Shown here: piece after piece, positions 1 through 64,000 of the stretch | Layout of the letters: each line of letters begins with the position of its first letter | Position numbering within the stretch: the stretch's first letter is position 1 | Assembly (NCBI GenBank): GCA_004194705.1 | Contig: SADC01001238.1 | Span: 1,039,258-1,103,257 of the forward strand | Direction of reading: 5' to 3' | From: Ditylenchus dipsaci | Lineage: Eukaryota; Nematoda; Chromadorea; Rhabditida; Anguinidae | DNA length: 64,000 nt | The notes under the pieces: model-generated | Databases searched by the model: none | The model's input: only the letters and a program-made list of their open reading frames with translations | What the model was told of the DNA's origin: nothing | Translations under genes and position numbers: made by a program

Positions 1-1736
1 CAAATTTTGCAAATTACTGTGCCTATGAAGTTCCATGGTCTTTTAAGCAATTAAGCCACTCTCATAAAAACTGATAAAAACTCCCCAGAGAAGTTTTATC
101 GAAAATCAACATAATTCACAATACAATCCTGCAGCTAATATATTTTCCGCTTGTTTTCAATACAACAACACCTAATCTTCTCAGAAAACTTTTGCAACAA
201 AAGTGCAAAGCATTTCTGCTAATTATTTTTTTATGAAAAATTAAGCTAAAGAGCAATAACAACCCTCAAACAGATAAAAATATTGGCTTGTGTGACGCAA
301 ATTACCTACGTTCCAATACTCTTTCCTATAAATCAAACTTTTTTTTCTCAAAATTTAGGATTAATTTCTAGCCAATAAAATATTTATTGCGTGCACCTTT
401 TTCCAAATTAATAGGTTCAAAATATTTCCTTTTCGGCTTCCTTCTCCAACTTTTGTTGTTCAAATGAGATCTGGCTAGCTTTACGTGCTCACTTAGTAGA
501 ACCTGCTACCACTACAATTTGAAAAGGTTTACGATACCTACTATTTTAAAGGGTATAATTAGCTGGCTTAACCGATATAGCAATGAATTAAGCCGTAGGA
601 GTAAAAACCAACAATTTTGCTGAACCTTTTAGAATATGTATCAAACCTTTTCCTTTGAAAAGTTTTGAGACTACATTTTTTGAAATAAACTTGACTTATT
701 TATACTTTTTGTTTTTAACATTTTGATACAAATTAACTTTGTGGCAAGAATTTAGATCTATTTGGATACACCCCTCATTTATGCACCTACCACCACCTCC
801 TCCCAATAAGACTATTATAAAAATGCGAATTTGCCCTTTATTCCAAAGCCCATCTATCTTCCACCTCCGAAAAAGTTCCTCAGCCCACATATTGACTTGG
901 AATGCCCCTTAGAATACAGAAAAACTCTTACTTTTAAGTTTTGATCGAAAAATGATTTCGAAAACATCTTTGAGTGATTTATATCTCAATTAAAAACAAA
1001 CGATCCTGAGGCTGCCATAAGATAGCATAAAATAGAGTGTCTATTTATCAAGAGGTACGGTATTGATTTCAAAGCTCTGACATTTTGGAAAAATGACCGG
1101 TAAAATCGTAATGCTTGTAATTTTTGAGACCAGACAGATGAGGTTTGGCAAAAGCCATTAAAATAAGGCTAAAAAAGTGTCGGACCCTAGGCGGGAACGA
1201 ACTTGAAAGTCGAGGGAGTGTCCAATTTTCAATAGTCGACTGTAAAAATAGTGGCGAGTTCGGTGAGTTCAGTTTATTATTCTTTGGAAACCTAGCGTAC
1301 AATGCATACACTGGTCCCCTGCAACTTTTATTCAAAAAATATTCTTGATCGAAAATGCGCAAACAGGCTCATTTTAGCACTGACTCATATTGCAAAACTA
1401 TGGTGAATACAGTCAACTGGTGAAATAGTCGAAATGCCCAAATTCTGAGTTATCGGTCTCAAAATTTTCACCCAAATTGAACATTTCGGTGAAAAAAAAA
1501 ACATTTTGATCATTTTGGAACAAAAAGGGTCGATTAATCAAACCAGTGACTGAGTTTTTGTGTGATTTTAAGCTAATACCGTATAACCTTTGCCAATCCC
1601 CCATGGCGGATTAATTTTCAATCCCTAAAAGGTTGAAATTGTAAATCGAAAATGGCCTTCACTCTGAAATCCTAGTCAAAAAATGGGGTGGGGGGGGGGG
1701 CGTATGGCTTGGTGAATTATCAGAGAGTGGGGATCA
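1..1736. other. Gene-free, AT-rich repeat remnants
   Basis: I see no coding exon with credible splice sites here. Around 1145-1350 there is a degraded copy of the pogo-like repeat family, recognised by the internal motif CCTAGGCGGGAACGAACTT and the terminal-like AGTCGACTGTA. The rest is low-complexity AT sequence. Confidence 0.5.
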
Positions 1737-1990
1737 CCGTATTTCCTCTAATAAGAGCCCATGGTCGTTTAATTTACAACCCCTAAGAATCTGAAAATTT
1801 CGGGGTCGATTTCAAGATTTTTGTGTAAAATTTAAAAATGTAAAAAGTGGAATCGGTAGAGAAATTTTTGCAAAATATTCTCTCTCGGCTGAGATAAAGG
1901 TGTTCAAAGTTTGGGAAGAGCATAGGCGCTTTTTTAAAGAAAATGCGGTGATAGAGGTTATACAGTATGTGGTGTTTTGGAAACATTTTA
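1737..1990 (+). mobile_element. Truncated TA-type MITE (CCGTATT family)
   Basis: Begins with CCGTATTTCCTCTAATAAG, the terminal repeat of a family with full copies at 28330, 48426 and 50015. The interior shares the GAAAATTTCGGGGTCGA block of those copies. The matching inverted right end is missing, so this copy looks truncated. Confidence 0.55.
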
Positions 1991-2149
1991 AGCTTTAGGA
2001 TTGAGGAGTTGTGGTCTATCGAAAATGCTTGTCTATACACTACCACTTCTTTCAAGCCAACACCTTGCTGGACCAATTACTGCTTAATTTTTGGCATATG
2101 ATCGCCACCTTTCTAGCACCAATTAAAATATTTGAAAAAAAAAACTAAC

Positions 2150-2352
2150 CGCTTTGCATTTGCAGAAGTTGTAAGGGCAAATAGGAGCATGTCCTTTGAG
2201 CAGGGCCTGTTTCCATGACCTTCGCACTTGCGACAAAACAAAATTCGGCCTTTGCCATTGCCATTTTCTCCGTCTTCTGCACTATTTAGGTTCGAATGGT
2301 CTTTTGGGGGACTAATATTAGAAGTGCTGCTAGATTGAATATCTTCTGTCAT
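2150..2352 (-). CDS. DMRT-like DM-domain transcription factor, first coding exon (partial, frameshifted)
   Basis: The minus-strand exon starts at ATG 2352 and ends at a GT donor at 2149 (AAAGCG|GTTAG). After a serine/asparagine-rich leader of about 35 residues comes the first half of a DM zinc module: FCRKCEGHG, then ALLKGHAPICPYNFCKCKA. The C-x2-C, H-G, LKGH and C-x4-C-x-C spacing is what doublesex/mab-3 proteins use for intertwined zinc binding and minor-groove DNA contact. The two halves lie in different frames; one missing A in the AAA run near 2212 accounts for it. The remainder of the DM domain would lie in a later exon, which I could not find in 1-2149, so it may be outside the window. 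DMRT proteins regulate sexual differentiation and neurogenesis (family knowledge). The call rests on motif spacing. Confidence 0.7.
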
Positions 2353-4630
2353 TCTTGCAATAAATCTGAAAAACTATTCAATTAAAACATGACAAAAAAG
2401 GGACAAATTATCACATGCAGTCCACTCTCGATTAATGGACAGAAGTTCGTTCCCACCTTGGGTCCGACACTTTTTTACCCCGATTTTTCAAATTTGTTGC
2501 CAGTTGTGTTTTGACAGTCTGGTCCCAAATATCACAAGGATTACGATTTTGCCGATCGTTTTTCAGAAATTCCAAAAATTTTCTCTTATAAAAGCAAAAA
2601 AGGAATTTTAAAAAATACTGTCCTTAAATTGAGTTTTTGCTTTTTTAGAAAAAACTTTTTAAAAAACAGTTGGCAAAATTGCAATTCATGCGATGCAGTC
2701 AAGTCTCGAAAGAGGATACACCCTCGGGACCGGAAAAGGTGTACCTTGTATCGAGGTGTATCTTGTATCGGGGGTATCTTATATCGAGACTTGACTGTAT
2801 TTGGGACCAGACTGAAAAAACAGAACTAGCAAAATTAAAAAAATCGGGCTTATCTAAAAAATCGGGTTTTAATAAAGAATATACGGTATTCAAAATAACT
2901 TGTGGTATCTGAATTATTGAGACCAAGTCAAAATAACTTGTAGCATCTAAATTATAGCTTTTTGGGTATACCACTCAAAAACCCTCACTTCAAAGCCTAC
3001 TCAATTTTATTTGAAACAAGAAAACTTATTTTCCAAAATTTTGCAAAAAATCAGTTTTAAAACGACTTTAGGACAAAAAAATACTCAAAAAGTCTAAACA
3101 GAAATTCTTTAAGGTAAGCCAAAGCCCAGGATCAAGCGAAAACACTTTATCAAATTACAAACCCTGCTACTTCTACTACTATTAGTATTATAGCTACTGC
3201 TGTTGCTGCTGCATCTTGTAACAAAAAAGAAAAGGGTGTGTGTGCAAATTTAAACCCCTAATAGAATATAGTAGGATAGGTGAGTGCCTATTTTTACGTT
3301 AGCTTCTCGCTTTCCTATGTAATTATTACTCCTGCTTTTGCCCATATTGACTCCACCTTTTACTTAAAAACACAAATTTTCTTAAATGATACGGTCGGTT
3401 TTGGTTGTTTGCAATATATTTTTTATCTATTTTTGTAAAAAAAAAGTAAATTGTTTTTATATTATTCAATTATTAGTAACCCATTATGACTGAAATTGAT
3501 TTCCTCCGTCAAAAAATTAAAAATTTGTTTTTCTCAAGTATTTCTATAACTTTTTCTATTTATAAATTTTAGTTCTTATACCAGCGTATAGCCCTGAATT
3601 TCAGCTATCGAGCGAGCTCTCAACTAATGCAATTAGTTTCGTTTAACCAAATTCTAAAAAAAAATAAAAAAAAATTTAGACCTATCCTACAAAGAGGTGA
3701 GGGGGAGGGTTTGGTCCCCGCTTGTTTTTTTTCGTGATTTTTAAAACTTAAGCTTGGGCAAGCGCTTGTCCAGCGTGTGTAGGAACTTTCATATGTTTTT
3801 TGAGATTTTAAAATGAAAAATTTCAAATAAAATTTTTTTGCCTTGGTCCCCCAAGCTGATTCACTGGTTCGGGTTAAGGTTAATGAGTGTGGGGGCATAA
3901 GTAAATTTAGCCAAAAGAAGTATCGGCATAGGTCGTAGAGGTCAGAAACAAGGAAAAAGCAAATTTGCAAAAGGGGGGGGTGGTCGAGGGGGTCGCCAAT
4001 CAAGTAATCTTTTATTGCAATGCAGCATATAAAACTGCAATTTTAGATTTACTGAAAAGTTCGATCCTTTTTTCATACAGGGAATGAAAAAGCATATTAA
4101 AAAAAGTGGAGGATTTTCAAAAAGGGTTTAAGAAACACTAAAACAATTTTCGAAATCAAGAGCAGAAGCAAATTGGTAACAGAAAGCATGTGCATCAAGT
4201 CTTGAATGACTTTTTTGAATAAGAAAAATATAAAAAGTTAAAATATTTTTTCAGTTTACAAGTAAAACAAAAAGGCAATAAATTTATTTTGATCTTTAAC
4301 TAAAAAAAAAGTATTTTTTTGGTTGTATTTTGTAGTGCATATTCTTCAACCAGCTCCAACATAGTCTAATGATGATAAAAAAAAAGTCAAAAAGAAGTTA
4401 CATACAAAGAGCGATACCAACCGGAATTATTATTAATATCAGAAGTAGATGATGCAATTTTGATCAAAATTTACCAATATTTGGTCAAGCAAGGATCAAA
4501 ATGTGTATATTTATAATCGCAGAAAAATTCTTCTAGGATTTGCTAAAAAAAATGCAGCCTTTTCATAGTTTTTTATGAAAAAATTTTAAAAAAATCATTT
4601 TAAAAAGGATACTTGAGACTTTTATAGTTA
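2353..4630. other. Gene-free repeat region with nested pogo-like copies
   Basis: A pogo-like repeat starts near 2418 (GCAGTCCACTCTCGAT, then TTCGTTCCCACCTTGGGTCC). Nested in it, 2696-2799 is a short palindrome with ends CAGTCAAGTCTCG and CGAGACTTGACTG. From 2980 to 4620 I see only AT-rich, microsatellite-like sequence and no supported gene. Confidence 0.5.
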
Positions 4631-4871
4631 CCGTATATTTCTTATTAGACCCCCCCCCCCTAAATTCAAAAACGTGTTTGTGGCATTGTGTTTTTGACCC
4701 ATTTTTTGGAACTCCTCCTAGGCGAGTTACCACCGATTTTGGAGCCAGTGAGATCAGCTCCAAAATCAGTGGTAACTTGCGTGAGAGAAGTTTTCAAAAA
4801 TGGGTCAAAAACCCAATGCCACAAATACGTTTTTTTAATTTAGGAGGAGGCGTCTAACAAGAAATATGAGG
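4631..4871. mobile_element. TA-flanked palindromic MITE (CCGTATT family)
   Basis: The ends are CCGTATATTTCTTATTAG and an inverted GTCTAACAAGAAATATG, both flanked by TA. The arms fold around a centre near 4750 (GGAGCCAGTGAGATCAGCTCC). A TA duplication and a short TIR suggest a Tc1/mariner-type non-autonomous element. It has no coding capacity. Confidence 0.65.
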
Positions 4872-4873
4872 TA

Positions 4874-5667
4874 ATTGAAAAATGGCTCAAATTGAAAAAA
4901 CCCCTCAAAATATGTAAATACCCCCTCAAATTATATTTTACCCCTCAAATTTGAATCTCGCACAAAATATGTGAATCCCCCTCAAATTTCAAATTTACCC
5001 CATCAAATTTGAAATTTCCCCCTCGACTTGAATTTCTAGTGAAATAATGCAGTAATTTTGCGGGAATCCGAATTTTATAGTCAAAAAGAACTTGGATCGC
5101 TCAGAATGCCACCCTGGAGCGGCCAGAAGCCCCTAAAAGTTGGTTTTTGGGGTTTACTAAAAGGGGTGAACTTTTTGCGGAAATTCAATTGGGCGGATCA
5201 GAATTCCAGTACGATCGGCTTGATCGCTCAAAAATCTACCCTAAACCACTCAAAACCACCATGAACCGGAATAAATCGCTCAGAATTGCGGTTTGGTGGT
5301 TTTGAGTGGTTTAGGCTGGAATTCTGAGCGATTAAGCCCATTGGACTGCGATTCTGATCCGCCCAATTGAGTTTCCGCAAAAAGTTAACCCCCCTTAGTA
5401 AACTCCCAAAAAACTAACTTTTAGGGGCTTCTGCCGCTCCAGGGTGGAATTCTGAGCGATCCAAGTCATTTTTTGACTATAAATTCGGATTCCCGCAAAA
5501 TTTACTGCATTATTTCACTAAAAATTCAAATTGAGGGTGTAAATTTGAAATTTGAGGGGGATTTACACATTTTGTACAAAATTCAAATTTGAGGGGTAAA
5601 ATAAATTTGAGGGGGATTTACATATTTTGAGGGGTGTTTTCACCTACAGCCATTGAAAAATTCACCT
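4874..5667. repeat. Long near-perfect palindrome (about 790 bp)
   Basis: The arms run inward from CCCCTCAAAATATGTAAATA and its inverse around 5600-5640 and meet near 5275. The inner arm (GATCGCTCAGAATGCCACCC, then GGCCAGAAGCCCCTAAAAG) is homologous to the arm of the element at 11168-11781, so the two belong to one foldback family. Reading frames inside it are incidental. Confidence 0.8.
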
Positions 5668-5835
5668 AAAAATGTTAAAAAAGCACTCGCCCAGGCTGCC
5701 TGAGTTTTTTTTAGAAAAATGGTAAAAGCATATTTTAATTTTTCGCCAATTTCGAATTACAACATTGTTATTGGTTTTTTTAAATAGTCAGTTATATTTT
5801 AAAGGGGGGAGGGTAAGCTACTTAGGTTTGAAAAA

Positions 5836-6110
5836 GTGGCCTCCATGGCACAGTGCGTGAGCGTTTACTTTTTATGGCCCAAAATGCTGTTGCAGGTTCG
5901 ATCCCGCGTACTACAATGCTATTTATTTTGGCTTGCTTGACCAGTTCTAGGGGTAATTTGGGTCGCTGATTCCGAATCTGTCGTCGAGATAGTCTAATTA
6001 CCCCTAGAACTGGTCAAACAAGCCAAAAATAAATAACATGCCACCATGTGGGATTGAACCTGCATACCATTTTGGGCCAAAAAACGCCATGGATGCTACT
6101 TTTTTAGGAA
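5836..6110. repeat. Foldback element with tRNA-like arms, copy 1
   Basis: The left arm carries a pol III A-box-like TGGCACAGTGCGTGAGCG (5846) and a B-box-like GGTTCGATCCC (5895). The right arm carries the inverse (GGGATTGAACC at 6050). The centre, GCTGATTCCGAATCTG near 5968, is flanked by CCAGTTCTAGGGGTAATT and its inverse. This looks like a tRNA-derived SINE arranged head-to-head rather than a working tRNA gene: the A-B spacing of 49 nt and the lack of a pairing acceptor stem argue against a tRNA. Confidence 0.7.
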
Positions 6111-6114
6111 AGTG

Positions 6115-6325
6115 GGTGTTTTGCCTTGCACCCTCTGTGGTTTGCTTTTGTTCTTTTTAGGATTCAATCTTAGGCGAGGGTATGCCAGCGTATGTCAGGA
6201 TGGATTCAAACATGAGTCTAAGATGTTTTTAGTCCATCTTAACATAACTGCTGACCTTGCCTAAGCCTGAGACGTGAAAAATAACGAAAAAGCCACAGAG
6301 GGTCCCAAGGCGAACTCCCTCTTGA
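6115..6325. repeat. Palindrome containing the CCAGCGTATG repeat
   Basis: The outer arms (CCTCTGTGGTTTGC / inverse at 6290) enclose GCCAGCGTATGTCAGGATGG and an inverted counterpart. The same repeat occurs near 20050, 20930, 48750 and 59030, so it is dispersed. Confidence 0.65.
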
Positions 6326-6924
6326 ATAGAACCCAAAAAACTCACAGATAAAATTTATGATATATACCAGAAAATGACTAATTTAACAACTACAATAAAA
6401 ATATAAAAAAATCATGAGCTGAAGCGAAATTAAAAAATTTAACAAATATATAAAGGTAATATTATAGAAATATAGCAATAAATGTTGTAAAATAAAAAAA
6501 CTGAAAAATATGAAATCTACATCAGCTAATCGATAAACGGGCTCTCGATGGCTCCTTGATCACATTTCAAGGCAAATAAAAAATTTATTCTCTTTTCTTT
6601 ATTTACAGCAATTCTGATATTTTTTGATTTAAAATATTTTTTTCGACAAAAATTAAAGCTCATTTTTCCTTAATCCTTCTTTTGTGTGGATTTTATATAT
6701 GCACAGAGTAAGTCAGTGTATGTTATCAAATACTCAGAATTGTTTTTCTCGCTTATGTAGTGACAGGGCCTGTGAATAATTACATTTAAAAAAAAGTTGA
6801 TGAAGAGACCAAGGCAAAATTTTCGAACCGACAGCAAAACAAGTATATATCTCTGCTTTTTCGAAAATTTTACAGGCCGAAAAATTGATGTAAGTGCAGA
6901 AATATCGTTTAAAAAAGCTTGGTC

Positions 6925-7655
6925 CACATTGTTGGGCACTTATTACTTGGGGGCGCATTTTTTACTAATTTGTAAATCATGTTTAAACGACTCCTAAGTA
7001 ACTTTTATGTGCTTAAAACGATAAAAAGTCATTTTCTGACACTTTTCTACACAAAAATCGTTTTTTTGAAAAAAAATTTTTTTGACTAAAATTTGACTTT
7101 TGCCTTGTCCCAAGGCAATCCAACCTGAAAGGGTACCTGGATACCACAAAAGATGGAATTTGAATATAGTTTTTTGACTGGGCCTACCGCATAAGAAACT
7201 CTGGTATGCATACATTTTATGCATCCAGAGTCACTTTCGAGTGATTTGCGTCTAAGGTACGTGGGTGTGCGCATCTCAACCCAAGCAACCAAGCCCCCTG
7301 CGCCCCCGAAGGGGGCGCAGGGGCTTGGATGGTTAGAGATGCGCGCGCGCACTTACCTTAGACATAATTCCGAGCTTGACTCTTGATCAAAAATGCATTA
7401 AGCGACTCTTTTTGCCAGCTCCAGTGACCAAAACGCGGTAGAATCCCTTAATACAAGGTGTTTTGCCTTGGTCCCCCAAGGCAATAAGTCTTATTTTGGC
7501 CAAAGATTTTTTTTTCAAAAAATCTATTTTTTACGTGGAAAAGTGTCAGAAACAACTTTTTAATCGTTTTAAGCATATAAAAATTACTTAGAAGTCGTTT
7601 AAACATGATTTACAAATGTGCAAAAAATGCGCCCCCCCAAGTACATAATTCCCAT
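6925..7655. repeat. Long palindrome with GC-rich hairpin centre
   Basis: The arms begin at TTACTTGGGGGCGCATTTTT (left) and its inverse near 7630 and converge on GCGCCCCCGAAGGGGGCGC at about 7308. The inner part, including GGCAATCCAACCTGAAAGGG, recurs at 53995-54480 inside a PDZD8 intron. No gene is apparent. Confidence 0.75.
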
Positions 7656-7679
7656 TGTTGTAAAAATCAACAGCGGGAA

Positions 7680-7975
7680 CCATACCCGTTGGCGATGGGA
7701 GATTTTGAAAGGCGGGTACCAGGGAAATTAAAACAAGAATAAAAATATCGCATTTTATTGAAAGGGAAATATAAAAAAACTGCTTCTAATCGGAGTTGAA
7801 CCAACGACCGACTGCCGCAGTACACCGCTGCTTTACCACATAGAGTGTAGTCAGTATTTTTGATTACTTATACTCCGTAGGTTACTCATCAAAAATATAT
7901 TAAAAAAAATTCTCGTTTGAATTGACCTGGTACCCGCCTTTCACAATATTCCCATCGGCGGCAGGCATGTTTCTC
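7680..7975. repeat. Inverted-repeat element enclosing a tRNA-like sequence
   Basis: Ends GCGATGGGAGATTTTGAAAG and its inverse near 7950 flank a minus-strand tRNA-like stretch (7796-7862) with A-box-like TGTGGTAAAGCAGCGG and B-box GGTTCAACTCC. The acceptor stem does not pair, so I read it as a tRNA-derived segment captured or mobilised by a TIR element. Confidence 0.5.
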
Positions 7976-8347
7976 AAACCAGCAAGGGGAGACCAAGGCA
8001 TATTTCGGACACTATCTGCACCAAGTTTTCAATTTGTAATGTTAAAGAATTCGGAAAAGAAATTTGGCAGATATTCACTTCATTTTATAATCGAATACTG
8101 ATTAACCTATATTCATTCTAACTTTCTAAAAGTGACAAAATTTAATCTTTCAAGAATGTCTTGTAAGCTTACAAAAAAAGAAAAGTAAAAAAGTTAAGCT
8201 TTGGTAAACAGCAAGTAAACAGAAAACTTATAAGTGAGAGTAAAACTAATGAAAAAATGAGGTATGTAATAGGAATATGGAAAAGTCGAGAATTGGTTGT
8301 CATCTATGGAATCTGATGTCTATTTGCAACAAACACATATTAACACA

Positions 8348-8787
8348 GTCGAACCTCGTTCATCCGACACCCCAAAAGTTCGTTCCCGCCTGGGTCCAAC
8401 ACTTTCTCAACCCGATTTTTGAAAACTTTTGCCAGTTTGTTTTTACAATCTGGTCGGAAATATCTTTAGGATTCCGATTTTGCCGATTGTTTTTGAGAAA
8501 TTATTATAAAACTTTGCCATTGCTCTATAGTTCGTACACCTAAATTCCAAAAAGTGAATTTAGGTGTACTAACTATTAAGCGTTGCCTGTTGGAAATGGC
8601 AAATCTATATAAAATTTATCAAAAAGCGATCGGCAAAATCGGAATCCTTGCAATTTTTGTGACCAGACTGACGACCAGACTGACGCAGACTGACATATGT
8701 AGCAAAAGCTTTCAAAAATCGGGATAACAAAAGTCTTTGACCCAGCTGGGAATGGACTTTTGGGTATGTACTATCGAGAGACAACTG
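8348..8787. mobile_element. Pogo-like non-autonomous element
   Basis: Starts CAGTCGAACCTCGTTCATCC and ends in an inverse-like ATCGAGAGACAACTG. It contains the family block TTCGTTCCCGCCTGGGTCC and its inverse, and is homologous to 58564-58923. It has no coding capacity; the family has CAGT ends and TA targets, as in pogo/Tigger. Confidence 0.55.
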
Positions 8788-10890
8788 CAGGAAAAAATGA
8801 AAAATTAATTTTCAAAAAATTGCAAAAAAAAATTTCTTGTGTCTAATTGAATAATCAGACAATTTATGAAAAAGATAAAAATAGTAACCTAGATATCCCA
8901 AACTTTGATTTTGACTATTTTCACTTTTGACAAAAAATTATATGTAAAATATTTGGTAAGTTTGTTTTTAAAATTAAAATTGACATCTCTAATAGCAAAA
9001 GCGCTGTTAATAGTGAAAAAACAGCTTAAATGAATGAAATACCGCTTATTTACATAGAAAAATTCAGACTAGTAGCATCTCAAAATATTACATAACATAT
9101 TGAATGAGCGCACATGAAATCAAAAACATCAGCCCAAATCAAATAGCCACACATTTTTGAGCATCAAGATATGAGCCTTAAAAATCTAAGATCACAAAAC
9201 AAGGGATAACAAAAAAAAACCATGATTTTTTGGAAAAAATTTTAGGACGGAAAATTGTTATCTTACATAGTTGAACATTTTCGATATAAAATTTTACTTT
9301 TGCATTCAAATCCGATTCGTGTTTTATTAGTATCATATACTTTACAAAAAAATGATTTAGAACTAAAACAGGCCACAAATTAAAATCATAAATAATATGC
9401 CTCCAAATAATTTTTTTTGTTTTAGCCTGACTTTTGATGGCTAAAGCATGTTTTTGTTCCATTGGCTTTTTTTTTAATGAATGAGACTCACTGAATTAAC
9501 TGTAGGATTTTTCGTATATTACTCGACAAATTTTACAGTTAATTCGGTAGGTCTTATTTTGAGTCAGAATGAGTGGATGGTCATTTGAAAAAAAATACTA
9601 ACCAGTCAAAATATGCTTTATCGTTTATGGAGGCTTTGTTGCCTAGTGCACAGCCCCTTGAAATTTGAAATCACTAACACTCTACGTTTTCTTCCTCGAA
9701 TAAAAAAATTTAGAGTTTGAATGGTCAACGTGACAAAAAAATGCTTTAACCACCGAAAGTCAGCCGAAAACAAAAAAGTTTTTTTCCAGGCAAATTGTAC
9801 AGGCAATATTGCCTACTGGTCAAGGCTGGTTATATCTAAAAATTTCACTGAAAACCGATAATTTTGACAGTAGAAGTTTTTAGGAATTCACATCTAATAT
9901 TCGAAATATCTTAATTAAATTTTAATTTATATTTTAAAGTAGGTGAGTGGTACGAATGTTTTAGGTTATCTACTTTTTAGAGTATTTCGCCAAAATCGAT
10001 CTGCTAGTCTAGTCAGAAAATTCAAAGGCATTCAGATTTACTTAAAAAAAGAACAAGACTTTCGCCAAGAATACTTGGGGTTCTCGCTGCAACAACATTA
10101 TTTAAAAAATATAACCTTTTAAGATAATTGCCATTCTTATCGACGAAAAATATTTTTAGAAATTTATTGGAATACCTACGACTTTTGACTAGATTGCCAA
10201 ATCAATTTCGACAAAATACTCCGAAAATTGAAATAAAAAGTATTGGACCCTAGGCGGGAACAAACTTGGACAATTTTTTTTAATGTTTTTTTATTTCAAA
10301 AAATCACTAAAATATAACCAAGAAAAAAGTAGCCAAGAAAAAATGCGAAAAAGCTAATGAATACATAACGCTTCCTAAAAGCATTTTTGAGCAAAAAACA
10401 AAGCAGCTAGCATTAATACCATACCAGCTAGCTATTCAGCTACCTATAAGCTGCTAAACTGGAAACAAAACTCATTTTTCATTAAAACAAAGTCGTGTGC
10501 CCTTGTGCGCATAACAAAAACATACTTGCACTTTGCTAATAAATCTCAGCTTTTTGCTATTTGCTTCTTTTAAATCCGCTTAAAACCCTTTTTAGGGCAT
10601 ATTTTTTTGTTTTTCCAAAAGAAGTATAATAACTATAGCAAAAGTAGCAAGGGCAAAATGTGAGATTAAAAAGTGCCACTGTTTGTTTTTGATTAATTAG
10701 GGATGCAAAGGCACCAAAAGCTGAGTGACATTTGGATTTATGGTGTTTTTGCATGTTTTTGCAAAAACAAAGATGCAAAAAGTGGGTGTCAGCGAGGATT
10801 AAAAAGATGTTTGTTTTCTTTTGCTTGAGAAAAAATACAACTTGAGGTGTTATTGTAGATTATAGCCGAAAACAGCAGAAAACAGTATTT
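8788..10890. other. Gene-free AT-rich stretch
   Basis: No exon is supported. A hairpin-type repeat with TAACTGTAGGATTTTTCG sits at 9497-9545, related to 17640, 29700 and 53817. A piece of the pogo-like block (CCTAGGCGGGAACAAACTT) lies near 10250. Confidence 0.45.
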
Positions 10891-10894
10891 AAAG

Positions 10895-11860
10895 GGGGAA
10901 GCCATTTAGCTATAAAAAAGTGGCTTCCATGGCGCAGTGCGTAAGCGTTTGCGTTTTTTGACCCAAAATGGTGTTTTTCTGGTGTTGGCAGGTTCAATCC
11001 CACGTAGTGGCATACGGTTTTTTTTTGCTTATTCGGCCAGTTTAGAGATAATTAGACTTTTTTGGCGCCAGATTCGGAATCAGCGACCCAAATTACCTCT
11101 AAACTGGAAATAAGCCAAAAAAAAAATGTGCCACTACGTGGGATTGAACCTGCAACACCAAAACAACGGGTGGTAATTCTTTTTGCCCATAGAATACTCG
11201 TTTTTGCCCATAGATTTATTTTTTCGCCCATAAATTAATTCTTTTTGCCCACAGATTTTAAAATTTCTCGGAAATTTAAATTTTTTGGTCAGAAAATGAC
11301 TTGGATCGCTCAGAATATCACCCCAGAGTGGCCAAAAGCCCCTGAAACTCGGTTTTTTGGGGTTTACTAAAGGGGGGGGCAAACTTTTTACGAAAAATCG
11401 ATTTAGCGTATCATATTTCGGGTCCGATGGGCTCAATCGCTCAGAATTTTAGGTTTTGGTGGTTTTGAGTGGTTCAGGTTGAAATTCTGAGCGATTGAGC
11501 CCATCGGACCCGAAATCTGATACGCTAAATCGATTTTTCGTAAAAAGTTTACCCCCCCCCCCTTAGTGAACCCCAAAAAACCGAGTTTGAGGTGCTTTTG
11601 GCCACTCTGGGGTGAGATTCTAAGCTATCCAAGTCATTTTCTGACCAAAAAATTTGAATTTCCTCAAAATTTTAAAATTTATGGGCAAAAAAATCTGTGG
11701 GCAAAAAGAATAAATCTATGGCCAAAAAACGAGTGTTCTATGGGCAAAAACGAGTATTCTATGGGCAAAAAGAAATATTATCCAAAACAACACCATTATG
11801 TGCCGAAAAACGCGAGCACTTACGCACTGAGCCATGGAAGCCATTTTTTCAAACCTTAAT
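10895..11860. repeat. Foldback element with tRNA-like arms, copy 2, interrupted by an insertion
   Basis: The left arm has A-box-like TGGCGCAGTGCGTAAGCG (10930) and B-box-like GGTTCAATCCC (10991). An inner palindrome centres on GCCAGATTCGGAATCAGCG near 11075. The right arm is split: GGGATTGAACCTGCAACACC, then an element at 11168-11781, then ACGCGAGCACTTACGCACTG and GCCATGGAAGCC near 11840. Confidence 0.7.
11168..11781. mobile_element. Foldback element with tandem-repeat arms and 10-bp target duplication
   Basis: Flanked by an exact direct repeat CCAAAACAAC (11158-11167 and 11782-11791). The arms are tandem variants of TTTTTGCCCATAGAATACTC followed by a homologue of the palindrome at 4874-5667. 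The 614-bp element carries no gene. Tandem-repeat arms recall Foldback elements, and a duplication near 9-10 bp recalls Mutator-like elements. Confidence 0.75.
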
Positions 11861-12355
11861 GGCTGGGCCCCTTTCCCCTTGAAAACTGAAGTGAACCTTA
11901 GCCACACCTTCCCCCTCACTTGGACCTGAGCGCTTAACCGCCCCCCCCCTTTGCTGAACAAAATTTTTCTGTGCTCCATATGCCTAAATGCTAAAAAAAT
12001 TAACACAGTCACTCGAATTTCAATTGTTGTAAGACTTTACTAGATAAAAACATTGGGGATCAATCAATTTTTTTAACTAATTTAATTCAAAAATAACAGG
12101 GTAGACCAAGCACAAATTGTCGGTATGCGCTGAAACACATATAGAGGTGCAAAAAGCATAAATCCGTCTCAGTCCCCAATTCTGCATTTCAACCTACAAC
12201 CATTCATGGGCTTCCTTGTATAGACTTTTCCATTTTTCATACTTTCAGCATTAGTCGCTAAAACTTTCGTCTGAATTCTCTAAAAAAATTGTTGCCTTAT
12301 ATCTCAAGGGTTGTTCAATAAGTTTACTTGGTTTTTAAATTAAATTTTCATTTAG

Positions 12356-12610
12356 CTAGGTCGAAAACCTGCAGAAGCAGCGAAAAAAAAGCAGACATAG
12401 TCTGCTTCTTTCATCTTCGAGGAGAACATCAAAATAAGTGGCACTGATGTGGCTAGGTGGCTATAGCATGTCTTCGGAGATGAGATGCTCTCTAAGTGGT
12501 GGTGTTTGCAATGGACGGATGTCTTCGTCGAAAAAAATTTTGAGTCCATGTCTTCTAGCTTCTTTATCCGAGAGTTCAAAAAGTTTGGTCAAGCGATGAA
12601 AGGCAGCCAT
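12356..12610 (-). pseudogene. Unrecognised coding fragment with one in-frame stop
   Basis: From ATG 12610 the minus strand reads MAAFHRLTKLFELSDKEARR followed by HGLKIFFDEDIRPLQTPPL, with coding-like composition. A TAG lies at 12461-12463 and the same frame stays open to 12356 (including SHISATYFDVLLEDE). A diverged second copy occurs at 31120-31254 on the same strand. I do not recognise the family. It may be a duplicated exon of a host gene or part of a transposon protein. Confidence 0.4.
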
Positions 12611-12639
12611 CGAGTACAAAGGAGACTATGTAATATATT

Positions 12640-13916
12640 TTTTCAGTTTGTTATTTAATTCGTTGAGTTGAAATATATTGAAAGTTTTGTAAACATTTTG
12701 ATGGTACACGATGTTTTCAGAATTTCGCGATTTTCGCTTTAATTAAAAATTATACATCCAATTTTTCGGTACTGTATTTCCTCTAATAAGGTGGCATTCC
12801 CTAAGCTCAAAAAACCTAATTTTCGGGGTTGTTTTTGGAACACTTTTTGAAAACTTCTTTTATGCAATCTACCACTTATTTTGTAACTCATCTCACTGGC
12901 TACAAAATAGGGTGTGAATTGCCTCAGAGCAGTCTTGAAACTTTGGGTCAAAATCACAACGCCAAGAACACGATTCCGAGTCGGGTCTTGCCCATTCAAA
13001 GGCTATTCCTGAATCATTTACAGAAAAGAGCCGAAACCACAGAAAGGACGGAGCGAAAATTCAGTTTTAAAAATTATATACCGAGAAATTTACTTTTGAC
13101 TCTAAATTTTGAAATTCGGACTATAAAAAAGTGATTTCCAAACAAAAGTTTCACAATTTTTGAAACACAGTGTATAGTAAACACTTTCTGTGTAAAAATG
13201 GAAAATTTTACAAAAAAGCTTCAAATATTAAAAACAAAAACATCGGAATCAAAAAACCTTTTTGTTGATATAACTAAATGAAGCAAGAAGTGATCATCAA
13301 AAATTGCCTTTTTTATTTTAGTTTCAAAAATCAACAGGCTCAGACTACACACAGAGTAAAATGTTGTTCAAACAGAGAAAACAGGGAAGAAAAGAAGTGA
13401 GAGCAAAATTTAAGTCATCTTTTTAGCATGTAAAGTCATTCTTTTGGCCAAAACTACACTCATTTTAGTGTAGTCACCGAAATTTTTCCGTTAACTAAAA
13501 AACCACACATTTTTGGATCTTTCAAATTTTTTGTAGTTGATTTTCTATGAAATATTTATTGTTCATTATTTGTGTTAGATGTGTTTAAAAACTGATAAAA
13601 GCAATTGGGGACATGACATTTCTATTTTTTTTTGCTAAAGCTACGTGTCTAGAAGTGAGACACACTCTTTTTTGCTGGTGATATCATCTTGATTGAAGCA
13701 AAAATTCCTTTCTTTGAACTTTCGAATTTTTTTTTGTAATTTTGCAGAAGACCATGTTACCGCAAACTTATTTGACCTAAATTTTCTGCACGAATCTCGC
13801 CTCAAAGTTGACACGTAAAAAAGAAACTAAACTTACCTTAGGCCAAAAAGTTCTTAGCCAATAACGCAATTTACTCGATTTTAGCAGGCCCACATGAAAG
13901 AAAAATATTATAGAGA
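12640..13916. other. Gene-free; truncated CCGTATT-family copy
   Basis: A CTGTATTTCCTCTAATAAG end at about 12770 is followed by family interior to about 13130. The sequence near 13310-13460 (AACAGGCTCAGACTACACAC) recurs at 15220-15320, marking another dispersed repeat. No gene is seen. Confidence 0.45.
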
Positions 13917-14372
13917 GAGAATTGACTGTATAGCGAGAGTTGACTGTGCGGCGCGAGTGGACTGTATAGGGAGTAAACTGTACAGCGAGAGTTGACTGTA
14001 TAGCGAGAGTTGACTGTGCGGCTCTAGTGGACTGTATTGGGAGTAAACTGTATAGCGAGAGTTGACTGTATAGCGAGAGTTGACTGTGCGGCGCGAGTGG
14101 ACTGTATAGGGAGTAAACTGTACAGCGAGAGTTGACTGTATAGCGAGAGTTGACTGTATAGCGAGAGTTGACTGTGCGGCTCTAGTGGACTGTATAGGGA
14201 GTAAACTGTACAGCGAGAGTTGACTGTATAGCGAGAGTTGACTGTATAGCGAGAGTTGACTGTGCGGCTCTAGTGGACTGTATAGGGAGTAAACTGTATA
14301 GCGAGAGTTGACTGTATAGCGAGAGTTGACTGTATAGCGAGAGTTGACTGTATAGCGAGGTGACTGTATAGT
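13917..14372. repeat. Tandem array of an 18-bp transposon-end-like unit with higher-order structure
   Basis: The unit is TATAGCGAGAGTTGACTG. It alternates with TGCGGC(GCG/TCT)AGTGGACTG and the 16-bp TATAGGGAGTAAACTG in a repeated order, giving a higher-order period of several units. Reversed, the unit reads CAGTCAACTCTCGCTATA, the terminal repeat type of the pogo-like elements in this window (CAGTCAAACCTCG at 57149, CGAGAGTCGACTG at 56650). The array therefore appears to be amplified transposon ends. Confidence 0.85.
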
Positions 14373-15728
14373 ATAGGTTCCTGATCTCGTTCACACCTCT
14401 AAGTATTTGTCGAATATTTTTTGTCGACAAAAAAGGGCTCTTAGAAAATATATATGCATGTTTATGCAATGATATAGGACAGTCGCCAAATAGTGAAACT
14501 ATAGGGACGATATGGTTCCTTTGTCAGTTCTTGGTTAGTCCGCTCTATATAGGTACATTTTGATACAGTCTCCCTTGGTCTGTTCCCACGGATGCGCTTA
14601 TGCCGAGAGTGAACTAAAGTAAATTAAAGTAAACCAACTGAATTACCGAACAAGGCGCACAATATCGAGTGTTGACTACAATTATTTTCAAATATTACAA
14701 GCGCGTAAGCTTAACTAGACAGCAATCTTCATAAGTAGAAAAAAAGTCTAAGACAGATATGAAAAAACACACATAAAATAAATAATACAGAACAGGAAAA
14801 ATATACTGTTTTTTTCAATTTTTCAAAATTGGTCGTTTATAATATATCATTAACGCATCAAAAATATTATTAACGCATCAAAAAAAATGAAACTAACATA
14901 TCGCCAGGCTACCTCAGATCAGCCTCCCATTTACTAAGTGACTATTGATCTAAGCGCACGCCCACATTTTGCTTCAACCAATGTTTAGACAAAAGTTTAT
15001 ATTTTGAAACATATTATCTGAAGTGACAAAAATAACATCAAAATATTTTTGAAAAAAAAGTTCAGATGATTTCAAATAAAGTTAAACAATTCGAAAAAAA
15101 ACTGCAAAACTACAAAAAAAGATCAGAATCAGACGCAAAATTTCTTGTTCTTTTTCGTAGAATCAAACAAAAAGGGATCATCAAAAAACTTGCTCTCTTC
15201 TTTTTGTAGTTTCAAAAATCAACAGGCTCAGACTACACACACATAGTAAAATAGTGCTCAAACAGACAAAAAAGTGAGAGTAAGATTAGAAAAATCATCT
15301 TTTTAGCATGCATTATCATCCATCTGAATAAAACTACACTAATTTTGGCCTATTGGCCTCTAACAAATTTCAGTGGTCCTAACCCTTTTTCATGTTTGCA
15401 AGTAAATTGTTTAAATTATTAAAATTTTTATTTACAAATTGTTCATTTTCTTTGCTAGATACGTCTTAGATTGATAAAATAAGCCAGGGACATGACATTT
15501 GTCTTTGTGATGTTAGTATTATGTGGCTCGAAAAAAGACCTACACCTTTTTGGTGGTGATTTCATATTTAATTTAGTGAAAATTTTTGGCTTTTTGAACT
15601 TTGAATGTGCGGCGTACAGGAATTTACAAGATTTATTTAGCTGCACTTTTAAATTTGTAATTTGATCATTAAAAAATTCTAGGTCTGTCTAGAGACAAAT
15701 ACAGGTTTGGATAGGCTAAAATAACCGT
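14373..15728. other. Gene-free AT-rich stretch with dispersed repeat copies
   Basis: It contains a repeat shared with 13310-13460 (near 15220) and one shared with 17080-17190 (GTTGATCTGAGCGCAC-like, near 14945). No supported exon. Confidence 0.4.
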
Positions 15729-15736
15729 GATTTAAC

Positions 15737-15917
15737 CAGTGCTGTAAATGGCACCGGCCGCACCGGCACCGCCGGTGCCCGGTGCGGTGCCTGGTGCCGA
15801 AATTTTGGAGGTCGGTGCCCGGTGCCGAAATTTCAGAGGTCGGTGCCCGGTGCCCAAATTTTCCAGGCCGGTGCCCGGTGCGGTGCCGGTGCCGAAATTC
15901 CAAAATTTACAGCACTG
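15737..15917. mobile_element. hAT-type MITE with GC-rich minisatellite core
   Basis: The ends CAGTGCTGTAAAT and ATTTACAGCACTG are flanked by an exact 8-bp duplication, GATTTAAC (15729-15736 and 15918-15925). An 8-bp duplication with CAGTG ends is typical of the hAT superfamily. The interior is tandem GGTGCCCGGTGCCGAAATTT. A related, degraded GGCACCGGCACCAGCT tract sits at 51360-51560 in a PDZD8 intron. Confidence 0.85.
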
Positions 15918-15925
15918 GATTTAAC

Positions 15926-18070
15926 GTAAAAATCAACTGTCATATTTCAGATTCTTTTTGAGACAATAAATGTTCGAATAAGTCAATACTTTCCAATTGA
16001 AATATTCATTGTCTCGAGAGGAATTTGAATGACAGAAATAAGTTTAAGTTTAAGAGCACTTTTGCATGCAAATTGGGTACGCTGATCACGAATCTGGTGT
16101 CAAAATTTTTTTGTAAAAAAAGTTTTACGTCAAAAGCTGAAAAAAGTAAGAACGACTAGCAAACTTCAAAGGCCCTTTTTGGCATCCTACCCCACCCTTA
16201 TGAATACGGCCTTTTGATAGCAGAAAATTTAGTTTGGTCCCTTGAACAAAAGTTTTGAGAAAAACGGATTTTTATTAGAAAAATTCGAGTTCTGAAAAGG
16301 CTTTTTTTATTATTACCACTGTTGTTCCGACTCTTCCAATCATCACCGAGGCATGTAATACCTCATTAGAAAGCTCATTATCTGGGCTTTCGAATGGCAT
16401 ATAACACTTTGAAGATAAATATTGGAAGTTGCGTAAACAATATGAAGTTTAAAAAAATGGCAAATTCCGAGTGCTTAATTTTGGAGGCCATTTTCTCAAA
16501 ATAGAGTGAGGGAATCGGAAAATATGTGCAAACCATAGTGTTCAGCGTATCGCGAATAGGGTATTAGCATACCTGGAATACCTGCATATATGGAATCTGG
16601 CCTACCCAAAAAATCACTATCGGCAACTTTAGGCTCTATTTTACAAAGAATCGTTCTTAAAACCGTGGCATCAAGTAAAAAACAAAGTCAAACAACTTGG
16701 CTCAGAAGAGCTTTGTTGTTTCTTTTAAAAAAGTTTTTTAGATGCTATTTTAGGTTTTCGGTTTTCGGTTTTCGGTCATATTTTAAACATTTTAAATATT
16801 TTTAACACTATCAAAAATAGTGAAATTTGAAGACAAAAAACCTTTCAAAAAATTAAGCTTCGATAAACAGCAGTACAGTAAAATTAAATTTTGCAGCAAA
16901 AAAACTCGAACAAAAGTAAATAATATAAATCATGAAAAAATATATTAAGAATAAAGTAAAATGTATGCTATCTTTTTCTTAATTTGTGGAAAATGATTTG
17001 TGGAAAGTGATCATTTACAAAATGTAATTAACGAATCACAAAATTAAACTAATATATAGAGATGCTAACTTAGATACAAGTCACTCATTTGCGAAAGGAC
17101 TGTTGATCTGAGCGCACAGCAATAATTTGTTCAATAATTTTTAGGTGAATGATATATTGAACCAAATATTTGTCGAATATTTTTTTGGCGAGGGTTCTTA
17201 GAAAATATATATGCAATAATACGATAAATAATGCGATAAATTAATGGATGGGTTCCACATTCGAAATTTTATTTGTAAAAACAGAAGAAATTTTTCTGAT
17301 GGGTTTCCAAATTCCAATTTCGTGTTTTGAATTTCAACCCTGAAACCCATCAGAAAAATTTGTTCTGTTTTTAGAAGCAAAATTTTGAATGTGGAACACA
17401 TCCATTTATTTTTAATGGCCTGCATTAGTTTAAACTTATGAAACCCATGCAGAAACCTTGCGAGTTGTGTATAACAACCCGCGAACTTATGGACCAATCC
17501 AATATCATCAAGAATTGTATTATACGAGAATTCTACCGTTATCAAAGTACAGTCATCGATCATATTCTGTATTTTACGAGAAATCCTACAGTTATTAAGG
17601 TACAGTTGGCCAGACACCTGGCCAGATAGTGACAAACTATGATAATTGTACGTTGATAACTGTAGAATTTTTCGTGTATCACAATCCACATTTATCAAAT
17701 CTGGAAACCCGCATCTCGAAACATATTAAGGGATACTCCTCAAAAGTTCAAGATTCAGCTGATCAGAAATTTTTTTCAGCATCTGGGTTAAAAAGGTGTC
17801 TCACGTTGGTGGTGACTTAAAAAACGTATCTTGGAGAGGTGACTGTACAAACTTTGAATGTAAAAAATTTAAAGAAAAAACATCATCACCAAAAATACAT
17901 TTAAAAAATATTTCTACTAGTGAAAAGTTTTAGCATAGAAAAAACATTTGCTGTTTCAACCGCGGCGAAAACAGCAGATTTTGCCGTTCAAACCGCCGCA
18001 AAAATGGCTTATTTGCCGTTTTTGCCGGGGTCAAAACGACAAATTCTGCCGTTTCTTCCTAGCGCCTTAT
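15926..18070. other. Gene-free region
   Basis: A palindrome at about 17225-17410 (GGTTCCACATTCGAAATTTT and its inverse) and hairpin repeats with TAACTGTAGAATTTTTCG (17650) are visible. Reading frames across them are incidental. Confidence 0.45.
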
Positions 18071-18072
18071 TT

Positions 18073-18230
18073 TTAGCTTGGTCCCCCCTGTTGCTTTGAA
18101 GGTGGCCATGGTTAATCATGCTAACCATGATCACATTATTAAAATAAATATATTAGACAAGGGGTACCAAGGCTTTTTTCAATAAAATATAACAGGGGAC
18201 CAAGCTAATGATGACCACCTAAAATTCGAC
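18073..18230. repeat. Palindrome bearing the ACAGGGGGACCAAG motif
   Basis: Arms CTTGGTCCCCCCTGTTG and AACAGGGGACCAAG enclose a short AT core. The same terminal block recurs at 32990-33180, 58970-59160 and about ten other places in the window. Confidence 0.65.
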
Positions 18231-19439
18231 AGAGCCCCGACTTTTAAATGCCTTATTACAATTGTTTTTGAAATAACAGTGTAGCAAAAATAATACTTGA
18301 AATATATTTATATTGGAAAACGAGAAATAAAAGAAAGGTATTGTTACGAATCATTTTTTCGTTGATGCTCTCGAGAGAGAAAAAAACTAGCACAATCACC
18401 ACTAAAAATTTGAATCTACATGCGAAAAAATTCATTTTAAAAATTTGACCCCAAAAAGTGAGCCATTGATTTTTTTGTAAGACAGCTTCGTTTTATTATA
18501 ACCCTGTTAGAGCGAAAAACGTAGTAGCGATGAATACAAAGAGAGAGGAAAGAAAAGACAGCATACAAAAAAATGACACGAGAAAATATGGGTATGCGGC
18601 TCAAAAATTTTATGGTGCGGATGTTGCACTCAGTGGACCAAGCAAAAAGAATCGCTGTAGAATAAAAGAAAAGAAAGCTAGGCTACCTCGAAGAATCACA
18701 CAATTCAAGCACCATTAAAAAAAATTGCTTTTTGGCCCACTAATAAAAAGCGAAAAAGCAAAACAATTTCTGTCAAAGTCGAAGCTTGATCTTTGGCTGT
18801 CAGCAGAAAAAAGTTTTACTTATTTCTCTGCTGGCCAGCCAAATTTTTCTAAAGATGTTGGTTTGGTGGGCTGGTGGGACTGCCCAGCGATTGGGTACAA
18901 ATTGTGATTGGGTACACTTTTTTCGGTGTTTTTCAGCGCTGTTTCACCGAATTTCACCGAAAAAAGTGTACCCAATCGCTGTTTCACCGGCTGGTGGTTT
19001 ATTGGGACATTGGATTTATGAAATGCAGTTTGCATGAGTTAACGGCCGGAATTTGACATACTAACTGCTCAAAAAATTCATTGAAGGTTTTTAGTAGGGT
19101 AGGACACTTCCGTAATGTCAAGTTCCGGGTATCAAAGTTTTTACTCAAAAATTTATAACGAATTTCCCAACGAAATTTCGGAACCCTTTCTAGATATCAT
19201 CGAAAAAAAAAATTCTGAAATTAACACAAAAATATCAAAAAGACCTAATTACACGGTCGTGTAACACAATCGTGCAATTCGGTCTTTTTTGACATTTTTT
19301 TAATTTTTTGTGAACTTTAAGTTTCTCTTGTTTTCGATGATATCTAAAAAGGATTCAGAAATTCCTTGCGCATCTAATGGTATCAATACTTTACCTAGAT
19401 GCTTAAAAAAATTTCGAGTAAAAATTTGGTACCCGAAAC
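18231..19439. other. Gene-free; small palindromes
   Basis: 18890-19000 is a hairpin of ATTGGGTACACTTTTTTCGG and its inverse. 19140-19440 contains an imperfect inverted repeat. An open frame at 18530-18718 has no splice context or recognised motif. Confidence 0.35.
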
Positions 19440-20000
19440 TTGACATTACACAGAAGAACCACTCACAAGGGAACCGTTTGAACTGTACGATTCGAAAATT
19501 CTGACAAGGCCATCTTGTAGGGCATAGTTGATTTACTATATAGAATTTCAATATTTTTTCCCCACAGACAGAAATAATCAAATCTGGAGACTCGAAAAAA
19601 ATCGAGCCACAAACGGCCTTGATCCCCTGTAGATTCTTGAAAACGTATTTGTTTATAATCCATCCTTGATATGGTGACACCGCCAAAAGCTCGATACTTA
19701 GCAGGGTCTGACACTATTTTAAACACATATATATGTGGAAAAAAGGGTCAGACCCAGTTAGGGATCGAAAATTTAGGGTGTAACTGTATGAAGGCTTGCC
19801 TGTAGAAAATTTGTTTTTGAAAATCCACAGGGGGGAACCATGGCAGTTTTGGCTTGATCTTTCTCGACTCTCCAGATTCGATTTTTTCTGTCTGTGGGGA
19901 AAAAATATTGAAATTCTATATAGTAAATCAACTATGCTCTACAAGATGGCTTTGTCAGAATTTTTGAATCGAATCGTGCAGTTCAAACGGTTCCCTTGTC
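19440..20000. repeat. Inverted repeat with an element-like spacer
   Basis: The left arm, about 19452-19640 (ACAAGGGAACCGTTTGAACT and TCCCCACAGACAGAAATAAT), is inverted at 19826-20000. The spacer carries GGGTCTGACAC / GGGTCAGACCC arms. A related stretch appears at 58420-58560 in a PDZD8 intron. Confidence 0.65.
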
Positions 20001-20068
20001 AGATGGAACACCATCCTTGAAGACCACTTCTGGTCGTCTCAGCCTTGCTGTAGGCCAGCGTATGTTAA

Positions 20069-20289
20069 AAGACCATAGCCGTCGACGACAACGATTTTTA
20101 ATTTTTTTGAATTTAAAATGTTTGAATTTGCGCGGGACAGTTCTCTTTCGTCTTTCATTGTACTCTTTTGAGTCATTTAAAGCAAGCCTAAGCAAAGTCA
20201 AAAGAGCACAGTGCGCGACGAAAGAGAACTGTACCGCGCGTTTGAAATAAACATTTGAAATTCTCGTTGTCGGTGACGGCTATGGTCCT
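20069..20289. mobile_element. Palindromic MITE flanked by TTAA, copy 1
   Basis: Ends AAGACCATAGCCGTC and GACGGCTATGGTCCT lie between TTAA sites. The core is TTCTCTTTCGTCTTTCATTG with its inverse. Homologues occur at 31936-32146 and 35231-35422. TTAA targeting suggests a piggyBac-type transposase acting in trans. Confidence 0.65.
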
Positions 20290-20937
20290 TTAAGACGGAC
20301 TCAAAGTTATCTGACAAGGAAACCTAGCGAACTTGTTTTTCACTCATAAATTAGAGTTTGGTCTCATTGGATGGCCAGTATGCGACTTTTAGTCAAATTT
20401 GTTGAGATCTCGTGCTCATAGGCCAAAAAAGTTGGGATGGGAAAGCTAGTAAAATATTGAAAAACCACAGGGAGGACCAAGGCATTCTTGAATTTCAAAA
20501 GAGACTTTCTGAGTCACAGGTTCAAATACTTTTGGGTGTACACCCTGTTCTTTTTTACTTTAATTTTTTATTTTTCTCGGCTCTAATGATTTTGTTATAT
20601 AGCTAAAAGGTTGAAGATAATTTTTTGACACCCAAACTTCTGAAAAAAGTGGGTAAAAATAGGATCTGCACCCAGTAGTATTCGGACCTGTGACCTAGTT
20701 ATAAAGCCTCTGCGGTTTTTCAATTCTTTACTCGCCTTCACAACTCAGCTTTTTGGTTTATGCGCATGATATCTCTACGAATTTGATTGAAAGTCGCATA
20801 CTGGCTATCCAATGAGACCAAACTCCAATTCATGAGTGAAAAAAAGTTCGCGAAGCTTCCTTGTTACTAACAAGAAGTCTAACAAGTTGTTAGCTCATAT
20901 CTTAGATTCATGTTTGAGTCCGTCATATCATACGCTG
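20290..20937. other. Gene-free; inverted repeat arms
   Basis: GATGGCCAGTATGCGACTTT (20370) is inverted at about 20790, forming a foldback. A copy of the CCAGCGTATG repeat ends at 20937, where the next element has inserted. Confidence 0.5.
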
Positions 20938-20947
20938 GCCTACCTCG

Positions 20948-23114
20948 GTACGTGACAAAATTTGCTCGCGCCAAAATTTGCTCGGACCAAAATTTGCTCG
21001 CGGCCATAATTTGCTCGGTCATAATTTGCTCGGACTAATTTTTACTCAATCTTGCAGATTTAACCTTGAGTGTTTAAATACATCTTAACCGTCCACATTA
21101 AGCCTTAATGGTCCTAAACCATCTTCAATGGTCTAGATACTCACTTGGTTCGGTTTGCTTCCATTTCCAGTGACTCATACGACATTTCCGCGCCGAAATT
21201 GTATTTTCTGGCGAAACAGCCGGACTGTTTTTCTCAACCATCCCGAATGGCCCTGAACCATCCTTAGTGGTTCTGTACCGACCACAGTGGAGATTTTAGG
21301 CAAGAGAGTAGGTATCTGAGCCAAGAGAGTGATACCCGAGCCAGGAGAATGGGTGGGTAGGGCAGGAGGGTAGGGACTTAAGAGAGTGGGTGGGTTGAGC
21401 AGGAGAGTGACTAGGAGAGTGGATGGGTGTTCCAGGAGAGTAGTTAGGAGTGCCAGGAGTGAGTAAGTGTCAACGGAGAGAAAGGTGGTCTACCAGGAAA
21501 GCAAATATGTTTGTTGGTGATTAGAGAGTTTTTGATGTTTTTCATTGGGATATTCTGATTAATTGATTTATATATTTTTTCTCAATGTATTAATTTTAAA
21601 CGTTATACGTGAATATCGACCAAGGCGAGGGTGGTCTGCCGACAGGCGGGCCCCTGAGCTAGTGGAATGGTAATGTTCAACTGTAATACCTAATTTTATC
21701 TAAACGAATTGGTGACCCAATAAGTGTGCAGCGAAAGCCACGCTATTTTTAGATGGCACAGCTGCGATCCAAAAATTAACCTCAACAACTCTTTTTTATT
21801 CATACATCTAAGACGAACAACAACAAAAAAACTCAGAGGTTATAACAATATTTCACTGATCCATCACGATCCGAGACATTCAACTGAACTTCTTCTTGGT
21901 CAGCAAAAGTCAGCAATTCATCGGAGATCAGAGCCGAACCAGTCGCCATCAGCTTTAGCCTTCCACCAAAACTGTCTTGAATCTTGTTAAACACAATTCT
22001 GTCGGCTAGCGAATCTATACAATATAATCCACTTAATTAGAGGGGTATAAATTAGCTATTGTAAAGATATTTAACCTACCTCTCCAACTCAGCATTCTTC
22101 ATATCAATGGCAGCGCTGAAGACAAATTTGCAGATTTTGGACTTGTTCACTTGAGTAAGAACATTATCATCCTCGACCCAACAGTCTCGAAACCTTTTTG
22201 AGATCATCCAAGATAGATCGGGCACCAACGACGACGATATGCTTGAGACATGGACACTTGCTCTAGCTTGCAGTAGGCCTAAACTACAAAGTTAATATAG
22301 AAATAATACACAAAAATTACACATTGAGCGTGTGTTACGAATAATCACAAAATATCACTTCGAGTTGGCTTGATTGATGATCAGGGTGGTGGCATCAATT
22401 CCGAAAGTGTGGTAGAGTGGCACAAGAACATTTTCGTAGGCGTAGGTGGCGTGCTCAATGAGAAGCGATTCTAGTCGCCTCTAGAGCAGATGAAAATAAA
22501 TGTATTATGGCCCACCGGTTGTCCATCTTGCGCAAAGCTCGCCCAATGTCTTCTGAAAAATCGATGGCCTGAAAAAAAATATGTTAACTCATGATATCCT
22601 TGCAAGTGAGCAAATTATACCTCATCGTACCAAATTGCTTATAAGTGATTGGATCGCTGAACACCACTGGAAATTCTCGACCATCATCAGAGTAGCTGCG
22701 ATCGCTCAAGTCCTCTCTTCTATCCATCTCCTTTCTCGAAAAAAATTATTCAATGAAAAGAGCAACGGTCGAGACAAATAAACAAAGAACATCTTTGTCA
22801 GCCAAGATAAAGTCATAAGTAGATTGTTCAGAACCATTTAGGCTGAATCCAGACCACGTAAGACGGATCTAGACCACCAAAGGTAAATCTGGAACACTGA
22901 GAAAAAATTTAGACCCAGGCAAATTATGGCCGAGCAAATTAAGGCCTGAGCAAATTATGGCCGAGCAAATTTTGTCCGAGCAAATTTTGGCGCGAGCAAA
23001 TTTTGACCGCGAGCAAATTTTGGCCCCGAGCAAATTTTGGCGCGAGCAAATTTTGGCCGCGAGCAAATTTTGGTCCGAGCAAATTTTGGCGCGAGCAAAT
23101 TTTGTCCGTGTCCG
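20948..23114. mobile_element. MULE/Foldback-like element with tandem-array TIRs carrying an ACSL fragment
   Basis: Bounded by an exact 10-bp direct repeat, GCCTACCTCG (20938-20947 and 23115-23124). The right end reads outward as GTCCGTGTCCG; the left end is GTACGTGAC. Both arms then consist of tandem units around CAAAATTTGCTCG, inverted with respect to each other (20955-21055 and 22915-23105), and the arm similarity extends inward through GGTCTAGAT-type repeats. The 2.2-kb element sits inside a copy of the CCAGCGTATG repeat. I see no transposase. A TTATGGCC-type minisatellite and GGAGAGTGGG repeats (21290-21480) fill part of the interior, and the minus strand from 22737 to 21833 is a broken ACSL gene. 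Confidence 0.8.
21833..22737 (-). pseudogene. Long-chain acyl-CoA synthetase (ACSL) gene fragment
   Basis: Five exon-like blocks in the order of ACSL proteins: about 22737-22621 (PITYKQ region), 22568-22516 (AIDFSEDIGRALRKMDNR), 22480-22359 (LLIEHATYAYENVLVPLYHT, the ACSL A(C/T)YxYSxVxVPLYDTLG block), 22278-22080 (CPCLKHIVVVGA, then NKSKICKFVFSAAIDMKNAE) and 22014-21833 (LADRIVFNKIQDSFGGRLKL followed by MATGSALISDELLTF). Acceptors and donors flank most blocks. The AMP-binding P-loop region (TSGTTGxPKG) between the fourth block's two halves is gone, and in-frame stops and frameshifts occur, so it cannot make an active enzyme. ACSLs activate fatty acids with ATP and CoA at ER or mitochondrial membranes. 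The fragment lies wholly inside a TIR element, which suggests capture. Confidence 0.8.
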
Positions 23115-23204
23115 GCCTACCTCGCCTAAGCCTAAAGACTAAGATTACGCGAAAAATCAACAGGGGCCTAGGCAAAAACTCAGACAACCCCATAAAAAAC
23201 CCCC

Positions 23205-25940
23205 TTTGTGAGGGGTTATCGAGGCTAGTAGAGATTTGCCAAAAACGAAATTTGCCAAATGTACGTTTTGCCAAAACGAAATTTGCCAAAACGAAATTTG
23301 CCAAAACGAAATTTGCCAAAACGAAATTTGCCAAAACGAAATTTGCCAAAACGAGATTTGCCAAAACGAAATTTGCCAAAACGAAATTTGCCAAAACGAA
23401 ATTTGCCAAAAGGCAAACAGGGGGACCAAGGCAGTTTTTTTACGTTTTTTTTCGAAGATTTTAGATTGTGTCCAAACCACCCCAGACCGACCAAAACCAC
23501 CCCAAACCACTCAAAACACCAAAACCTCCTAAAAAGTGTTAGTTCTTTCTAACTACTGCTTTGGGTGGCGGTAAATTGATCCAAAATTTTTGACCCAAGT
23601 GGACGATCACTTGGTTTAGTTAATACGTGAATTACCCAGTAAACCTGAGGTTGTATTATAGAAAAGATTAAAAATGATATGACTTACAGGAACCCCAGTT
23701 TTGGAGTAGTTTCGTATCTAGTAAGGTCTCCAGGTGTATGGAGGTGGTAGTACCAAGAAATTGGTATCCAGGTGGTTATACCAAGGCAGTGACGGGGTAT
23801 CGGTACTCAGGTGGAAGCGCTTAGGAATGGTACTTGGTGCTGGTAGAATGCGTTTTCTGGGTAGTGGTATATTGATTGTAGTACTCAGTTGGCAGTACCC
23901 GAGTTGCATATTAGACCATTAAAAGCAAGTGGTCGTTCACTTGGATCAAAAAATTTCACGGTTTTCATGCTCCAAAACTTGTTTTCTGGACTAATTCGGA
24001 CAAGCTGAAGATGGTTTGACAGTGGTAAAATAAAGTTTTGTTGTCCACTTAACTGAATCTTAACTGAAGTTGGAAATTTAAATTAACCGTGCAAGCAGCT
24101 AGTCATTTTTCAGATGACCATCTTTTTTTAAAGACCTTACTCCTCAATTTCTTACAATGAACACTCCAAACAAATCTTCAAGAAAATTTATTTAACACAT
24201 CGAGCAAACAACAAGCACAACACACCTTAGAATGATTTGGACATCTTCAAATTAGACTTCATCAAAAGCGAGATCGTAGCGAGATCCAAATCTCTTTTTG
24301 TCAAATTTCGTTTTGGCAAATTTCGTTTTGGCAAATTTCGTTTTGGCAAATTTCGTTTTGGCAAATTTCGTTTTGGCAAATTTCGTTTTGGCAAATTTCG
24401 TTTTGGCAAATTTCGTTTTGGCAATTTCGTTTTGGCAAATTTCGTTTTGGCAATTTTCGTTTTCGCAAATTTCGTTTTGGCAAATTTCGTTTTGGCAAAT
24501 TTCGTTTTGGCAAATTTCGTTTTCGCAAATTTCGTTTTGGCAAATTTCGTTTTGGCAAATTTCGTTTTGGCAATTTTCGTTTTCGCAAATTTCGTTTGGC
24601 AAATTTCGTTTTGGCAAATTTCGTTTTCGCAAATTTCGTTTGGCAAATTTCGTTTGGCAAATTTCGTTTTGGCAAATTTCGTTTTCGCAAATTTCGTTTG
24701 GCAAATTTCGTTTTGGCAAATTTCGTTTTGGCAAATTTCGTTTTGGCAAATTTCGTTTTGGCAAATTTCGTTTTCGCAAATTTCGTTTTGGCAAATTTCG
24801 TTTTGGCAAATTCGTTTTGGCAATTTTCGTTTTCGCAAATTTCGTTTTGGCAAATTCGTTTTGGCAAATTTCGTTTTGGCAAATTTCGTTTTCGCAAATT
24901 TCGTTTTGGCAAATTTCGTTTTGGCAAATTTCGTTTTGGCAATTTCGTTTTCGCAAATTTCGTTTTGGCAAATTTCGTTTTGGCAAATTTCGTTTTGGCA
25001 AATTTCGTTTTGGCAAATTTCGTTTTCGCAAATTTCGTTTTGGCAAATTTCGTTTTGGCAAATTTCGTTTTGGCAATTTTCGTTTTCGCAAATTTCGTTT
25101 TGGCAAATTTCGTTTTGGCAAATTTCGTTTTGGCAAATTTCGTTTTGGCAATTTCGTTTTCGCAAATTTCGTTTTGGCAAATTTCGTTTTGGCAAATTTC
25201 GTTTTGGCAAATTTCGTTTTCGCAAATTTCGTTTTGGCAAATTTCGTTTTGGCAAATTTCGTTTTGGCAATTTTCGTTTTCGCAAATTTCGTTTTGGCAA
25301 ATTTCGTTTTGGCAAATTTCGTTTTGGCAAATTTCGTTTTCGCAAATTTCGTTTTGGCAAATTTCGTTTTGGCAAATTTCGTTTTGGCAAATTTCGTTTT
25401 GGCAAATTTCGTTTTGGCAAATTTCGTTTTGGCAAATTTCGTTTTGGCAAATTTCGTTTTGGCAAATTTCGTTTTCGCAAATTTCGTTTTGGCAAATTTC
25501 GTTTTGGCAAATTTCGTTTTGGCAATTTTCGTTTTCGCAAATTTCGTTTTGGCAAATTTCGTTTTGGCAAATTTCGTTTTGGCAATTTCGTTTTCGCAAA
25601 TTTCGTTTTGGCAAATTTCGTTTTGGCAAATTTCGTTTTGGCAAATTTCGTTTGGCAAATTTCGTTTTCGCAAATTTCGTTTTGGCAAATTTCGTTTTGG
25701 CAAATTTCGTTTTGGCAATTTTCGTTTTCGCAAATTTCGTTTTGGCAAATTTCGTTTTGGCAAATTTCGTTTGGCAAATTTCGTTTCGGCAAATTTCGTT
25801 TGGCAAATTTCGTTTTGGCAAATTTCGTTTTGCAAATTTCGTTTTGGCAATTTTCGTTTTGGCAAATTTCGTTTTGGCAAATTTCGTTTTGGCAAATTTC
25901 GTTTTGGCAAATCTCCCCTAGCCGTTATCGAGGCTTGACT
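23205..25940. mobile_element. Large foldback element with tandem-array arms of very unequal length
   Basis: The left arm at 23232-23410 is about 11 units of CCAAAACGAAATTTG. The right arm at 24298-25915 is roughly 105 units in inverted orientation. Outside the arrays, AGAGATTTGCC (left) and GGCAAATCTCC (right) match as inverse sequence, and the right end leads to CGAGGCTTGACTG next to TA, a pogo-like terminus. The interior (23411-24297) holds GGTGGTAGTACC-type repeats and a block shared with 42838-43200; no gene is recognised. A clear target duplication was not found. Confidence 0.6.
24298..25915. repeat. 15-bp tandem array (CAAATTTCGTTTTGG), about 105 units
   Basis: The unit is CAAATTTCGTTTTGG, with recurring variants in which GG becomes CG (TTTTCGCAAATTTCG) or AAATTTCG becomes AATTTTCG. 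The variants appear in a roughly five-unit order (about three normal units, a CAATTTTCG unit, then a TTCG unit), so there is higher-order structure. Single-base losses shift the phase. Because 15 is a multiple of three, all frames stay open for hundreds of codons on both strands; these are not genes. Confidence 0.95.
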
Positions 25941-26354
25941 GTAGAAAATTAAAACAAACTAAAAACACGCCAATTTTCGATTCCATGGCTTAAACAAAAA
26001 GGAACAAATTCCAGAGATCTTTTTCTTTTTATACCACTCCTCTCAAAAGACTAAGTCGCTCAACAAATTATAAAGCCCAAATACTTCTGCCCTTTCCCTT
26101 CCGTCAAAAAAATGACACCATACTTCAACATCCAAGCTATTATTTATTAATTTTGTGTTTTTTACAAAATTTAGTTGATGCAAGATCTCTCCTCATCAGG
26201 AGCCTAGCTGACACCAAGCAAAAACCAGAGATCTAGATGGTTACCAAAAAAAGTTGCTGATCTCCTAAATCTCCCAAAATACATTCCACTGCAAAATTAC
26301 AGTAGAAAAGCAAATTTGGTAAAGTAGCAAAATGTGATGCCGATAATCTGGTTG
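25941..26354. other. Gene-free AT-rich stretch
   Basis: No exon, palindrome or repeat recognised apart from the pogo-like end at 25930-25945. Confidence 0.4.
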
Positions 26355-26682
26355 GAATTTTGTGCTCACAACATTCAGACAACAAGCTTAAATATTTATT
26401 ATATTTAGCAAATGGTACATCTTTTTGTGGTCTTAATCTGTCAGATGCTACAGAATTTCGGAACTTTGCATTATATTAATTTACTTGGGTTTGGTGCAGT
26501 CAGACTTTTTGCTAAAGGTTAATGCCATGAAGGAAGCTGTTTTATTTGCTCAAAAATTTATATTAAATATGTTGCAAAAATGACATTAGTGACAAGGATT
26601 AGAGGGTGAAATAGGGTATGGAATTTGTGAGCTATGTAAATAATTTTTGAGTAAATGTAGGACATTAAAGATTGGTGATATT
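26355..26682 (+). repeat. Direct repeat copy A (328 bp)
   Basis: Nearly identical to 28615-28942; I see only about two indels between them (for example GCTTAAATATTT against GCTAAAAATATTT). Both copies contain GGTTAATGCCATGAAGGAAG. Such high identity implies a recent duplication or an assembly effect. Confidence 0.9.
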
Positions 26683-27975
26683 AAACACGATGGCTGAAAA
26701 AAATTCGGGAACAGACGGGATTTGAATGGGTAAAACAACGTTTTAAATTTTATCACGAACTTCTTCAAATCTCTTCAACTTTTAGCAAATCCTTGATTTT
26801 GACACTGGAATCGTGCTCAGCATAGGCGATTTAACTGTAAAACTGCTTTTAAAATGGCTCAAATAGAAATGTACCACCAAATGTGAGAATTTGGCCGCCT
26901 TTTTTATTTTTTTGGCCGCCTTTTTTGAATTTCAAATTAAAAAATAGAAATTGGCCGCCTTTTTTTTAAAATTTTTCCTTTTTTCCTGCCTTTTTTTCTT
27001 GTCAATTCCTGTTTTTCAAATTTTAGCTTCAATTTGATGGTAATTTTGCTCTTTATGATAGCAAAAATGAAAGCGCAGAATCTGGGCTACGTACTGGTAT
27101 AAAAAAAGGGTGAACTTATAGTAAAAAGTTAGAAAATATAATCAAAAACACCTAGAGGGCTATTTCGGCCTCTATCTCCTAAATGGTTTTTGTGTAATTT
27201 GAACGTTTTTGAATTACAGCTTTTACAAGTTGGTACTATCTCTTTCTATAATAGCAAATACGAAAGCCCAGAACTTTGGCTACTCACTAATTTGAAAAAA
27301 GTGTCAACTTGTAAGGTAAAATTCAAAAAATTACACAAAAACCATTTAGCAGGTAGAGGCCGAAATAACCATCTAGGTGTTTTTGATTACATTTTCTAAT
27401 TTTTTCCTATAAGTTCACGATTTTTCATACCAATATGCAGCCCAGATTCTGGGCTTTTCTTTTGCCATCATTAAGAGCAAAGTTACCATCAAATAAGAGC
27501 TAAAATTTGAAAAACAGGAATTGACAAGAAAAAAGGCGGCCAATTTTTTAAAAAAGGCGGCCAAATTCTATTTTTTTATTATGAATTTAAAAAAGGCGGC
27601 CAAAAAAATTAAAAAGGCGACCAAATTCTCACTTTTGGTGTACATTTCTCATACAGCCCTTTTAAAATATGAGAGTCACTTTCAAATTTCAAATTCCGCT
27701 CAAGACAAAAAACATTTGATTTCAAAAAAAAATGGAAATTATATATTTGAATATTTTTTGTCTTGAGCGGAACTTGAAATTCGACCGGGACTCTCATATT
27801 TTAAAAGCAGTTTTACAGTTAAATCGCCTACACTAAGCACGATTCTCGTGTCAGGATTAAGGATTTGTTGAAAGTTGAAGAGATTTGATGAAGTTCGTGA
27901 TAAAACATCAGAAGCTGCTTTACCCGTTGGAATTCTTCCTTTTTCCGAATTTTTTTCAGCCATCGTGTTCAGCGT
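26683..27975. repeat. 1.3-kb palindrome between the direct repeats
   Basis: The outer arms CACGATGGCTGAAAAAAATT (26689) and its inverse (27955) converge through GGCCGCCTTTTTT tracts (26885-26960, inverted at 27530-27620) to a centre near 27250. The right arm is interrupted near 27670-27800 by a small palindrome (AAATATGAGAGTC / GACTCTCATATTT). Confidence 0.7.
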
Positions 27976-28329
27976 GAAATACTACAAAAACGCATAGTTA
28001 AGTATGCACGGCCTTTCACGTGTTAAAGTCTTATTTTTTCAGATCATTCGTAAACAAAGCCTTTTTCAGAAGGTTTTTTTGTCGGTTTGACCTTTTTTTT
28101 CAAAACAACGGATCCGAGTTGTTCGAGAACTTTACTCAAATTCTTAAAATTAAAATTTCACACATTTTTTTATTTCAGATTGTAACCGAAAACCGACATC
28201 CAAAAGCATTACAAAGCAAACGGCAACAAATAAAAAATATAAACAACAACGAAAACTTAGAGTAGGAATATAACTGTAAAATCTCACTCCGACACTAACT
28301 GACTACGCACTAAGACGTCAGGGCACATA

Positions 28330-28578
28330 CCGTATTTTCCTTAATAAGGCGGGCGGCAGCCTTCTTTCATGGATGCCCGAACATCGGAAAAATTTGAGGT
28401 CGAGCTCAAGATTTTTGGGTTAAGATCCAAAATCTAAAAAGCGAAATCGGTAGAGCTCATGAGAGTTAAGAAAATGTAATAAAGAGCTTTGCCGAAAAAA
28501 TTCTCTGGCTGAGATCTAGGTACTCAAAGTCAAGGGACCGCCTTATTGGAGGTGGCCCCCTAATAAGAGGAAATACGG
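28330..28578. mobile_element. TA-flanked MITE (CCGTATT family), full copy
   Basis: Ends CCGTATTTTCCTTAATAAGG and CCTAATAAGAGGAAATACGG flanked by TA. The interior has AAAAATTTGAGGTCGAGC and AAATCGGTAGAGCTC blocks shared with the copy at 48426. No coding capacity. Confidence 0.8.
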
Positions 28579-28614
28579 TATTTGAATGATATATCGTTGA
28601 GTACATATTGTTGA

Positions 28615-28942
28615 ATTTTGTGCTCACAACATTCAGACAACAAGCTAAAAATATTTATTATATTTAGCAAATGGTACATCTTTTTGTGGTCTTAATCTGT
28701 CAGATGCTACAGAATTTCGGAACTTTGCATTATATTAATTTACTTGGGTTTGGTGCAGTCAGACTTTTTGCTAAAGGTTAATGCCATGAAGGAAGCTGTT
28801 TTATTTGCTCAAAAATTTATATTAAATATGTTGCAAAAATGACATTAGTGACAAGGATTAGAGGGTGAAATAGGGTATGGAATTTTGTGAGCTATGTAAA
28901 TAATTTTTGAGTAAATGTAGGACATTAAAGATTGGTGATATT
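28615..28942 (+). repeat. Direct repeat copy B (328 bp)
   Basis: Second copy of 26355-26682; see that entry. The flanking sequences differ on both sides. Confidence 0.9.
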
Positions 28943-29473
28943 TTTTGATTAGGTAAAGCGGATTTTTTTGATTACGGTGTGGTTCTGATGTTAGACTACA
29001 TTGGCGATAATATTTTTGTTGTTTTTGTTTGTATCTTGTCTGGATTGTAGAGCTTAAAGAAGGACGAAAGCTACTTACACGTGTTAGATTGAAAAATTCG
29101 GCCTAGGTAAATCAAAAAAATCAATTTCTTGAAAAATGACTGAATCCAAGTTTTTCCAAATTTTTGTAATTTTAGTCACTTTTTGAAGGAGTTGGTTTTT
29201 TTCAAAAGGTCATATCTCAACATTCAGATTATCAAAAAAATCTAAAGCACGGGTTTCATAGCTCTTGAGTTGCGCTACAACATGGTAATAAGTTGTTCCT
29301 GTGACGACTGAAGTTTAATGAAACATTTGATCACTTAAAGTGATAAAAATGCTTGTCAACTTCTTGAAATGACCTCACAAGTGTTTGGAGCCAAATGGTG
29401 ACTTTCCCAAAAAAATCGAGCTAAGTTTTATATGCCATTTGAAAGAGGAGGAGTAGGGCTACTGCCCTGTTTA

Positions 29474-29615
29474 CCGTATTTTCTGTAATTCAGCCCCGGG
29501 GCTAAATTTTTTAGATGCCCAAAAATCTTGAAATTGTAAATAAAAAATGGCCTTAATTCTGAAGTTCTAGTCAACAAAAAAGAGAAGGGGGGCGGCTAAA
29601 TTAGAGGAAATATGG
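29474..29615. mobile_element. TA-flanked MITE, short subtype
   Basis: Ends CCGTATTTTCTGTAATTCAG and CTAAATTAGAGGAAATATGG with TA on each side. The interior TTGAAATTGTAAATAAAAAATGG matches parts of 1610-1690 and 53880-53960, defining a subtype. Confidence 0.65.
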
Positions 29616-30763
29616 TATTTGGAATTTTTGACTTGCAATATTTGTATTTTGAAAAGTGAGCTCAAAGTCCGCAAAAGACTTATGGCACACCCATTAGATA
29701 ACTGTAGGTCAATAACTGTAGAATTTCTTGTACAATTGAGAATATAAATTATAATCAATGACTGTACGTTGATAGCTGTAGGATTACCTTTTTTAATAAA
29801 CTCGCCGCATATAACTTTTTTTGAAATTGTTCGACAGTGGTGCGAAACAGGATTATGAGATAATAGACAGGATTATAAAAATGAAAAAAGGCAAAAGAGG
29901 ACAAAAATTTGACTCACGTTTCTTTCGCCCATTCGGATCAGAAAAATACATACTCCTTGGTCACTTTGTGGGTGAAACCCGAGTCACGTTTCCGCCCCAT
30001 GATACTACCGCCAACCGAAAATTTTCAAGAAAACTTACCGGCTTACTTTCCAAATTTTTTTATTTCCGGAAATCAAAGCAATCCTGGCCTGACTCAAGTT
30101 TCAAACGCATTTTCCCCATCGAAGGATCTCGATTTTTTTGTCATACACTGTTTTTCAATATCGCATAGGCACTATTAAAGGTTCCCTTTCTAGAAACAAT
30201 TTTTTATCTGTTCTGTTTGCTAACAGTCTAATGCCCTTCGGACCAAACACCCCGTGTAGAGTCTTAGTCTCTTTGTTCCTAAACATAAGTTGTCAATTAT
30301 CCTTTGATCCAATGGCTTAGGCAAATGCCAGATCTGCTATTTTGTCGTCCCTAAGCCACATTCTAGTGGCAGGTAATCGGCTTAGGGCCACTATTTAGCA
30401 TCTTATTGAAAATCTCAAGCAGCTTTTTGGTGTGCGGAAACTAGGGTAGTAGTCATTGTGAGCCAGGAATTTGTAAAAAATTTCTGATTAACCTTTAAAA
30501 ATTGTTTATACTACAAATGCTAGTAAGAAAAAGTATCAGAAAACAAGAGCGAAATTAGTTTTGTTGAGCTTGTTTTACATGATTTCATCTATTTTTGAGG
30601 TTGTGAAGTTAGCTGACAAACAATTTGCATGATGAGAATTTTTTTGGCAATGTTTTAATCAGAGTGAATAAAAATACGGTTCATCCCAAGAGATATTATT
30701 GCAAAAAAATTGAAAAAAGGCAACTCTATAACTAATATAAACAACTAATATAAAAAAATTGAA
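29616..30763. other. No supported gene
   Basis: 29695-29790 holds TAACTGTAG hairpin repeats. An open stretch at 29821-30168 is open in two overlapping frames, without splice context or recognised motif. 30310-30395 is a hairpin (CCTAAGCCACATTC region). Confidence 0.35.
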
Positions 30764-31076
30764 GGTTCGAAGCTACTTGGCCTCGGTGGCGAGGGCGTAA
30801 GACGTTGTTTTTCGGCCCAAAATCGTGCGCAGGTTCGATTCCACGTGGTGGGCCGCTATTTATTTTCGCTCGTTTTGACCGGTTTACAGGGCTAGTTCAA
30901 CTTTTTTGAAGGCCAGGATCGGAGTCAGCGACTCTAATCGCCAATAGACATTAATTTAACAAGCCAAAAAAATTGCGTTCCACTACGTGGAATCGAACTT
31001 GTGCACGATTTTGAGCGAAAAAACACAAACGCTCACCCACTGTGCCAGCAAAACCACTTCTTCAAACCTAAATACG
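30764..31076. repeat. Foldback element with tRNA-like arms, copy 3
   Basis: A B-box-like GGTTCGATTCC lies at 30832 and its inverse GGAATCGAACTT near 30988. The arm ends are GAAGCTACTTGGCCTCGGTG and an inverted GCCAGCAAAACCACTTCTTC. The centre carries GATCGGAGTCAGCGACTC, comparable to copies 1 and 2. It lies next to the second copy of the unknown exon (31120). Confidence 0.65.
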
Positions 31077-31119
31077 TTTTCCCCTTCCTTTAAAGAGGAA
31101 AGTATCTTAATAACTTTTT

Positions 31120-31254
31120 TCAGTGGTGGTGTTTGCAATGACCTCAGAGATCGTGGCTGGACTGCTCGTCACGAAATTCTTTTAGTCCAAGTTTTCTGGC
31201 TTCTTCTGGATTCACAGATCTGGTAAAGCGATCGAAAGCAGTGACTGAGTACTA
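31120..31254 (-). pseudogene. Second copy of the unrecognised coding fragment
   Basis: The minus strand reads VTAFDRFTRSVNPEEARKLG then LKEFRDEQ, homologous to AAFHRLTKLFELSDKEARRHG at 12610. The nucleotide match GTACTC...GCAAACACCACCACT runs across both. A frame shift before the shared CAAACACCACCACT shows this copy is degenerate. An AG acceptor may precede it at about 31255. Confidence 0.4.
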
Positions 31255-31930
31255 AAAGATATGCATTCGTTGCTGTAAAATTTATGATCTAATTTGTTAA
31301 ATAAAAATCCGAGATGAATTTTCGAATCATCAGCTATAAATAATTGATTGCATTTCGCATCTAAAGTAGCATAACATTTTATATTTCGAATTTTGTAGAA
31401 AAAAAACTAAAAATAGTCATAAGTAAGTCTGTTTTTTTTATTCCCAAACTGAATGAACAACTAATGTAATTGGGCGTTCTTTCCCCATTGTTTTGATGCT
31501 TCAGTGAGCAGACCCTCTTCATACTCTTTTTGGTCAAAGTTTAGCAGAATTAAAGAGAACTTTTGTCAAATTATGTTTTTTAGATTTTAGATTCTTTATA
31601 GCATTTTTTCAGCATTCTTACCTGAGCATTTTTTATTTTCGGCTAAAGTACACTATTTGACCAGATCCAAAAGTGAGTTTTTTGAGGTCTCAGTATTTCA
31701 TATGCCCTAAAAACAATAGAAACGGCAAAAAAGTGTGGGAAAGCCATTTTTCGACATAAATCCGAGCAAGACTCATGCTCAAAATGTATGAAGAAGCTCT
31801 TATTTGCAAAGTTCCAGTGACCAAAACGAGATGAAATAATAAAAAAAATAACCAAAAACCATAGGGGGATTAAGGCAGTCGACATTTTTTTTTCGAAAAA
31901 TTTTTGCCGTTTCTATAGTTTTTAGGGCAT
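31255..31930. other. No supported gene
   Basis: AT-rich sequence. CATAGGGGGATTAAGGCAG at 31860 is a degraded member of the recurrent ACAGGGGGACCAAGG block. The arms around 31650-31780 and 32150-32220 are partly inverse. Confidence 0.35.
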
Positions 31931-31935
31931 ATTAA

Positions 31936-32146
31936 AGCACTATGGTTTTTGCGCGCAGTGGCATGCGCAAAATTTGATTTGGTGGGACAATTCTCTTTCG
32001 TCTAAAAACTTTACTCTTTGGAGTCGTTCGCCATAACTCCAAAGAGTACAATGCGAGACGAAAGAGAAGTGCCCCAAGTAATTGTCCCCAATTTCCCCGC
32101 CAATTAAAATTTTGAACATGCCACTGCGCGCAATAGCCATGGTCCT
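31936..32146. mobile_element. Palindromic MITE flanked by TTAA, copy 2
   Basis: TTAA at 31932-31935 and 32147-32150. The core (TTCTCTTTCGTCTAAAAACT and inverse) matches copies 1 and 3. The arm ends differ (GCGCGCAGTGGCATGCGC), so the ends have diverged. Confidence 0.55.
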
Positions 32147-32975
32147 TTAAGTATCCAGACCTCAAAAACTGACTTTTGGCTCTGACCAAATAGTGCATTC
32201 CTACTTTATTTCCAGGCAATTTTGAAACCACAACCCACCAAAAATCTGTATTCAGGTATCGATCGAATATTTTTCCGACAAAAGTCAATTGACAAAAATT
32301 ATTTTTTTCTTTGGTTATGTGTTTAAATGCTTTGAGTTTTTATGATTTTTAATTTTTTTAATTTTCTAATTCTCAGTTAGCTGTTGTGATTATTATTGAC
32401 CTTTTTAAAATATTTACTTTAAAAGAACAGGAGAAAAAAAATTTTAAAGAGGGAATCAGGGCCAATTTTCAAAAAAAATGATTTTCCTTATGTTTTTGTC
32501 GGGTCACTTGAATTGTTTACTTTAATTAAATTAACTCGTATAATATGCCCTTTTGCCCCATAAAACAGCGTCACACGCTCAAACACTTCCCTGTAAATAT
32601 TTTTCTCCTTCTCAAATTAGCAAATTTCCGTGAACTAGTAGGAGTTGTAAATTAGTAACCACAATCAATCCCAACTTCCAAACCCTGTCTGATCTATTCT
32701 GTTTTTAACTTCCTTTTGAAAGTTTTTTTCAAGGAATAAGGCACTAATTAGTGCAAGAGACCGTATTCTATTTGATTTCTTAATGAAAAAAAAAATTGGA
32801 AGAAATTGATCATTTTTCAAATCTAAATTAACTTTTCTTGGTTAGTTACAGTACTTACAGCAGCTTTTAAGAAGAGGTGGTTAGAAATTTGCCGAGATAG
32901 CTTTTTCACTCCAAAGACTTTTTAAATTATGTCTTTGGTATAAGGCAAATTTCGCTATAAGGTCAACTCGGCGCT
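32147..32975. other. No supported gene
   Basis: AT-rich with no recognised element apart from short hairpins. Confidence 0.35.
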
Positions 32976-33215
32976 AGTGCAGAATCTGTTGCTCCCAAAC
33001 AGCTTGGTCCCCCCTGTTGTTTTTTCTTGAAAAATGCCTTGGTCCCCCTGTTGTTTTGAAGGTGATCATGTTATTATTATATATATTTATATATTATGTT
33101 ACAACATTATTATAACTCTAATATACAGGGTGGACCAAGGCATTTTTCAACAAAAAACAACAGGGGGACCAAGCTGTTTGGGAGCAACAGATTCTGCACT
33201 AGCGCCGGTCAACCC
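32976..33215. repeat. Palindrome bearing the ACAGGGGGACCAAG motif
   Basis: GCGCTAGTGCAGAATCTGTT (32971) is inverted at about 33180-33205. Inside, CTTGGTCCCCCCTGTTG occurs twice on the left and is mirrored on the right. Downstream, 33220-33310 has degenerate CAGTCAACTCTTG pogo-like ends. Confidence 0.7.
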
Positions 33216-33964
33216 TCTTTATACAGTTAACTCTTGTTACACAGTCAACTCTTGCTGTATGGTCAACTCTAGCTATTAGTGCAGTTTTTGAGAGTTGACG
33301 AGAGTTGATTGTATCATAATCTCTCTAATTACCCACTCGACTCAAAGACCATCCTAGTGGGTGAATAAAATATAACAGACCTTCCCTCATCCTGACTGAG
33401 GAGCAGAAAATTGAGTCATTAGGGGTTTTTTTGGTCTAGTTTGAATTGGTCAAGTTTTCTCCTCTCCCTTTTCAGGGGATCGAAAAAATAGGCGCACATA
33501 TGCTTCTATTGTAGCAAAAAAGTATTTGTTATTTTTAGTTAAGAAAGGTCTTCATGCTATATTAATATTTTCTGCTAACCAAACTAATTCTGAGCCTAAT
33601 AACGGCTTTATTTTTCTAAGTTTGCTAACTTCAAACATGATATTCAAGGGAATAAGGGCAATTTTCAGCAGAAGGAGGAATCATGCTCCATGTGAACCGT
33701 GGGATTTGAGGTAAGTAAAGTTATGTCCGTGACAATTCACTACCACGCCGATTCACTACCTGGGACAATCCACTACCACTAGTAAAAAAGGTACAATTCA
33801 CTACCAGGGCTAAAATAGGACAATTCACTACCCTAGTAAAAAAGAGACAATTCACTACCCTTTTTCAATATCCATAAGTAATGTTAAATTATTCATTAGC
33901 TGCTGAGTTTCCTCCTGGGTTACTTTCTGTATCTGTTTGCGTATTTGTAGTTATGTTTTGCTAG

Positions 33965-34147
33965 TCCGAAGAAGATTTCAGTTTTAGCACACGAAAAATG
34001 CAAATGAGATTAAGCAGTATTGGCAGTGTGAAAAGTACCGAACGAAGAATGATAGTTGCAAAGCTAGTCTGTACACTATCGTTGCTGGGAATTTCTTCGA
34101 CCAATCCTAACTTCATAATTCAAATCGCTCTCACAATCATGCAGTAG
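33965..34147 (+). pseudogene. Unidentified captured exon-like fragment
   Basis: After a CTAG acceptor the frame reads SEEDFSFSTRKMQMRLSSIG, then a hydrophobic stretch (AKLVCTLSLLGISS), until TAG at 34145-34147. It looks like the junction of a cytoplasmic loop and a membrane helix, possibly from a receptor or transporter. I do not recognise the family. Confidence 0.35.
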
Positions 34148-34721
34148 ATCCAATGGCCTTCCCGCTTAGCACCATCAAAGCTAACATCAAACGTCGTACT
34201 TTGACTACACAATAGGCAAGCTTTTACTTTTTACTTATTCATATTTTTCTCGGGTTCAGAAGCCAAGAGAACTACTCAACCATGAAATGCAAACTTCACT
34301 ACTTGCACTTAGTCAAAGCCTTGAAGCTATCCGGAAAGAAATCCGGATTTTTGGGCTGGGTTTTGGTTTTTATACACGAATTAAATTAAATTTTGCGTGC
34401 TACGTGGTTTTCTACCACAGTTTTTTTTGATTATTGGTAACTAGCCTGATTCTGACCACCGGAATTTCCAGTTTGAAATCGGGTCTATAATAACTAGTTT
34501 TGATGATCATTTTTGTACATCTTATTGATAAGTTTTTTTTGTGATGTTGTTCACTTGGTTCATGTGAGGTTCACACGGTCCTTTACAAAAAACAACTCAA
34601 TAATTACACATCTTCGATAATTTAAAAACATTCAAATCAACCTTAGCTCTAGTGAATTTATTGGTAAACAACTATAACATTCATCAAAAGCAAGCAAACA
34701 ACAAATAAAGATTACAATTTT

Positions 34722-35009
34722 TCTGCGCGAATCATTTCTTCGATTTCTCTTCGAACCAAGAACATATCATTTTGCGAAAATTTCATCTGATCCTTACGAG
34801 ACAAGCGTTCGCAAACTTTCAGACGAAGGCATCGCAATCAAATGAGTTGCTTTGTGTAGGGATTTCCTACAAAGCATATTTTACTTTCAACGATTCCAAG
34901 TAAATAGCATACCTTTGGAGAGTCACTGATCCAAACGGAAGGATTCACCTCATCGTATCCCCTTTCCACAGAAAATTCTTTGAGGAAGTCCCTTAACAGA
35001 TTTTTTTCA
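34722..35009 (-). pseudogene. ULP1/SENP-like cysteine protease fragment
   Basis: Two exon-like blocks: 35009-34913 (NLLRDFLKEFSVERGYDEVN, PSVWISDSPK) and 34866-34722 (EIPTQSNSFDCDAFV, then MKFSQNDMFLVRREIEEMIR, ending at TAA). The order P-x-Q-x-N-x-x-DC followed by FSQNDM matches the catalytic end of ULP1/SENP deSUMOylases (family Q-x5-DCG-x3-C). The usual Gly after DC is Asp, the next conserved Cys codon is a TGA, and a one-base shift follows, so it is not functional as read. ULP1 domains also occur in some transposons, so it could be an element gene rather than a captured host exon. Confidence 0.65.
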
Positions 35010-35230
35010 CTACAATTTTCTATTAAAAGAATTTAGCTCAAAATTTCCGTCGAAGGTCACTGCCCTTCCTGTAAAGTTTGAAGTTTAGGGAGTTTTCATA
35101 TAATAGGTACCTTGGTACTTAGTGTTTTCTGTACCATCCCAGCCAACGCGGTAGTGAATGCATCGCCAATAGGTCTGTTTTCCTCTCGAAATACCAAAAT
35201 TCCAGTACATGCAGCCGTTGCGATCCTTAA

Positions 35231-35422
35231 AGGACCATTGCCGTCCCCGACAACGAGAATTTCAAATGTTTGAATTCGCGCGGGACAGTTCTCTTTCGCT
35301 TTCATTGTACTCTTTTGAGTCATTCGAAGCAAGTCAAAAGAGTAAAATGAAAGACGAGAGAGAACTGTCCCGCGCGAATTCAGACATTTGAAATTTTCGT
35401 TGTCGGGGACGGCAATGGCCCT
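35231..35422. mobile_element. Palindromic MITE flanked by TTAA, copy 3
   Basis: TTAA at 35227-35230 and 35423-35426. The arms AGGACCATTGCCGTC and GACGGCAATGGCCCT pair along GCGCGGGACAGTTCTCTTTC and its inverse. It has inserted inside the 33724-36951 element, so it is younger. Confidence 0.7.
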
Positions 35423-36062
35423 TTAAGCATAGGCTTGTTTTTCTTAGACGTGAGCAACTCGAAATTCATTCTGACTCTAAAAACATTTCTACAACTGCAA
35501 TAAAATACAATAAACCGGCGAGAAATACCACAGAAAATAAATGGATGGAAATATAGCACAAAATATACACACATTAGGTAAAAACTTAATCCACAAAAAG
35601 GTGTAGATCAAAAGGGTGTAGATCTATCGCGAATGGAGTGTATATCCGAGTGTATATCCACAATAAATAAGACCACATGGTTTGGTCGACCAATTGGTTT
35701 GTTTTAGTGCCTGCATCATCCAGTAAGACCGAAATTGTATTATAAAATAAAAATTTTAAAGATAGGAGTTCTTCGCAATACAAAAATATTAATTTAAATC
35801 TGGTGTAGATCAAAAGAGTGTAGATCAAAAGTGCTGTCGATCAAAAGTGTTGTAGATCAAAAGGGTGTAGATCAAAACGGCTAGAGCCATATTTACCAAA
35901 TAAAACTTTCCATGTATTATGGCGTTAACGGCCCCTCAAAAACTGCATTCTAGTGCATTAGCGAAATTCGGCGCCAAATCAAAAATTTAAAAAAACCGCT
36001 GTTTTTTAGTTTATTTTATCCAGCACTTCTGGTTTTACTTTTTTCGCTGTACCTCATGTAAG

Positions 36063-36313
36063 TTCATTGTCAAAAAAAGTTCTGCAGCTTGCTGAAGTGT
36101 CTTGTCTTGATCTTTCGATTCCTTCTCTGGAGGACCTGCTAGCTGATCGACTCCTGCTGACTTCTCCCAGTGACAGTAACGATGCTCTCTAAAGTGCTCT
36201 GGTGTCTTGGCATATGAGTGGTAAGAGTTTTGCTTGACGGTTTTTCTGAATTTATTTTTGTGCAGGATTTCTCGCTGGTTATCTTTATGCCATGCAGCAT
36301 CTCGGAGGAACTG
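36063..36313 (+). pseudogene. SMN (survival motor neuron)-like C-terminal fragment
   Basis: Exon 36063-36220 reads SLSKKVLQLAEVSCLDLSIP and SLEDLLADRLLLTSPSDSND. An in-frame TAA (36190-36192) is followed by SALVSWHMSG. After a 45-nt GT-AG intron, exon 36266-36313 continues FLAGYLYAMQHLGGT. The pattern S-x-L-x-S-W-x-M-S-G-[FY]-x-x-G-Y matches the C-terminal YG-box of SMN, which mediates self-association in the snRNP assembly complex. The internal stop and lack of upstream exons mark it as a captured, broken piece. The YG-box is short, so some doubt remains. Confidence 0.65.
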
Positions 36314-36982
36314 GTAAGCCTCAGGAACAGTGAATCAGCAAGAAAGTCACAAAAACCATGTTAAATCCTCCATTTTTTTGTCTTGAATGTTGTTGTTCTT
36401 TATTGTCGAATAAATAGCTCTTGCTCACGTGAATTTTTCGTGAAATGAATGGTATTGGTTTTAGTATGTGTTCCTAAACTATTTATTAGATGTCAGAACC
36501 TTACCACAAACCCTATGTTACAGCAAAAAAGAATCTGAAAAATTCGAATGGTGTGGTTCGGCTAAAAAAACATATTCCATGTTAGTTGTGCATGAAAAAT
36601 TGTTATAACCGTTAAAAAATGGAAACTAAATACAAAATAGGAAATAGGAAATTTTCGTTTAAAAAATTTGAATTTCATAGAAAATGTTCTTGGCGTTTTG
36701 TTTATTTTTAAATGCACTAAAATGCAGTTTTTGAGGGGCCGTGCGTTGTTGGCTTTGAGAAATAAAAACATTATAATTTTAAAAATAGTGGTGAATTGTC
36801 TCCTTTTCATTATTGGTAGTGAATAGTCTCTATTTTACTAGTGGTAGTGAATTGTCCCCATTTTAGCACTGGTAGTGAATTGTCCTTTTTAGTAATGTTA
36901 GTGAATTGTCCCAGGTAGTGAATCGGCGCGGTAGTGAATCGTCCGTGTCCGAGTAAAGTTAACTAAAATGGATTAAAATACA

Positions 36983-37250
36983 GTATACTCTCGATTTTTC
37001 GCTACTCTCAAAAAAAATTTTGCATAGGGTACCTAATTTTAGAAAATTCGCGACTAAAATCGAGATGCCTAGGTCTTAATGGTTAAATTGTTAGCATTTA
37101 TAAAAATTACCGGTAAAATAGTGATGCTCACGGTAACTTTGACTATGCCGACAAATAATTTTCAGCAAAAATCTTTAAAATTTAGTAAAAAAAGCGTCGA
37201 GCCCTATGTGGGAATGAACTTTTAGGGCGGCGTAAAATCGCAAAGTTGAC
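36983..37250. mobile_element. Pogo-like non-autonomous element
   Basis: TA-flanked ends CAGTATACTCTCGATTTTTC and GCAAAGTTGACTG, with interior CCTATGTGGGAATGAACTTT, a variant of the GGCGGGAACGAACTT block. No coding capacity. Confidence 0.55.
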
Positions 37251-37320
37251 TGTATTCAAAATTATTTTTACTCAAAAAGAAGGTTGACAATAAAACCATC
37301 GAAATTTTACACCCCAAAAC

Positions 37321-37513
37321 CAGGATGGCCAGATGCAAAATCTTCAAAGCAGGATTTTGATGTCGAAAAGCAGGATTTTGAAACAAAAAATCTGCAAAAA
37401 GCAGGAATGAACATAAAATTCCTATAAAATTCCTGCTTTTTCACTGTCAAAAAGCAGATTTCAAAACCGAAAAGCAGGAAATTCCTGCTAAAGCAGGACA
37501 TCTGGCCACCCTG
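37321..37513. mobile_element. hAT-type MITE
   Basis: Ends CAGGATGGCCAGATG and CATCTGGCCACCCTG are flanked by a nearly exact 8-bp duplication (CCCAAAAC / CCCATAAC). The interior is built of repeated AAGCAGGATTTTG. It lies immediately upstream of the first recognised LAPTM-like exon. Confidence 0.75.
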
Positions 37514-37549
37514 CCCATAACGTTAGCCGAAAAAAGCATCAAATTTTAG

Positions 37550-40500
37550 GAGGGCAACCCGAAATACCGCGTCTGCTGCAGACTATTCCACGTGAAGGAT
37601 GTAATAGTCGCCCTCACGATCTTCAAAACCTTATTTGTGGTCATTTTCGTCGCTTGGAGACTGGCTCAATCCTCCAGTTTTGCTGTGCTCACACTAGGTA
37701 GCCTTTTGGAAAAGCCATTATTCCCTACGAAAACCCACGAAATAACTAATTTTAGCAAGTATTTTCGGCCTTTCCATGATTCTGAGCAGTTATGGGTTTC
37801 TGGTTATTGGAGTTGTGATCAAAAGATACACGTTGCTAATTCCCTACTTCACCCTTTGCGTGCTCTTGATCCTTATCCTCATGATGAAATTATTTGTAGA
37901 GGTCATGAGCACAGCGAACACCAAAGATACATTACAGAGCAGGCAAATGAAGAGGATAGGAGCTCAGGTTAGTCCATTTGGTGATTGAGTAAAGTATAAT
38001 ACCAATGTTTCTAGACTTTTGTGGTGATGGTGGAGATATACTCAGTTTATTTGGTCTGGAAAGTCTTCAACTACATAACAGATTCTTACATGGAAGACGA
38101 GTATCTCATGACCAAGAGACTGAGTGACCGAAGAGAGCAATATTTCATGGTAAGGCATACACGATAACGTCTAAGCACAAAATAGCTACAGTCGAATCTC
38201 GCCATATTAGTCACCTTAGGGACCGACCACTACAAAGAAGGAGACCACTATACAAAATACAAAAAAACCCATAACCATGGACGTAGCCAGGAAATCAAAA
38301 AGAATACTGACAAGGGGCACCACACCGGAAAAAACTTTTTAAGGCCATTTCACCTACACCGTTTTTCAACTTTCAATGGGTAAACAATCTGACAAGGGGG
38401 ACGTGTCCCCTGGCTTCGCCCATGCCCACAACCAACTCACAACACAACCTGTGCTAACTACTGTAGGGCGGGGTCACTATAGAGAGACTCGACTGTACTG
38501 GATAAGAGACCTTAGTAAAGCAACGAAAAATCGGCTACCAGACAATTTCGAATATTTTTGGAAAATGTCGGCCGACATTTTCCAAAAATATTGGCAATTG
38601 TCTGGTAGCCGAAAAATGGCTCACCTTGAGACTGGCATTAATTTTTCTGAAATCAATTGATTCTGGCAAAAATTAATTCTGGAAAAAATTCAAACTGACA
38701 ATAATTGGTCTTGACCAGATTTTTTTTGAATAAATTTGTTTGGTAGTTAAATGTTCATGCAAATAATTGTTTTCGATTTATATTAAACTGTAAATAATTG
38801 GAAATCGGGTTTGATAGGACCGAAATTACGATTTCAGCAACCTGAACCCCAAATATTTGAGTAGGTACTACTTGGATAGGATATCCTTCTCGGTGGACTG
38901 GGAAATCAAATTTATTAAATCAAAAAACAAATAATCTCATCACATGTAAAATCCTGTGGGAAATCGAGTTTGTTAAGACTAAAAGTTTGATTTCACCCAA
39001 CCGAACCCCGAAATCCAGGGTAGTTACCACCTGGTCAGGACTGATAGCGAATTTGGGGTACGGGAGTAATACCCCTACCCTTTACCCCCTTCATATTCGC
39101 TACGACCAAAGTCGCTACGGGTTAAAGGGTAGAGGGTAGAGAAGAAGGGGTACTGTTACCCCTACCCCATAACCCATAGCGAATATTGCAAGGGTAAGGG
39201 GTAAGGGGTAATCAAACGACTATTTGCTACGAGGTAGAGGGTAAAGGGTAGGGTAAAGGGTAAGAGGTACAACTATTCGCTACCGATAAGGTAGGGTGGG
39301 AGTAAAGGGTAGAACTATTGATTAACAAAATGGAAGTAGGGAGTAAAGGGTAGAACTATTGATTACCAAGGGGGTAAAATCAGGGTGGTCATTGTACAAT
39401 TCACCCAAACCAAAACTAATCGTTTTTGACAAACATGACAACCATCCACGGCAACACCGTCTAATGTAGGGTATAACCCTTTCTGCTACTTGAAAGTTAA
39501 AGCAAGGTCAAAGGGCGCAGGCAAAACAATTCGACAAAACTATCATCAAGTCTACATTAATTACGACACTCACTCTTTTATTCAACAAAGCCAACAAAAC
39601 GAAATTCACGAGCACCCATACATATCAAATCCAATCAGATCAACGTCATCATCTGAGAATTCTTCCGGCTCTTTCTTGATAACCATCGGCTTTGGAGACG
39701 GATCGCTTCGCAGGATTATGATCTCTTCTTTGATTTCCGGCACAAGTTGGATGGCAGGCTCAACGACTGGTTTCAGTATGGTGCTTTTCTGGACCTCACT
39801 CAGCTGACTCATGAAAAATTGCGTCATGGCCTCGACAGCGATTGAAATCTGAAATGTAGAGCATGTAAGATAAGCATTGAACAGAGCAATAGATATCACT
39901 TACTCGTGGCAATAGGGCGGACACAACCTCTTGATTTGCCTTCTGTTGGAGGAGAACCTGGCGCTGCAATTCGATAATATCCCCACTGTCCTGCTTTTCG
40001 GTTTCCACACGACGACGCTTTCCACTCAACAAAGGACCATGTTGCTTTGTAGCTGAAGTAGGAGTGGATGGAGGTGCATTCTGCGAAGAGAAAGAAGTAG
40101 AAATAACCTAAACAATAAATATCGCCAAACATAGTCAAAATAAGCAATATTGACAAAATTAACTCACCCTTGTCACACCTGTTTCCTTTCCGCGGTCAAC
40201 CCCTTGAACGAATGAGAGGATCCGTAGATATCCAACAACGGCGCGAACTTGCTTTGTGGTAGCGGCTTTCCTCCACCGGTCCCTTTGTTGTGCCTATAGA
40301 ATGATGGTGAGTGAAATAAAGTATATTGAATGGTTGCTCACTTGGTAAGCTCAACCTGATACTTCTTTGCTTGGCCACGTTCGTACTTCCAATGATTCAT
40401 GACTTGAAGAGGCTCTAATTTTAGTCCGGTGCCTTCGAAAGCAGCATTGAGATCTTTTGTCACATTCGCCCACCCAACTTTGCGAGAAATATTCGCGTCG

Positions 40501-43500
40501 GCGACTCTTGATCCCGGCTGAAGCTTCTCCAAATAAGCGGCCACCAACTCGCGCAACTTTTCTTCCACTTCCGGCGTGAATACACTAGACATTCTGTAAA
40601 AACTCTGAAATGAAGCAAGCTCCTTTCACAACATTCTGAGCAGCATTTAATGAGACGCAGCATTTAATTAAGAGGTATCAAGGTATTTAAATATCATTTA
40701 TTTACCACACCCCCAACATTCAACGAACAAAATTCTCCTGCACAATAATATCACGAACAACAGTTCCCGCCGGTCTTCTTCCGACAATAGCGACTTCTTC
40801 CACTGCCTCCTCATCGCCGGAATCTTCGTCGCTGTCGTCTTCCACTTCCTCATCCACCCAGACCATTCGCCGCTCGATTGCAATGTTGTAGAGCACGCAG
40901 GATGAGAGAATGGCAGCCGGCACCTCGGATAGCTTCAGACGAATCTCGCCATGCATTAGGCTGAACTTCTTTTTCCACTGCCCGATCCGCTGCTCTACTC
41001 GAACTCTAGTCTTCTTGTGGGCGATGTTGTATCTAGAAAAGATAAATGGATGTCCTAGAAAATGAGGCAGTCAGTAGATAATCACCAACCTGATTCGATC
41101 TTCACGAGTCGGTCTTGAAAAGGGAGTCATCAACCAAGCTTTGCAGGCGTATCCGCTATCTCCGAGCAGTAGTCCAGGGATTTGGCCAGCTTCGAAAGCA
41201 TCCAAAGCAGGCTTGTCCGCAACACATGAGAATCGTGAGCACATCCCGGCTGAGTAACGACAACATTTGTGAAACGCCCATCACAATCGACCACAACCTA
41301 GGGGTACAGGAAATTAAATGCCATAATGAGAATACGAAATTGATAATTACTGCACCTGAACATTGATCGAATGCCTGTTCTTGCGATTGACGTAATCCAT
41401 CTCGATTTCTTGCGGAGGAGAGACAATGTGAACATGGGTGCCATCTATGAGACCAACCACCCTCGGAAATTCAGCAATAGATTGGAAGGCACGAGCATTA
41501 CGTTGATACTCCTAAGCGACGGCAAATAATCGGAGAGAATTATTTATTAAGCACAATTTACCTCCACCGTACTCGACATGTAGATGAATTCATTCGCTCG
41601 AGAAGCCAAAGCATTTGTCACCCTCTTGATTGCCATTGAAACTGAATTTTGAGCAACTCGGAAGGCCCTTGCGATGTGCAGCTGGAAGGTATTCGAGGCG
41701 ATATATTAAAGGGCGATGCAGACTTGAACCTCCGTCGGAATCTTGCCACCGTTGCGAACATCTCCCTGCAGATGACCGTCCACCAAGCTTGCAATGTACT
41801 GAAATAAAAATATAAAAAAATAGAAGAGAAAGTTAGTCAACCAACCCTGATTCCTTCACGATCAAATCGGTAGCGGCGAACGAGCTCATCATCACCCAAT
41901 TCATCGACCGGATTCCACGCTTCTTGTCGCTCAATTCTCCTCGGAACTCGAATTTGCATGAAGGCAGCCATTCTAAACGTAAAAATAGTGAAAAGCAGGC
42001 ACAAAATCCATTAAGAACAACAACAAGAATCAAGGAAACGAGAGGCAACTCGTTCAAAGCAAGGGAACAATGAAACGAATAGAAAAACGAGAATTCGGTC
42101 AAAAATGCCGAAATAATACGTTTTTCATGATTTTGAGCAAATAGTAGCTCTAAACAGTCATTTAAAAAAGAAATACAGAAAAAGTTTGAGGGGGTAGAAT
42201 CTTTAACCACCCCCTGCAAGGGGTAGAGATTTTAGGTCAAAAAGTGTACCCCGGGGTAAAGGGTAGAGTTGGTAGCGAATAGTTGGGGGTAGAACTATTC
42301 GCTACCGAGGGGGTAGGGGTAGGGGTAATACCCTACCCTTTACCCTCTACCCGTGGTATTCGCTACCAAAATCAGGGGGTAGGGGGTAAAGGGTAATAGG
42401 GGGTAGAGACTATTCGCTACCACCCAACTATTCGCTACCATTATTCGCTACGGGTTAATGAAGGGGGTAAGGGGTAAAGGTAGAGGGTAGGGGTATTACT
42501 CCCGTACCCCCAAATTCGCTATCAGTCCAGGTGGATATCCATATGGATGGCCTAAAAATAAAATTTTCAAAAATCAAAATACAAACACTTTTCTTTATTC
42601 AAAATTGTGTGGAGAATTGGGTTTGTTAAGACCAAAGTGTGATTTTATCGACCCAGACCCCAAAACCCGAAATGGGTACCTTCTGGTCAGGTGGATATCC
42701 ATTTACATGAGTTAACCGAATAGATCCATACCAAATTGGTCTAAACACGAATTGGCCCACACATGAATTGATCCGTATTTTTAAAATTTGTGCATTTTTA
42801 ACAATTTTTCGGGAATTTAATTTTTTTGAACCAACCAAACCAAGTGGTCGTCTACTTGGATCAAAATTTTTTTACGTTTTTCATGTTCCAAAACCTGTTT
42901 TCTGAACTAATTCGGGCATGCTGAAGATGGTTTGATAGTAGTAAAATGCCGCTTTGTCGGGTATTTTTTTAGTTTTGGCAAATAATTGATTCTGGTGAAA
43001 TCAATTATTCCCAAAACTCAAAAAATACCCGAGAAAACGTCATTTTACCACTATCAAATCATCTTCAGCATGCCCGAATTAGTTCAGAAAACAGGTTTTG
43101 GAGCATGAAAAACGTAAAAAAAATTTGATCCAAGTGGACGACCACTTGGTTTAGTTGGTACGTGGATTATCCAGTAAAACTGAGGTTGGGTCATAGAAAA
43201 AAACATTTAAAACGATGGTAGTTCTTCACAAGACAAAAATATTACTATCTTTTTGGGGGTCTGGGTGGGTGAAACCGGGGTTTTAGTCCCTAACAAACCC
43301 AATTAGTAACACGATTTAACGTATGATAGGACGATTTGTTTCAGAATCTGACTCAATTTTTTTCAGGTCATCCAGGCCCAAAAGAAACCAAATTAATACA
43401 CAACCATTTTTTACTGGAATCTTTAATTTCGAAACCATTTTTGCTAATACAAGTTTTATTCAAAAAAAATCTGGTCAAGACCAATTATTGTCAGTTTGAA

Positions 43501-43878
43501 TTTTTTCCAGAATTAATTTTTGCCAGAATCAATTGATTTCAGAAAAATTAATGCCAGTCTCAAGGTGAGCCCGAAAAATCTATTACCCAAGATTTATTTT
43601 TTCCATTAGCAAAAGCAATAACCAAATTAAAATTACAGGATCTTGGAATTTCCAGTAGGAAACCAAAACTAGTGAAAATCTCAATTGACAATCCACTGTT
43701 ATCCACTGCCACAGCTAGCTTAATAATCAACCAGATGAAACCGGCACTGAAAAAAGCTCTTCCTCAGGATGAGAACAAGTACTACACATCATTCAACACC
43801 GTTCAGGCGGGCGTGGATGGCAATACGCAGAAGATTAGTTCAATCACCAATACTGAATCAACTAAGTCAGAAGCCTTT
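37550..43878 (+). CDS. LAPTM-like four-helix lysosomal membrane protein (N-terminus not found)
   Basis: Exons 37550-37697, 37756-37967, 38015-38149 and 43639-43878 join in one frame with GT-AG splice sites and a TGA stop, giving about 244 residues. The first exon has KYRVCCRLFHVKD, resembling the CC-x2-CHVRT start of LAPTM4/5, then a hydrophobic helix. Two helices follow in exon two (LSMILSSYGFLVIGVVI and LLIPYFTLCVLLILILMM) and one in exon three (VVMVEIYSVYLVWKVF). LAPTM proteins sit in endosomal or lysosomal membranes and act in sorting through C-terminal PY motifs. The tail encoded by the last exon is hydrophilic and shows no clear PY motif, which weakens the assignment. The last exon is joined by phase and proximity across a 5.5-kb intron holding a Harbinger transposon. 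An upstream exon is expected; a GT donor at 33713 beside the 33724 element is a candidate, but its frame does not fit. Confidence 0.55.
38191..38494. mobile_element. Pogo-like element in the LAPTM-like intron
   Basis: Ends ACAGTCGAATCTCGCC and GAGACTCGACTGT. The interior has GGGACCGACCACTAC and a mirrored GGCGGGGTCACTAT. Downstream, 38560-38615 is a perfect-looking hairpin around GGCCGACATTTTCC. Confidence 0.55.
38617..39035. repeat. Left arm of a large palindrome split by the Harbinger element
   Basis: CTCACCTTGAGACTGGCATT and following sequence are inverted at about 43450-43575. The right arm (42531-43575) is longer and has an internal foldback centred near 43000 (AATTGATTCTGGTGAAATCA) shared with 23570-24020. 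Confidence 0.6.
39606..40592 (-). CDS. Harbinger SANT/Myb-like DNA-binding protein
   Basis: Four exons (40592-40342, 40293-40179, 40080-39904, 39848-39606) with GT-AG introns of 48, 98 and 55 nt give a complete 261-residue frame ending in TGA. The N-terminal part (FTPEVEEKLRELVAAYLEKL ... WANVTKDLNAAFEGTGLKL, QVMNHWKYERGQAKKY) looks like a Myb/SANT-like trihelix module. The middle has KRRRVETEKQD, a likely nuclear signal, then a glutamine/leucine-rich helix (IELQRQVLLQQKANQEV). The C-terminus is acidic with an IKKEPEEF SUMO-type site. In characterised Harbingers this partner helps the transposase enter the nucleus and bind the ends. All frames are intact, unlike the transposase. Confidence 0.88.
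40720..41971 (-). pseudogene. Harbinger DDE transposase (HARBI1-like), disrupted
   Basis: Five exons: 41971-41846, 41798-41562, 41511-41356, 41297-41090 and 41032-40720, with introns of 47-58 nt. The start MAAFMQIRVPRRIERQEAWN is followed by a helix-turn-helix-like region (FRVAQNSVSMAIKRVTNALA). The DDE residues are visible: D in GLIDGTHVHI (exon 3), D in LLLGDSGYACKAWLMTPF (exon 4) and E in RVRVEQRIGQWKKKFSLMHG (exon 5). The C-terminus is strongly acidic. Exon 2 has an in-frame TAA (41706-41708) in VCIAL*YIASNTFQL; the family often has Gln or Arg there, so CAA to TAA is a simple explanation. Exon 4 lacks one base in a C run near 41208-41214. It is either recently inactivated or partly mis-sequenced. 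Confidence 0.9.
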
Positions 43879-44480
43879 TGAAAGAAGTAGAAAAATTGCA
43901 TAACCAGAGATAACGTATATATTTCTCGGGGCTGAGAATTGAGAAGTTCCCCTCAATTTTTTTTGCAATTTTCTTCGAGTTACCCATCTTGAGTCGCGCA
44001 AGTGGCGCGTCAATTTTTTCGCTCTTCTTTTTTGCGCTCTGCTTTTGCACTCTCGTTTTTATTAATATTTTTTTGTTCAGGTGCGCTAGCAATCGACAGC
44101 CATGAACATCATCAGAAACGTTTTGCAGGATATTGGTGGATTTTACCGTTAACACGCATTTTCACCGCCGGGTCATTTCACCGCCTGTATCATTCCACCG
44201 CCGGGTCATTTCACCGCCTGTATCTGTTCATTTTTTTAAGTCCGATTTTGTATTTATTCATTTTTCTGTGTTTTTTTTGAAAATCGATATTTACTTTAAA
44301 TATAAAAATTTAGCAATCTGATGGATGCTAATATAGAGCTCGTGTATAAAGAGTTAGCCCTTATCCCGGACCATGTACCCCCAAAGGGTCAGCCCTTATC
44401 CCAGACCATGTACCCACAAAGGGGCTTCCTATTGAATTAGGTTGCCTGCCGAAGGCAGGCAGGTAGAAGGAGAAGAATCT
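43879..44480. other. Downstream of LAPTM-like gene; short tandem repeats
   Basis: CACCGCCGGGTCATTTCACC repeats at 44150-44220 and a duplicated GCCCTTATCCCGGACCATGT block at 44355-44420. I see no gene; part is probably the 3' UTR of the LAPTM-like gene. Confidence 0.4.
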
Positions 44481-44489
44481 GAGGGAGCT

Positions 44490-44690
44490 TCGAGGGAAAC
44501 GTTCTTTGAGGGGAAACGGCCTTTGAGGGGAAACGGCCTTGAGGGGAAACGTCCTTTGAGGGGAAACGTCCTTTGAGGGGAAACGGCCTTTGAGGGGAAG
44601 GGGCTTTTAGGGGAAACGGCCTTGAGGGGAAACGTCCTTTGAGGGGAAACGTCCTTGAGGGGAAACGTCCTTTGAGGGGAAACAGGGCGG
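44490..44690. repeat. Minisatellite of a 17-18-bp unit
   Basis: About 11 units of GGGGAAACG(G/T)CCTTTGA, some lacking a T, just past the 3' end of HIKESHI. Open frames through it are incidental. Confidence 0.85.
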
Positions 44691-44856
44691 ACCCTCCTAA
44701 ATTCAATATGGATCTAATTCTCATTATACCGGTCACTAATCACCATCACCTAGCAATAAGTTCAAATAAAGGCTTTATTACCGAGGTCAAACTGTGTCAA
44801 CTCCACAAAAGAGCAATATCACAATCACTGGAGCAACTAACAACACTTTTGTAGAT

Positions 44857-46046
44857 TTAGTCAGACATGTTCTTCCAGAAATTCGGGTTGATTTGAAGAC
44901 GACGCTGGAAGGTGCTAAACCACTCTTGAACTTTGCTCAAAGGCACCACTTCTTGTCGAGCAGAACCATTGCCCATGGAAGAGAAGGTGGACTGACTTGG
45001 CATTGCGATGGCGAATGACTGCATAGCGTTGAGAAAGTTACGCAACATTTTTTCCGTGAACTCTGCAACGGCTGACTAAAACAGAGTGATTAACCAAGAT
45101 CTAGAAACCGTTTGTTGAAGAGTGCAACCTGCTGAGAAGCTTGTGACCCCTGTGCCGGCACCCTTGATTCAATTGTAGTGAGTGGCTCAACCATGATACC
45201 GATTTGAGCACTTGCTACCAAGGCATTTATGTTGCTGAAAGAGCCAGAAGAGGCAAACATTGATGAGGACGAACCATTTTGACCGCTAGCCCCCTTGTTT
45301 AGCTGAAGTAATAAAGATTTTACAACAGAAGAGGCTAAATAAACAAGGGCAGTGTACCTGAGATATCCTGAAGATCGCACTTGCCTTAGAATTGCTGATG
45401 TGCCCAAGATAATTCCAGTCCCCAGCAGTTGATCCAACGTTCTGCCATCGGATGTAAACTGAAAGAGAGAAAGTAAGCGTGAGGTTTGCATCGAATTTAT
45501 CACTTGAATCATTTTATCATTTGAATCATTTTGTCATTTTTCATTTGGATTGTGCGACTACTAAACTACCGAGTCCAGTGGTCTTTTGTATGGCTCGGCC
45601 CTGATGTTCGTCGACTATGAAATAAAAAAGTTATTCTCTAGCACAGCATAAATACTCAGATCCATCATAAGGCGGATGGAAGGAGCTAATCATGGTGCGG
45701 TTTTCACTAAAATTTTTGTTTGGAATGGCTGCGAAAGAAATTATACCTGAACCTCCCAATAGATCCGGAAACGGGGATACACCAGTCAAAAACACCACGA
45801 TATGATTTATGGAGTCGGAATTACTGACTTCTGCCACGAATTCTGTTTCACCAGCCTGCACAAAGTTTGTTTGAAGCTAAAAATTATAGGTTACAAGGAG
45901 CGCAAAAATAAGATAGTCCAGCCTCTTCCAAAACCAGTTTTCCGGACAATTGAACAGACCATCGAAAATCCCAGTCAAAAAATTAAAACAAACCCACTAA
46001 CCAATCTTCCCGCGACGATAATACCGAAAACATTGCTTGTCGCCAT
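44857..46046 (-). CDS. HIKESHI: Hikeshi, HSP70 nuclear import carrier
   Basis: Five exons join without a frame break: 46046-46002, 45876-45747, 45458-45358, 45302-45129 and 45075-44857, giving 222 residues and a TAA stop. The protein starts MATSNVFGIIVAGRL, matching the MFGCLVAGRLV start of Hikeshi. It continues with SINHIVVFLTGVSPFPDLLG (family SINHVVVFxLGxxPFP), WNYLGHISNSKASAIFRIS, AQIGIMVEPL and a C-terminal EFTEKMLRNFLNAMQSFA ... WFSTFQRRLQINPNFWKN, close to the family ending FQRRLxxNPxFW. Hikeshi carries ATP-bound HSP70 through nuclear pores during heat stress. Length is slightly above the vertebrate protein because of a Ser/Gly-rich insert before AQIGI. Identity is secure. Confidence 0.95.
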
Positions 46047-47353
46047 AGCTGCTTTATTCCAATTGCTCAAATGAAAGACGTAATCAAGCGATCTGAAAAA
46101 GATAAGATTTTAATGTCAACCCTAGATAAACAGGCAGTCAGGGTTTGATCAGGGTTTGACGATTTGGTGTAGGCAAATTTACCTAATACCAAATAAATTT
46201 TTCCGAATTTTTCATAAAAAATAACATTTTCTATGAATTTAAACCTCAACCATTTCACCACCATTCTAGCACATTGTCTTCAAAGCGCCAATTCAAAAGA
46301 GAATTTTCGCAAAACTTTTCCTCTTTGATGATCATCCCTTCAAAACAAGGCTGGAAACTGGACTCTTTTTTGCTGAGCTGCCTAATGGTTTTTTCTCTCT
46401 ATGTGCTGTCATCAACATCATCATCGAGACACACACGACTTCCTTGTTTTTTTTTTGCTCGTTCAACCAAATTTCCCGTTGCCACTCTCCAAACAAATTA
46501 TTTGGCGGTCAGATTTGGTTTCGATGACACATTTTTGCCCTCATTCTTGGTATCGATCGTCAAGAATCATCCCTGTGTTCTCCATTTCCGATTGTTTTCT
46601 TGCAAACGAAAGGGCAAAAGCGCTGTTTATTTTTTGATAAAATCTTTTTTAGCTTGTTTTTGGTCTCATCGACAATCTTTTTGTGAAATAATAATTGTTT
46701 TTCGTTTCATTGTTTGTATGTGGGTGGAGGAAAATGAAACCAAGCTGGTTTTTTTTTCGAGTGTGACTATGCGTGAATAATCTTTTTTGTTTGCACATCT
46801 CTTGACTTTTGTGTTTTTTCAGATCTCAATATCAACCTGTTGTGTTTTTTTCTCCACCTACACTAATTTTGTAACTGCCATGTTTAATTGATTTGTGGCA
46901 CAAATTTTAATAATACTCAACGGCCATTATCCAACTTATTTGATGCAATTAGTCTCGACCTGGACTGAGTTCATTTTTCCCTCGGATTTTTGTTCGGCTC
47001 TTTGTGTGCGGCAGCTTTTGTATACGGATCATACAAATTGTTTTTGTTCCTCTACAGCATCTTCCTGCCTTCACCGTCAGCGCCCAAAAATAGGAGGTCT
47101 GACAGATTGGCTAACAAAAAGAAGTGAGATCTCAGGTACATCAGATAAGATTGTTAATAAAATTATAATCTAAATGCTTAATCAGGTTCGATTCCGCCTA
47201 GGGTTTGTTGATTTCCTCAATAATTTTGTACTCATAATCATTAATATACAACATGCATAAATACCCCCTGATAGATGAAATTTATAATGCACCCGAATCA
47301 CAGAAGAGAATTCGAAAAGGTTGCTTGATTCCTGAGATATGACCTAAAATAGG
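46047..47353. other. Upstream of HIKESHI; no gene supported
   Basis: It probably includes the HIKESHI promoter and 5' UTR. Open frames at 46274-46780 are T/C-rich and lack recognised motifs or splice sites. No repeat family stands out. Confidence 0.4.
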
Positions 47354-49376
47354 AGGTATAGCAACAACTTCCTACAATAAATGACTCGCTACAACGACTC
47401 ACCACAAAAAATGAGTCGCTACAACGACTCGCTACAGCAATTTTTTTAAATGTCTTATATTATGCCAAAACCGTTAATTTTTCATACTTACACGGGAAAG
47501 GCACGACCACCCCGTGCGCTATCAAAAACCTTATATACCAAAAGATAGCCCTAACTGAGCTTGTTATCATCTTGCAATCAAAATTCCCTATGGAGCAGTC
47601 TAGGCCGAGATATTCCACTTTTAAAGTTGTAAAATTGATCAGCTGGAATATACCAACAATAAATGGCAGTAATAAACATGTCAGTATGGCGCAGTGGGAT
47701 CGTTGCGAACGCTCTTTTTTCATGTCACAGGTTCGACTCCCACTCGAATCATTCCTTTTTTCATATTTTTTTGCTGATTCAAATAATTTTGGACAACTAT
47801 CAACAAAACTCAATCTCACAATCAAATAAATTTTTTGACGCATTTTTTATTGGCGATTAACAAAAAATCAATGGCAATGCTTGTCCACAACAAAATGGTC
47901 GAAACAGATATACTGATCACAATAGCAGCAACAAATGAAGCTTATGTTTGCACAATTTGGTTCCCAACAATTTCGTGACAAATTTGGAGGAAAGCAAACT
48001 TCAATTGGTGTGAGGAATCGTACTTGGCCATCAATGTAACCACAAGTGCGCCAGGAATACTGCAGAAAGTCACGGAATATTGGAAGTTATGCGATAACGA
48101 AAATTACAATTAACAATGCGTCAAAAAATTAAATTGATTGTGAGATTGAGTTTTGTTGATAGTTGTCCAAAATTATTTGAATCAGCGAAAAAAATATGAA
48201 AAAAAGGAATGATTCGAGTGGGAGTCGAACCTGCGATATGAAAAAGAGCGTTCGCAACGATCCCACTGCGCCATACTGACATGTTATTACGTCCATTTAT
48301 TGTTGGTATATTCCAGCTGATCAATTTTACAACTTTAAAAGTGGAATATCTCGGCCTAGACTGCTCCATAGGAAATTTTGATTGCAAGATGATAACAAGC
48401 TCAGTTAGGGCTATCTTTTGGTATACCGTATTCTCTCTAATAGGCCGACATGTCGGTTTATTTTTCAACCCTTCAAAAATCGTGAAAGTTTTGGGTCGAA
48501 CTCGACATTTTCGGGTGAAAATCCAAAATCGAAAAAGCGGAATCGATAGAGCTCGTGGAACTAAGAAAACGCAATAAACAGCGATGTAATTTTTTTTCTT
48601 CGGACTGAGATACGGTCCCTCAAAGTAGGGGGTGTCGGTTATTAGAGGGTGTCGGCCTATTAGAGAGAATACGGTATAAGGTTTTTTGATAGCGCACGGG
48701 GTGGTCGTGCCTTTCCCGTGTTAGGCGTAACCTTAGGCGCAGGGTAAACTAGCGCATGTTAGGACGGACTCAAATGTGTGGGTTTTGAAACATAAATTTT
48801 GTGGTATCCGCGGTAAATTAACCAAATAGATTCCAATAGATTTTTTTGAACCATAATCTATTGCAATGTGGAGTGTGCTGGTCTTTGCCTGCGAAGCGTC
48901 CAAATACCATTGGTATCGTGGGCGCAAAAGGTGTGAAATAAGTGACAGGTGAAAAAAAGTTAGCTTAGAGAAAAATGCTCTTTGAAGGAGGGGGGGGGTG
49001 GTGCACTTGGGCTGCTGTCCTAACTTACCGGATACCTAGGTACGTCTAACTGAATGCTATCTTTTATTTTTTTTATGGTATCTCGAGTATCTCAACCTGA
49101 GTCTTACAATTCGAGTATACCACTTAGACTCATGCGTACTACCAACTGGATACTGTCGTCCGGTAGGTAACCAGCGCAAAAAATACCAAACTATTTTGAA
49201 ATTTACCAATTTTTTAAAACTTAGGCATATCCTTGGACGCAGGGTAGGCCGGCTCCCGTTAGTAAGGGCTTAAATGTGTCTTTTGTACAATAAAAAACAA
49301 GGTAAGATAAGAAAACCAAAAATTGCTGTAGCGAGTCGTTGTAGCGAGTCATTTTTGTGGCGAGTCGTACGTCAGT
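47354..49376. mobile_element. Foldback element with GACTCGCTACAAC arms and tRNA-like inner palindrome
   Basis: Tandem AATGACTCGCTACAACGACTC units at 47381-47445 are inverted at 49323-49372. A possible 8-bp duplication, AAAATAGG, lies at 47346-47353 and 49377-49384. Inside, 47491-47860 and 48111-48720 are near-identical inverted arms. Each has a tRNA-like module: A-box-like TGGCGCAGTGGGATCG at 47697 and B-box GGTTCGACTCC at 47730, with the inverse near 48215-48270. The right arm is interrupted by the MITE at 48426. The region from 48730 to 49320 holds two copies of the CCAGCGTATG-type repeat and no gene. Confidence 0.6.
48426..48674. mobile_element. TA-flanked MITE (CCGTATT family) with demonstrable empty site
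   Basis: Ends CCGTATTCTCTCTAATAGG and CCTATTAGAGAGAATACGG flanked by TA. The other arm of the palindrome (47541-47551, inverse GGTATATAAGG) is the uninterrupted site, proving insertion at TA with TA duplication. This supports a Tc1/mariner-type origin for the whole family. Confidence 0.9.
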
Positions 49377-49671
49377 CAAAATAGGGTGGTCATCATTTGG
49401 AATCTTGGCCTTCTAATTTCAGGTCATACCTCTGCAACTAACCTTCTTTAAATTTTTCTTTGTGATTCACATTTCTGAAAATTTCTAAGTAACTAGGGAA
49501 GGTGGGTATCACGAAAAAAATTACACCTTGATGAGTATTTTTGTTGATCAAAAGACACCAAAATTTAAGAAAGCTGTAGCCAACTGTCCATGCACCATAA
49601 AAAAATCGAACTTGAGCGATATTTGAAAAAAAATCAAAACTTTAGTTTTTAGATAAAACTAATCAGTCAAT

Positions 49672-52600
49672 ATGTGGATGTTTCTGGTGGGATTTTTATC
49701 CGGCATCCTGGCTGTAGCAATCGTCACTTATGTGATACTCTTCAATGCATTCGGCAAAGTGGTGCCTTCGCCTCCATTTGTTGACCAATTCCAGCCTTTA
49801 AAAATTCCTCCGGTTAGATTTTGCAAATAAAATATTTTAAATTTCACTATTGTGTTTAGGAACTGAAAAACTTTTTGAGATCTCGCCCTGAAGGTGGCTC
49901 AGAGTGGGAATCCTGCTTTTCAATTTCACTTCTACTTCACTTTCTGTTCCAGGAGCACAAGGATACAAGGAGATTTAGAAGGTATAGACTCATTTTGTTG
50001 TCTAAAAGGAACTACCGTATTCACTCTATTAACTCCCCACCCTCTAATAAGTCCCCACCCTACGGACCCATATCTCAGCCTAAAGCAAACATTTTGCAAA
50101 TCTGTTTTTTGCGTTTTCTTAGTTACTACGAGATTACCTAATTTCAGTTTTCAAACTGTGGTTGAGCACCCGAAAATCTCAAAATCGACAAAAAAAATTC
50201 CGATTTTTTTGAGGGTTGAAAAATAACTCGCCATGGGGAGTTAATAGAGTGAATACGGTATCTCAAGCCCCTATCTATTTATGGTTTTAACCATGTGTCC
50301 GTCCTACCATTTTTTCATAAATTTGATTTTCTATAGGTTCCCCTCATACTTCCGTGGGAGCCATAGAGTTTTTTCAACAAAATCAAAAAACTGTCTGTCA
50401 CATTGTAGCGCAAGGTCTTAGCTGTATTTAAAAAAAGTTTGCCACGATATCACGCTCCGTGGGAGCTGTCTATGGGTTTCTGCAGATGGGGTATCCGGTA
50501 CAAAAGTACAGAAAAAGTACAAAAGTACTCTATCAATATTTCAAAATAAGATAGAGGCGCCGATTTTTTAAAGTTATTTTTCCAGGTGGGTCTACAAAAA
50601 ACTGCAGCTGGAACTGAACGATGTCACGACGAGATCAGCTGCTGGCAGAATTATTTTGGTAAGATGCTTATTCGTATACATCAAGAGTATCTTTTCCATA
50701 TTTAGGGAATACAAATCCGTGACCTGTCCGTCGGCACCCAATTCCCATTGGTCAAAAACATTCGCGTGGAGCAGTTTCTGATGTCTGAAGACAGAGAGCT
50801 ATTTGAAGAACTCTCCTTTGTGGTAGAGCTGGATTACAGAGGAGGTTTTGAGATGTCTGTGGATGTGAGCATGATTTTTGGGAGGTTCGCTCACTTGTCA
50901 GTTAAGCTGCTAAGGCTATCAGGCAAAGCCAGGATCACTTTCACTCGCAGACCATTTGCTCACTGGACTTTTGCTTTTATTGAAATGCCTGAGCTGGACT
51001 TCAAGGTTGAAAAATTGGATTGCCTTTTGGGTAAAGTACTAAACATTAATAAATTTTCAGATAGACTCGCAGTTTCAAGGTCGTCAGCTGAAACACATGA
51101 TTCCACTGATCACGCAAGCATTCCGAAAAACTTTGCAGCGCAAGCATGTCTGGCCTAATTACAAGATCCGTTACCGTCCTCTGCTGCCGAATCCATTTCT
51201 TCAGCCTTCTCCGCCCATTTGTGAGTTTCTTTTTTTCGTGGCATAAAGCCGGCACGATGACGTGGCAGCTGTTGGTGGTTTCTCACAATAAACCGCCAGC
51301 CGCATTTTCGCAGCCACAGCCATCCGCCGCGACCAATCGTCAATAGCCAGTTAGGTACATCGGGGGGGGCAGTGTTGTATATATAATAATGATGATACCG
51401 GCACCAGCTCATGGCACTGACAACAAAAAAATTTTTATACCGACTCACGGCACCGACTCTTGAAAACTCTGGCACCGGCACCAGCTTATGGCACAGACTG
51501 AAAAATTTTCGGCACCAGCATCAGCTCACGGCACCGGTGCGGTACCGTGAGCTACCTGCGTGCCACTTAAGTGATTTCATATTTTTCAGCTTCTTTCGAA
51601 CACGTCAAAGTCAACGGCACTGGTTTGGAAGTAACTGTACTGCAATGCACTCGTCTCAACACCCAATTAACTGAGCTAGAAGACCAGAATGTGCCGTTTG
51701 AAGTGTACTGTACGGTGTCTTTAGGTTATACTGGAATGTGTTTTCTTGGGTTTTTACCTGAGTTTTACAGATCAGAGACCGTTTATTAATAATGCCAAAA
51801 CCAACTGCACTCATTGCGTCAGTGTGATGCTGACTTTTACCAGGAAAGGGCCTGAAGACCCTATTGGGCTAGGGTTTAGCAAAGTAGGTTTGGTAACTTG
51901 TCGCGTATAATTTCTGAAAACTAAATATTTTTAGTCAGCAGCGGATTTGAGCTCCAAAGCAGTGAAAGTGCAAGTGGTGGACGCAGGCTCAACGGCAGAA
52001 AAATGTGGTTTCAAAGAAGGTGGGGGCATTTTGGACATAATACTATTGATAGCAAAATCGCATACCATTTTCAATTTCAGGAGATGTCCTACTAGCTATC
52101 AACAGTGTACCGATTCGTAATGAACGTCAGGCTACTCGCATACTCGGTGGTACTTCTGGAGATTTGCTGGTTTAGTGGAGCGTGACCTTAACTTTTACAT
52201 GGAAGGTGAACCTGAAGAATTTGAAGGTAGAAAAATTTTTAGATTCACAAATCATTGAAATTTTTTCGATTGCGTCTTTAGAAGAAGAATTGATGATTGA
52301 TGGTCAGGAAGAGTTTATTTGTGTGGAAAAAGCTAAGAAAAGGACAAAGAAGTGCAATGAAGACTCTGCTGAAAACAATTCGGGTGCTGATCAGAAAAAG
52401 AGACAGGAAAGATGTAGGTTTTGAGATGATAAATTTCTATGGGTGGTGCTTTATTTTGCCCGTAGAATTGAGAAAAATTCCCGGAGTATTTTGTAAATTG
52501 GCCGTAAAATTTTGTAAACTGCTCAGAAAATTCTAAATTTCGGTCGTACTCGCTCAAATTCATATTTTATCTACTTTCTAAAATGCTCACGGACCTGAAG

Positions 52601-55600
52601 CCGCTGAAAGATGTGTTTAGGGTGTAGATGATTATTTTTCGAGAAAATGTTTTTTTGACCAAAATTAGACTTTTGGCCTGAAATACCAATAATCTGAAAA
52701 TTTTAGCAATTTTTTTTTCTAAAAGAGTCATCTACACCCTTAAAAAATTTTTTCAGCTTTTTCAGGTCTGTGAGCATTTTAAAAAGTGGTTAAAACATGA
52801 TTTTGTGCGAGTACGGTCAAAATTCAGAATTCTACGTGCAAAATTAAGAATTCTACAGACAAAATTGAATGTTACCCAATCTATATATAACTTACATCCA
52901 AAGTTTCGTTCCGTCTTAAAGCGCGACGCTTTTTAGCTCTTTTTGTTTTGAAGAAGTTTGTCAGTTTTGATTCGTCAGCCTAGTCCTCCATAGCGCAAAG
53001 ATTTAAAATTTGCCGATAGTTTTTGTGAATGAAAACAGTTTCACCATAAATAAAGCCTCGCGATATAAATTACATCTCGAAAAAAATGGCACTTTTGCAA
53101 TATTTATGACTAGGCTGACAAATCCGAACTGACAAAACACCTTAAAAGTCAGATTAAAAAATGTAGGACTCTAGACTCTGGTAGTGTCGGATAAACGAGA
53201 GTCAAGTGTAGGTCATTTTTTTAAATTCTATTTTAAAAGCTCTTATCAATTTTTAATATCGATTTTACCTTTGACAGTATTTTTTGAACACATAAAGGTT
53301 CCATTTAATTCCGCTCCATTTCACTAAATTTTTTTTCAGCAAGTTCCGTGGGTTCCACCAACAGTAACAAACAGCCAGAAGCTGCCTCTACTCCCACCCG
53401 CAAGCACTCTACCATGGAAGAGAGCCTTATAGCTAGTGCTTATGTACCTGTTCTCTCAGCTTCTCTGCCTGAACGAAACTTGATCTCCAGCGGCTTAATT
53501 GACCAGCCGATGGCTCAAAGCTCCCCAGAAAAGACCAAATCACTTTCCAAAGAGTCTGAACAGCATCTGAGCAGCACACCAGCTTCGCCTTCAACACCAG
53601 CACACTCAGTTACCTACCAATTGGAGGAGGAAATAATTGAAAAGAAACCGGAAAGCTTTGACTTCAAGCTGGAAGCAGATGTAGAAAAGGAGGATCAGAC
53701 AGAAGACCAGCTGGTCAGGACCAAAAGTGTACATATCCCAAAGCTGTCCATCCAAGCTTCAAGCATTGAACTAAGAAAATCCAGGTATTATTAAACCCGA
53801 TGAAGACCTTTTGATTAACTGTAGAATTTATCGTCTTATACACGAGAAATTATACAGTTACCATATTTCCTCAAACTCAGCCCCCCCCCTCCTCTTTTTT
53901 TACTAGAACTTCAGAGTTAGGGCCATTTTTGATTTACAATTTCAAGATTTTTAAGCATCTAAAAAATTTAGAATTTTTTTTTTAATTTTTGGCCAAAATT
54001 TGACTTTTTGCATTGGTCCCCTAAGGCAATCCAACCTGAAAGGGTACCTGGACACCCCAAAAAGATGGGATTTGAACATAGTTTTGTTGACTGGGGCCTA
54101 CCGCATAAAAAAACTCTGGTATGCATACATTTTTATGCATCCAGAGTTACTCCGAGTGATTTGTGTCTAAGGTATGTGGGTGTATGTGCGCATCTCAATC
54201 TTAAGCAACCAAGCCCCCTGCGCCCCCGAAGAGTGCGCAGGAGGCTTGGTAGATTAGAGATGCGCGCACTCACTTCCCTTAGACATAATTCCGAGCAAGA
54301 CTATTGAACAAAAATGCATTTAGAGACTATTTTTGCCCAGCTCCAGTGACCAAAACGCGGTAGAATACCCTAATATAAAGTAGTTTACCTTGGTACCCCG
54401 AGGCGAAAAGTCAAGTTTTGGTCAAAAAAATTTTTTTTTCAAAAAAATTCATTTTTGTGTGGAAAAATGCTAGAAAATAACTTTTTTTATCGTTTTAAGT
54501 AGAGCTGGAATCTAGCGCTCGGGGGATTTCCGGACGGGATTTTTAGCCAAAAAAATTTTCGGGATCGGGATTATCGCTAAAAAATTTCGGGATCCCGTTC
54601 AAATTTCGGGAATTTTCCATTTTTTGTTTTTTACAAGAAATTACCCTCAAACATTGCTCTATGATTACAAATACACCTTCAGTAAACACTTTATATGGCT
54701 ACGCTTCACATAATCGTCATAATTCAATAACAATAATTTATTATTATTAATAATTTATCAACGGCAAAGCTTTGTTCAAAAAAAATTAACATTTCGCTTA
54801 AATGTCGGCTGGTCAACACTGGCGAAGAGATGGGTAGCACAAGTTTTGTGATAAACCACTTTTTTGTCCAACGAAGAGAGTTCTCCTTCAAATCAAAAGA
54901 ATGTTACAAAAAGATAACGCAGCTTCGAACAAGTAATAACACCTTTCGGCAAAATCTTTAAAAATCGGTGCATAGATTTCTTCTGAGCCTATTGCTTTTC
55001 TCGCAGATCTCTGAGTTTATTCAGCAAATTCATCGTGTGATTTTGCGTGAACGAAAAGCCCTTTTGTGCTACCATCAGACATTTTGATTGATTTTTGGCA
55101 CATTCCGTATTTGTCTTCAAACGCTGACAGTTTCTCGAAAAGTCCGATAATCCAGATAGCGCTTATAGCTATGAAAATCAAGTAAAAATTTTATCGGAGA
55201 TAGATCAAAAGAATCAATTTTGCAAAAAAATGCTTCAAATGTATCTTTTTTTATTTGATAAATTTCCGTCGGGATTCGACAAATTTGGGGATCGGGGTTT
55301 CGGAAAATGATCGGGCGGGATTTCGGGACGGGATTTTCGCACATTGGTTGGTTGTTTGTTTGGGATCGTATTATATGTAAAAAAACCCCGGGGAAATAAA
55401 ATTTGAACAGAGATCTCTAAAAAGCAGCTTGTAAGAAAAGCGAACTACAAACACATAAGTAATTCACAAAAATTTAGGTCAGAGTCTGAGCTTCAGCTAT
55501 TCTCCGACCCTGATTCTTCGTCCATCAACACCACCTTGCTGAACGTAACTGAGGATATGGATGAAGAAGAGGAGCCAGAAGAAGACTTGGAAGAGGAAGA

Positions 55601-58600
55601 GGTGGACGAAGAGCTAGAAGATGCCCTGATAGACGGAGATGACCCCTCCGCTACTTTCCAAACCACTCTCAGAAGTGTACTCAAAAAAGAGTCCAGTGGT
55701 CCTGATTCACCCAAAATAGCTGCTTCTTCAAGGAGGGAGCGATTTCAGGTGGATTCGGTTTTCGTTATCGTTATATAAAACATGTTTGAAATTTTAGGCC
55801 GAGCTAGTGAAATGGCCTCCAAGTTGCATGCCGGCCGTTCTAAAGTCAATGACTTTCTGTGGAGCAAAAGACACCAAAAGGATTTGTCGCCGACTTGTTC
55901 GCTTAGGTCGGCGGGTACAGCTGTATATGCGGATGTGGTAGGAGAATCTGAGGAAGGTGATCCAGAAAGAAATGTGAGTGGCCAGTTTTGTAGCCTGAAC
56001 TGAAATTTCGAATTCCCTTTGACACATCAAACATTCAAATATGGAAGTTTTCAAAAAAAATTCAGAAAATTGAAAATGTTTTGTCTTAAAACGAATTCGC
56101 AATCAGACACCGCGATTTAAAATTTTTAAAACTTTTATCAGCAAATAGACCCTCCTGTATAAGAATTCGCTTTAAAATTTGTTTTGATCAGCGAAAAAAA
56201 ATTTTTGAATAATTATTCGGACTTATATAACCACTTCTAACACCAATTTAAAATATTTGCTCAAAAACATGGCTAATATAACCGTTTCAGGCTGATTTTC
56301 TTAGAAGAGCAGCCTCTCCACTTGCCGGTATAGATGACCCTAGCAAGGCCATGCCTTCAGAAGTGGCAGTGCAAGACAAGACAGCTAGCAAGAGGAGGTG
56401 GATGAGGAGAAAAGGGTAGGTTTTTTACTTTTGTGTGCCTAATTGTCGCACTAATCCATCATGCCAAAAATACAGTTAACTCTCTATGAATCGCACCCCG
56501 AGTCACCGGCACTCCTAATAGAGATTTGGCTGGCCATCAAAAATAAGAACGAAAAAACTGCGGGAAAAACTGACACCCTGGATGAATTGGCACCCCAGGC
56601 TACCCAGTGTCCCCCGGTCCCTAGGGTGTCTGTTTATCGAGAGTCGACTGTATACCAGAGAATTTTACAAAGATTTATTTGCAGCAAGTCGCCTACACCT
56701 TCGACGAGTAGTCATTTGGCTGCTGCTGAGTCTACTTCTTCCCCGGCCACCAAACGTCCCAACCATTTCGGCCAACTGGTCAATGACTCATCGCCCAACT
56801 CGGAACATGACCATTCGCCAAGCCTGGTAACTTCAAGGTCCACTAAGACTGTTCCACTGGCTAAAGTTGGTGACTTACTAAATCAGGTGGTATTTTTTAA
56901 TTACTTTTTTTAACAGAACGTCCTCTGGGGTCAATCTCTGCACTTTGGCCTAGACAAAAGGCAGACCAGGTATTTGAATGTGACCGTGCATGCCAGAAAA
57001 AAAGAAGTGGAGGAAGACGGAAAGAAATCTATTTTACTGGGACATGTGAGTTGAGACTTTTTTGATAAGTTTTGTTTTTATTTGTAGAGTTGTGAAAGTT
57101 TCAAAAAGTTAAAACTTTCTGAAGTAGTGAGCTCCTACAAATTTAGTACAGTCAAACCTCGAAATAACGTCACCCCAATATAACGCCACCCTCGATATAA
57201 CGCCACCTGTTGGCCGGTCCCAGGGGTGGCGTTATATCAAGGTTTGACTGTAGTAAACAGGTATGTGTAGGGGTTTACCAGTTTACCGGCCCGTAAAAGA
57301 CCGGAAAGTTTATTGACTGTGAAAATTTCATTGACTATGAAAATTTCGTTAACTATGTAAAACATGTTGACTATGGGAATTTCACTATCTTTCATTTCTC
57401 AATCAAAAATACCCGAAAACCGATATCCGGCACTTTTTGACATCTGATATCTGACCATATTTTCATTTACATCCAATTCAGCCCTGTTTCAAGCTAAGAC
57501 AAAAAATCTAAAACTTTTAGGGTACTAAAGAAACTTTTCTCGAAAAAATTAAAAAAATGAGAACACCTATTTGTTCCTGGCAAACTTTTGATGTAGGATT
57601 CACAAATATCACACTCAGCGAGTATAGTGTTGAAAAAAGTGTTAATATTTTCGAGATTTTTCTAAAAATTTTTTCAGACTAGTGTCTACGTACCCAAATA
57701 GTGGATGATTGCCAGCTGACTCTAGCAAATTGTCATCGAGAAGTGTTTCAACTGCGTCCTCCGACTTCTGAAAACAAGTGAGTCTCTTGACAAAAAACAT
57801 AAGCAATAACTTCCAACTTCTAAAACCTAAAATTTCAGTGACCCTCCAGAGGATTTCTTGGACCTAGCCAAACACACCGGCTTTGACAATCGGCTGTGTT
57901 TCGGTGACATAACCCTTGGATTCCGCTTTTTCCGCAAGGATTGCCATCCAGCTCAATCCGGACCAGTGCCGAGCACCTTCGAAACTCAGAAAATCTGAAC
58001 ACGACTAAAGAATCCACTGAGCCGGAGCTTGAAGCAGTGGACGACCACCCCTGAATCCAGGCAGAAATTCTCCTTTTGGAGATCCAAACCAGGAGAATCT
58101 GTTGAACAGATCCTTGTCTTCGCCTATATATCTTCACAAATGGACGGCGGTGCATCTGAAACATGGTCTGAGCTACCCGTGCGGCATGTGCAAAGGCAAG
58201 ATTTGGTTGAAGTGGGCTAGCAGATGCACTACCTGCAATTTTGTGTGTCACAACAAGTGTGTGGAGAGAGCTAACAGGGAACATGAGTGTGTACCCGATG
58301 TAAGGCCAATGAATTTCGAGGATGATGCTCATTTTGAGGTGTTGGATGGAGCTGAACTAGGTGGGTGTTTGGTTTAGTGATGGGACTAAAATATAGAAGA
58401 CTAGTCAAAATACTAATTTACTCACAAGGGAACCGATTGAAATATGAAAATCGATTCGAAATTTGTTTGTCAGAAGCTTAAAAAATTTAATATTTGAAAT
58501 TTTTAATTTTTTTGCAAACAGACAGAAAAAATTGAAACAGGAGACTTGAAAAATGTCAAAATACAGTCCATTCTCGATATAACACAAGCCTCGAGTTCGT

Positions 58601-60588
58601 TCCCGCCTACGGTCCAACACCTTTTTAACCCAATTTTAGAACTTTTTTTTGTCAAATGTAATTCGTCAGTTTAGTCCGAAATATCACAAGGACATGTTAT
58701 ATAAACCACCGATTTTGTAAAAGAGGCGGTGTTTTTCGAGAGTCGCGCGTCTTTTGGAAAAGTTTTCAACTTTTTCAGAAACGATTTGCAAAATCAGAAT
58801 CCTTGTGACATTTTAAACTAGACTGAAAAATCCAATTTGCAAAAAAAAATCTAAAATTGGGTTTAAAAAAGTGTCGGACCGTAGGCGGAACAAACAAGGT
58901 GGTGTTGCATTGAGAGTGAACTGTAGTCCGAAAAGTTTTGGCTCTATCCCTCAATGGGGGGGGGGTTCCTTGGTCCCCTGTTGTTTTTTGTGAGTTCTTA
59001 GGCTGTATGCTTAGGCAAAGGTTGGCCAGCGTATGTTAGGACGGACTCAAACATATCTTAGACTCATGTTTAAGTTCGTCCTAACATACGCTGGCTCAAT
59101 TTTGCCTGAGCCTTAGCCTTAGCCTCAAAACTCACAAAAAAACAACAGGGGGGGGGGACCAAGGCAAAAAAACCTCTAATGAGGGATAGGCCGCTATGTT
59201 TTTATGAGTATGATAAAATGCTGATTTAAGGAGACCAACCTCACCATTTCCAACCTGAAATCGAGGAAAGAGACCTCAGTACAGCCGACACAGACAGTAT
59301 TGCCACCAGCAACACTACCTCTCGAAGAAGACGTATTGCTAACAAAGTGTCTGAGAAGTTGACTACTACCTGGCGCAATGTGGGTGCTCCCAGAATGAGA
59401 AAGCTATCCAAGCAAACATCTCCCACTACTGATGTCAGCACTACCATATCATCTGATCTTGACTCAGCCAGGACTGCTGAAAATAGCAGTAGTCAAGGTG
59501 GTCAAGAAGTGGACGGCAATGAACTGGTCTCCATTGTGGTAAGTTCAATTTTCGGGTTGGAAATAAAGTTACAGGAGAGATAGATACACAGGCTTGGCTT
59601 TGACTTTGTACTTAAAAGTTAAAAATAGTTTTTTTTTAATTTTCTTCAATTTGAAATTTTTACAGAATGATGATAATTTTTTTTCAGAAAATGAATTTTT
59701 TGTTTATAAAAGCAACAAAAATTTCGAAAAAACCTAGGCTTGGTGATTTGGGATCGGAATTTTCATATTACCGATTATTATGAGGTGAAAAACAGGAATC
59801 TTGGTCAGGATTAATTATATGCTGTAAAAATATTGATGGATTTTCAAAAATCTTTTTATTCTTTGCCAAAATTTATGTGAGTTTCATAAAAAATTTGTAC
59901 CAAAAGGATTTTTCAATTTTTTTTTGGGATTCAAGTTGAAAATTTTCAAAATATTTAAACTGGCAACTAACTAGGGATACCATTTCGTTGCCAAGCTTAA
60001 ATAATCTCAACTTTTTTCATGACTCAAAATAGTGTAGGTTCGACTCCCGCTAGCAGCATACATAAATTTTCGGCAAACATGATTTTGAAATTTGCCATTT
60101 TTAGGAAACCTTAGCCAAAGACTTCCAGATCTGAAACTTGAGGGCTCTCCCATGCTTCGTGAACTCAAATTCGAACCTGGAAATGCCTACAATTCTCAAG
60201 TCATCAGTGAAACTAAAGCCGCTGGTCAAAAGGTGTTTGAGCACATCGGAGATAACTCACTCAGAAAGGCTAGAATAAATGATCAGGTTGGACAAGAGGG
60301 GCTAACTAAATATCCAATTTTTAAAATATCAGATTGATGCCATCCAGTCTCGGATCGACTACCTGGCCAATTTAAGAAGGACCATAGTCGATAACGGCGA
60401 TCGAGATTTCGAGAGCATAGATGCTAGGAGAGAAGCGCTAGCTTTGCTTATGCTTCACTACTGTTCTGGGTTGTCTGAGTGCATGGACAAGGAGGATCTA
60501 GAACACAAGAAAATTAGAACAAGAAGTTTTTCAGGAACATAAAGTGGTGGTTAACGACAATTTGGAAGCTGAAGTGTCGATAAGCTGA
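49672..60588 (+). CDS. PDZD8: PDZD8, ER membrane contact-site lipid transfer protein
   Basis: About 21 exons. Starts and ends: 49672-49812, 49860-49981, 50586-50658, 50706-51005, 51061-51220, 51590-51724, 51771-51883, 51935-52019, 52081-52226, 52282-52413, 53340-53784, 55478-55748, 55798-55973, 56291-56415, 56685-56865 or 56886, 56917-57045, 57678-57777, 57839-58360, 59231-59538, 60105-60286, 60333-60588. Domains in order: N-terminal membrane anchor (MFLVGFLSGILAVAIVTYVI); SMP lipid-transfer domain through RKTLQRKHVWPNYKIRYRPL; PDZ domain (DAGSTAEKCGFKEGDVLLAI); Ser-rich and acidic linker; C2-like part (LWGQSLHFGLDKRQTRYLNV); C1 zinc finger (HGLSYPCGMCKGKIWLKW, CTTCNFVCHNKC); C-terminal coiled coil (IQSRIDYLANLRR). 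PDZD8 tethers ER to mitochondria and late endosomes and transfers lipids. Single-base homopolymer indels break the frame near 52171, 57693, 57990, 58048 and 60510. Joins 12/13 and 19/20 are unresolved. The end is TAA 60540, or TGA 60586 after correcting the last indel. Confidence 0.9.
50015..50258. mobile_element. CCGTATT-family MITE in PDZD8 intron 2
   Basis: Ends CCGTATTCACTCTATTAACT and AGTTAATAGAGTGAATACGG, both flanked by TA. The interior shares the AAAATCTCAAAATCGACAAA type block. It accounts for about 40% of a 604-nt intron in a gene with many introns near 50 nt. Confidence 0.8.
53861..54480. repeat. Nested repeats in PDZD8 intron 11
   Basis: 53817-53860 is a hairpin (TAACTGTAGAATTTATCG and inverse). 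A truncated CCATATTTCCTCAAACTCAG MITE follows from about 53861, then at 53995-54480 a copy of the 6925-7655 palindrome (GGCAATCCAACCTGAAAGGG; GC-rich centre near 54230). From 54500 to 55400 there is CGGGATTTTCGGGA-type repeat sequence without a gene. Confidence 0.6.
56473..56650. mobile_element. Pogo-like MITE in PDZD8 intron 14
   Basis: TA-flanked ends CAGTTAACTCTCTATGAATC and CGAGAGTCGACTG. The interior GGCACCCCAGGCTACCCAGT is partly mirrored. No coding capacity. Confidence 0.6.
57149..57250. mobile_element. 102-bp pogo-like MITE in PDZD8 intron 16
   Basis: TA-flanked CAGTCAAACCTCGAAATAAC and GTTATATCAAGGTTTGACTG with the core GGCCGGTCCCAGGGGTGGCG. It is the shortest clean copy of the CAGTCAA...CTCG terminal type in the window. 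Confidence 0.8.
58564..58923. mobile_element. Pogo-like element, full copy, in PDZD8 intron 18
   Basis: TA-flanked CAGTCCATTCTCGATATAAC and ATTGAGAGTGAACTG. The arms carry TTCGTTCCCGCCTACGGTCC and its inverse. The same block at 1180, 2440, 8380, 8740, 10250 and 37210 shows how frequent the family is. Confidence 0.75.
58955..59165. repeat. Palindrome combining ACAGGGGGACCAAGG and CCAGCGTATG motifs
   Basis: CCTTGGTCCCCTGTTGTTTT (outer) and GGCCAGCGTATGTTAGGACG (inner) are both mirrored, ending in AACAGGGGGGGGGGACCAAGG. It shows that the two recurrent motifs can be outer and inner parts of one foldback. Confidence 0.75.
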
Positions 60589-63500
60589 GGTATTCCAACA
60601 TTACAGATGAGAATGTGCATAAATTATGTTTGATATTGTTTTGCTAATTGATAATTTACGGGCCTGTGTGTGATTTGGAATAATTTTTGTGCTACCGTAT
60701 TGCCTTTATAAATTTCGCTACTTAAAAGTGACAAATGTAGCCAAAACAGCTAAATCCAACGTTCGATTTTTTAATTTTCAAATTTCTTGAGTGCCAATTT
60801 GCTGCTATACTTCTTGTCAATGGAATTGCTTTTAGCTTGATGTCGCTTGTCGGACCGCACATTTTTTGCTCTTCCAACTTTTTAATGTTCTATAGTCTAC
60901 AGTCTTCATAGGAACTCTCGTTTTTGGGCACTAGGCGTACCAAATAATTTGACAGGCCCTCAGACCGTCGACTGCACAATAATTTTTCGAAGATACTTGG
61001 GTTCTTTATTTTGCCGCTGACTTTACTTTTTCTTTGCTTGGCGATTTTCTCAGGCTTTATGGCAGGAATCCCATTTTAAAAAAAGTAGATTTTTTCAAAA
61101 AATAAATTTTTGTTTAAAAGAGCATATTTTCAAAAAAAAACTAACATTTCGGTACAAAAAAATCCGTAGCTCTCGAATAATTTTAGAATAAATCAAAAAA
61201 TCTAATATTCGGGGTGCCGGAATAAGTAGAATTCTTATAAATAAGTAGATATGGGATCCCTGCTTCAAAAGGCATTCCAAAATAGGTACATTTGTAGACT
61301 TTTCGGGAGCAAAAGAAAAGGCTATACGGTGGTTTAGTTGGTTTTGAAAGTGTAAGTATTGATTTTTTTGGAGATTATTGAAAATAAGCATATATTCTTT
61401 TAAGTTTTTGCAAATTGTTAAGATTCAACTAAGATTTGTTGTAATAAATTGTTTGTTGCTTGATTTACGAATTAGATGAAAATTAATTACTTCACAAGAT
61501 TCTGATTCAAAAACATCTTTTTATGAAAACAACTCATTACTTGGATATACACAAAAACTGAGACACAGATTTTGACACACACGTTCGTAAGGACCATTCT
61601 GTTAGCGGGCCAGGTAAGAATATTTTTTTCTTTTTTTTCCATATTGGAATTTTACATCGCACAAAAAAGACAACCAATTTTTTAAGATAACGAATTTCAC
61701 ATAGTCATCATATAAAACGCCTCAATTAAAACTTTTTTCAATATTTTCGACTTAGGGGGGGGGGGTTGGTTAAAACGATGTTTTTTGCGCCATGAACAAA
61801 AATCTCGAAAATTGACAGTTTTTGACGCTAAAATGACTGGCAAAATCGAAAAAAATGTGAATCAGGACAAGTGGATGGTCAAAATGAGTCATTTTTCGAC
61901 TTTTTTTCGAGCGGGAAAAAAACGGCTAGGATACATTCGGCAAAAACGAAACTTGACAACCGTAGGTTTTGTCAAAAAGAAACTTGGCAAAACATAAAAA
62001 TGGCAAAACGAAATTCGGCAAAACGAAACCTGGCAAAACGAAAGTTAGCGAAAAATTTCTGTGGTCCCTGTTGTCCAAAAATGTCTGAAAGTCATAAATA
62101 AGGCATGCACCTAGGTGGATTCGAGCCAGCAACCTTAACATCACCCCTTAGAATCGCCTAGAACCCAGTGTGGGGAATACAGTTAATTTTAACTGGATTT
62201 GAAAATAAGTTGAAAATAACTAATTTGAAAAATAGTTAATTTTAACTGATTTTAAATTATAGTTAAAATTAACTGAAACCCAAATCCAGTTAAAAATAGT
62301 TAGAATTCTTTATCTTTTTGCTTCCTTTGTCTTTTTTGGTACTTTTCGGTGTTTTAATGCTTTTCTCATGCTTCTCATGGTCCAAAACTCCCAAGATGGC
62401 TAATTACAGTCATGAAAAAGCAAAAAAATTTTTGCCTCGTGCCAGACTCGAACTCGAGCAAAAGTTTTTTTTGGCTGCTCTTCACGACAGCATATGAAGT
62501 GCACCCCCCTTGAAGTGCACCTCCCTAGTGCACCCCCTAAGTGCACCCCCTTGAAGTGCACCCCCCTCTGGTAGGGGGGGTGCACTTCAAGGGGGGGGGG
62601 GGCGTGCACTACAGGGGAGTGCACTTCAGTCATTTTTAGCCGATACGATATTTTAAGTAAAAACGCTGCATTATGAAAGACTCGGGTCTTTTTTGAAAGA
62701 CTATTGCTGTATACAGAAATTACAAAAAAAACAAACATAAAAATTTACAGAAATTACAACAATTATAGGACAAGTCTGAATTCTTGCTTTTTTAACAATT
62801 AGACCATGGTTCGATCTGTACTTTTTAAAAAGTTTGTACTTTTTTTGGACCCCAAATCTTTTTTATTTTTGAAGTTTCAGTCAAAATCTTTTTGTTTCGC
62901 TCCAAAATAGCAAAAGCACTGGATAAAATTGCACTTTTGACAAAAAATGACCAAATTGTACTTTTTTTTTGACAAAATGTACTTTTTTCAAATTTTCAGA
63001 TCCGAGCCCTGAATAGACTAATGAATAAGGATGCGAAAAAAGTGCACTCTAGACTATTAAGAGCTCGAAGTGTGCTGTTATATTGATAGCAAACCGTGTA
63101 ACCGAGATCACGTCAATGTCCATTGTATTTTGGTCTGATACTTTTTTAATACATTTGTCAGAAAAAAACTTAAACTATCTTAGCATGCTATTTTCGGGTG
63201 TCTCTAAACAAATTTTTGACTACGAAAACTCTTTCGGAAAATAAAAAAAACATCAAGGTTTTTTTCCAAGGCGATAGTTTATTTTACATTTTCATGTCTC
63301 CAGATAAGTTTTTTCTGTGTTTCGTCGCTTTTGGATTTCGTATTTTTACCCAAAATATTTAGATTGATTAAAATTTTTATATTTCGGTGGTTTTAAAAGT
63401 ACGCGCCATGGATGCTTCATAAAAAATGTGTAGCAACAATATCGAAGCAGGAAAAAATACTTTTACTCGCTAAAGGCAAATGTCAAACAAAGTGTACAAT

Positions 63501-64000
63501 CAAACATCGCAGGCAAATCAAATTATGATTACGTTGACGTCTGGAAGCTACGCGACATAAAGCGCAAAAGTAAATTGGAAACAAACACCCATGCCAAGAG
63601 GTCGTAGATTTGGCTGGAAGTGCCAATATCAGAGCATTCTTATAGCGATTAGGCCAATAAAGAAAGGAAATGAAAAAAGTTCGGGTGTTCCATTAATTCG
63701 CTGTGATCCATTTCCAGATGAGATGACTAAAATTTGTTTTTACTTCTTATTGATGTAAAATGTGAGTGAAAAAAACTGGAGCCACGAAGTTTATTCACTG
63801 ATGAATTCTTGCGCTTTCTCAGCTAGGTTAGGATTCGATTTTCTTCGACCATTCATGTCAATGCTTGTCAAGCGGCAGAAAAGGGATAAACCAATTAGCT
63901 ATATATGCTTCATCTGCAAGTTTGCCACCTCATTGAAGAAATGCAAGTAAGAATTCCAGGTAAATCGTTTCTCGAAAGGACCCTTATTTGGGACGTTTGG
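60589..64000. other. Downstream of PDZD8; no gene recognised, scattered repeats
   Basis: 61940-62055 has about seven units of GGCAAAACGAAA, related to the 24298-25915 array. tRNA-like B-boxes occur on the minus strand near 62120 (GGATTCGAGCC) and 62450 (GACTCGAACTCGAG). 62500-62640 is a GTGCACCCCCTTGAA repeat that folds back. Nothing in 63000-64000 has credible coding character; the open frame at 63762-63950 has no recognised motif. Confidence 0.4.

Follow-up and report, generated by a model that had tools for sequence, protein, structure and literature searches.

Host ACSL-type gene DNA within a broken transposase gene: evidence for a foldback-type Pack-MULE in the nematode Ditylenchus dipsaci

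In a 64,000-nucleotide stretch of the Ditylenchus dipsaci genome (hereafter the window), part of an ACSL-type gene lies between two inverted arms of tandem repeats, which raises the question of whether a transposon has taken up host gene DNA and multiplied it. The window comes from contig C1208; the assembly comprises 227 Mb in 1359 contigs. Positions 20946–23113 constitute a non-autonomous Mutator-like (MULE) transposon of the foldback type. The best account of this element is a foldback-type Pack-MULE in which host ACSL DNA very probably came to lie within a broken transposase gene, the hybrid then being amplified in trans. In plants, the capture of genes by cut-and-paste transposons is textbook material; in animals it is sparsely documented, and few of the genes captured there are multicopy. 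Comparable events have been described in plants and, less often, in other animals, but a case as complete and as high in copy number as the present one is unusual for an animal.

The arms consist of inverted ~16-bp tandem units of the CAAAATTTGCTCG type, as the initial annotation had described, and were recovered both by direct reading and by repeat search. The left arm (20946–21041) comprises the B tip, CGGTACGTGAC, and then about five units of CAAAATTTGCTCG(CG), whereas the right arm (22919–23113) comprises about 12 units and the A tip, whose family form, read inwards from the outer end, is CGGACACGGAC; the arrays themselves span 20956–21041 and 22919–23104, and the best ungapped pairing of the arms in the window covers 64 nt at 98% complementarity. 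Long inverted arms of tandem repeats of this kind characterize foldback elements. The two ends of the element are unlike each other, with CGGACACGG.. at one end and CGGTACGTG.. at the other. Next to the left arm lies subterminal element sequence (21042–21670, minus strand, as are all features between the arms; from array rows and alignment), which includes a variable minisatellite at 21301–21459 and is alignable, with gaps, across the eight full ACSL-bearing copies compared. Tandem arrays are common throughout the window, with 71 rows in the repeat search, overlapping ones counted.

Between the arms, two ACSL blocks were identified, of which block 1 (22195–22629; exons and two introns) matches the host gene at L053:2737–3167 with 87% and block 2 (21902–22193; exons and an intron) at L053:3656–3948 with 89%. 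The initial annotation had counted five ACSL blocks; the sequence in these two intervals is indeed ACSL, but the outermost block by the right arm (..MDRREDLSDRSYSDDGREFPVVFSDPITYKQF..) was rejected as such, since it matches the first exon of a MULE transposase instead. The search for an ACSL gene elsewhere in the genome that had been proposed at the outset led to a host ACSL-type gene with the same introns on contig C349 (L053, C349:184000–190500), reached through a PF00501 search with 18 matches. Its exons matched AMP-binding at 8.8e-11, over the cut-off, and in two more stretches at 4.1e-6 and 0.077, below it. The exons also matched fatty-acid–CoA ligases and related enzymes (NCBIfam, solved structures), all NCBIfam matches lying below the curated whole-protein cut-offs, while a solved-structure search with the single donor exon L053:3524–3772 returned nothing significant (best 0.37); ACSL, as the finer name of the gene, is presumed from motifs. 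The C349 gene extends past the copied stretch on both sides, and none of the arm units (four 13-base words, ≤1 mismatch) occurs in the 6.5 kb of L053. A Ser/Thr-phosphatase-like gene, recognized by eye, adjoins it on the opposite strand.

Several other ACSL-type genes are present in the genome, up to 77% identical as proteins, so the C349 gene was identified as the donor by its DNA identity; elsewhere, no long DNA match to its 3' part exceeds 76%. In total, 1212 bp of the C349 gene were copied with introns kept, and since the donor introns align through in the window copy, the capture took place at the DNA level, as had been suggested from the window sequence. Apparent frame slips in the C349 gene could be taken as marks of a pseudogene, but may also stem from the single-base run-length gaps that are frequent in the assembly, as seen between two of the copies described below (L041 and L043). 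In the window sequence read, the ACSL blocks do not continue outside the arms; their continuation into a normal gene there was the observation that the initial annotation had named as speaking against its reading.

The reported absence of the ATP-binding core was borne out: L053:3168–3655 is missing from the window copy and, within a few bases, from all 11 window-subfamily copies compared, and comparison of the copies places the junction of this 488-bp deletion at 22194–22195. On sequence comparison, the simplest reading would be a later deletion, after capture. A sister subfamily (L050 on C372 and L051 on C38) keeps the ATP-binding-core part, in which a TSGT-type motif region and the following exons, degraded, were recognized by eye; its match to the donor starts at about L053:3045–3056. 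As the ACSL match ends at the same 3' breakpoint in both subfamilies (L053:3946–3948) and the sister subfamily keeps the core, a single capture followed by two later deletions is the simplest reading that accounts for both; the sequence beyond the 3' breakpoint is also common to L050 and the window. L051 additionally contains a DDE_1/Tc5-type gene, which was considered as a second captured gene or as the motor of the family and was rejected, having its own inverted ends with TA on both sides; it looks like a nested pogo-like insertion. The proposal that this family mobilizes host gene pieces is supported for one captured gene, ACSL, and its plural goes beyond what was recognized. No second captured host gene was recognized by eye among the open frames of L014, L018, L019, L032, L033 and four further elements, a partial check in which only the L104 pieces were also scanned with Pfam.

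With the element interior as query, at least 57 matches were found in the genome, and an ACSL stretch of at least 100 bp was present at at least 36 matched places besides the donor; the best 40 of 92 first-look candidates were scored, so that these counts are lower bounds. The number of ACSL places derives from 37 of 39 rows with an overlap of at least 100 bp, one of them the donor, while the 18 remaining rows of the 57 represent further pieces at places already counted; an inverted pair on C17 and two adjacent matches on C21 were counted as two each, and counting them once gives 34 places. Both tips together with ACSL were read in 15 copies (eight full copies, C372, C912, C1226, C1254, C1344, C321 and C83), and arms are thereby confirmed for 15 of the at least 36 ACSL places. 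The eight full ACSL-bearing copies, the window included, share 0.898–0.999 identity in the alignment. Two copies, L041 (C998) and L043 (C1356), lie on different contigs with different 9-bp duplications and are distinguished by 15 gap columns, most of them one base long and within runs, and by two letters beside a gap which look like a misalignment. Gaps placed in runs point to run-length errors in the assembly, and single-base frame slips are therefore not over-read here. The near-identity of the two copies at different sites suggests very recent movement of the ACSL-bearing element.

If ACSL occurs at at least 36 places, against at least 13 that nearly cover a transposase query, selection might be thought to maintain the captured piece as a coding or regulatory module. 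Against this, the exon difference among 11 copies compared (0.063) is not below the intron difference (0.051), and one translated exon stretch contains stops or frame slips in all 11, some of the stops being base changes and not run-length gaps. Compared with the donor, the copies differ by 0.127 in exons and 0.186 in introns, so that constraint on exons is visible in the donor comparison and not among the copies. Since exons diverge among the copies no more slowly than introns, the captured piece behaves as a passenger, and maintenance by selection is decidedly unlikely. In the worm germline, small RNAs silence foreign DNA, and sequences matching the animal's own expressed genes are licensed. 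An ACSL piece with introns, standing in place of the transposase, may help the element to spread if its likeness to a self gene lets it escape such silencing, which we consider very unlikely; were it so, the ACSL-bearing line would amount to a camouflage experiment of nature, and the ACSL gene could itself be tuned by small RNAs derived from the many copies.

The passenger sits within the remains of a transposase gene. On the right-arm side, 5' subterminal MULE backbone (22728–22918, of which 22728–22839 fall within an 81% match to the transposase-bearing element L052) is followed by the first transposase exon (22632–22727; MDRREDL...ITYKQF), which was broken by the ACSL capture. The window and L052 are alike up to TATAAGCAATTT, this exon included, and diverge there, L052 running on to its own exon end. 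On the far side of ACSL, element sequence picks up again within the final codons of the transposase (..EYLRGLAHNFIMDQ stop in relatives, by-eye translation), a remnant fused to the ACSL segment at 21856–21901, with approximate bounds that overlap the next piece. This next piece (21671–21861), MULE backbone downstream of the transposase gene, is common to L052 in two parts (21772–21861 with 83% and 21671–21737 with 70%). The last-codon stretch was also matched in L052, L056, L057, L009, L013, L016, L026 and L029, and more distantly in L104. ACSL thus lies between exon 1 of the transposase and its last ~20 codons, having replaced the middle of the gene, which is the layout expected of a gap filled from another template. 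A TTTGG word, which is also present in the gene a few bases upstream, could, as a guess, represent microhomology at the 5' junction.

A MULE transposase in elements with the same ends, which the initial annotation had suggested looking for, was found: same-tipped elements carry FLYWCH and MULE transposase pieces. L052 has both tips, an exact duplication (GTACCCACC) and FLYWCH (6.5e-4) and MULE (3.2e-3) pieces, both scoring below the Pfam cut-offs (18.3 of 27.6 bits for MULE). In L056, FLYWCH exceeds the cut-off (4.8e-8), and Pfam gave no MULE match in two single pieces or in an X-joined piece. Compared by blastp with a small set, the open frames at four loci of the genome with PF10551 matches, pieces of L056, L052 and L009 matched at 2e-26, 9e-19 and 9e-16, respectively, the first in the C-terminal part and the others in catalytic stretches around INVDFE and YLDGTF. 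Such stretches were recognized in pieces of L009, L017, L020, L052, L055, L056 and L057, whereas L013, L016, L023 and L029 contain the transposase N-half without the catalytic part. A related element on C70 (L104), with the same tips, different tandem units and an inexact flanking duplication of its own, has a MULE match at 4.9e-6 (27.3 bits, 0.3 below the cut-off). None of the copies read showed the transposase reading frame intact, although the assembly has run-length gaps. Genome-wide, at least 115 MULE-domain matches were found at E ≤ 0.001, and a 586-bp query for the FLYWCH half, without the catalytic part, was nearly fully covered at at least 13 places (at least 46 matches, the best 40 of 46 first-look candidates being scored). 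Among the matches listed (those longer than 70 bases and ending beyond base 260), 30 A-tip loci divide into 11 with the donor gene stretch, 14 with the transposase N-half and five with neither (L012, L014, L018, L019, L033).

As foldback arms are not diagnostic of a single transposase (PMC3169594) and pieces of the family itself match MULE only weakly, the family might instead be moved by a non-MULE foldback transposase (e.g. P-type as in Galileo), with the MULE pieces as passengers. This is very improbable in view of the 9-bp duplications, the nearly complete FLYWCH half at the places just described, the catalytic stretches in pieces of several elements, and the MULE pieces of the same-tipped related family represented by L104. 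A MULE-domain transposase in same-ended elements and duplications of 8–11 bp, mostly 9 bp, are the features by which the Mutator superfamily is recognized, and both are found here.

The duplications were examined across the family. The tip GGACACGGACAAAATTTGCTCG was located at 81 places in the genome (≤2 mismatches) and the tip CGGTACGTGACAAAATTTGCTCG at 178 (≤3 mismatches), and reversed controls gave 0 in each case, which excludes chance. The initial annotation had expected further copies with the same ends and similar duplications; many were found, with a family duplication of 9 bp that is exact in 27 of the 37 copies with both ends read (by batch 5/9, 2/2, 0/1 for L057, 17/20 and 3/5) and not in the other ten. 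In these readings, CGG was taken as the start of both element ends, and listed A and B places (100 of the latter) were paired on one contig, with C17 left out. Mispaired flanks of 25 copies gave no exact 9-mers in 600 comparisons (mean 6.2 mismatches, minimum 1). Eleven of the 27 exact copies bear ACSL (C998, C1232, C1356, C279, C372, C912, C1226, C1254, C1344, C321 and C83). The ten without an exact repeat are the window, L040, L047, L048, L057/C81, C271, C274, C236, C70 and C1288; L048 has one mismatch, a one-base shift restores the match in L040, C70 and C274, and the rest match poorly. Relatives by their tips on C604, C1161 and C154 have exact 9-mers and that on C1288 has not; the tips look conserved while the tandem units change.

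In the window itself, an 11-bp word, GGCCTACCTCG, is common to both flanks. The exact shared word of the initial annotation is thus real, but its 10-bp duplication consists of the 9-mer read one base in plus two letters after it, and a duplication of 10 or 11 bp for the family is ruled out by the 9-bp repeats of other copies. The CG after the 9-mer belongs to the element tip at one end and to the flank at the other. At strict family ends, the flanking 9-mers of the window copy differ by 6 mismatches, and its duplication is best read as GGCCTACCT (20937–20945 and 23114–23122; both read directly, the 9-bp size being set by the family), the element either lacking or sharing a terminal G. On C855, a copy of a repeat extends uninterrupted across the insertion point with a single copy of the flank word, as an unoccupied relative of the site should look; the indication is weak, since the match is short and reaches no more than 81% (48 of 59 columns agree with the joined window flanks, with ~45 bases from the left side and 13 identical bases at the right end). 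The joined flanks as query also matched the flanks themselves and the left-flank repeat at many places.

Spread by segmental duplication or satellite-mediated recombination, and not by transposition, could be read from the inverted composite of two copies on C17 and the adjacent matches on C21 and C1198. The separate 9-bp repeats of each copy, and flanks of L041 and L043 which look unrelated by eye (flanks having been compared across copies to ~30 bases), leave this reading barely credible. That an ordinary host pseudogene or exon cluster chanced to lie between two satellite arrays, which the frequency of arrays in the window (71 rows, overlapping included) might favour, has next to no probability when both tips and ACSL recur in 15 copies, 11 with exact 9-bp duplications, and the whole unit recurs at unrelated sites with separate duplications.

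The preferred account, capture followed by transposition, is composed of observed and reconstructed parts. The tips, arms, 9-bp duplications, donor, junctions, 3' breakpoint, transposase-bearing sisters and near-identical copy pair are observed. An ancestral element with a FLYWCH and MULE transposase would have lost the middle of its transposase gene, and the gap would have been filled, presumably by gap filling or template switching, with 1212 bp of genomic DNA, exons and introns alike, of a host ACSL-type gene. The hybrid would have kept the tips and tandem-repeat arms recognized by the transposase and would have been moved in trans by the transposase of sister elements, with a 9-bp target duplication at each insertion; a competent transposase would probably still exist. 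The line of the window would later have lost 488 bp (the ATP-binding core), and the other line would have kept the core part and lost the 5' part. One genome holds the donor, transposase-bearing relatives, both junctions, two deletion lines and very young copies, so that the order of events can be read directly: transposase gap, filling with host DNA, amplification and decay.

The donor lies elsewhere without the element, and the family is multicopy with separate duplications, as is required of Pack-MULEs and Pack-TIRs; the window family is a real, young, high-copy foldback-type Pack-MULE in a nematode. Plant Pack-MULEs have MULE ends, ~9-bp duplications and host gene fragments and have lost their transposase, and about a third are multicopy in rice. 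The window family shares their ends, duplications, host fragments and lost transposase; unlike them, it has an animal host and foldback arms, and plants show many captured genes whereas one is recognized here. The element FB4 is a Foldback element. In the available part of a survey of animal Pack-TIRs, which lists 370 in 100 genomes with four multicopy cases, Ssk-FB4 of Drosophila is a TIR element that made a copy of a host gene and carried it onward, with new duplications at new sites, and capture and spread are explained by template switching plus transposition (PMC8277862). As far as that text goes, Ssk-FB4 resembles the window family as an animal TIR element that carries and moves a host gene, but it is reported as protein coding, whereas the ACSL of the window family looks non-coding; against the four multicopy cases of the survey, one capture here led to at least 36 matched places and two deletion lineages.

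Among nematodes, Tm1 is a Mutator/Foldback family of root-knot species whose composite arms are built of ~14-bp tandem units and bear asymmetric outer motifs (one CGGTTAA); it has duplications of 8–10 bp, mostly 9 bp (45 of 53 complete elements), a FLYWCH and MULE (Phantom-type) transposase in one member type and many non-autonomous derivatives, according to the accessible text (PMC3169594). By that description, the two families are alike in nematode host, tandem-unit arms, asymmetric tips, 9-bp duplication and FLYWCH-MULE transposase, and both have tips outside the tandem-unit arms with one starting CGG (CGGACACGG / CGGTACGTG here); the unit sequence of Tm1 is other than the ~16-bp CAAAATTTGCTCG.. 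unit. For Tm1, that text mentions no multi-exon gene taken from the host and traced to its donor, and the stem 'captur' is absent from its main text. Phantom MULEs have 8–10 bp duplications, FLYWCH in some members and a minisatellite in aphid members, as outlined in PMC6446971; their pattern of an N-terminal FLYWCH finger and a MULE domain is found here at the level of domains. Rehavkus elements have 9-bp duplications, a minisatellite near one end and a PHD finger, in the same outline (PMC6446971), whereas a FLYWCH finger was matched in the window family and no PHD match appeared among the transposase pieces scanned with Pfam, which come from incomplete transposases. Turmoil-1 of C. elegans is, in the excerpted text of PMC2572040, a DNA transposon that has acquired exons of host genes, an intron being present in one fragment, and in this it is like the window family; unlike it, Turmoil-1 belongs to the Harbinger superfamily (3-bp duplications usual), has its fragments inside the terminal repeats and is present as one full and eight partial copies. 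No similar nematode case appears in the available parts of a MULE survey (PMC6446971), a Caenorhabditis survey (PMC10015627) and an arthropod MULE survey (PMC13359780). Within the part of the literature covered, which is not proof of absence, no nematode Pack-MULE was recognized by title or abstract start. The ACSL-bearing copies could mislead gene finders into calling spurious ACSL genes. Separately, that the host is very probably a nematode is indicated by a 22-base SL1-like word of the nematode spliced leader: it has 267 occurrences (≤2 mismatches; none for the reversed control), arranged in arrays with a spacing of about 1.1–1.35 kb.

The tips of the ACSL-bearing MULE, CGGACACGGAC and CGGTACGTGAC, were found again in the genome assembly together with other tandem units (TTTGCTCG, TTTGCCCG, CTTCTCG and TCCGCTCG), as if the arm units were turning over while the tips stay conserved. 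A copy of the repeat from the left flank of the window element is present on another contig (L116, C855:10180-10560), where it runs on without a break across the element's insertion point.

Among the copies bearing the captured ACSL stretch, the near-identical young copies L041 (C998) and L043 (C1356) are told apart by some twelve gaps of one base each, which lie mostly in runs of a single base and point to homopolymer errors in the assembly. Insertions were observed in two copies of the sister subfamily. L051 (C38) harbours a nested pogo-like element at 2384-4568, in which BrkDBD, HTH_Tnp_Tc5 and DDE_1 pieces were matched and whose inverted ends, CCGTATTTCCTCTAATAG, are flanked by TA on either side, and the ACSL stretch of L050 (C372) contains a palindromic insert at 1600-1746 with ACACTTCGCTATG-type units, which is a tiny foldback in its own right. 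At C17:171494-175381, two ACSL-bearing copies (L010 and L011) lie inverted and back to back and have the same outer flank word in common; this composite may originate from foldback recombination or from assembly.

Within the window, a second foldback-like structure (23225-25915) immediately adjoins the ACSL-bearing MULE. According to the tandem- and inverted-repeat listing, its short left array of ATTTGCCAAAACGAA units (23234-23411) is separated by about 0.9 kb from a right array of 1.6 kb composed of their reverse complement (24287-25912). Other pairs include a small foldback-like unit with inverted tandem arrays whose units measure about 21 bp, of TAATTCTTTTTGCCCATAGAT and TCTATGGGCAAAAACAAGTAT type (11174-11258 and 11674-11779), inverted arms of 172 nt each, 84% complementary across a gap of 942 nt (26684-26855 and 27798-27969), and two apparently inverted arrays of roughly 27-28-bp units, GGACAATTCACTACC.. 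and ..GGTAGTGAATTGTCTCC, about 3 kb apart (33763-33861 and 36776-36944).

Elsewhere in the assembly, nematode SL1-like words occur in runs at a spacing of about 1.1-1.2 kb, e.g. C351:6620-19368 and C409:50373-59709, and these are apparent spliced-leader gene arrays.
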